Shown: piece by piece, positions 1 through 35,620 of the stretch | Numbering within the stretch: the first letter of the stretch is position 1 | How the letters are laid out: the number at the start of each line of letters is the position of its first letter | Assembly: GCA_011375345.1 (NCBI GenBank) | Contig: DRLM01000087.1 | Coordinates: 1-35,620, forward strand | DNA from: Gammaproteobacteria bacterium | GTDB lineage: Bacteria > Pseudomonadota > Gammaproteobacteria > DRLM01 | Length of the DNA stretch: 35,620 bases | Direction: 5' to 3' | The notes under the pieces: generated by a model | What the model was told of the DNA's origin: nothing | Databases searched by the model: none | The model's input: only the letters and a program-made list of their open reading frames with translations | Translations under genes and position numbers: made by a program

Positions 1-47
1 CCACCTGGTTCGTAGCCAGGTACTCTATCCAGCTGAGCTACGGGCGC
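1..47 (-). tRNA. tRNA-Arg (ACG), 3' part cut by window edge
   Basis: Read on the minus strand, the sequence begins GCGCCCGTAGCTCAGCTGG, with a normal acceptor 5' strand and D-arm. It continues into an anticodon stem CCTGG/CCAGG closing the loop CTACGAA, which gives anticodon ACG. In bacteria this is the tRNA-Arg whose A34 is deaminated to inosine by TadA. The variable region, T-arm and acceptor 3' strand lie beyond base 1. It follows tRNA-Ser(GCU) on the same strand, the arrangement common downstream of csrA in gammaproteobacteria. Confidence 0.93.
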
Positions 48-131
48 GAATTGGGAAAATCAGTAGTAAACAGAAACGGGGGCGCAATAGTGCCAAAATC
101 CGGGGGAGTTCGCAAGCGCCTGTAGAACATG

Positions 132-224
132 TGGCGGAGAGAGAGGGATTCGAACCCTCGATGGAGCTTTTAACCCCATACTCCCTTAGCAGGGGAGCGC
201 CTTCAGCCGCTCGGCCATCTCTCC
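132..224 (-). tRNA. tRNA-Ser (GCT)
   Basis: The minus strand reads GGAGAGA...TCTCTCC around a full cloverleaf with a long variable arm, as expected for a class II serine tRNA. The anticodon stem CTCCC/GGGAG closes the loop CTGCTAA, giving anticodon GCU. The T-arm carries GGTTCGAATCC. Discriminator G is followed by an encoded CCA (132-134). It lies about 250 bases downstream of csrA and 84 bases before tRNA-Arg on the same strand, so the pair is probably cotranscribed. Confidence 0.96.
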
Positions 225-476
225 GTGGTGTGCCTTGGGTTTGGTCGCCGCCTGGGGAGGGGATATGCTGCGCCTTCAGTTAACGTCAGGAACCTTGGAC
301 GGGAACGAGCGAATCCGCGCTGTTTCATCCCCGGCGCAGCGGGGACAAGATTTGGTGCGGGATCCGCTCGTTCAGCTCAGGATCAGGCGCTCTTCAAACC
401 CAGCCAGGCTCGGCACGGGCGTGAAGGATACCGAATACGTGCGTTGTTCGCAATGAATAGCAGCTTGGAGCTGACA
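225..476. other. csrA to tRNA-Ser spacer with large structured element
   Basis: No convincing gene is present; the ORFs crossing it run through tRNA-Ser or antisense to csrA. It holds a two-storey hairpin at 303-373, listed separately. No T-rich terminator is obvious, so transcription from csrA could continue into the tRNAs. Confidence 0.6.
303..373. repeat. Two-storey inverted repeat
   Basis: The outer arms GAACGAGCG (303-311) and CGCTCGTTC (365-373) pair perfectly. After one A/C mismatch the pairing resumes with ATCC (313-316) against GGAT (360-363), then, after one bulged G, GC (317-318) with GC (357-358). Inside lies a separate 6-bp hairpin, TCCCCG (328-333) with CGGGGA (340-345), loop GCGCAG. 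About 15 outer pairs enclosing a GC-rich inner hairpin is unlikely by chance. It could be a processing or stability structure in the csrA/tRNA transcript, or a dispersed palindromic repeat. It has no U-tract, so it is not a standard terminator. Confidence 0.7.
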
Positions 477-719
477 TCAGCTGGAATGAGCGTGTGGCTG
501 TTCCCCGCCATCGGCCTTGTTTCCCTCGCTTTCACTGCCTGCTTGCCCTTGTTGCTTTTCTCGTTGAATACGTTCGTATATTTCTTCACGGTGCACGGAT
601 ATGTGCTTAGGTGCATTGACGCCTATGCGGACTTGATTCCCCTTCACACCTAACACGGTCACCGTAATGTCATCCCCGATGATCAGCGTCTCACCCACAC
701 GCCGGGTTAAAATCAGCAT
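477..719 (-). CDS. csrA: Carbon storage regulator CsrA, with extended C-terminus
   Basis: CsrA is a homodimeric RNA-binding protein that represses or stabilises mRNAs by binding GGA motifs near ribosome binding sites. The N-terminus [18 protein letters not shown] and the segment [12 protein letters not shown] match the family core. RNA-contact residues L4, R6, R7 and R44 are present. The protein is 80 residues where the enteric protein has 61; the extra roughly 25 residues are polar and low-complexity (Q, G, S, E, H) and probably disordered. The start is firm: AAGGAG lies eight bases upstream of ATG. That ribosome binding site itself contains GGA, compatible with autoregulation. Genomic position between lysC/alaS and tRNA-Ser is the conserved gammaproteobacterial one. 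Confidence 0.97.
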
Positions 720-1098
720 GATCTCGTCTCCTTGCTCATCTATTCACCATACTTATTGGTCTTGGTGAGACCTAGGGTTGTTCCCGCGACTCACTGGTCA
801 CTCTATCGGCCGGGGGCATTGAAACGTTAGCAACGCCCACACGGCACCGGCCCGCACCAGGAAGTCGGGATGACTCCGGTACGATGCGCTCCGATCCGGC
901 CCGGAGCTGTCCAATGCGTCCCCATTTTCTCCCGCCAGGCGCGGGGAAAAGCGACGAAAAACAAAAATGTCACACTTTTTTGCTTTTAGGTCTCCGGACA
1001 GGCCGGGCCAGGCCGTTTCGGAGGTAGTGTGTAGGTCCAACCGTTGCTACGGTGATATGCGCCGGTACTCACTCCGACACATGCAGGATTAACGCGAC
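720..1098. other. csrA-lysC intergenic region
   Basis: I see no gene here; an 80-codon minus-strand ORF (798-1040) has no family resemblance or good ribosome binding site. The csrA leader is at its left end, including a small hairpin GGTCT/AGACC (758-772, plus-strand numbering). A GC hairpin CCCGC/GCGGG (931-945) lies next to an A/T-rich stretch (946-985) that reads T-rich on both sides. One or more csrA promoters probably lie here, but I cannot place a convincing -35/-10 pair. Confidence 0.5.
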
Positions 1099-2319
1099 TC
1101 AGGCAGGTTGATCCAACTGAAAGGCGTCGTGCAGGGCACGCACACCCAGTTCGAGGTATTTCTCATCCACCACCACGGATATTTTGATCTCCGAGGTGGA
1201 TATCATCCTGATATTGATGCCCTCCCTAGAAAGTGCTTCGAACATGGTGCTGGCAATGCCGGCATGGGAACGCATTCCCACACCCACCAGAGAAACTTTG
1301 ACTATTTTCTTGTCACCCGTGACTTCCCGCGCCCCCAACTCCTCTGCGGTGGCGCGCAGCACGTCCATGGCTGTTTCATAATCGCGCCGGTGCACCGTGA
1401 AGGTGAAATCGGTGGTGGCATCCTCCGCCACGTTTTGCACGATCATGTCCACTTCGATGTTGGCCCCGGCCACGGGCCCCAGTATGCGGTGGGCCACACC
1501 CGGCTGGTCCGGCACGCCCACGACCGTCAGTTTGGCTTCGTCGCGGTTGAAAGCGATGCCGGAGATTAGCGCTTGTTCCATCTCCTCTTCCTCAAAACTG
1601 ATCAGAGTCCCCGGCCCGTCTTCGAATGAAGATAGCACCCGCAGAGGCACATTGTACTTGCCAGCGAACTCCACCGCGCGAATTTGCAACACTTTCGAGC
1701 CCAGGCTGGCCATTTCCAGCATTTCCTCGAAGGTGATCTTGTCCAGCCGCCGGGCCTGAGGCACCACCCGGGGATCGGTGGTGTAGACACCGTCCACGTC
1801 GGTGTAGATTTGGCATTCACCGGCCTTGAGGGCCGCGGCCAGGGCCACGGCCGTGGTGTCGGAACCGCCCCGCCCAAGAGTGGTGATGTTGCCGTGCTCA
1901 TCCACCCCCTGGAAACCGGCCACCACTACCACGCGGCCGGCGGCGAGATCGGCCCGCACCGCCCGCTCGTCGATATCGCGGATCCGGGCTTTGTTATGGG
2001 CGCTGTCGGTGAGAATGCGCACCTGGGCGCCGGTGTAGGACCGGGCCGGACAGCCCCGCGCGGCCAGAGCCATGCTGAGCAGGGCGATGGTGACTTGTTC
2101 GCCGGTGGCCAGCAGCACATCCATCTCGCGGGGTTCCGGCCGCTCTGACAAGGCCTGTGCGAGACCGGTCAAACGATCCGTCTCGCCCGCCATGGCGGAC
2201 ACCACCACGAGCACGTCGTGGCCGGCCTGGCGCGCCTTGTGGATCCGTTCCGCCACACAGGCGATGCGCTCGGGCGTGCCCACCGACGTGCCGCCGTACT
2301 TTTGAACGATGAGGGCCAT
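1099..2319 (-). CDS. lysC: Aspartate kinase, LysC type
   Basis: The enzyme phosphorylates L-aspartate to 4-phospho-aspartate, the first step toward lysine, threonine, methionine and diaminopimelate. The N-terminus ALIVQKYGGTSVG is the kinase signature, and FQGVDEHGNITTLGRGGSDTTAVALA carries the substrate-binding loop. After about residue 265 come two ACT-type regulatory domains (VGVPDQPGVAHRILGPVA and VGVGMRSHAGIASTMFEALS), the sites of feedback by lysine or threonine. With ATG at 2319 it has 406 residues, normal for monofunctional aspartokinases; the open frame extends upstream into alaS but that extension is not family-like. It lies 61 bases downstream of alaS on the same strand. The ribosome binding site is weak, so translation may depend on read-through from alaS mRNA. 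Confidence 0.95.
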   Translation of the reverse strand: MALIVQKYGGTSVGTPERIACVAERIHKARQAGHDVLVVVSAMAGETDRLTGLAQALSERPEPREMDVLLATGEQVTIALLSMALAARGCPARSYTGAQVRILTDSAHNKARIRDIDERAVRADLAAGRVVVVAGFQGVDEHGNITTLGRGGSDTTAVALAAALKAGECQIYTDVDGVYTTDPRVVPQARRLDKITFEEMLEMASLGSKVLQIRAVEFAGKYNVPLRVLSSFEDGPGTLISFEEEEMEQALISGIAFNRDEAKLTVVGVPDQPGVAHRILGPVAGANIEVDMIVQNVAEDATTDFTFTVHRRDYETAMDVLRATAEELGAREVTGDKKIVKVSLVGVGMRSHAGIASTMFEALSREGINIRMISTSEIKISVVVDEKYLELGVRALHDAFQLDQPA

Positions 2320-2380
2320 GGGATCGTGTCCGGCTACCCGCACAAAGCGCGCGATGATATCACGCGAAGGGAAAGGGACG

Positions 2381-5002
2381 CTACGCGCAGCGCTGCCGAA
2401 CCCACTCGACCACTGATTCCAACGCAGCCGGCAGGGCCGCAGGATCGTTGCCACCCGCCTGGGCCATGTCGGGACGCCCGCCGCCCCGGCCGCCCACCTG
2501 CGCCGCCACATGGTTGACAAGATCGCCGGCTTTGACGCGCGAAACAACATCCGTGGTCACGCCGGCCACCAACATCACCTTGCCGTCCGCGGCAGCACCC
2601 AACACGACGGCGCAGGATTTGAGTTTGTTTTTGAGCCGGTCCACGGTCTCCCGCAGTACTTTGGCATCGGCGCCATCGAGGCGGGCCGCCAGGACTTTCA
2701 AGCCCTTCACCTCCACCGCCTGCCGGGCCAGATCGTTCCCTTGGGAGCTGGCCTGCCTGGCTTTGAGCCGTTCCAGCTCTTTTTCAAGTTTGCGTTGCTG
2801 GGCCAGCACCAGCGTGAGTTTGTCCAGCACACCCTCGCGGCCGGTTTTCAACAGCTCCGCCGCCCGCTCCAGGATCAGGCTTTGTTGTTCCACCCAGGCC
2901 AGGGCGGCTGGACCGCTGATGGCTTCCACCCGCCGCACGCCGGCGGCCACGCCGGTCTCGTTCACCAGCTTGAACAAGCCAATGTCGCCGGTGCGCTGCA
3001 CATGGGTGCCGCCGCACAGTTCCACGGAAAACCCACCCATACTGAGCACCCGCACCTGGGCGCCGTATTTCTCGCCGAACAAGGCCATGGCACCGGCGGC
3101 GCGGGCCTCATCGAACGACATCAGGCGGGTTTCCACTTCCACATTGGCGGCAATCTGCTCGTTGACCAGGTGTTCCACCCGGCGCAGATCCTCTGCCGTC
3201 ACGGGCTGAAAGTGGGAAAAGTCAAAGCGCAGCCGGTCCGGGCTCACCAGGGATCCTTTTTGGGTCACGTGCTCACCCAAAACCCGGCGCAGCGCCGCGT
3301 GCAGCAAATGCGTGGCAGAATGGTGCCGGGCCGTGGCGGCGCGGGTCTCCGCCGCCACCTGGGCGTTGAGCTGCTCGCCCACCTCCAAGGTGCCCAGGCG
3401 CAACACCCCCACATGACCGTGGGCCTGTCCCAGTTTTTGCACATCGCGCACCTCGAAGCGGGCCACGGCGGTTTTAAGCAGGCCCCGGTCGCCCACCTGG
3501 CCACCGGACTCGGCATAAAAGGGCGTGCGGTCCAGCACCACCATGCCTTCCTCACCGGCCGCCAGGCTGTCCACCGGGTGGCCGTCACGGTACAGTGCCA
3601 CAACGCAGCCCTGGTCCTGCAACTGCTCGTAGCCCGTGAAATCGGTGTGGACCGTGCTGTCCACCACCTTGGCGTAGTCCACCTCAAAATGACCGGCGGC
3701 CCGGGCCCGCTGCCGCTGCCCGGCCATCTCCCGCTCGAACCCCGCCATGTCCACGGTGAGGCCGCGGCTGTGGGCATAATCAGCGGTGAGATCCACGGGA
3801 AAGCCGTAGGTGTCGTACAGACGAAAGGCCACCTCGCCGGGGATTTCCCGGCCCGCCAGGCCGGCAATGGCCTGTTCGAGGATTTTCATGCCCTCATCCA
3901 GGGTCTCGCGGAAGCGGGTTTCTTCTCTGAGCAGCACCTGTTCCACCTGGGATGCGGCTGCCGCCAGTTCCGGGTAGGCCGGCCCCATCTCGGCCACCAG
4001 CGGCACCACCAGTTTATGGAAAAAGGGTTCTTTCAGGCCCAGGCTGTGGCCGTGGCGGATGGCCCGGCGGATGATGCGCCGCAGCACGTAGCCCCGCCCT
4101 TCGTTGGCCGGCAACACGCCGTCGGTGATAAGAAAGGCACAGGAGCGGATATGGTCCGCGATGACATTGAGCGAGGCGCTGCGGCGGCCTGGCGCCCTGG
4201 CCAGACCGGCCGCCGCGGCGATAAGCCGTTGGAACAAATCGATGTCGTAGTTGCTGTGCACCCCCTGCATCACGGCGGCCAGACGTTCCAGCCCCATGCC
4301 GGTGTCCACCGAGGGCCGGGGCAGGGGGGAGAGACTGCCGTCGGGGGCCCGGTTGTATTGCATGAACACCAGGTTCCAGATTTCCACGTAGCGGTCACCG
4401 TCCGCCTCCGCCGTGCCCGGCGGGCCGCCGGGCACCGCCGGGCCGTGGTCGTAGAATATCTCAGTACAGGGTCCACAAGGGCCGGTGTCGCCCATGGACC
4501 AGAAATTGTCGTGGGCGCCGATGCGGGAAAAACGGGCCGAATCCACTTTGATGTCCTTCAGCCAGATGTCCGCCGCTTCCTCGTCTTCCTCGTACACCGT
4601 GACCCACAGGCGCTCGGGAGGCAGTTGCAATACACCGGTGAGGAACTCCCAGGCGTAGTGGATGGCCTCGTGCTTGAAGTAATCGCCGAAGCTGAAATTG
4701 CCCAGCATTTCGAAAAAGGTGTGGTGACGGGCGGTGTAACCCACATTCTCCAGGTCGTTGTGCTTGCCCCCGGCGCGCACGCAGCGCTGGGAGCTGGCGG
4801 CGCGGGTGTAGGGGCGTGGCCCGGCGCCGAGGAAAGTATCTTTGAACTGCACCATGCCGGCATTGGTGAACAGGAGGGTGGGATCATCGGCGGGCACCAG
4901 GGAGCTGGAGGGCACAATTTCATGGCCTCTGTCCCGAAAATAATCAAGAAAGGCCTGCCTCAGGTTCGCGCTGCTGTACTTCATCGCCTCTTTAGTCGCC
5001 AT
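2381..5002 (-). CDS. alaS: Alanyl-tRNA synthetase
   Basis: AlaRS charges tRNA-Ala and edits mis-charged Ser or Gly. The class II catalytic core opens with [22 protein letters not shown] and contains [18 protein letters not shown]. The editing domain has the metal site [12 protein letters not shown] and [13 protein letters not shown]. The C-terminal region (about 730-873) ends with [16 protein letters not shown], the C-Ala signature. It has 873 residues, close to the usual 875. ATG at 5002 overlaps the recX end by eleven bases. A second ATG at 4984 aligns better with the enteric N-terminus (eight residues before RQAF) but has a poorly spaced ribosome binding site, so the start is uncertain by six residues. 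The recA-recX-alaS-lysC-csrA run is conserved in many gammaproteobacteria. Confidence 0.97.
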
Positions 5003-5453
5003 CGATCAACACGTCCTCTTCGCTCAATACCGCGCGAATGTGATCTGCGGTAAACCCCCGCCCCTGTAAAAAACGCGCCTGGCGGGCGCGCTCTTTGACA
5101 TCCGCCGGCACCGCAGCACCAAAACGCTTGCGCCGCACCCGGCGCACGCTTTCCCGCCACTTGGCATCACTGTGGTCAAGGCTGTCGCGAATCAAGCCCG
5201 CCGCGACGCCACGCTGCACCAGTTCCAGCCGGATGCGCAAGGGCCCGTAGCCCTTCTCGCGGCGGCTCAGGACATAGGCTTCCACAAAGCGCTCATCGCT
5301 CACCAGGCCTTGCGCAGCCAGCTGGTCCACGGCGGCGTTCACCGCGTCCGCCTCAAAGCCCCTGCCACAAAGCTTCTGTTTCAGCTCCGCCACGGCATGT
5401 TCGCGCCGGGCCAGCATATCCATGGCCACCCGCCGCAGTTGGACAGACACCAC
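4992..5453 (-). CDS. recX: Regulatory protein RecX
   Basis: RecX binds RecA filaments and limits RecA activity. The protein is a run of three-helix repeats: [23 protein letters not shown], then [35 protein letters not shown], and finally [23 protein letters not shown], all typical of the family. It begins a few bases beyond the recA stop. GTG at 5453 (153 residues) is chosen because family members carry residues before the first helix and GGAG lies twelve bases upstream. GTG 5450 and ATG 5423 are alternatives. Its 3' end overlaps alaS. The tight spacing means its expression follows recA. Confidence 0.92.
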
Positions 5454-5457
5454 CGGC

Positions 5458-6495
5458 TCAGCCAAGCTCCGCCTCGGTCTCTTCCGCCGGTGAGCCGGTC
5501 GCCACGTTTTGCAGCAGTTTGGCGCGGATTTTGTCTTCGATCTCCCGGGCCAGCTCCGGGTTGTCTTTGAGGTACTGGCGGGCATTGTCCTTGCCCTGGC
5601 CGATGCGGGTTTTGCCCACCGAATACCAAGCGCCGGATTTGTCCACGAAACCTTCCTGCACGCCGATGTCGATGATTTCACCCTCGTGGGAAATGCCCTC
5701 GCCGTAGAGAATGTCGAAATGGGCCTGGCGGAAGGGCGGCGCCACTTTGTTCTTGACCACTTTGACTTTGGTCTCGTTGCCCAGCACCTCATCGCCCTTT
5801 TTGATGGCGCCGGTACGGCGGATGTCCAGGCGCACGGAGGAGTAAAACTTCAGCGCATTGCCGCCGGTAGTGGTCTCGGGGCTGCCGAACATGACGCCGA
5901 TTTTCATGCGAATCTGGTTGATGAAAATCACCAGGGTGTTGGAGCGTTTGATGTTGGCGGTGAGCTTGCGCAGCGCCTGGGACATAAGACGGGCCTGCAG
6001 GCCCACGTGGGAATCGCCCATCTCACCGTCGATTTCCGCCTTGGGAGTGAGGGCCGCGACGGAGTCCACCACCACCACGTCCACGGCGCCGGAGCGCACC
6101 AGCATATCAGCGATTTCCAGGGCCTGCTCACCGGTATCAGGCTGGGACACCAGCAGATCGTCCATATTCACGCCCAGCTTCTCCGCGTAGACCGGATCCA
6201 GGGCGTGCTCGGCGTCGATGAAGGCCGCGGTGCCGCCCCGGCCCTGGGCCTGGGCAATGACCTGCAGGGTGAGGGTGGTCTTCCCCGAGGATTCCGGCCC
6301 ATAGATTTCCACCACCCGGCCGCGGGGCAGACCACCGATGCCCAGCGCAATGTCCAGACCCAGGGAACCCGTGGGGATGGCGGCAATGTTGCGCACCGCG
6401 CCGACATCGCCCATGCGCATTACCGAGCCTTTGCCGAACTGGCGTTCAATTTGACTGAGCGCCGCGTTCAGCGCCTTGCTCTTTTTCTCATCCAT
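5458..6495 (-). CDS. recA: Recombinase RecA
   Basis: RecA forms ATP-dependent filaments on single-stranded DNA, performs homologous pairing and activates LexA self-cleavage. Visible motifs are [11 protein letters not shown], Walker [11 protein letters not shown], the [15 protein letters not shown] Walker B region, loop [30 protein letters not shown] and the acidic tail. ATG at 6495 is chosen because GAGGA lies eight bases upstream and the protein then begins [13 protein letters not shown] like the family, giving 345 residues. An in-frame ATG at 6510 lacks a ribosome binding site. In the 130 bases upstream I find only a half-site (CTGT) and no CTGT-N8-ACAG LexA box of enteric type. Confidence 0.98.
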
Positions 6496-6672
6496 TGCGA
6501 GTGTCCTCATTCAGATCGTAGACCGCGGACAGGCCGGCAGCGCGCCCCCGGCGTCCAGCTGGAGTTGATCGGTAATTATTTCACAGTTCCCCCCAGGGAT
6601 GCACGATGCGCCCCCCGCAAACGCAAAGGGGCGCCGGCCCCCCGGCGCCCCTTTATCACCGCCGCGAAGTGG
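6496..6672. promoter_or_regulatory. recA upstream region
   Basis: This holds the recA promoter and the 3' end of the lipoprotein transcript. The only SOS-like sequence is CTGTGAAATAATTACC on the minus strand near 6571-6586: its first half fits a LexA site, its second does not. The A/T-rich stretch there is the best promoter candidate. A strong hairpin at 6625-6654 isolates it from the gene upstream. Confidence 0.4.
6625..6654 (-). terminator. Rho-independent terminator after the lipoprotein gene
   Basis: Arms AAAGGGGCGCCGG (6625-6637) and CCGGCGCCCCTTT (6642-6654) form a perfect 13-bp stem with a 4-base loop. The minus-strand transcript leaving the lipoprotein gene (stop at 6673) meets it about 18 bases downstream and ends in TTTGCGTTTG. 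The symmetric A/T ends could also let it act on the other strand. Confidence 0.8.
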
Positions 6673-8358
6673 TCAGTTCACCGAGAAAAACACCAGTGCC
6701 TGCTCGCCGTCGTCGCGCATCACCTGCACAGTGTAGGACTGTCCCGCCGCCAGATCGGGCGAAGGATCGGACCCCAGGGTGGTGATACCGCTCAAGCTGT
6801 AGTCACCATAGCGGACCGGAGAACCCAAAGGCGGCGCACCGTCCTCGCTTTGGATGCCATACACAATCGTCCCCGCCGCGTCCACTTTGGTCACCAGCAA
6901 GATGGTGGCCTGGCCCGACCAGCTGAACAGGGGCCGGCGCGGATTGTCCGAGATCCGGATGTCCGCCGCCACCGCCAGCTCGCCGCGGCTGCCGTCAAAG
7001 TTGACGTAGCGGAGTACATCCAGGTCGGTGGCCGGACGTGGCGCACTGCTGTCACCGCCGGCACAAAACGGTGCCGGCGAGCCGAGTTTTTCGCACAGCG
7101 AAAACTCCGCGGCCGAAGCCAGATCCTTGCCACTCAGCGCCATGTTCACCGCCGTGCCGGCGGCCGCCAGTTTGCCGGCACCATAGGCCGAGACGTATTG
7201 CGAGCCCACCCGCGCCGTGGCGCTGAGCAGCTCGGCGGTGACGTCGAAGCGGCCCCTGTCCCGCTGCAGGGCGGCATCGGTATTCTCGCCGCTGACCCAG
7301 GCCTGGAACGCCGAGAGCAGCGCGGACAGCTGGGCCACCCCCACCCCTGCGGCATTGGCCATGACAGCCGTGCCACCGGAAGTGACGGTGGCCACGCCGG
7401 AAAAGAACAAGCTCAGCATCGCCAGTCCGCCGTTCAAGCTTTGCTTGCCCCATTTCAGGACATCCTTCATGGACGTGCTGAACACATCCTGGATACTGCG
7501 CTTGGTGGTCTCGCTGGGGGCATCGCTCCCGGCCCAGCGGGCTTTTGCTTCCTCCCAGGCCGGGCTGATGGTCTGGCGCACCCCACGGGGAACCACACCC
7601 CGCGCGGCCGCCGCCGGGGCCGCCGCGTCCAGCACGATTTGCGCGGACACCAGTTCGTGCAGGATCCACACATCGAGCTGGCTGAGCTGGGCCGGCGACA
7701 GCACCACGGTGGCCCCGTCCACCGCGACGGTGAGGGTGCCGTTGAATTCGATCTCGTCGACCATGGCCTCCAGGCGGGTGATTTCGCTTTGAATGCGGCT
7801 GCGCCGGGCGCCGATCTCCGTCACCCCGGGCACCTCAAGGGCCAGCGCATCCAGCCTCACCAAGGCAAGCTCGTACTGCTCCACGGCGTACTCCAGCGCC
7901 CCTATCATCACCTGCCCGCCGGTGTCGAAGCCCAGCTCAAGGAAAGCCTGGACTTGCAGCGCAGTGGACGCCGTGCGGCCCTGCACCGAGACGGTCACGG
8001 GACCGGCGCCGAACTCACCGTTGCTGAAATTGAGATAGGGCGGCACGGCCACGTCCACGGCACCATCGGCGGTGGCAATGGCTTTGACCGTGACCGCATG
8101 GCCCTCGTCCAGGGCGGCGGCGGTGGCGCCCTGGCTGAACACCACGTCCACCACGGCGTCGGCCTTGATCGTGGCATCGGACACGGTGATCACCTCCCCC
8201 GGCACGGCACTGCTGACGGACAGGCTGGGACCGGTGTCGGTCGTCCCCGGCGTGTTGTTGTCTGCCGGCGCCGGATCACCGCCGCCCCCGCCGCAGGCCA
8301 GCAGCACCAGGCTCAGCAGCGCCCCCCCCGTCCATTGAATCAATCTGGTGGATATCAT
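6673..8358 (-). CDS. Large lipoprotein of unknown function
   Basis: I do not recognise the family. Residues 1-22 are a lipoprotein signal peptide with hydrophobic LLSLVLLAC, so C22 would be lipidated. The next residues are glycine and not aspartate, which favours the outer membrane. A Gly/Pro/Thr-rich linker leads to a beta-rich segment (about 45-140) beginning SVSSAVPGEVITVSD, perhaps an Ig-like fold. Residues 140-250 look helical. A central stretch around 310-350 (GGLAMLSLFFSGVATVTSG and following) is long and apolar, unusual in a secreted lipoprotein, and may insert in a membrane. The C-terminal ~120 residues look like a beta domain. ATG 8358 has GAGGTG seven bases upstream. It stands alone between recA and a two-component system, with its own terminator. 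Confidence 0.85.
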   Translation of the reverse strand: MISTRLIQWTGGALLSLVLLACGGGGGDPAPADNNTPGTTDTGPSLSVSSAVPGEVITVSDATIKADAVVDVVFSQGATAAALDEGHAVTVKAIATADGAVDVAVPPYLNFSNGEFGAGPVTVSVQGRTASTALQVQAFLELGFDTGGQVMIGALEYAVEQYELALVRLDALALEVPGVTEIGARRSRIQSEITRLEAMVDEIEFNGTLTVAVDGATVVLSPAQLSQLDVWILHELVSAQIVLDAAAPAAAARGVVPRGVRQTISPAWEEAKARWAGSDAPSETTKRSIQDVFSTSMKDVLKWGKQSLNGGLAMLSLFFSGVATVTSGGTAVMANAAGVGVAQLSALLSAFQAWVSGENTDAALQRDRGRFDVTAELLSATARVGSQYVSAYGAGKLAAAGTAVNMALSGKDLASAAEFSLCEKLGSPAPFCAGGDSSAPRPATDLDVLRYVNFDGSRGELAVAADIRISDNPRRPLFSWSGQATILLVTKVDAAGTIVYGIQSEDGAPPLGSPVRYGDYSLSGITTLGSDPSPDLAAGQSYTVQVMRDDGEQALVFFSVN

Positions 8359-8533
8359 GACTGCACCTCATCGTTGTTGTTCTGGCCCGGCACCGACTGG
8401 AAGGAGAGATGAACGGCGCTGCCGCTCTCCCGCGTGGCACATCACAATCACGCGAGCCCCCTTTCGGCAGAGAAAGGCAATATGGAATCAATGGTTATAA
8501 GGGATACTTTACGCGGTGGGACCCGTGCCGCCT

Positions 8534-8551
8534 ATGAGCAAAACTACTCAT
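8534..8551. promoter_or_regulatory. Candidate operator, ATGAG-N8-CTCAT
   Basis: A perfect 5-bp inverted repeat with an 8-base spacer (CAAAACTA) lies upstream of the lipoprotein gene and downstream of the NarL-type response regulator gene. Dimers of NarL/FixJ regulators bind short inverted repeats of this kind. The link to the neighbouring regulator is inference from position only. Confidence 0.3.
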
Positions 8552-8570
8552 TTTCCGGGTGCGCCGATAT

Positions 8571-8598
8571 CCCGCCTCCCGCTTTCGAAAAAGGCGGG
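8571..8598. repeat. Palindromic intergenic repeat, diverged copy
   Basis: CCCGCC (8571-8576) and GGCGGG (8593-8598) flank a CTTTCGAAAAA core. It resembles the CCCCCTTTGAAAAGGGGG repeats elsewhere in the window, with a G/C-shifted stem. Confidence 0.45.
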
Positions 8599-8662
8599 CC
8601 GGGGATCTGGTCAACGCAATACTTTCATTCCGGGGGAGAGTGCCAGCGCCGGGATTGGAAAA

Positions 8663-8689
8663 TCCCCTCACCCTCTTTTCAAAGGGGGA
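8663..8689. repeat. Palindromic intergenic repeat copy
   Basis: The arms TCCCCT/CCCTC and AGGGGGA surround a TTTTCAAAG core; on the other strand it reads CCCCCTTTGAAAAG, matching copies at 29932 and 32443. It lies about 30 bases downstream of the response regulator stop and may help end that transcript. Confidence 0.5.
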
Positions 8690-8720
8690 ACAAAGCCGCC
8701 CGCTGCGCGCCGGGCCGGCT

Positions 8721-9353
8721 TCAACCCCGCTCCGGCGGCCCGCCGAACTGCCGCGCCGCGAAATGCAGCAGCGCATGCCGGCCGCGCAGGCCCAGTTTTT
8801 TGGCGATGTGGCCGCGGTGGTTGTCCACGGTGCGCACGCTGATATTGAGCTGCGCGGCGATCTCGCGGCTGGTTTTGTACTCCCCCACCAGTTTGACGAT
8901 GCGCCACTCGGCAGGCGTCAACAGGCCCGGCGCGGCGGGGGCGTCACCCGAAGCGGGATCGGACGCCAAGGCCCGGCTGAGATAACGCCGCCCGGCCCGC
9001 ACCTCGGCCAGGCATTTCAGCAGCTCGTCTGCGGCATCCTCTTTGAGCAGGTAGGCGCTGGCGCCCAAATCGAAGGCCCGCTCCATCAGGCGGGCATCGT
9101 CGTGCAGGGTGAGGATGACGAAGCGGGGCGCGCCGGGCCGGCGGCCCGCTTCGGCGAGCACATCGAAACCGTCCGCCCGCGGCATGCTGAGATCCAGCAG
9201 GGCCACTTCGGGGGAGTGCTGTCTGATGTGCGCCAGGGCCTCGAGGCCGTCCGCCGCCTCGGTGCAGACACAGCCCTCCACCGCCTCCAGCACTTCGCGC
9301 ACGCCGCGGCGAAACAGCGGGTGATCGTCGGCGATCAACACCCGCACGCTCAT
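8721..9353 (-). CDS. NarL/FixJ-family response regulator
   Basis: A two-domain transcription factor of 210 residues. The receiver domain (1-120) opens MSVRVLIADDHPLFRRGV, supplying the acidic pocket. The phospho-acceptor is the aspartate in VALLDLSMPRADGFD, followed by the conserved T in FVILTLHDD and K in YLLKEDAADE. The C-terminal LuxR-type helix-turn-helix is LLTPAEWRIVKLVGEYKTSREIAAQLNISVRTVDNHRGHIAKKLGL. Its start overlaps the kinase stop by four bases (ATGA), so the pair is translationally coupled. Target genes are unknown; the adjacent lipoprotein is the nearest candidate. The input signal cannot be read from the sequence. Confidence 0.95.
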   Translation of the reverse strand: MSVRVLIADDHPLFRRGVREVLEAVEGCVCTEAADGLEALAHIRQHSPEVALLDLSMPRADGFDVLAEAGRRPGAPRFVILTLHDDARLMERAFDLGASAYLLKEDAADELLKCLAEVRAGRRYLSRALASDPASGDAPAAPGLLTPAEWRIVKLVGEYKTSREIAAQLNISVRTVDNHRGHIAKKLGLRGRHALLHFAARQFGGPPERG

Positions 9354-11251
9354 GGCGCCACCGCGGGGAAGGTGAGCATCACCCGGAAACCGTGGGGGAC
9401 CACATTTTCAAAGCGGGCCTTACCGCCCAGCAGGGTGGCCCGTTCGGCGATGCTGGCCAGGCCCAGGCCGGCCGCGGGGGACGGCCCGCGACCACGGCCG
9501 TCGTCGGTCACGGAAAAGACCCATTCCATCCCGCGCCGGCGCAGGGCCAGCTCGATGCGACGGGCGCCGCTGTGGCGCTGGGCGTTGTTCAGAGCTTCCT
9601 GGGCCACCCGGTACACATGCAGATCGGCCCCGGGCGGCAGCGCCCCGCTATCCTCGTCCAACTGCACCAGGCAGACAATACCGGTCTGCGCCTCGGTGCG
9701 CTCGGCGATGGCTTCGATGGCGGCGGCCCAGCCCAGCTTGTCCAGGATCGAGGGGTGCAGACGATGGGACAGGGCACGGACCTCCTCCACCGCCTCCCGC
9801 GCCGCCGCCTCCAGGGATGCCGGCACGGCCGCGCCGTCCCCCCGCCGCAAGCGCCGCAGGGCGTTGGTGAGAAACGAGAGAGTCTGCCCCACACCGTCGT
9901 GCAACTCGGCGGCGAGGCGGCGGCGTTCCCCGTCCTGGGCCTCGATCAATTGCCGGGAAAAACGCTGCCGTGCCCGGCTGGCCGCACGCTCCGCCCTCAG
10001 CAGCCGCCCACGGACAGCGGCGCGTTCTTCCCGCATGACATTGATACGATCAGCCAGGGCGAACGACAGCAGGATGGACGACAAGGCCGCGCCAATGATG
10101 AACAAGTGCTCGCTCCAGAAAGACGGTTCCAGCCAGGCCATGGCCCGCGCTGCCAGCCACACGGTGCCGGGCAGCAGGGGCAGATACGCCAGCAGGGCGT
10201 AACGCGCCGGCCGGTAACCCGCCCGCCAGGCGGCCCACAGGGGCAGTGGAATCAGCAGCACCACCACCAAGCCCATCACCGGCAGTATGCCGAACACGGG
10301 CGCCGGCCCCAGCAGTGCCACAGCCAGGGCCAGCACCAAAGCCAGATTGCTCAGCCACCGGAACAGGCGGTCCATGCGCGGCGCGTAGCGGTGCATGCGG
10401 CCCATGCGGCGGGTGAAACGCAGCCCGGCGGCCATGCACAACCACAGGGCCAAGGTGGCGGCCCGGTCCGCCAGCGCCGGCCACTGGGGCCACAGATACA
10501 GGCTGCCGAAGCCGTCCAGGGAAAACTGAAAGGCGGTGAAACTGGCCAAATACAGGGCAAACCAGAGATAAGCCGCGTCACGGGTGGTGGGGAAAAGAAA
10601 GAGGTTGTACAGCATCAGGGCCACCAGTACCCCGTAGGCCAGGCCGTTGACCAACACCCGGTCCTGAGTGTGGCGCGCCAGGGCGTCTTCCCGCCACAGG
10701 CTCAACGGCACCATGATAGAGGTGCTGCTTTGCACCCGCAGCAGCACCTCGGTGACCGCACCCGCCCGCAGCGGCAGCCTGAAAGCGGGATAGGGATGAC
10801 GCCAGGCCAGATCCGCATGGGGATGACGGTCCCCCGCAACCTGGTGAGACCAGGGGCCGGCACCCACGCGGTGGTAAAGATCAATATGGTCGAGCTGGGT
10901 GTAGGCCAACTCCAGCCACCAGGCCGCCGTCTCCGCCCGTGCTGTCAGACGCAGCCGGAACCAGTACGGCGCGGCGCGGCGCGGGTACACCGCCCGCGGT
11001 GGTGCGGGCCGGAAGGCGGCACGCCCCCCGGTCAGGGCGCGGATGTCCAGGGTTCCGTCATCGCCTGTGAACCACTCCAGCCGGTCCTGCACCGTGACCG
11101 GGGAGCGGGCACCGTCCAGCACCACCAGCGCCGCCCCGGCTTCGCCACCAAACAGCACCCAGGCCAACACGGCGAACCCGGGCAACACAACGACGCACCG
11201 CTTCAGCGTGCTGACACGCCCCGCCCCACCTCCCGGCCGGGAAAGCACCAC
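9350..11251 (-). CDS. Membrane sensor histidine kinase, 7TMR-DISM / HisKA_3 type
   Basis: It is the partner kinase of the downstream NarL-type regulator. A signal peptide (KRCVVVLPGFAVLAWVLFGGEAGA) precedes a periplasmic 7TMR-DISMED2-like beta domain (about 40-180; WFRLRLTARAETAAWWLELAY). This is followed by seven apolar helices (about 190-390, beginning NGLAYGVLVALMLYNLFLF). The cytoplasmic part has HisKA_3 with ERRRLAAELHDGVGQ (phospho-acceptor His near residue 451). Its HATPase domain carries EALNNAQRHSGA, VTDDGRGRG and GLGLASIAERATLLGG. The start is uncertain: the frame is open far upstream across thpR. GTG 11251 or 11248, just past the thpR stop, keeps the signal peptide's charged region. 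Periplasmic 7TMR-DISM domains are thought to bind carbohydrate-like or other small ligands. Confidence 0.9.
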   Translation of the reverse strand: MVLSRPGGGAGRVSTLKRCVVVLPGFAVLAWVLFGGEAGAALVVLDGARSPVTVQDRLEWFTGDDGTLDIRALTGGRAAFRPAPPRAVYPRRAAPYWFRLRLTARAETAAWWLELAYTQLDHIDLYHRVGAGPWSHQVAGDRHPHADLAWRHPYPAFRLPLRAGAVTEVLLRVQSSTSIMVPLSLWREDALARHTQDRVLVNGLAYGVLVALMLYNLFLFPTTRDAAYLWFALYLASFTAFQFSLDGFGSLYLWPQWPALADRAATLALWLCMAAGLRFTRRMGRMHRYAPRMDRLFRWLSNLALVLALAVALLGPAPVFGILPVMGLVVVLLIPLPLWAAWRAGYRPARYALLAYLPLLPGTVWLAARAMAWLEPSFWSEHLFIIGAALSSILLSFALADRINVMREERAAVRGRLLRAERAASRARQRFSRQLIEAQDGERRRLAAELHDGVGQTLSFLTNALRRLRRGDGAAVPASLEAAAREAVEEVRALSHRLHPSILDKLGWAAAIEAIAERTEAQTGIVCLVQLDEDSGALPPGADLHVYRVAQEALNNAQRHSGARRIELALRRRGMEWVFSVTDDGRGRGPSPAAGLGLASIAERATLLGGKARFENVVPHGFRVMLTFPAVAP

Positions 11252-11253
11252 TA

Positions 11254-11790
11254 TCAAGCCAGGGGCCACGTGCGCAGCACCCGATAGCGGGCGCCGGCGG
11301 CATCCAGCTCCGAGGCCACCAATGCGAAATCCCTCACCGGCCAGGACACAGCGACGGCCATCTGCCGCAAGGCGCCCGGCGGCTTGCGCAGTTTGCGAAA
11401 GAGGGTCAGGTGGACGGCGTAGGGACGCGTTTCCGCTGTCACAGCGCAGGCCTGCTGGGCATCCCGGAGACCGCCCACCAGATGCCGCAGGGGGGCAGGA
11501 GGGACACCGCAACCCAGCCACAGCACCTGCGACCGGCGCCAGTAGCCATAGCGATCCAGCCTGAGCGTAAACGGCGGAATACGCAGCGCCGCTGCGGCCT
11601 GCTCCAGGCACGCCCGGCGCGGCGGATCTGTGGCGCCCAGAAACGCCAGGGTGAGGTGCAGATTTTCCTTGAGGGTGGGGCGGCCGGGCAGCTCACCCAA
11701 GGCGGCCCGCGCCCGCAGCAGCGCCGCGCGCACAGTATCATCCGGCCACAGGGCGAAAAACAGCCGGGGCACGTCAGCCTCGCAAGACAT
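11254..11790 (-). CDS. thpR: RNA 2',3'-cyclic phosphodiesterase / 2'-5' RNA ligase family
   Basis: A 178-residue member of the 2H phosphoesterase superfamily. The two catalytic HxTx motifs are visible: ENLHLTLAFLG (about residue 44) and YAVHLTLFRK (about 126). The family opens 2',3'-cyclic phosphates and can join or cut 2'-5' linked RNA in vitro; its cellular role is unclear. It overlaps the end of pncC by 17 bases, and its stop almost touches the kinase start, so these genes share a transcript. ATG 11790 has only a poor ribosome binding site, consistent with coupling to pncC. Confidence 0.9.
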   Translation of the reverse strand: MSCEADVPRLFFALWPDDTVRAALLRARAALGELPGRPTLKENLHLTLAFLGATDPPRRACLEQAAAALRIPPFTLRLDRYGYWRRSQVLWLGCGVPPAPLRHLVGGLRDAQQACAVTAETRPYAVHLTLFRKLRKPPGALRQMAVAVSWPVRDFALVASELDAAGARYRVLRTWPLA

Positions 11791-12298
11791 GGTCCAGCAT
11801 ACCGTCCAGGGCCGCCCCCACCGCCCGCCGGCGCACCACTTCGCGGCTGCCCGGGAAACGCCGGTTCTGGACAGACGCCGGCCGCCCCGTAAGTGCCCAG
11901 GCGAGACACACGGTCCCCACCGGCTTGTCCGGGCTGCCCCCGCCAGGACCGGCGATGCCGCTGACAGCCAGAGCCGCCTGGGCGTGGCTGTGACACAAAG
12001 CCCCGCTGACCATTTCCGCCACGGTTTCCAGGCTCACCGCACCGTGACGGGCCAACGTGTCCGCGGCCACGCCCAGCATCTCCATCTTGGCGGCATTGGA
12101 ATAGGTGACGAAACCCCGCTCAAACCAACGGGAACTGCCGGGAATGGCCGTCACGGCCTGTGCCACCCAGCCCCCCGTGCACGATTCCGCGGTGGCCAAC
12201 ATCCAGCCACGGGCCAAAAGCGCCTCCCCCAGCCGCTCCACCTGCGCCCGCAGGCGGGCGGCGGAGGCGTCGTTGTGCGTCGGTGCGGTGTTGTTCAT
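11774..12298 (-). CDS. pncC: Nicotinamide-nucleotide amidase (CinA C-terminal family)
   Basis: PncC deamidates NMN to nicotinate mononucleotide in NAD recycling. The 174-residue protein is a stand-alone CinA C-terminal domain with the family motifs LATAESCTGGWVAQAVTAIPGSS, FERGFVTYSNAAKMEMLGV and AVSGIAGPGGGSPDKPVGTV. ATG 12298 is preferred over an in-frame TTG at 12310, though neither has a clear ribosome binding site. The promoter should lie in the roughly 200-base gap shared with divergent psd. In many gammaproteobacteria this gene directly precedes recA; here 5 kb of other genes intervene. Confidence 0.92.
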   Translation of the reverse strand: MNNTAPTHNDASAARLRAQVERLGEALLARGWMLATAESCTGGWVAQAVTAIPGSSRWFERGFVTYSNAAKMEMLGVAADTLARHGAVSLETVAEMVSGALCHSHAQAALAVSGIAGPGGGSPDKPVGTVCLAWALTGRPASVQNRRFPGSREVVRRRAVGAALDGMLDHVLRG

Positions 12299-12498
12299 GA
12301 TGCGCGCCAAATTGTCCGATATAGGGTACTATTGCCGTCCCTGAAATCCTCTGCCACACCATGATAAACCAGCAGTACCGAAAACCGGGCCGTTTTTCGG
12401 CAACGGGACGGGGCGGGCTCGTCGCCGCAAAGCCCGCGCCGCCGCGCTGTTTTCCCACTGGACGCCCGCTCTGTCTGCGCCTTGCCCTGAGTTGAACC

Positions 12499-13413
12499 AT
12501 GCAAGAGATGTCCACCAAAGCGCCGCCCTCCCGGGCCGCGGCCCGCCACTGGCTGAATGTTTTTCGTTTGTGGGACCAGTATCTGACCCCGCACCATCTG
12601 CTCACCCGCCTGATGCTGCGCGCCACGCGGGTGCGGGCGGCCTGGTTCAAGAACTGGCAGATCCGCTGGTTCGTAAAACGCTACGGCGTGAATCTGGACG
12701 AGACACCGGAAACCCGGCCCGAGGCCTATCCCTGTTTCAATGCCTTTTTCACCCGCCCGCTGAAACCGGGGCTGCGGCCCCTGCCCACGGACCCCAACAC
12801 AGTCATCAGCCCGGTGGACGGCACGGTGAGCCAGCTGGGCACAATACACGGTGAGCGCCTCTTTCAGGCCAAGGGCCATCGCTTTGATCTCGCCACCCTG
12901 CTGGGCGGCGCCGCCGAACGGGCGGCGCCCTTCCGCGAGGGACTGTTCGCCACCGTGTATCTGGCGCCGCGGGACTACCACCGCATTCACATGCCCATGG
13001 ATGGCGTGCTGCAGGAGACCGTCTACCTGCCCGGCCGGCTGTTCAGCGTCAGCCCCCGCACGGTCTCAGCGGTACCTGCACTGTTCGCCCGCAATGAACG
13101 CCTGGTGGCGGTTTTCTCCACCGACTGCGGTCCCATGGCGGTGATTCTGGTGGGCGCGATGTTCGTGGCGGGCATGGAAACGGTGTGGGATCCCACCCCG
13201 ACTTTGAGCGGCGGGAAGAAAGTGGCAAAGCACTTCGGCAACGCCGAACCCCAGATCAAGCTGGCGCGGGGGGAGGAACTGGGACGCTTCAATATGGGAT
13301 CGACGGTGATCGTTCTGCTGCCCGCCCGGCGCTACACCCTGGCCGCCGGACTGCGCGCCAACAGCAGCATCAAAATGGGACAAAGCCTGGCCCGGCGCCT
13401 CAGGCCCGCCTAA
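12499..13413 (+). CDS. psd: Phosphatidylserine decarboxylase proenzyme
   Basis: Psd converts phosphatidylserine to phosphatidylethanolamine at the inner membrane. Family motifs are NAFFTRPLKPGLRP, VISPVDGTVSQLG, YLAPRDYHRIHMPMDG and KHFGNAEPQIKLARGEELGRFNMGSTVIVLL. The enzyme self-cleaves at the Gly-Ser bond of the LGST motif to form a pyruvoyl group. Here that motif reads MGST, and the essential G-S pair is intact. At 304 residues it is slightly longer than the enteric enzyme's conserved part. ATG 12508 is an alternative start. It is divergent from pncC and convergent with the PilZ gene; a short GC hairpin (13430-13445) lies after the stop. Confidence 0.95.
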   Translation: MQEMSTKAPPSRAAARHWLNVFRLWDQYLTPHHLLTRLMLRATRVRAAWFKNWQIRWFVKRYGVNLDETPETRPEAYPCFNAFFTRPLKPGLRPLPTDPNTVISPVDGTVSQLGTIHGERLFQAKGHRFDLATLLGGAAERAAPFREGLFATVYLAPRDYHRIHMPMDGVLQETVYLPGRLFSVSPRTVSAVPALFARNERLVAVFSTDCGPMAVILVGAMFVAGMETVWDPTPTLSGGKKVAKHFGNAEPQIKLARGEELGRFNMGSTVIVLLPARRYTLAAGLRANSSIKMGQSLARRLRPA

Positions 13414-13474
13414 GGCCGCAAGCGCCGCCCCCCTGGGGCCAGGGGAAACACCGCACGCGGGGCCGTACCGGCAA

Positions 13475-13822
13475 TCAGGCCGGATGCGCTTGCACGGCGG
13501 CGGCTTCCCGGGTGACCCGCAACAGCTCCTGCAGCGAACGGAAGGTGGTGGCGTCAAAATCGCGGAACATCATGCCCGCCCCTTCCGGGGTCACACGCAC
13601 CACTTTTGCTTTCACCTTGTGCCGGGTGGCGGTCCCGCCGCTGCCCAGTGTGAAAGTAAGTTCCACAGGCGCATCCAGCTGCCACACATCCGCTTTGGGG
13701 AATTCGACAAAAACGCCCCCCAGGGCCAGATCGCGGGTATGAGTTCCAATTTCCTCGGCACCGGAACCGGACACGCTCACCGGCAGGCTGACACGCGCCC
13801 GCGTGGTCCATCGTTTCTCCAT
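13475..13822 (-). CDS. PilZ-domain protein
   Basis: A single-domain cyclic-di-GMP effector candidate of 115 residues. The N-terminal KRWTTRARVSLPVSV gives the arginine-rich RxxxR-type loop. TRDLALGGVFVEFP supplies the D/NxS/AxxG-like turn (with Ala for Ser), and VKAKVVRVTPEGAGMMFRDFD closes the barrel. Together these favour cyclic-di-GMP binding, though the Ala could weaken it. ATG 13822 gives the usual short N-terminus; ATG 13852 would add ten residues. It is monocistronic, with a 300-base leader region. Its output is unknown; PilZ proteins of this size act on motility, pili or polysaccharide. Confidence 0.85.
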   Translation of the reverse strand: MEKRWTTRARVSLPVSVSGSGAEEIGTHTRDLALGGVFVEFPKADVWQLDAPVELTFTLGSGGTATRHKVKAKVVRVTPEGAGMMFRDFDATTFRSLQELLRVTREAAAVQAHPA

Positions 13823-14124
13823 GTTCCTACCCAATTTTCGAAGTGTCTGCATAGGATTCTAGATTATTTTTGTATGGAATCACGGGTACGGCCCTGTACC
13901 CATGCTCCCTGCTGACCAGCACTGAACCCGCCTCCCTTCCGTGAGTGCATTTGAACATCATTGTCCATGGCGCTCAAGGGTTTAAACCCCGCACCTGAAA
14001 TGAATCAGCAAAAATCACACCGGATTGCTGAGATATAGCGGAAAAACGGCTTCCATGCCGGCACCTCGGAAACCGCCATGCCGTCCGCACAAGAAAAATG
14101 TAAGCAATACCGACAGACGGGCAG
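13823..14124. other. Spacer between PilZ gene and epmA
   Basis: No gene is supported. The PilZ gene's promoter should lie at the left end, where the sequence is A/T-rich (13850-13880). A 6-bp hairpin GGGTAC/GTACCC (13884-13901) and a palindromic GGGTTTAAACCC (13977-13988) are present. Nothing resembles a clear terminator for epmA. Confidence 0.5.
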
Positions 14125-15099
14125 TCAGGCCCGGTGCACGGGAAACGCCAGAATCTCGTCAAGCCTGGACCGGCCCAGGAGCACCAGTAACAAACGGTCC
14201 AGGCCCAGGGCAACACCGGAACATTCCGGCAATCCGTGGGCCAGGGCGGCGAGCAGGCGGGTATCCGGGGGCACTGCGGCCAGGCCCAGGGAGCGACGGC
14301 GGGCGTTGTCCTGCCCGAACCGGCGCGTCTGCTCCACCGGGTCGGTCAGTTCCTGAAAACCGTTGGCCAGCTCCACCCCCTCAACGAACAGTTCAAACCG
14401 CTCCGCCACCGCAACGGCACCCGGGCGGATGCGGGCAAGCATGGCCTGGGTGGAGGGGAAATCAAACACAAACTGCGGCCCCGCGCGGCCCAGCTCCGGC
14501 TCCACGCAATGGGACCACAAATAGTGCAGGCAGGTATCGCGCCCGTCGTCTGCGGCGGTGCCGGCATGCAGCCCCCGCTGCAGCGCCAAACGTCTGAGTT
14601 CAGCGTCCTCCACCGCCATGGGGTCCACCCCCACGTGGTTCCCGAAGGCCTCGCGATAGCTGGTGCTGGTGGCCGCGCCCAGACCCACTCGGGCAAGCAG
14701 ATCCGCCACCTCGTCCATCAGGGCACGGTAACCCAGCCCCGGGCGATACCACTCCAACAGGCTGAACTCGGGATTGTGCAGGCGGCCCCGTTCGCCGTTG
14801 CGAAAAGCCTTGCAGATTTGAAAAATGGGCCCGCTGCCGGCCGCCAGCAGGCGTTTCATGGCGAACTCGGGGGAGGTCTGCAAATACAGCGGCACCGCAT
14901 CCGTGGCGCCGGGATCGTGGTAATGGGTGACGAAATTTTGCAGATGGGGATCCGCCGCCCCGCAGGCCGCCATCACGGGGGTGTCCACCTCCAGCACACC
15001 GCGTTCGGAAAAAAACGCACGCAGCTCCGCCAGCAAGCGGGCCCGGGCATGCAAGGCCTCCACATCGGCGCTGGGACGCCAGTCATCACCAGGGGTCAA
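14125..15099 (-). CDS. epmA: EF-P lysine ligase EpmA (PoxA/GenX)
   Basis: EpmA, a class II lysyl-tRNA-synthetase paralogue without an anticodon domain, ligates (R)-beta-lysine to Lys34 of EF-P. Visible features are VLEVDTPVM, LQTSPEFAMKRLLAAGSGPIFQICKAFRNGERGRLHNPEFSLLEWYRPG (motif 2) and ELANGFQELTDPVEQ, ending with motif 3 GVALGLDRLLLVLLG. The protein has 324 residues. The start is an unusual TTG at 15099: GAGGGG lies seven bases upstream and the N-terminus then aligns with the enteric protein (DWRPSA versus SWQPSA). It lies 11 bases downstream of efp, so substrate and ligase are cotranscribed. Confidence 0.95.
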   Translation of the reverse strand: MTPGDDWRPSADVEALHARARLLAELRAFFSERGVLEVDTPVMAACGAADPHLQNFVTHYHDPGATDAVPLYLQTSPEFAMKRLLAAGSGPIFQICKAFRNGERGRLHNPEFSLLEWYRPGLGYRALMDEVADLLARVGLGAATSTSYREAFGNHVGVDPMAVEDAELRRLALQRGLHAGTAADDGRDTCLHYLWSHCVEPELGRAGPQFVFDFPSTQAMLARIRPGAVAVAERFELFVEGVELANGFQELTDPVEQTRRFGQDNARRRSLGLAAVPPDTRLLAALAHGLPECSGVALGLDRLLLVLLGRSRLDEILAFPVHRA

Positions 15100-15110
15100 A
15101 GCAGGACCCC

Positions 15111-15680
15111 TCAGGCTTTGGCGCGGGACACGTACTCACCGCTGCGGGTGTCCACTTTCAACACATCGCCTTCTTCGATGAACAAAGGCACACGGATGAC
15201 CGCGCCGGTTTCCAGCGTTGCCGGCTTGCCGCCTCCGCCCGACGTGTCCCCGCGCACGCCGGGATCGGTTTCAGTCACTGTCAGCTCGACGAAGTTGGGC
15301 GCCGTCACCGTGAGGGGCGCATTGTTCCACAAGGTCACCAGACACATTTCCTGGCCCTTGAGCCATTTGGCCGCATCGCCCATGGCCGCTTCGCTGGCGG
15401 CGAATTGCTCGAAGGTGTCTGGCACCATGAAGTGGTAGAATTCGCCGTCGCTGTAAAGGTATTGCATTTCGGTGTCCATCACGTCCGCGCCTTCCACGCT
15501 TTCCCCCGACTTGAACGTGCGCTCCACCACGCGGCCGGTTTTCAGGTTGCGCAGCTTGACGCGGTTGAAAGCCTGGCCCTTGCCGGGTTTGACGAATTCG
15601 TTTTCGATGATGGCGTAGGGATCACCATCGAGGATCAGTTTCAAGCCGCTGCGGAATTCGTTGGTACTAAACGTCGCCAT
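15111..15680 (-). CDS. efp: Translation elongation factor P
   Basis: EF-P enters the ribosomal E site and relieves stalling at polyproline. The 189-residue protein shows [38 protein letters not shown]. The modified residue is K34 within PGKGQ, exactly at the beta-lysylation site. OB domains II and III follow ([53 protein letters not shown]). ATG 15680 has GAGGA five bases upstream. Its presence beside epmA and epmB confirms the beta-lysine route rather than the EarP rhamnosylation route. Confidence 0.97.
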
Positions 15681-15856
15681 AACATCCTCTGATAAGTTAA
15701 ATTAACCGGCTTGCACCGCAGGCCTGCGGCCAAGCGCAAGGAGCAGGATCTCGCGCCCGCCCCCGGGGGGGGAATGCCGTCCCGCCGCATCGCGGGAGAG
15801 GGATTGTTCAACACCCGCCGGACCCGCCACCGCAGAGACAAAAAAGCGCTTTTTTT
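15681..15856. promoter_or_regulatory. Divergent efp / epmB promoter region
   Basis: The gap serves efp (minus) and epmB (plus). Close to efp is an A/T-rich stretch (15690-15706) suited to a -10 element. At 15716-15729 lies a perfect 14-bp palindrome CCGCAGGCCTGCGG, which could be an operator or a hairpin in the efp leader. A further stem TCCCGC/GCGGGA lies at 15779-15796. Confidence 0.5.
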
Positions 15857-16861
15857 ATGGTACAGCCAAACCCCGTCCCCGTGCAGCGCCCCGCCTGGCA
15901 GCTGGCCCTGCAAAATGCCGTACGCGACCCCGCAGAACTCTTGCGCGAGCTGGCGCTGCCGCCCTCTTTGGCCGGTTCCGGCCCGCGCGGCCTTGCCTTT
16001 CCGCTGCGGGTACCCCGGTCTTATGTCGGGCGCATGAGAAAAGGGGATCCCCATGACCCCCTGCTCCGCCAGGTGCTCATCACGGCGGCGGAAGAACAAC
16101 GGGTGGCAGGTTTTTCCGCTGATCCCGTGGGCGACCTCCGCGCCATGACCGTGCCGGGCCTGCTGCACAAATATCACGGCCGGGCGCTGCTGCTCACTAC
16201 CGGCACCTGCGCCATCCACTGCCGCTATTGCTTTCGCCGGCACTTCCCCTATCAGGAGACCAAAGCTGCCGACCCGGGCTGGGAAGCGGCCCTGGCTTAC
16301 ATCGCCGCCGACCCCACCATTGCGGAAATCATACTCAGTGGCGGCGACCCCCTGACACTCAGCGACCCAAAACTGGCGGCACTGGTCTCCCGCCTGGAGC
16401 GCCTGCCCGGGCTCAAGCGCCTGCGCATCCACACCCGCCTGCCCATCGTGCTACCGGAACGGGTGACCCCTGAACTCGTGGCGTTATTGGGGGAGACGCG
16501 CCTCAAGTCCGTCGTCGTGGTGCATGCCAACCACCCCCAGGAACTTGACGGCGGGCAGGTGCGCCAGGCCCTGCTGGCGCTGACAGCCACCGGCAGCAGC
16601 ATACTGAACCAAACCGTGCTCCTGGCGGGCATCAATGATCAGGCCGACACCCTGGCCCGGCTCAGCGAAGCATTGTTTGACCACGGGGTACTGCCGTATT
16701 ATCTGCACAGCCTGGATCCGGTGCAGGGCGCCGCCCACTTCCGGGTCAGCGACCAGGAGGCCCGCCGCATCGTTCAATCCCTGCGCCGGCGCCTGCCCGG
16801 TTATCTCGTGCCGCGCTTGGTGCGCGAAGTGGCCGGCGAAGAGGCGAAGCACCCGCTGTGA
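15857..16861 (+). CDS. epmB: EF-P (R)-beta-lysylation protein EpmB
   Basis: EpmB is a radical SAM and PLP enzyme that isomerises (S)-alpha-lysine to (R)-beta-lysine for EF-P modification. The iron-sulfur motif CAIHCRYCFRRHFPYQE fits CX3CX2C. GLLHKYHGRALLLTTGTC precedes it, and EIILSGGDPLTL and LRIHTRLPIVLPERVTP follow. The PLP lysine region is near the C-terminus. At 334 residues it is close to the enteric 342 and lacks the long extensions of catabolic lysine 2,3-aminomutases. It is divergent from efp and followed in the same direction by a PilZ-like protein gene. Confidence 0.94.
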   Translation: MVQPNPVPVQRPAWQLALQNAVRDPAELLRELALPPSLAGSGPRGLAFPLRVPRSYVGRMRKGDPHDPLLRQVLITAAEEQRVAGFSADPVGDLRAMTVPGLLHKYHGRALLLTTGTCAIHCRYCFRRHFPYQETKAADPGWEAALAYIAADPTIAEIILSGGDPLTLSDPKLAALVSRLERLPGLKRLRIHTRLPIVLPERVTPELVALLGETRLKSVVVVHANHPQELDGGQVRQALLALTATGSSILNQTVLLAGINDQADTLARLSEALFDHGVLPYYLHSLDPVQGAAHFRVSDQEARRIVQSLRRRLPGYLVPRLVREVAGEEAKHPL

Positions 16862-16975
16862 ACAAATATCATCAAACCTCAAGTGCCGGGTAACATACCC
16901 ACTGACTCAGCTTTTGAAACAGTCCATGTGCCCGATTCACCAAAGCCCTCGCTGACACCCAGGAATCCACCGCTT

Positions 16976-18586
16976 ATGGGATCCCCCACCCCACCCGATT
17001 CACCCAAGACAGACCATCATGGCGATCAAGCCCTCCCGTTCGACCCGCGACCGAGGGCAGTGGAAAGCTGGGTTGCGGCACTGCCCCTGGCCAACGTGGG
17101 GGAAACGGCGCGGCGGGTATTCCATGCCCTGCAGGCCGTGCAGGAAGAGAACATCTCCGGCGCCCAGTTGTTCCGGGTGCTGGAGCAGCTTCGCCCCGTC
17201 ATTGCCTATCTCAGCGACGCCCTGGCGCGCCACTATCACGATGCCCCCCTGCCCGCGCCGGGCAAAAGCCGCAAGGCCGCGGCGGCCGCCGGCGCCCTGT
17301 ATGATGCCTTCGCCCAGGCCTACGAACGGGTGTTTGAGAATATCGCCCTGCAAAACCGTCTTGCCCAGGACGGAGACCTCTACCTCGCCGCCGTGCACCG
17401 GGCCTTGAGTTACCGCGGCGAGGCGCTGCTGGTGGCCTGCCAACGCTATGAACCTCCCCCTCCGGGCAGCTGGCTGAAAATCAACGCCCTCTACCGAATG
17501 GCCGAGGAAAGAGGCATGCATGCCCGGGAGGTGAGTTCGCCCCTGCCGCGCGACGGTGCCTGCACCACGGTGAAAGACCTCTACACGCGCGTCGTGCTGC
17601 TGGCGCTGGCGGGCCCGGAGCGGCTGACCCAGCAGGAATTGCACGATGTCTACGAACTGCTGGCCGCCTGGGCGCCCCATTGCCGCCTGTCCCGCGGCGG
17701 GCTGGCGGCGGCAGCGGACGCCATGCTCTCATTCGAGCGCGCCATGGATGCCCCCCCCGCCCCCATCGACCCCGCCTCGGCACCGAACCCGGAAGCCGTG
17801 CTGCACCTGGACACCCGGCAGCTGGAACCTTTGCTGAAACGCGCCATGGAGCACGCCAGTGCCACCCCGCGCCGCCCCCGCGGCGAACCCTCCGCCCGGC
17901 GCGCTCTGGGCCGGCATGTGCTGCGGGGGCTGCACCGCGCCTGGCGGGCTTTGGACCGGCGCCGCTTCACCCGCGCCGCTGCCCGCGCCCCGGTACGGGC
18001 GATACTGGGCCTCAGTGCGTGCCATAAAGTTTTCGCCGGCCACAATGCGCCACCGGCCCGCGGCAGCGGTCAGGTGTTTACCGCCGAGCTGGACAACGAA
18101 AGCGCCTCCGGCGCCCGCCTGCGCTACGGTGGTGAGGTGGCGGCACGGGTGGGCGACTTGCTGGCGGTGAACATCAGCGAAAACGGGATCACCCACGGCA
18201 TTGCCGTGGTGCGCTGGTTGAAATGCGCTGACACGGACACCGTCGAACTGGGCCTGCAATGGCTGGCCCCCCGGGCCACCGCCTTGGATATCCGCCGCCT
18301 GGGCGCGCCGGTGAAAGGCGAGGCCTTGCACGGCCTGCTCCTGCCACCGGTGCAAGCGGCGGGAATCGGCGCCAGCATCCTGGTCCCCGCCTATTTGTTT
18401 CATCCGGGAGAAATGCTGGTTTTGAAAAGCCGCCGCGGCGAAGAGCGGGTGAAACTGACCCGGGTTGTGGACGCCACCCGGGCCTACACCCGCTTCCACT
18501 ACCGCTCCCTGGACAATGAGGACGAACCAGGGGAACCGCTCAGCCGCTCCTCGCCGGGACACAGCAGCCTGTGGTCAGGCCTATAA
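16976..18586 (+). CDS. Uncharacterised protein with PilZ-like C-terminal domain
   Basis: The function is unknown. The N-terminal two thirds (about 30-330) are alpha-helical, with long stretches such as AALYDAFAQAYERVFENIALQNRLAQ, and no membrane segment. The C-terminal part contains ELDNESASGARLRYGGEVAARVGDLLAVN and VELGLQWLAP. This matches the NxSxxG turn and closing strand of a PilZ barrel; I do not see a clear RxxxR loop. ATG 16976 with AGGA eleven bases upstream is chosen (536 residues); GTG 16883 would add 31 Pro/Ser-rich residues. A gene of this kind next to fimX is, to my recollection, seen in pseudomonads, which suggests a joint role in type IV pilus control. It ends convergently on the GNAT gene with overlapping stops. 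Confidence 0.8.
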   Translation: MGSPTPPDSPKTDHHGDQALPFDPRPRAVESWVAALPLANVGETARRVFHALQAVQEENISGAQLFRVLEQLRPVIAYLSDALARHYHDAPLPAPGKSRKAAAAAGALYDAFAQAYERVFENIALQNRLAQDGDLYLAAVHRALSYRGEALLVACQRYEPPPPGSWLKINALYRMAEERGMHAREVSSPLPRDGACTTVKDLYTRVVLLALAGPERLTQQELHDVYELLAAWAPHCRLSRGGLAAAADAMLSFERAMDAPPAPIDPASAPNPEAVLHLDTRQLEPLLKRAMEHASATPRRPRGEPSARRALGRHVLRGLHRAWRALDRRRFTRAAARAPVRAILGLSACHKVFAGHNAPPARGSGQVFTAELDNESASGARLRYGGEVAARVGDLLAVNISENGITHGIAVVRWLKCADTDTVELGLQWLAPRATALDIRRLGAPVKGEALHGLLLPPVQAAGIGASILVPAYLFHPGEMLVLKSRRGEERVKLTRVVDATRAYTRFHYRSLDNEDEPGEPLSRSSPGHSSLWSGL

Positions 18587-19135
18587 AAACGGCGCGGCGC
18601 GGCGCGGCTGGCGGAACAGGCGGGTGAATTCCTGCGGGTACAACAGTTGCCCGCCGCCTTCCAGGGCGCCGGTGACCAGTTCACAGGCCAGCACCGACTC
18701 CGCGGGCACCGGCAAAGGGCAGGACACCCCCTTGTCCCGGGCCTCGGAAAAACCGAAGCGGCCGTAGTAGTCCGGATAGCCCACCACGATCACGGCCCGA
18801 TAAGCCAGGCTGGCGGCGCGGGTCAGCGCTGCCCGTATCAAGGCGGAACCCACGCCGCGATGGGTGCGCGAAGGCACCACGGCCATGGGCGCCAGGGCCA
18901 GCACATCGACACTAACGCCGTCGGGCTTTTGCAGCGCCACCCGAAACAGCATGATATGCCCGCAGACACGGCCGCCGATTTCGGCCACCAGCGACAGCTC
19001 CGGCACGTAGTGGCTGGAGCCGGCCAGCGCCTCCACCAACTCCGCCTCTGCGTCACCGGCAAAGGCACTGCGGTGCACCACGCTGATCGCCGCGGCGTCG
19101 GCGGCACCGGCCTGCCTTACATGCACCTCTTCCAT
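18581..19135 (-). CDS. GNAT family N-acetyltransferase
   Basis: A 184-residue acetyltransferase of the YhbS-like GNAT group; the substrate cannot be read. Motif A, the acetyl-CoA pyrophosphate loop, is VDVLALAPMAVVPSRTHRGVGSALIRAAL. It is followed by AVIVVGYPDYYGRFGFSEA, typical of the group. ATG 19135 has GGAGGAG nine bases upstream, a strong site; the open frame continues upstream without homology. Its stop overlaps that of the convergent PilZ-like gene (18581-18586), so the two transcripts are partly antisense at their ends. It lies divergent to the FimX-type gene with a 145-base gap. Confidence 0.9.
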   Translation of the reverse strand: MEEVHVRQAGAADAAAISVVHRSAFAGDAEAELVEALAGSSHYVPELSLVAEIGGRVCGHIMLFRVALQKPDGVSVDVLALAPMAVVPSRTHRGVGSALIRAALTRAASLAYRAVIVVGYPDYYGRFGFSEARDKGVSCPLPVPAESVLACELVTGALEGGGQLLYPQEFTRLFRQPRRAAPFL

Positions 19136-19280
19136 GGGACGGTCTCCTCCAGTGAGCCTCAATTCATCATAACCCAGGCCCTGGCCAGACCACAGCCGGC
19201 GCCACCCTCCCCCCGCCTGTTCAGGTTTTCGCGCCCGGGGCCGACAGTCATGCTGGAAGTACATCACAGGGTGGCCCCGC

Positions 19281-21398
19281 GTGAACGGAAATCCGCGACC
19301 AATTGAAAACCCGGCCAGCGAGACGGCCGACACCAAAATTCAGGCAGCCAGCACCCAAACGGTGCTGCGGCTGCTGGTGGTGGAAGACACCCCGGCAGGC
19401 GCCCAGTCGCTGATCGATCCCCTGCAGGCGGCGGGCCTCGCCGTCACCGCCGCGCGCATCAAATCGCCCCTGGAATTCCAGGTCGCGCTCAAGAAGCAGG
19501 ACTGGGATCTGGTGCTCTGCCCGGCCCGCGCCGACGGCTTCAGCGCCAAACAAGCCATCGCCCTGCTGCAGCACGCCAAGCGCGACATCCCTTTGATTTT
19601 GGTCAGCGACGACGCCTGCCGCGAAGACCTGATGGCACTGTTACACGCCGGCGCCCGCGCCCTCACCGCCCGGGAGCACCCCGAGGAGCTGGTCTTCGTG
19701 GTGCAACGGGAACTCAAAGACCTCACCGAACGCCGCGCCCGGCGCCACTACGAAAAAATGTTCCGGGAGAGCGAACGCCGCTGCACCGCACTGCTGGACA
19801 CCTCGCGCAATGCCATCGCCTGCGTGCGCAAAGGCAAAGTGATCTACGCCAACCCGGTGTTTGTGGCACTCACCGGCGCGGCGGCAGAGCCCTCCAGCCC
19901 CAGCAATATCGCCGCCCTGATCCACAAAGACGACCAGGCCAAGCTCATCAAACTGCTGAAACGGGTGCACAGCGGCAGGGAAACCACAGGCAGGGAAACC
20001 GTGCGGGTCACCGCAAACGGCACCACCTTTGCCGCGGAGGTGGAAGCGCTCACCGCCCACGTCAACGATCAAAAATGCATCCAGCTTTCCATTCCTGTGT
20101 CCGCCCCGGCCGCCGGTGAGGAAAAATCCCGCTCCAGCGCCATCCAGGATTACAGCACCGGCCTGTACAACCAGGCCCATTTCCTGGAAACCCTGGAAGC
20201 CAGCATGAACGGAAACGCCCCGGCCCGGCCGGCGCTGGCGTATCTGGAGGTGGACGAATTCGCCGCCCTGGCGGAACGCCTGGGAGCGGCCAATGCCGAC
20301 CTGATTCTCCGCGACATCACCACCTTCATCAGCCCCGGCGCCCTGGCCACCCGTTACGGCGACAGCACCCTGGCCATTCTCCTGGCCGGCACCCAGACCG
20401 GCCAGGCGGAAGCGGAAATGCACGCCCTGCGCAAAGCCATCGCCGCCCATACCTTCGACGTCAACGGCGAATCCGTACACGCCACCTGCAGCATCGGGCT
20501 CAGTCTGCCGCGCGACGCCCAGGGCGGCATGGAGGCGCTGTCCTGGGCCGACGCGGCCTGTCAACAAGCCAAGGCGGAGGGCGGCAACCAGGTCATCGTC
20601 GCCCAACCCGACGCCGGCCAGTGCCCGCCGGGAGACAAAAAACTCGCCACCCGCCACCAACTGCGGGCCGCCTTCAGCGAAGGCCGCTTCGCCCTGGTGT
20701 ATCAGCCCATCGTCCATCTGCATGCCCAGCCGGCGGAAACCTACGAAGTGTTGATCCGCATGCAGGGGGAAGACGGCCAGCAAAAAATGCCGGCCGATTT
20801 CATTCCCGACGCGGAAGAAGCCGGCCTCATGCCCGCGCTGGACCGTTGGGTGATCCAGCATGCCATGGAAGCCCTGACCGGACACCGCCGCCAGGGCAAT
20901 GAAACCCGCTTCCTGATAAAAATCTCAGCGGACTCGTTGACCGACCAGACCCTGGTGCCGTGGATCGGCAAGCAACTGCAGAGCCTGCGCCTGCCCGGCG
21001 ACTGCCTGATCTTCGAAATCCGTGAAGCCAGCGCGGTCAAAGACATGGACGCCAGCCGCGCCCTCATCACCGCCCTCAAGCAAATGCGCTGCCGCGTGGC
21101 CCTGGGGCACTTCGGTGAGAACACCAACTCCCTGGAGCACCTGGAACAACTGCGGGCGGACTTCGTCAAATTCGCCCCCTCCTTCGTGAACAAACTCACG
21201 GGCGACCAACACGGCGAAGCGACGGTGAAAATCATGGTCCAGGCCGCCCACGACCTCGGCACCCTCACCATCGCCACCTTCGTCCAGGAAGCCGCCAAAC
21301 TCACCACCTTGTGGCAGTGCAACGTGGACTACATCCAGGGGTATTTCCTGCAGGCGCCGGAGCAGGAATTGTCGTATGACTTCTCCGACGATGAATAG
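19281..21398 (+). CDS. FimX-type degenerate GGDEF/EAL protein
   Basis: The order is REC-PAS-GGDEF-EAL over 705 residues, matching Pseudomonas FimX (691). The receiver (about 29-150) has DLVLCPARADGF with no phospho-acceptor Asp. A PAS domain spans roughly 170-290. The GGDEF-like domain (300-435) has GDS at 360-362 instead of GGDEF, so no cyclase is expected. The EAL-like domain (450-695) reads EVLIRM (E489) in place of EALxR and ends VDYIQGYFLQAP; most metal ligands are replaced but the arginine is kept. FimX has the same GDS and EVL replacements and binds cyclic-di-GMP without hydrolysing it, driving type IV pilus assembly. The start is GTG 19281 with a weak AGGGTGG site. No pilus genes are in the window. 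Confidence 0.88.
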   Translation: MNGNPRPIENPASETADTKIQAASTQTVLRLLVVEDTPAGAQSLIDPLQAAGLAVTAARIKSPLEFQVALKKQDWDLVLCPARADGFSAKQAIALLQHAKRDIPLILVSDDACREDLMALLHAGARALTAREHPEELVFVVQRELKDLTERRARRHYEKMFRESERRCTALLDTSRNAIACVRKGKVIYANPVFVALTGAAAEPSSPSNIAALIHKDDQAKLIKLLKRVHSGRETTGRETVRVTANGTTFAAEVEALTAHVNDQKCIQLSIPVSAPAAGEEKSRSSAIQDYSTGLYNQAHFLETLEASMNGNAPARPALAYLEVDEFAALAERLGAANADLILRDITTFISPGALATRYGDSTLAILLAGTQTGQAEAEMHALRKAIAAHTFDVNGESVHATCSIGLSLPRDAQGGMEALSWADAACQQAKAEGGNQVIVAQPDAGQCPPGDKKLATRHQLRAAFSEGRFALVYQPIVHLHAQPAETYEVLIRMQGEDGQQKMPADFIPDAEEAGLMPALDRWVIQHAMEALTGHRRQGNETRFLIKISADSLTDQTLVPWIGKQLQSLRLPGDCLIFEIREASAVKDMDASRALITALKQMRCRVALGHFGENTNSLEHLEQLRADFVKFAPSFVNKLTGDQHGEATVKIMVQAAHDLGTLTIATFVQEAAKLTTLWQCNVDYIQGYFLQAPEQELSYDFSDDE

Positions 21399-21407
21399 CG
21401 CGCCGGT

Positions 21408-22625
21408 TCATTCCGGCAACAGTTGCACCGTCAGCCGCGCTCCCGCCGGAAAACAGCCGCCCTCTTCGGGGAACACAATCAAGCTGTTGGCCCGGCTCAT
21501 GGAGGTAATCAGTCCGCTGCCCTGATCACCGCTCAAGCGGGTGCGATAGGCACCGCCCCGCCAGTGGGTCACGGCGCGGGCGAGGTGGACACGGCCGGGA
21601 CGACTGTAGCTGTCTTCGTCCAGCACGGCGTCCACCTCGGGCAGGCGGAGCGCCGACAGGCCGGTCATTTTCCGCATCAACGGACGGACGAACTGGTAAA
21701 AGGCCACCATGCAGGAGACCGGATTGCCGGGCAAGCCAAACAGGCGTGGACCCGGCGTCTGCGGCAGCACGCCAAAGGCAACGGGGTGGCCCGGACGCAT
21801 TTTGACCCGCCAGAACTTCATCTCAACACCCAGCGCCTTCAGCACGTCCTTCACGTAGTCGTATTTGCCCAGGGACACGCCACCAACAGCCAGCACGATG
21901 TCCGCGCCCAGTGCCTCGCACAGTCTGGCGCTGAGGTCTTCTTTGCTGTCCCGGGCGGGGGCCAGGACGATGGGCACACCACCAGCTTCCCGCACCAGAG
22001 CGGCGATGGAAAAACTGTTGCTGTTGATGATTTTTTCCGGGCCCAGGGCCTCGCCCGGCTCGGCCAGCTCGTCGCCGGTGGCGAGCACGGCGACGCGGGG
22101 GCGCTGATAGACGTTCACCCACACATGGCCGGCCGTGGCCAGCAGGCCCACTTCCGCCGGCCGGCAGGGCGAGCCCCGGGGCAGCAGCGGCTCACCCAGG
22201 CGGATGTCTTCGCCCCGGCGGCGGACGTTGGCACCTCGGGCACAGGCATTGATCACGCTGACCGAGTCACCCGACACCCTGGTATCCTCCAGCCGCACCA
22301 CGGTGTCGGCCCCGGTGGGCAGGGGCGCGCCGGTCATGATGTCCACGGCCTCCCCCGCACCCACATTGCAACCGGAAAAAGCCCCCGCCCGCACTTCACC
22401 CACCCGCCGCAGCACCACCGGCGCATCCGGCGCGGCCCGGGCCACATCGCAGCCGCGCACGGCAAAACCGTCCATGGCCGAGTTGTCCCAGGGCGGGTGC
22501 TCGCGGCGGGCGGTGATGTCCGCAGCCAGCACCCGGCCCAGAGCCTCGTGCAGGGCAATGCGCTCGCTACCCATCAGCACGGCGTGCCGGAGCACGATAT
22601 CGCGGGCGGCTTCGAGGGAGATCAT
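21408..22625 (-). CDS. moeA: Molybdopterin molybdotransferase MoeA
   Basis: MoeA inserts molybdate into adenylated molybdopterin. The 405-residue protein shows all family blocks: PPWDNSAMDGFAVRG, GEAVDIMTGAPLPTGADTVVRLED, PRVAVLATGDELAEPGE, INSNSFSIAALVREAGG, VGGVSLGKYDYVKDVL and LFGLPGNPVSCMVAFYQFVRPLMRKM. ATG 22625 is used. It is convergent with the FimX-type gene (9-base gap) and lies about 100 bases downstream of htpX on the same strand, separated by a strong inverted repeat. Confidence 0.95.
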   Translation of the reverse strand: MISLEAARDIVLRHAVLMGSERIALHEALGRVLAADITARREHPPWDNSAMDGFAVRGCDVARAAPDAPVVLRRVGEVRAGAFSGCNVGAGEAVDIMTGAPLPTGADTVVRLEDTRVSGDSVSVINACARGANVRRRGEDIRLGEPLLPRGSPCRPAEVGLLATAGHVWVNVYQRPRVAVLATGDELAEPGEALGPEKIINSNSFSIAALVREAGGVPIVLAPARDSKEDLSARLCEALGADIVLAVGGVSLGKYDYVKDVLKALGVEMKFWRVKMRPGHPVAFGVLPQTPGPRLFGLPGNPVSCMVAFYQFVRPLMRKMTGLSALRLPEVDAVLDEDSYSRPGRVHLARAVTHWRGGAYRTRLSGDQGSGLITSMSRANSLIVFPEEGGCFPAGARLTVQLLPE

Positions 22626-22642
22626 CGGCGTCAGGAGATAAA

Positions 22643-22722
22643 ACCGCCAAGGCCGCCCAGAGGCGCTAAGGGTTTGTTGTCTGCCTCAAACTGCCCTTTG
22701 CGTACTCGGCGGCCTTGGCGGT
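22643..22722. repeat. 15-bp perfect inverted repeat between htpX and moeA
   Basis: Arms ACCGCCAAGGCCGCC (22643-22657) and GGCGGCCTTGGCGGT (22708-22722) are exact reverse complements with a 50-base interior. The arms fill almost the whole gap between htpX and moeA. They could form a stem in the htpX-moeA transcript or be the ends of a small mobile or dispersed repeat. Confidence 0.7.
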
Positions 22723-22729
22723 CAGCGCT

Positions 22730-23617
22730 TCATGACTGCGCCCGACGCAGGGCTTCGATGCGCTCGCTGAGGGGCGGGTGGGTCATGAACAAGCGACGGA
22801 GGCCCTGGCCCACGCTGCCGGAGATGCCGAAAGCGGCCATCTGGTCGGGCAGATGGGGCTGGCGCACGGAGGCTTGCAGGCGCTCCAGCGCGGCGATCAT
22901 TTTTCGACGGCCGGCCAGTTTCGCGCCCCCCGCGTCGGCCCGGAATTCCCGCCGGCGGCTGAACCAGAACACGATCATGCTGGCCAGAATGCCCAGCACC
23001 AGCTCGGCAACAATGGTGGTGATCCAAAAGGCGGGGCCGTGGCCGCGCTCATTTTTGAACACCACCCGGTCCACCAGGTGGCCGATGACCCGCGAGAGGA
23101 AAATGACGAAGGTGTTCACCACCCCCTGGATCAGGGCCAGGGTGATCATGTCACCATTGGCCACGTGGCTCACTTCGTGGCCCAGCACCGCTTCAGCCTC
23201 GTCGCGGCTCATGTTCTGAAGAAGACCGGTGCTCACCGCCACCAGGGCCTTGTTGCGGCTCATGCCGGTGGCAAAGGCATTGACGTCCGGAGCGTTGTAG
23301 ACGGCCACTTCGGGCATGCCGATGCCCGCCTGCCGGGCCAGGCGCCGCACGGTCTCCACCAGCCAGCGCTCGGTCTCGCTGCGCGGCTGTCCGATCACTT
23401 GCGCGCCGGTCATGCGCTTGGCGGTCCACTTGGAAATGGCCAGGGAAATAAAGGACCCGCCCATGCCGAACACGGCGGCGAAGATCAGCAGCGAATTGTA
23501 GTCCAGCCCCACGCCCTGTTCATCCAGGATGCGCTCGACGCCGAGCAGGCGCAGGGTGATGCTGAGCACCACGATAATCGCCAGGTTGGTGGCCAGAAAA
23601 AGCAGGATGCGCTTCAT
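22730..23617 (-). CDS. htpX: Inner-membrane zinc protease HtpX
   Basis: HtpX is an M48-family metalloprotease that degrades misfolded membrane proteins. Two N-terminal membrane segments ([42 protein letters not shown]) precede the catalytic HEVSH, in the block [39 protein letters not shown]. The distal zinc ligand lies in [17 protein letters not shown] further segment [18 protein letters not shown] lies between them. At 295 residues it matches the family length. The ATG start is at 23617. In enterics htpX is Cpx-controlled; no such site is evident here. Confidence 0.96.
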
Positions 23618-23798
23618 CAGTTACTCCGATTTCAACATGTCAACACGGGGTCTGCCGCTGCACCGCCGCGCCCTTGAGGCTTGCGATGAAGAGACGAAAA
23701 ACCTGTCCGCAAATGGGGGCCTGGCGTGCGATTGCAAGCCCCTCCCGGGGGCGTCACTTTACCCTGTCTTTCTTACCGGCGCGAGCCCCGACCCCGCC

Positions 23799-25061
23799 TC
23801 ACAAACCCCGCAGCGTCAGGGCCCGGGCCACCCGCTGGATAGCCAGCACATAGGCGGCGGTACGCAGGTCAATCTGATGGTGTTCGGACACGTCGCGCAC
23901 CTCATGGAAGGTCCGCACCAGGCGCTTTTCCAGCCGCCTGAGCACGGTGCCACGCTCCCAGGGAAACTGTTGCAGATTCTGCACCCACTCGTAATAGGAG
24001 GTGAGCACGCCGCCGGCGTTGGCGATAATGTCCGGCACCACGGGCACGCCCCGCTCGCGCAGGGCGGCATCGGCCAGGTGGGTAAGGGGCATATTGGCAC
24101 CTTCCACAATCAGACGCGCGCCCACCCGGGCGGCGTTGTGGGTGTCGATGGCATGGCCCAGGGCCGCGGGAATCAGCACATCGCAGGGCAGGGCCAGCAG
24201 CTCGGCATTGCTCAGGGGCTCGGCGCCGGGCAGGCCGGCGAGGGTGCCGGCATGAGCGCGGTAGCGGCCTGCCGCGGCAATGTCCAGGCCTTGTTCGGCG
24301 TACACCCCGCCGGAGGAGTCGCTCACTGCAACGATGCGCGCCCCCATGGCAGCCAGGGCGTGGGCGGCATGATAGCCCACATTGCCGAACCCCTGCAGGG
24401 CAATTTTCAGCGTTTTCATGGCCCAGCCCAGGCTCTCCACCGCCACCCGGGTGACAAACGCCACGCCCAAGCCGGTGGCTTCCAGCCGCCCGGGGGAGCC
24501 GCCCAGCTCCACCGGCTTGCCCGTCACCACGCCGGGGGTGTAACCGTGGGCTTTGCTGTAGGCCTCCATCAGCCAGGCCATGGTCTGGGGATCGGTGCCC
24601 ACATCCGGCGCCATGACGTCTTCGTGCACACCCAGCACCGGCGTCATTTTCTGCATGAAACGTTTGCTGAGCATTTCCAGCTCGTCGAGGCTGAGGCTTT
24701 TGGGATCCACGTTAATACCGCCCTTGGCGCCGCCGAAGGGAATGTCCACCAGCGCGGTTTTCCAGGTCATGAGCTGCGCCAGGGCACGCACCTCCCCCAG
24801 GCACACCGAGGGGTGATAGCGCAGGCCGCCTTTGAAAGGCCCGCGGGCGTGATTGTGCTGCACCCGGAAACCCGTGAAAGTGCGCAGGCTTTCCCCGTCA
24901 GCGGTGCGCACTTTCACCGGAATGCTGACCTGCGTCTCGCGAAAGGACGACAACAAAAGCTCCCGCTGGTCATCGCGCAGGCCCAGACGCTCGAAGGCGC
25001 GGGAGACGAATTGAAGCTGGCTTTCGTCGCCGCAGCCGGGGTGCTCATCCACAAACGTCAT
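23799..25061 (-). CDS. gdhA: Glu/Leu/Phe/Val dehydrogenase, probably glutamate dehydrogenase
   Basis: It catalyses reversible oxidative deamination of glutamate to 2-oxoglutarate. The substrate-binding block GPFKGGLRYHPSV and the catalytic lysine region DIPFGGAKGGINVDP are intact. The nucleotide-binding motif IALQGFGNVGYHAAHALAAMGARIVAVSDSSGG, with an acidic-like D after the second strand, suits NAD. IVEGANMPLT is also present. At 420 residues it belongs to the short hexameric group. ATG 25061 has CGGA eight bases upstream. The leader carries a C9-A10 homopolymer tract. Leu/Val specificity cannot be wholly excluded by eye. Confidence 0.92.
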   Translation of the reverse strand: MTFVDEHPGCGDESQLQFVSRAFERLGLRDDQRELLLSSFRETQVSIPVKVRTADGESLRTFTGFRVQHNHARGPFKGGLRYHPSVCLGEVRALAQLMTWKTALVDIPFGGAKGGINVDPKSLSLDELEMLSKRFMQKMTPVLGVHEDVMAPDVGTDPQTMAWLMEAYSKAHGYTPGVVTGKPVELGGSPGRLEATGLGVAFVTRVAVESLGWAMKTLKIALQGFGNVGYHAAHALAAMGARIVAVSDSSGGVYAEQGLDIAAAGRYRAHAGTLAGLPGAEPLSNAELLALPCDVLIPAALGHAIDTHNAARVGARLIVEGANMPLTHLADAALRERGVPVVPDIIANAGGVLTSYYEWVQNLQQFPWERGTVLRRLEKRLVRTFHEVRDVSEHHQIDLRTAAYVLAIQRVARALTLRGL

Positions 25062-25072
25062 GTTGCTGTCCG

Positions 25073-25091
25073 TTTTTTTTTTGGGGGGGGG
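25073..25091. repeat. Homopolymer tract (T10 G9) in the gdhA leader
   Basis: Ten T (25073-25082) are followed directly by nine G (25083-25091) on the plus strand, read as C9-A10 in the gdhA mRNA leader, ending 11 bases before the start codon. Such tracts slip in replication and could tune translation. A sequencing or assembly artefact in tract length is also possible. Confidence 0.7.
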
Positions 25092-25113
25092 CTCGGCGAT
25101 CCAGGCGACGGGC

Positions 25114-26808
25114 TCAAGTCAGATAGCTCTCCGTCGCATAGCGCCGCATCATACGGTGGGAATTGAAATACGACGCGCTTTGGGTAATGGCGCCTTTCAT
25201 GACTTTGATCCATCCCGCACGGTCGCTGTGATAGAGCGGCAGGACGACCCCCCCCAGCTTGCGGTACAAGGCCTCGGCGTCGTCACCATTGGCCCCCGCC
25301 CCGTCACCGCCCACGGCCCAGCCGTTGACGCCTTCGATGCAGCCCTCTATCCACCAGCCGTCCAGCACCGACAACTGCGGCACGCCATTGAAGGCGGCTT
25401 TCATGCCGCTGGTGCCGGAGGCCTCCAGAGGCCGCAGCGGTGTGTTGAGCCACAGGTCGGCGCCGGCCACCAGCAGTTGGGCGGTGGCCATGTCGTAGTC
25501 GGCCAGATACACCATGGGAATAACGCCGGCAAGTTCGCCGATGTGCCGGTGCAGGGTTTCGATGAGGCGTTTGCCGGCTTCGTCCTTGGGATGGGCCTTG
25601 CCCGCCATGACAATCTGAAAGGGATACTCGCGGGCAATGGCGCGCAGGCGGTCCAGATCCGAAAACAGCAAGTCGGGCCGCTTGTAAGCCGTCATGCGGC
25701 GGGCGAATCCGATAATCGGCCGGCCAGGGTCAAAGGCCACGCCGGTGTTGCTTTTCACAGTCGCAATCAAGTTCTGCTTGGCGGCCTGATGGGCCTCCCA
25801 CACGGCCTCGCCGCTGATCTTGCACTCGGCCCGCACCATGAGCTGGGGTTCGTGGCACCAGCCCGGCAACTCCGTGTCGTACAGTTTCCGGAAGGGGGGA
25901 CTGGCCCAGGTGAAGGGATGCACCCCGTTGGTGATGGCGTGCACCCGGTAGCCGGGAAACATATGGCGCGACACTTCCGCGTGGCGCTGGGCCACGCCGT
26001 TGACGTAGTCGCTGAGATTCAACGCCAGGCGGGTCATGTTGAGGTTGTCCGTGCCCGCCAAGTGCTTGAGGGTGGGCAGCTCGATGTAGCCGTCCAGCAT
26101 GCGCAGCACCAGGGAGTAGTCAAATCTGTCGTGCCCCGCCTCTACCGGCGTGTGGGTGGTGAAGCTGCACAGCTCCCGCACCCGGGGGATGTCGTAAGGG
26201 GATTCCCCCGGCCGCACATCATCGCTGGGATAGGCGTAGCGGCGCAGGAGTTCCAGCGCCAGCAGCGCGGAATGACCTTCATTCATGTGATACTGGCGCA
26301 CCTGAAAGCCCAAGGCCTGCAGCATGCGCACCCCGCCTATGCCCAGCACAATTTCCTGCCTGAGCCGGTAGGCCTCGTCACCACCGTAGAGAAAATGGGT
26401 GATGCGACGGTCATCGTCGTTGTTCTCTTCCAGATCCGTATCAAGCAGGATCACCGGCTGCTCGCCGCCCATGTGCCCCTTGAGCACATACAGCCAGCCG
26501 CCCACCCACACCCGCCGGCTCTCTATCTCCACCACCACTTTGGCATTCAGCGGTGCCGCCCTGGTGGAGGGTTCCCAACTGGCGGGGTGCTCAATCTGGC
26601 GCCCGGCGGCATCCAGCTCCTGGCGAAAATAGCCAGCGCGGCTGACCAGGGTCACCGCCACCAGCGGCACGCTGAGATCGGCGGCGGAACGCAGGGTATC
26701 ACCGGCCAGCACGCCCAGGCCGCCGGCATAAGTGGGCATGTCCGTGGCCAGGGCGATTTCCATGGAAAAATAAGCAATGCGGGGGGAATGGTTGAAAGGA
26801 TCAAGCAT
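25114..26808 (-). CDS. glgP: Alpha-glucan (glycogen/maltodextrin) phosphorylase, short type
   Basis: The PLP enzyme releases glucose-1-phosphate from alpha-1,4-glucans. Residues 8-60 read SPRIAYFSMEIALATDMPTYAGGLGVLAGD, typical of the TIGR02094-like family. HMNEGHSALLALELL and FTTHTPVEAGHDRF are internal family blocks. The PLP lysine lies in EASGTSGMKAAFNGVPQLSVLDGWWIEG. With ATG 26808 (AGGT seven bases upstream) it has 564 residues, shorter than the roughly 800 of E. coli GlgP. This short form lacks much of the N-terminal allosteric region. No other glycogen gene is in the window. It lies 52 bases upstream of gdhA on the same strand, but the poly-C/A tract between them makes co-expression uncertain. 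Confidence 0.9.
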   Translation of the reverse strand: MLDPFNHSPRIAYFSMEIALATDMPTYAGGLGVLAGDTLRSAADLSVPLVAVTLVSRAGYFRQELDAAGRQIEHPASWEPSTRAAPLNAKVVVEIESRRVWVGGWLYVLKGHMGGEQPVILLDTDLEENNDDDRRITHFLYGGDEAYRLRQEIVLGIGGVRMLQALGFQVRQYHMNEGHSALLALELLRRYAYPSDDVRPGESPYDIPRVRELCSFTTHTPVEAGHDRFDYSLVLRMLDGYIELPTLKHLAGTDNLNMTRLALNLSDYVNGVAQRHAEVSRHMFPGYRVHAITNGVHPFTWASPPFRKLYDTELPGWCHEPQLMVRAECKISGEAVWEAHQAAKQNLIATVKSNTGVAFDPGRPIIGFARRMTAYKRPDLLFSDLDRLRAIAREYPFQIVMAGKAHPKDEAGKRLIETLHRHIGELAGVIPMVYLADYDMATAQLLVAGADLWLNTPLRPLEASGTSGMKAAFNGVPQLSVLDGWWIEGCIEGVNGWAVGGDGAGANGDDAEALYRKLGGVVLPLYHSDRAGWIKVMKGAITQSASYFNSHRMMRRYATESYLT

Positions 26809-27048
26809 GACAATGACCTGTGGCGCCAGCAGATGGTTGAGCACGGACTTTACCACATGCACGACAGTTTCGATGCCGCCGCCGCGGTGAACAAAACGCC
26901 AACGACGGATCACAGCGGATCACAGCGCATCACCGCCCGTGGGCGCGGCGCCCTTGTTGGGTTCCCTGTGTCTGAATGTCTGAGACGTTTGCCACCACGC
27001 CAATCCCTAGTACCATACCCGCTGGTTTTTCGCTCCTCCCCGGACCCC
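26809..27048. promoter_or_regulatory. Divergent region between glgP and the ECF sigma gene
   Basis: This contains the promoters of glgP (minus) and the sigma operon (plus). A short tandem repeat GGATCACAGC (26907-26916 and 26917-26926) is followed by the near-copy GCATCACC. No convincing -35/-10 pair of an ECF type was found. Confidence 0.4.
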
Positions 27049-27630
27049 ATGGCCGAACTTTCCGATCCCAACGAATGGCTGGACAAATACGGCGACGCAC
27101 TCTACCGCTACGCCATGGCGCGCCTGCGCGACACCATGGTGGCCGAAGATCTGGTGCAGGAGACCTTCCTCGCCGCGGTGCAGGCAAGGTCGCGCTACGC
27201 CGGCAAGGCTTCCGAAAAAACCTGGCTCACCAGCATTTTGAAGCACAAGCTCATCGACCATATCCGCAAGCAACAACGGGAACGGCCGTTACATGCCGAG
27301 GAGACGGCGCCGGAAGACGTGCTGGACGCTGCGGCCTTCGACGGCCGCGGTCATTGGATTTCCGACCCCGGCAGTTGGGCCGATCCGGACCAGGCCTTGG
27401 AGAACGAGGAGTTTTGGCGCGTGCTGGAGGAATGTCTGCAAGGTCTGCCCGAACGCCTGCGTCAGGCCCTGACACTACGGGAATTCGAAGGCCTGGGGAC
27501 AGAAGAGATTTGTCAGGCCCTGGCCATTTCTTCGACCAATAACACGTGGGTGATCTTATCCCGCGCCCGGATGCGCATGCGGCAATGCCTGGATCTCAAG
27601 TGGTTCAGCCGCCCCCCCGGGGAGGTTTAG
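27049..27630 (+). CDS. ECF sigma-70 family RNA polymerase sigma factor
   Basis: A 193-residue group IV sigma factor. Region 2 is DALYRYAMARLRDTMVAEDLVQETFLAAVQARSRYAGKASEKTWLTSILKHKLIDHIRKQQRE, with the DLVQETF core-binding and WLTSILKHKLIDHIRK DNA-melting parts. Region 4 is LQGLPERLRQALTLREFEGLGTEEICQALAISSTNNTWVILSRARMRMRQCL. A linker of about 45 residues, longer than minimal, contains DGRGHWISDPGSWADP. ATG 27049 is chosen as the first start giving a normal N-terminus, though its ribosome binding site is poor. One base separates its stop from the GTG of the anti-sigma gene. This pairing with a ZAS protein is the standard layout for stress-responsive ECF units. Confidence 0.93.
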   Translation: MAELSDPNEWLDKYGDALYRYAMARLRDTMVAEDLVQETFLAAVQARSRYAGKASEKTWLTSILKHKLIDHIRKQQRERPLHAEETAPEDVLDAAAFDGRGHWISDPGSWADPDQALENEEFWRVLEECLQGLPERLRQALTLREFEGLGTEEICQALAISSTNNTWVILSRARMRMRQCLDLKWFSRPPGEV

Positions 27631-27631
27631 C

Positions 27632-27937
27632 GTGAAATTCAAATTGTCCTGCAAGGAAGTCAGCGAACTGGTCTCCCGCTCGCTGGATGAACCGCTCCCC
27701 TGGCGCCAGCGCCTGGGCGTGCGGCTGCACCACGCGTATTGCCGCATGTGCCGCCGCTACGCCGTGCAAATCCGCTTCCTCAGCCACGCCACCCGCGCCT
27801 GGCTGCACCGCCAGGAAAAAGCGGGCGCAGGACTTTCCCCCGAGGCCAGGGCGCGGATTCGGGAGATGCTGAATTCTGATCATAGGCCCGCCCCCCAGCC
27901 GTCCGGTAAGGTTACGCCACCGGCTTCGACCAAATAA
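27632..27937 (+). CDS. Soluble zinc-type anti-sigma factor (zf-HC2/ZAS)
   Basis: The 101-residue protein carries C7 (LSCKEV) and HxxxCxxC in HHAYCRMCRRY, a complete zinc-binding anti-sigma motif. It has no membrane segment, so it would act in the cytoplasm. Zinc-cysteine anti-sigma factors of this kind often respond to thiol oxidation or metals; that fits an arsenic-linked cluster but is inference. GTG start at 27632 immediately follows the sigma stop, implying translational coupling. A terminator-like hairpin follows at 27943. Confidence 0.88.
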   Translation: MKFKLSCKEVSELVSRSLDEPLPWRQRLGVRLHHAYCRMCRRYAVQIRFLSHATRAWLHRQEKAGAGLSPEARARIREMLNSDHRPAPQPSGKVTPPASTK

Positions 27938-27942
27938 AACGT

Positions 27943-27969
27943 TGAAAATGGCCTTTCTGGCCTTTTTCA
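27943..27969 (+). terminator. Terminator after sigma/anti-sigma genes
   Basis: TGAAAA-T-GGCC and GGCC-T-TTTTCA form a 10-pair stem broken by one T/T mismatch, loop TTTCT, with the descending arm T-rich (CCTTTTTCA). It begins six bases after the anti-sigma stop. The symmetrical ends allow action on either strand. Confidence 0.65.
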
Positions 27970-28017
27970 GCAGCACCGGCAGCCACATACGCGGTTTGCG
28001 GCGGCCTTGCACCGCAC

Positions 28018-28054
28018 ACAGCTTCTTGCACAACAGCGTTTTGCAACAAGCTGT
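28018..28054. repeat. 13-bp hairpin of unknown role
   Basis: ACAGCTTCTTGCA (28018-28030) and TGCAACAAGCTGT (28042-28054) pair with a single C/A mismatch around an 11-base loop. There is no U-tract. It may be a leader structure or a dispersed repeat. Confidence 0.55.
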
Positions 28055-28111
28055 AATGTCTGAGTTTCTGAGTTTGCCGGCCGTCTCGCGGCGTGCCAGC
28101 CGGACCCTGTT

Positions 28112-28134
28112 CCCCCCTTGAATTTTAAGGGGGG
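28112..28134. repeat. Palindromic intergenic repeat copy
   Basis: CCCCCCTT (28112-28119) and AAGGGGGG (28127-28134) form a perfect 8-bp stem with loop GAATTTT. It belongs to the repeat group with poly-C/poly-G arms and a TTGAA core found at 8663, 29932 and 32443. Confidence 0.6.
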
Positions 28135-28265
28135 CAAGGTGGGAACTTTCAAATACCAGCGAGCACTTTTCAATGATTGGCATATCCCCCCCAAGCCCCT
28201 TTTTTGATAGCGAGGGGCCGGGACCGGCGGTTTTGCGCAGGCCTGTCGTCAGGCTGCCTGAAACC

Positions 28266-29183
28266 ATGCTGCCAGCCCTCGCTGCTATGCTGCTTGCGGC
28301 CCAGGCCCTTGCCGCGCCCAAGCTCAACGGCTTCGACCTCGCCGGCAGCCTGGTGCCCGCCGATGAGATCCTCCCCGGCGGCCCGCCACGGGACGGGATT
28401 CCCGCCATCGACCGGCCGACGTTCGTGGGCGCGGGCGAGGCGGCTTTTCTCAAGCCCGGCGACCGGGTGCTGGGCATGGTGCGGGGCGGTATCGCCAAGG
28501 CCTATCCCGTCTCCATTTTGAACTGGCACGAAATCGTCAACGATCACTTCGGCAGGGAGGCCGTGGTGGTCAGCTTCTGTCCCCTGTGCGGCAGCGGCGT
28601 GGCCTTTTCCTCCCAGGCGGGGGGCCGCGCCCGGCACTTCGGCGTCTCCGGCCTGCTGTATAACAGTGATGTGTTGCTGTATGACCGGGAAACAGAATCC
28701 TTGTGGTCGCAACTCTTGGCCAAAGCCGTGACCGGCCCGGAGCGGGGCGTGCGCTTGCGGGCGCTGCCGCTGAGTCACACCACCTGGTCCGCCTGGCGCC
28801 AACAACACCCCGACACACTGGTACTTTCCCGCGCTACCGGCTTTGCGCGCGATTATGAGCGCGATCCCTATGACGGCTATTACAGCAGCGGGCGCCTGTT
28901 CTTTCCGGTGACCGCGCACAGCAAGCGCTACCACCCCAAAGAGCGGGTCCTGGGCCTGACCCTGATGGGCAAAAGCAAAGCCTATCCCTATTCTGAGCTG
29001 GCAAAAACCAGCGGCGAGGTGGCAGACCGCGTCGGCGGCCTCAGCGTGCGCGTGCACTTCGACAAGCAAGCGCAAAGCGCCCGGGCCTTCGACCGCAAGG
29101 GCAGGGAGCTGGCGGGCATCAGCGCGTTTTGGTTCGCCTGGTACGCGTTTCACCCGGATACAGAAATCTTCGCAGCGAAGTAG
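28266..29183 (+). CDS. DUF3179 domain protein, exported
   Basis: The 305-residue protein has a signal peptide, MLPALAAMLLAAQALAAPKL, so it should act outside the cytoplasm. The DUF3179 block is clear: AIDRPTFVGAGEAAFLKPGDRVLGMVRGGIAKAYPVSILNWHEIVND, then VVVSFCPLCGSGVAF with a CxxC pair, and LYDRETESLWSQLLAKAV. The function of the family is not established; the CPLCGSG motif suggests metal or cofactor binding. ATG 28266 is chosen because it starts the signal peptide; the frame is open from 28173. It lies seven bases before the TVP38 gene and upstream of arsS/arsM, so the four genes may form one unit. Confidence 0.88.
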   Translation: MLPALAAMLLAAQALAAPKLNGFDLAGSLVPADEILPGGPPRDGIPAIDRPTFVGAGEAAFLKPGDRVLGMVRGGIAKAYPVSILNWHEIVNDHFGREAVVVSFCPLCGSGVAFSSQAGGRARHFGVSGLLYNSDVLLYDRETESLWSQLLAKAVTGPERGVRLRALPLSHTTWSAWRQQHPDTLVLSRATGFARDYERDPYDGYYSSGRLFFPVTAHSKRYHPKERVLGLTLMGKSKAYPYSELAKTSGEVADRVGGLSVRVHFDKQAQSARAFDRKGRELAGISAFWFAWYAFHPDTEIFAAK

Positions 29184-29190
29184 TGCCCCA

Positions 29191-29931
29191 ATGAAAGCAT
29201 TGCCTTTGAAAAAGCTGGCCATTGCCGGCATCTTTGTTGGTGGCATCATCACCGTATTCGCCACCGGCGTGCACGAGTGGCTCACGCTGGCCAATTTAAA
29301 AGCCAATCGCGATGCCCTGCTGGGCTATGCCGACAGCCACTTCTGGACCGTGCTGACCGGGGCGGTTCTGATCTATGCCACGGCAGTGGCCTTGAGCGTG
29401 CCGGGCGCAGTGGTGATGTCTCTGGCCGTGGGCATGATCTTCGGCCGCTGGGCCGGCACGGCCGTGGTGGTGAGCGCCGCCACCCTGGGCGCCACGCTGG
29501 TGTTCCTTGCCGCGCGATACCTGTTCGCCGACACGGCCCGCAAAAAACTGGGGAGCGGCGCGCAAAAGCTGATCCAGGGATTTCACGACAACGCTTTTCA
29601 CTACTTGTTGTTTTTGCGCCTGGTGCCCCTGTTTCCGTTTTGGCTGGTCAACCTGGTACCGGCTTTCACGCCGGTGTCGGTGCGCACCTACGCCACCGCC
29701 ACGGCCCTCGGCATCATCCCCGGCAGCTTCGTTTTTGTTAATCTGGGGCAATCGCTGGGACGCATTGAATCGCTTGATCAACTGATCTCCGGCGAGACAC
29801 TGCTGGCTTTTGGCCTGCTGGGCGCGTTTTCCCTGATTCCCGTGGTGTTGAAAAAGCGCCGTGCGGCGGGAGACACTGAAGAAAAAGTGACACAGAGCCC
29901 GACGAAGAATTCGCAGACACCACCTTCCTGA
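29191..29931 (+). CDS. TVP38/TMEM64 family membrane protein
   Basis: A 246-residue membrane protein of the DedA/SNARE-associated (VTT) superfamily. Membrane segments include KLAIAGIFVGGIITVFATGV, FWTVLTGAVLIYATAVALSV, a re-entrant-like VPGAVVMSLAVGMIFGRWAGTAVVVSAATLGATLVFLAARY, and LLAFGLLGAFSLIPVVLKK. The signature FHYLLFLRLVPLFPFWLVNLVPAF is intact. Relatives are linked to lipid scrambling or proton-coupled transport. TVP38 genes recur beside arsenosugar genes in some bacteria and cyanobacteria (from memory), so export or membrane placement of an arsenic product is possible but unproved. A palindromic repeat follows its stop immediately. Confidence 0.92.
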   Translation: MKALPLKKLAIAGIFVGGIITVFATGVHEWLTLANLKANRDALLGYADSHFWTVLTGAVLIYATAVALSVPGAVVMSLAVGMIFGRWAGTAVVVSAATLGATLVFLAARYLFADTARKKLGSGAQKLIQGFHDNAFHYLLFLRLVPLFPFWLVNLVPAFTPVSVRTYATATALGIIPGSFVFVNLGQSLGRIESLDQLISGETLLAFGLLGAFSLIPVVLKKRRAAGDTEEKVTQSPTKNSQTPPS

Positions 29932-29955
29932 GCCCCCTCTTTGAAAAAGGGGGGC
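29932..29955. repeat. Palindromic intergenic repeat copy
   Basis: GCCCCCTCTTT and AAAAAGGGGGGC around a short GA core form a long near-perfect stem directly after the TVP38 stop. It can act as a transcript 3' end and belongs to the dispersed repeat group. Confidence 0.6.
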
Positions 29956-29979
29956 GAGGGAAGATTTTCCGATATTGAC

Positions 29980-30000
29980 GCTGCGCGCAGCAGCATTTTT
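29980..30000 (+). terminator. Short hairpin plus T-run before arsS
   Basis: GCTGC-GCGCA-GCAGC is followed by ATTTTTT. The stem has only five base pairs, so efficiency would be partial. If active, it would lower arsS expression relative to the upstream genes. Confidence 0.35.
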
Positions 30001-30077
30001 TGCGCAACACACCAAGCAACAGGCTTCCGGGTGCGAAAGCACATGACAGAACAACTCAAGACGCGGAGAACTCATAC

Positions 30078-31058
30078 ATGCATGCCACCCTCCCCTTGCT
30101 GGAAGACACCGGCTTTCCCCTGTTGACACGCAAAACACTCGACACCCTGCAAGTCAACCTGGGCTACCGCTGCAATCAGCAATGCCTGCATTGCCATGTC
30201 AACGCCAGCCCCAGGCGCGGGGAAATGATGAGTCGTGAAACCATAGACCACCTCATCGCATTCATGGACGCCGCCGCGGTGAGCACCCTTGATCTGACCG
30301 GTGGCGCCCCCGAGCTCAACCCCCATTTCCGCGATTTGGTCCGCGCGGCGCGGGCGCGCGGGATCAAGGCCATGGACCGCTGCAACCTCACCATCCTGGA
30401 AGAGCCGGGGCAGGAAGACCTGGCGGAATTTCTCGCCGCAAACAAAGTGGACGTTGTCGCCTCCCTGCCCTGCTACCTCGAAGACAATGTGGACCGGCAA
30501 CGGGGCAAGGGCGCATTCGGCGCCAGCTTGCGTGGTCTTAAAAAACTCAACGACTTGGGGTATGGCCAGGCCGGCAGCGACTTGACGCTGAATCTGGTTT
30601 ACAACCCGCAGGGCCCCAGCCTGCCGCCCGCACAAGCCGGCCTTCAGGCCGCGTACAAAAAACACTTGAGCGAACACTACGGCGTTGTCTTCAATCAACT
30701 GTTCACACTGGCGAACATGCCCATCCAGCGCTTCGGCAGCACCTTGATTTCCAAAGGGCAGTTCGACAGCTACATGCAACTGTTGAAAGACGCCTACCGT
30801 GAGGAAAATCTGGAATCCGTAATGTGCTTGTCACTCATCAGCGTGGACTGGCAAGGCTATGTTTACGACTGCGACTTCAATCAGATGCTGGGCCTGCCTT
30901 TGCAATACCAGGGCCGACCACGCACGCACATCAATGACCTTGTGGGAAAAGATTTGAACGGCCTGCCCATCGTGGTCAAAGACCACTGCTACGGCTGCAC
31001 CGCCGGGCAGGGCTCCAGTTGTGGCGGAGCCTTGAGGTATCAACCCGGAAATTATTAA
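30078..31058 (+). CDS. arsS: Arsenosugar biosynthesis radical SAM protein ArsS
   Basis: ArsS is proposed to transfer a 5'-deoxyadenosyl group from SAM to methylated arsenic, forming dimethylarsinoyl-deoxyadenosine on the way to arsenosugars. The 4Fe-4S motif is CNQQCLHC (C32, C36, C39), followed by the SAM-binding TLDLTGGAPELNPHFRDLVRAARARG. The C-terminal domain has CLSLISVDWQGYVYDCDFNQMLGLP and the cysteine block CYGCTAGQGSSCGG, diagnostic for the family. ATG 30078 (326 residues) has GGAG nine bases upstream; the longer open frame from 30000 has no homology. The last Tyr and stop codon lie inside the left end of a palindromic element, so the exact C-terminal residues may be lineage-specific. 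It is followed by arsM. Confidence 0.93.
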   Translation: MHATLPLLEDTGFPLLTRKTLDTLQVNLGYRCNQQCLHCHVNASPRRGEMMSRETIDHLIAFMDAAAVSTLDLTGGAPELNPHFRDLVRAARARGIKAMDRCNLTILEEPGQEDLAEFLAANKVDVVASLPCYLEDNVDRQRGKGAFGASLRGLKKLNDLGYGQAGSDLTLNLVYNPQGPSLPPAQAGLQAAYKKHLSEHYGVVFNQLFTLANMPIQRFGSTLISKGQFDSYMQLLKDAYREENLESVMCLSLISVDWQGYVYDCDFNQMLGLPLQYQGRPRTHINDLVGKDLNGLPIVVKDHCYGCTAGQGSSCGGALRYQPGNY

Positions 31059-31226
31059 CCCGGCAATTAGGATTGTCGGGTTAATAGCGCGGCACAGGGA
31101 TGTGCCGCCATTGGCGCAAGTCAATGCGAGCCCGCGAAATACCAGCCATTTCGCATAATGGCGCCCGTATTTCGCGGGCGGCAATCAAACAGGTCAGCAC
31201 GACCTGTTTGATTGCCGGGTTAATAA
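31052..31226. repeat. Compound palindromic element with 16-bp terminal inverted repeats
   Basis: TTATTAACCCGGCAAT (31052-31067) and ATTGCCGGGTTAATAA (31211-31226) are exact reverse complements bounding a 175-base element. Inside are four tandem hairpins. (1) 31055-31067 with 31072-31084, 13 pairs with one G/T. (2) GCGGCACA/TGTGCCGC, 31089-31108, perfect. (3) GCCCGCGAAATAC (31130-31142) with GTATTTCGCGGGC (31167-31179), perfect, enclosing GCCATT/AATGGC. (4) GGCAATCAAACAGGTC (31180-31195) with its exact complement (31201-31216). The end repeats can pair with each other or with their inner partners. It resembles a MITE or a structured leader; no coding ORF or target duplication is seen. Confidence 0.8.
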
Positions 31227-31230
31227 CAGG

Positions 31231-31295
31231 ATGTTGAAAAAAGGCCAGGCATTACCCATCGCAAACTTCGCGCCCTGGCTATTGGTTTGCAACAT
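31231..31295 (+). promoter_or_regulatory. arsM leader stem
   Basis: ATGTTG (31231-31236) and CAACAT (31290-31295) enclose GCCAGG (31244-31249) paired with CCTGGC (31274-31279). This nested structure ends 18 bases before the arsM start. It could be an attenuator or a promoter-proximal leader; no known riboswitch motif is recognised. Confidence 0.35.
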
Positions 31296-31313
31296 TGTAA
31301 GTGAGAGAACAGA

Positions 31314-32438
31314 ATGAACGTACACTCCGCCGTCCTGGATCGCTACTCCGAAGGCGCCAAAGCAGTGCAAAACAGCCTGTGCTGCCCGGTCCGCTACGAC
31401 ACTGAACTGCTCAAACCCCTGCCGCGGGAAATCATCGAAAAAGACTACGGCTGCGGCGACCCCTCGTCTTATGTGCGCGAGGGCGACGTGGTATTGGACC
31501 TAGGCTCCGGCGGCGGCAAAATCTGTTACATGGCCGCGCAGCTCGTGGGTGAAACCGGACGCGTCATCGGCGTGGACATGAACGACGACATGCTGGCCCT
31601 GGCGCGCAAATATCAGGCCGAAATGGCGGACAAACTGGGCGGCCACCGCGTGGACTTCCGCAAAGCTTACATTCAGGATCTCGCCCTGGACGTGGCGGCC
31701 ATGGAAGAATGGCTGGCCCAACATCCCGTACGCAACGCGCAAGACCTGGCGCGACTGGAGGCCTGGAAGACCCAACACAAAAAAGAACACCCGCTTATTC
31801 CCGATAACTCCGTTGATCTCGTCATTTCCAATTGCGTGCTCAATTTGGTGAGCGATGCACAAAAACAACAACTGGTACAAGAAATTCACCGCGTGCTGAA
31901 ACCGGGCGGACGCGTGGCCGTATCAGACATCGTCGCCGATGAAGCCATTCCCCGACACTTGAAAGACGATCCCGAGTTATGGAGTGGCTGTTTGTCCGGC
32001 GCTTTTGGTGAAGAAGAGTTTTTGGCCGCCTTTGCCAGCAATGGTTTCCTCGCCGTGGCCTACGACAAGTGGGATGCCGAACCCTGGCAAACCATTGAGG
32101 GCATCGAATTCCGTTCCGTCACTCTGACCGCAGTGAAAGCCTCTACCGACCCTTGCCTGGACTGCGGCCACGCCGTGATCTACCGCGGCCCTTACGCCTC
32201 CATCACCGACGACGAGGGCCATGTCTTCTACCGCGGCGCGCGCATGGCCGTGTGTGAACGCAGCTATCGCTTTCTCACCGAAGGCCCGCTGAAAAACGAT
32301 TTCATCGGTATTCCCCCGGCGAACGCAAAAGAACCTGTAAACTGGTGCGCCCCCAGCGGCACCCGGCGCCCCGCCGCGGAAACCAAAGGCGCCGTTCACG
32401 CCACCGCCTGTTGCGATGACACCGGCAGTTGTTGCTGA
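31314..32438 (+). CDS. arsM: Arsenite S-adenosylmethionine methyltransferase ArsM
   Basis: ArsM methylates trivalent arsenic using SAM. The 374-residue protein has SLCCPVRYD, the SAM motif VVLDLGSGGGKICYMAAQLVGETGRVIGVDMNDDML, and SNCVLNLVSDAQKQQLVQEIHRVLKPGGRVAVSDIVAD. A longer C-terminal region, LDCGHAVIYRGPYASITDDEGHVFYRGARMAVCE, is typical of the arsenosugar-cluster variant. Conserved cysteines that bind As(III) are present near residues 23-24 (CC), 46 (YGCGD) and in SNCVL. An extra tail ending ACCDDTGSCC adds four cysteines. ATG 31314 follows a weak GAGAGAAC site. A strong repeat hairpin lies five bases after the stop. Confidence 0.94.
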   Translation: MNVHSAVLDRYSEGAKAVQNSLCCPVRYDTELLKPLPREIIEKDYGCGDPSSYVREGDVVLDLGSGGGKICYMAAQLVGETGRVIGVDMNDDMLALARKYQAEMADKLGGHRVDFRKAYIQDLALDVAAMEEWLAQHPVRNAQDLARLEAWKTQHKKEHPLIPDNSVDLVISNCVLNLVSDAQKQQLVQEIHRVLKPGGRVAVSDIVADEAIPRHLKDDPELWSGCLSGAFGEEEFLAAFASNGFLAVAYDKWDAEPWQTIEGIEFRSVTLTAVKASTDPCLDCGHAVIYRGPYASITDDEGHVFYRGARMAVCERSYRFLTEGPLKNDFIGIPPANAKEPVNWCAPSGTRRPAAETKGAVHATACCDDTGSCC

Positions 32439-32442
32439 CTTT

Positions 32443-32464
32443 GCCCCCCTTTGAAAAGGGGGGC
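32443..32464. repeat. Palindromic intergenic repeat, best-matched copy
   Basis: GCCCCCCTTT (32443-32452) and AAAGGGGGGC (32455-32464) are perfect complements around GA. It starts five bases after the arsM stop and ends 14 before the next start, filling the gap. It probably stabilises or ends the arsM transcript. Confidence 0.7.
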
Positions 32465-32478
32465 GCAAAAACACCAAC

Positions 32479-33159
32479 ATGCGCTTGTCCATCATCATCC
32501 CCGCTCTAAATGAAGGTGCCAACATCACCGCCACCTTGCAACCCCTGCAAACATTGCGACGGGCGGGGCATGAAATCATCGTTGTGGATGGCGGGAGTGA
32601 CGACGACACGGCCAGGCAGGCATCACCGCTTTCAGACAACGTTATATCAAGCCTCCGCGGCCGCGCCCGTCAAATGAACACCGGCGCGGATGCGGCGGCA
32701 AACGATATTCTCCTGTTTCTCCACGCCGATACCCTGCTACCACACAATGCAGACAAACTAATCGTCCGGGGCATGAATCAAACCGGTAAAGCATGGGGAC
32801 GCTTTGACGTCTGCCTGTCAGGCCGGCACCCGATGTTGCGTGTCGTGGAAAGAAGCATGAACCTCCGCTCCCGGCTCAGTGGCATCGCCACCGGCGATCA
32901 AGCCATGTTTGTCAAACGCGCAATGTTTGAAAAAGTCGGCGGTTTTCCCGATATCCCGCTCATGGAAGACATCGCCTTGTCGCACCAACTCAAGCAACAC
33001 AGCCGGCCGTTGTGCTTGTCCACGCCCCTCGTCACCTCCAGCCGCCGCTGGGAGCAACACGGCATAATGAAAACCATCGTGTTGATGTGGCACTTGCGCC
33101 TGGCCTACTATTTCGGCGCCGATCCTCAGCAACTGGTCAAACGCTATTACAACAAATGA
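32479..33159 (+). CDS. Arsenosugar-cluster glycosyltransferase, TIGR04283 type
   Basis: A 226-residue GT-A fold family 2 glycosyltransferase. The N-terminus RLSIIIPALNEGANITATLQPLQ starts the nucleotide-binding domain. EIIVVDGGSDDDTA and ILLFLHADTLLP supply the acidic and DxD-like metal site (HAD). GDQAMFVKRAMFEKVGGFPDIPLMEDIALSHQLK is the acceptor-side motif with ED. Proteins of this type are regularly encoded beside arsM and arsS and presumed to act on the arsenosugar. The acceptor is not demonstrated. ATG 32479 has no strong ribosome binding site; the palindromic repeat lies just upstream. It overlaps the next gene by ATGA. Confidence 0.9.
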   Translation: MRLSIIIPALNEGANITATLQPLQTLRRAGHEIIVVDGGSDDDTARQASPLSDNVISSLRGRARQMNTGADAAANDILLFLHADTLLPHNADKLIVRGMNQTGKAWGRFDVCLSGRHPMLRVVERSMNLRSRLSGIATGDQAMFVKRAMFEKVGGFPDIPLMEDIALSHQLKQHSRPLCLSTPLVTSSRRWEQHGIMKTIVLMWHLRLAYYFGADPQQLVKRYYNK

Positions 33160-33767
33160 CCACCCGCCTGCTCGTCTTCGCCAAAGCGCCCGTACCGGGC
33201 CAGGTCAAAACCCGGCTCATTCCCGCCATCGGTGCCGAACAGGCCGCCACCCTGCACCAAGACCTGATGCAACGCACCGTCGCCACAGTTTGCCAAACAC
33301 ATCTGCCAGTGGAACTGTGGTGCGCGCCGGATATCCACCACCCCGCATTGGCCACACTCATAAAAACCCACGCCCTGCTGCCCCGTACCCAATACGGCCC
33401 GGACTTGGGCACCCGCATGAGCCACGCCGCCGTCACCACCCTGGCCGGTGCCGACGCGGTGATCTTGGTGGGCACAGACTGTCCCACGCTTTGCCCTGCC
33501 GATATTGAACAAGCCCAAGCTGCCCTGACGAAGGGCGCCAATGTCGTGCTAGGACCGGCCGAAGACGGTGGCTACTGGCTGCTGGGATTGCGCCGGCATC
33601 ATCCTGAGTTGTTCAGCGAAATCCCATGGGGCAGCGACAGCGTGCTGGCACTCACCCGCGAACGCCTGCGCAACTTGAACTGGCACTGGCACGAATTATC
33701 CGTCCGGTACGATGTCGACAGACCGGAGGACCTGGCGCGGTGGATGCAAATTCAAGCAGGCGCCTGA
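33156..33767 (+). CDS. Arsenosugar-cluster transferase, TIGR04282 type (DUF2064)
   Basis: A 203-residue nucleotidyl/glycosyl-transferase-like protein. RLLVFAKAPVPGQVKTRLIPAIGAEQAATLHQDLM is the N-terminal signature. DAVILVGTDCPTLCPADIEQAQAAL and VVLGPAEDGGYWLLGLRRHHPELFSEIPWGSDSVLALTRERL are the central blocks, the D/ED pairs being likely metal ligands. Members accompany TIGR04283 genes in arsenosugar clusters. ATG 33156 overlaps the previous stop (ATGA), so the two are coupled. The upstream frame is open from 33012 but lies inside the preceding gene. It ends the cluster; no terminator is obvious in the next 160 bases before convergent ilvD. Confidence 0.9.
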   Translation: MTTRLLVFAKAPVPGQVKTRLIPAIGAEQAATLHQDLMQRTVATVCQTHLPVELWCAPDIHHPALATLIKTHALLPRTQYGPDLGTRMSHAAVTTLAGADAVILVGTDCPTLCPADIEQAQAALTKGANVVLGPAEDGGYWLLGLRRHHPELFSEIPWGSDSVLALTRERLRNLNWHWHELSVRYDVDRPEDLARWMQIQAGA

Positions 33768-33927
33768 CCTGCGGAAAAAGGCGGCAGGCTTGACACCCGC
33801 TCCCCTGCAATGCCCCGATGCCAACACATCAAGCCGGTCAGCTCTATTGCGAACGCACAAATCACACAAATTAAGGGCTGCGACCCCTTTTCCCTATGGT
33901 CAGTGAGCGATGCGGGCCAGCCAGACC
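33768..33927. other. Spacer between arsenosugar cluster and ilvD
   Basis: These 160 bases lie between convergent stops. They are less GC-rich than the flanks around 33850-33880. I see no gene and no classic terminator. Confidence 0.5.
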
Positions 33928-35620
33928 TCACCCCCACTTCAACCGCCCCACATCCCTAACAGCCCCCCGCGCCGCCGAAGTCGTCATCGCCGCATACGCC
34001 TTGAGCGCCGCCGACACCTCCCGCCGCCGCCCCACCGGCTGCCACGCCTGGGCGCCCCTGGCGTCCATCACTTTCCGCCGGCGTTCCAGTTCCTCATCGC
34101 TCAAGGCCACGCGGATAGCCCGCCCGGGTATGTCGATCTCGATCACGTCGCCCTCTTCCAGCAAGCCGATGGCACCGCCTTCCGCCGCTTCCGGGGAGAC
34201 ATGGCCGATGGACAAACCGGAGGTGCCGCCGGAAAAGCGGCCGTCGGTGACCAGGGCGCAGTCTTTGCCCAGGCCTTTGGATTTGAGGTAGCTGGTGGGG
34301 TAGAGCATTTCCTGCATGCCGGGTCCGCCGCGGGGGCCCTCATAACGGATGATGACCACGTCGCCGGCTTTGATGCGACCACCCAAGATGGCCTCCACCG
34401 CACCATCCTGGCTCTCGAAAATGCGGGCGGGGCCGGAGAATTTGAGGGCATTTTTGTCCACCCCGGCGGTTTTGACGATGCAGCCGTCTTCGGCGATGTT
34501 GCCGTAGAGCACGGCCAGACCGCCGTCCTTGCTGTAGGCGTGTTCCAGGCCGCGGATGCAGCCTTGCTCGCGGTCCAGGTCCAGTTCGGTGTAACGCCGG
34601 CTTTGGGAGAAGGCTTCGGTGCTGGGCACGCCGCCAGGCGCGGCGCGGAAGAAGGTGTGCACGGCCTCGTTGTTGGTGCGGCGCACATCCCATTCCGCCA
34701 GGGCCTCTGCAAGGCTGGCGCTGTGCACGGTGCCCGCGCCGGCGTGGACCAAACCACCCCGCTCCAGCTCACCCAATATGCCCATGACACCACCGGCGCG
34801 GTGCACGTCCTCCATGTGATATACGGGCGTGCTGGGGGCGACTTTGCACAAATGGGGCACTTTGCGCGACAGGCGGTCAATATCTTTCATGGCGAAACCC
34901 ACCCCCGCTTCCTGGGCCGCCGCCAGCAGGTGCAATACGGTGTTGGTGGAACCGCCCATGGCAATGTCCAGGGCCATGGCGTTCTCAAAGGCTTCAAAGG
35001 TGGCGATGGAACGCGGCAGCACGCGGGCATCGTCCTGCTCGTAATAACGCTTGGTGATCTCCACGATCAGCCGCCCGGCTTTCAAAAACAGCTCCTTGCG
35101 CCCGGTGTGGGTGGCCAGCAGACTGCCGTTGCCGGGCAAACTCAGGCCCAGGGCCTCGGTGAGGCAGTTCATGGAATTGGCGGTGAACATGCCGGAGCAG
35201 GAACCGCAAGTGGGGCAGGCGACGCGTTCGATGGCGTCAATGTCGTCGTCAGGATAGCTGGCATCGGCGGCGGCCACCATGGCGTCCACCAGGTCCAGGC
35301 TGAGGTCTTTGCCGTGCAGCTTCACCTTGCCGGCTTCCATGGGCCCGCCGGAGACGAACACGGCGGGGATATTCAGACGCAGCGCGGCATTGAGCATGCC
35401 GGGAGTGATTTTGTCGCAGTTGGAGATGCACACCAGGGCATCAGCGCAGTGGGCGTTCACCATATATTCCACGGCGTCGGCAATCAGCTCCCGCGACGGC
35501 AGGGAATACAACATGCCGCCGTGGCCCATGGCGATGCCATCATCCACGGCGATGGTGTTGAACTCCCTGGCCACGCCGCCGGCGGCCTCGATCTCCCGAC
35601 ACACCATTTGCCCCAGATCC
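33928..35620 (-). CDS. ilvD: Dihydroxy-acid dehydratase, N-terminus outside window
   Basis: IlvD dehydrates 2,3-dihydroxy acids in valine, leucine and isoleucine synthesis and holds an iron-sulfur cluster. Visible are [76 protein letters not shown] and [21 protein letters not shown]. About 560 residues are in the window; by comparison with the 616-residue enteric enzyme roughly 55 N-terminal residues lie beyond base 35620. The frame stays open to the edge. It is convergent with the arsenosugar genes. Confidence 0.97.

Follow-up and report, generated by a model that had tools for sequence, protein, structure and literature searches.

Colicin-type pore formers carry an apolar helix-turn-helix made of two halves of about 20 residues each, and a charge-free stretch in P0002, the lipoprotein described here, bears a likeness to this arrangement. 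P0002 is unlike these proteins, however, in having a lipobox, in showing no sequence match to them and in that no neighbouring immunity gene was found. Ig-like domains, namely those of EBF1 (3mqi), CAMTA1 (2cxk) and cyclodextrin glycosyltransferase (1cgt), share the fold modelled for P0002 residues about 45–136. The neighbours of P0002 carry the named domains of 7TMR-DISM histidine kinase/LuxR-type regulator systems, but the lipoprotein itself is not part of such systems. In NicD, the outside sensory domain of this kinase type is reported to bind carbohydrates (PMC8544897), which hints at a possible signal for the kinase encoded here. Our literature search found no published link between 7TMR-DISM, LuxR and lipoprotein, and no published TIG-domain outer-membrane lipoprotein with a helical hairpin.

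The window, meaning the whole stretch of 35,620 nucleotides that was analysed (Gammaproteobacteria bacterium, contig DRLM01000087.1), holds P0002 and its neighbouring features as follows.

6624..6655, minus strand: GC-rich, terminator-like hairpin 3' of P0002, between P0002 and recA (76-nt fold z-score −2.63)
6673..8358, minus strand: lipoprotein gene P0002, 561 aa (codon-position GC and two homologues)
6676..7041, minus strand: C-terminal region, residues about 440–561 (dissimilar in homologues)
7063..7095, minus strand: two cysteines, Cys422 and Cys432, where the helical region ends (putative disulfide)
7288..7443, minus strand: charge-free apolar stretch, residues 306–357 (interpreted as a hairpin, its turn rich in Gly)
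7741..7920, minus strand: first helical part, residues about 147–206 (helices in both models at low to moderate confidence; aligned in the three-protein alignment)
7951..8226, minus strand: IPT/TIG-like Ig domain, residues about 45–136 (model and VIA-align)
8293..8358, minus strand: signal peptide with lipobox LLAC (sequence; putative signal peptidase II cleavage)
8506..8514, minus strand: GCGTAAAGT with −10-like TAAAGT (8506–8511), 19 bases past the dyad (equal spacing in L047)
8534..8551, minus strand: inverted heptamers ATGAGTA-N4-TGCTCAT, proposed response-regulator site (sequence comparison)
8721..9353, minus strand: response regulator with receiver and LuxR-type (GerE) DNA-binding domain (domain matches)
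9350..11251, minus strand: histidine kinase with 7TMR-DISMED2, 7TMR-DISM, HisKA_3 and HATPase domains (putative start near 11251)

The 561-residue open frame at 6673–8358 given in the preliminary description of this DNA was recovered, and the strand, on which that description was silent, is the minus strand. Its ATG start codon is preceded by GAGGTG, which resembles a ribosome-binding site, and its GC by codon position (0.667/0.516/0.831) is similar to that of nearby recA and alaS; this composition and the existence of homologues make P0002 look like a real gene. The lipobox LLAC and glycine-rich linker described earlier were both seen, with Cys22 (encoded at 8293–8295), five Gly and the linker. 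P0002 has the N-terminal hydrophobic signal and lipobox Cys of a signal peptidase II substrate, and a lipobox-type Cys is also present in its two homologues, P0003 and P0005. Lipoproteins with Gly rather than Asp after the lipobox Cys are sorted to the outer membrane, and since Gly, not Asp, follows Cys22, P0002 is expected to be sorted there.

P0002 is set between recA and a two-component system, a gene order that had been noted previously. The GC-rich hairpin, as stable a fold being reached by one of 200 shuffles, is terminator-like and would close the unit ahead of recA. On the other side, the kinase frame as listed (9350–11611) begins inside thpR, and its likely start is a GTG at 11251, two bases past the thpR stop. 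Beyond the kinase, and on the same strand as P0002, lie thpR (RNA 2',3'-cyclic phosphodiesterase) and then pncC. A recA match was present in eight of the nine genomes searched, own genome included, and six of the seven others had pncC-thpR-recA-recX-alaS in this order, thpR and recA lying too close together for another gene to fit; in the seventh (L022) a pncC/thpR match was absent from the 1.2 kb before recA. The earlier statement that pncC adjoins recA in relatives is therefore right as to the neighbourhood in these six of seven genomes, but not as to direct contact, as thpR lies in between. No match to the kinase, regulator or lipoprotein was detected in the recA stretches of the seven other genomes, hence the kinase-regulator-lipoprotein block is extra here, and among the recA genomes examined it occurs between thpR and recA only in own genome.

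Upstream of P0002, with a dyad centre about 184 bases 5' of the start codon, is a putative promoter element, ATGAGTA-N4-TGCTCAT-N19-GCGTAAA, in which the spacer between the heptamers is GTTT. An element with identical fixed bases and spacing was observed in G080 (L047:10061), between a regulator and a lipoprotein gene, where it reads ATGAGTA-TATA-TGCTCAT, 19 bases, GCGTAAAAT. The summed exact runs (observed 23) exceeded those of all 1500 paired dinucleotide shuffles of both intergenic regions (best 19), a statistic picked after the motif was seen, and the plain identity of the two element regions (27/48 bases) was reached in 25 of 500 shuffles. Allowing up to two mismatches, we found no further copy in 370,167 sampled bases of own genome or 131,984 of G080, nor in L048 and L049, the two further kinase-regulator loci read for gene order, or in shorter sequences around the remaining kinase matches. 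The dyad halves resemble NarL-type heptamers. Taking TAAAGT/TAAAAT as the −10 box would centre the dyad near −43.5 from the putative transcription start, which is where activators touching RNA polymerase sit. We infer that the regulator directly activates the neighbouring lipoprotein gene through this putative dyad site, and the adjoining two-component system is probably functionally linked to P0002.

Two repeats were also observed in this intergenic region. A 21-base inverted repeat (8414–8434 and 8631–8651, the arms 86% complementary and 196 bases apart) flanks the promoter element, and a short, CCCCCTTTGAAAAGAGGG-like intergenic repeat at 8648–8694 recurs in four more copies, 81–90% identical, on further contigs of this genome. 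In its sampled part, own genome also encodes two other large CGG-type lipoprotein frames of 1067 and 654 aa (L064:12796–15999 and L080:15851–17815), and the stretches that contain them lack the promoter element.

Kinase matches at 1e-40 were present in ten genomes besides own among 369, and the gene order was read for the best three of these ten. The closest relative, in G080, is 57% identical and is encoded in the order kinase-regulator-lipoprotein with a regulator 61% identical to ours; the lipoprotein frame runs off the contig and has no detectable similarity to P0002 (tblastn best E 0.38). The G208 kinase (47% identical) is preceded by a small lipoprotein gene. In G062 (kinase 30% identical; L049:5496–15003) the kinase-regulator pair is followed by a secreted-looking, Gly-rich protein of 381 residues, a CsgG-family protein and, as judged by eye, an RHS-like repeat protein, and this cluster is possibly a sensor-controlled surface system.

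In keeping with the earlier placement of P0002 outside any known family, searches of Pfam, NCBIfam, PHROGs, PADLOC and PDB sequences produced nothing significant. Pfam returned no family for P0002 or P0003 at E up to 10 and two rows below cut-off for P0005, PHROGs and PADLOC gave no match for P0002, and PHROGs gave two weak rows for P0003 (E 0.08–0.09). The NCBIfam rows for P0002, amphi-Trp (E 0.015) and invert_tail (E 0.54), were both below their own cut-offs. A single-sequence query with P0002 found no PDB sequence at E up to 1, and the best row of the PDB profile searches was a cellulose-binding domain (E 0.07, then 1.2).

Two true homologues were detected, P0003 in G041 (L002/L021; E 1.8e-15 among 185 relatives) and P0005 in G796 (L050/L052; profile E 5.8e-19 in the class at completeness of at least 98), with BLASTP E values against P0002 of 2e-16 and 2e-14 and, among the three lipoproteins, of 2e-16, 2e-14 and 4e-12. 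The sets searched overlap and comprised own genome (n = 1), its relatives (n = 185), order (n = 6), class (n = 369) and phylum (n = 398), the relatives (n = 229) and order (n = 3) of G041, and the class at completeness 98 or more (n = 383), the larger searches scoring only the best few candidates per genome. Within own genome P0002 matched only itself. No plasmid carried P0002 or P0003, no phage carried P0002 and no viral contig matched; among genome contigs the P0002 query gave no match and the profile query one. The lipoprotein family thus appears rare, with a convincing homologue in two other genomes among the overlapping samples searched.

Several further candidates were rejected. The match in G049 (L003) covered no more than the signal peptide and the Gly-rich residues at the start, and that in G107 (L007) covered 59 profile positions at 15.4 bits, where the listed frames are by eye a SPOR-like protein and an arginyl-tRNA-synthetase-like piece. 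Seven phylum matches (L024–L030) all scored <24 bits and were taken as compositional; of the five that were read (L024, L026 and L028–L030), L024, L026 and L030 fell on HslV-like frames and L029 beside an IGPD-like frame. In G336 (L051, 16.3 bits) the match was to the frame of a many-helix membrane protein, judged by eye.

The three lipoproteins align over P0002 residues about 45–430 in a multiple alignment, with a common order of Ig-like domain, two long helices, beta hairpin, apolar-stretch region and Cys pair. Local BLASTP similarity between P0002 and P0003 spans residues 45–370, and comprises 229 columns between P0002 and P0005 and 416 between P0003 and P0005; because this pairwise coverage differs, the apolar stretches of P0002 and P0005 are matched by way of P0003 and the multiple alignment. 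P0003 resembles P0002 in its lipobox, Gly tether, Ig-like domain, helical region, 60-residue charge-free stretch and Cys pair, but differs in its C-terminal part and in its location, near a TerC-family gene and a universal-stress-like gene (by eye) and not recA or the kinase, P0003 being on a different contig from recA. P0005 shares the N-terminal architecture, a 45-residue charge-free stretch and the Cys pair, whereas it is 730 aa long, has a longer, Cys-rich C-terminal part and adjoins a pseudouridine synthase gene. Neither homologue adjoins such a 7TMR-DISM kinase. The Cys pair was present in all three proteins (Cys422/432 in P0002, Cys400/417 and Cys380/393 in the others), with a spacing of 10–17 residues and only the second Cys aligned throughout. 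The C-terminal parts are unlike in length and make-up; the beta C-terminus proposed for P0002 in the preliminary description appears in a low-confidence model only.

Two structure models were built. The first, from two sequences (pLDDT 34.6), was used for helix positions only; the second, from three sequences, covers 413 residues at a mean pLDDT of 46.8, with pLDDT <50 in the helical part past residue about 233, and a fold search with it tests the Ig part only. The Ig-like N-terminal strands recognised earlier are supported by this model, with ten-residue pLDDT means of 42–81, mostly 59–81. VIA-align placed this domain beside the IPT/TIG domain of EBF1 (Z 8.8), the TIG domain of CAMTA1 (Z 8.5) and the Ig-like domain of cyclodextrin glycosyltransferase (Z up to 9.2), that is at Z 8.5–9.2 and rmsd 1.8–2.7, and the top row was an uncharacterised Bacteroides protein (Z 9.3), all values barely exceeding the background of 7–8 stated for the tool. 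Identity to the three named structures is 14–19%, and the fold says nothing on function. Foldseek gave no match for the domain at E 0.001 (best E 0.049). Among the rows listed by these fold searches there was no pore former, which carries no weight as evidence. The model contains the Ig-like fold of about 90 residues expected of an IPT/TIG domain, and no Pfam profile matched it.

An apolar stretch of roughly 40 residues near 310–350 had been reported before; the stretch is real, but extends over 52 residues free of D/E/K/R, 306–357. The longest such runs in the mature proteins are 52 residues in P0002, 60 in P0003 and 45 in P0005, lengths reached in 23, 50 and 150 of 5000 shuffles, respectively, and each run consists by eye of two apolar halves flanking a Gly-rich turn. 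The charge-free stretch is a conserved trait of these aligned sequences, and no accident of one of them. For a membrane helix, the stretch is only marginally hydrophobic. The best listed Kyte-Doolittle mean over a 19-residue window is 1.44 in the P0002 stretch and 2.0 and 1.87 in the homologues, and a C-terminal window of P0002 at residue 484 is as hydrophobic (1.45). The six half-segments have mean hydrophobicities of 0.53–0.66, against 0.07 and 0.28 for two P0002 comparison helices; the helical moment does not clearly separate them (0.09–0.25 against 0.33 and 0.21). A membrane-insertion energy estimate used a residue scale with a simplified position weight, and its values are only indicative. 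Taken together, the hydrophobicity of the stretch is compatible with a hairpin that touches the membrane and with one that is fully buried alike. Helices over the stretch occurred only in models with pLDDT <50, and so of the structure prediction that had been proposed as a check, the Ig part could be modelled but the apolar stretch was too poor in pLDDT to call it buried or exposed.

Our best reading, which we hold tentatively and at a little less than even confidence, is that P0002 is a sensor-controlled, lipid-anchored, modular lipoprotein of outer-membrane type, with a presumed regulation, topology, binding role and hairpin action. A soluble helical bundle with the apolar hairpin buried in its core is also quite possible, if less so, in which case P0002 would be an ordinary binding or structural lipoprotein, periplasmic or at the surface, that contacts the membrane through its lipid anchor only. 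The Kyte-Doolittle value of the stretch, no higher than that of the C-terminal window, the helical moments, not clearly below those of the comparison helices, the Cys pair after the helices and the lack of matches to membrane-insertion families are all in line with a buried core, but 45–60 residues without charge in all three homologues would be unusual for a soluble bundle, given the shuffle counts above.

The preliminary description had likened the stretch to pore-forming or membrane-inserting proteins, and the comparison with helical pore-forming toxins of the colicin-/ClyA-like type gave a conserved charge-free stretch, predicted helices, borderline hydrophobicity and pLDDT <50. The conserved stretch behind that idea is genuine, can be read as a helix-turn-helix and falls where helices are predicted in an exported protein, and mild hydrophobicity would allow a hairpin to pass across the inner membrane. 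A protein resembling helical-hairpin pore formers and displayed on the surface against neighbours or prey nevertheless seems improbable to us: P0002 had no match to a pore former in PDB sequences, none was named in Pfam, PADLOC or the PDB profile rows at E up to 10 (five rows, then one), searches in which remote relatives could be missed, and a lipid anchor is atypical of released toxins. Nor did the immunity or partner genes sought in relatives emerge, as the flanks of the three lipoproteins have only the lipoprotein in common and no immunity gene is shared, although a partner gene could be hidden because two of the three lipoprotein genes are near contig ends. We give a similarly low probability to P0002 as a sensor accessory that captures ligand for the kinase, rather than an output of the system. 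P0002 is encoded together with the kinase and regulator, and the outside sensory domain of the kinase is of a type reported to bind carbohydrates in NicD (PMC8544897), but 362 bases and a promoter-like element separate P0002 from the regulator gene, and the lipoprotein beside the related kinase in L047 has no similarity to P0002.

Under the favoured reading of a sensor-controlled, anchored lipoprotein, the 7TMR-DISM histidine kinase would sense an outside ligand and phosphorylate the LuxR-type response regulator, which would then bind the ATGAGTA-N4-TGCTCAT dyad and turn on the P0002 gene. The product would be exported, lipidated at Cys22 and anchored, with the Gly-rich tether and IPT/TIG-like domain adjoining the anchor. 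The helical region with its charge-free hairpin may be a platform shared across homologues, in which the hairpin could pack against the membrane, dip into it or pair between subunits, and the variable C-terminal part would be the binding part. A bolder version, which we consider rather unlikely, is a new surface-lipoprotein family built on an IPT/TIG-plus-apolar-hairpin platform with exchangeable C-termini and a membrane-inserting hairpin, captured here by a 7TMR-DISM/LuxR pair whose promoter element can pass between unrelated lipoproteins.

These sequences add a small lipoprotein family that is unnamed in every library searched, and suggest a testable link between 7TMR-DISM sensor kinase pairs and adjoining genes for surface-type proteins. 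If the hairpin inserts in membranes, an exported protein with a lipid anchor would here also carry a helical membrane module, a combination that is probably uncommon.
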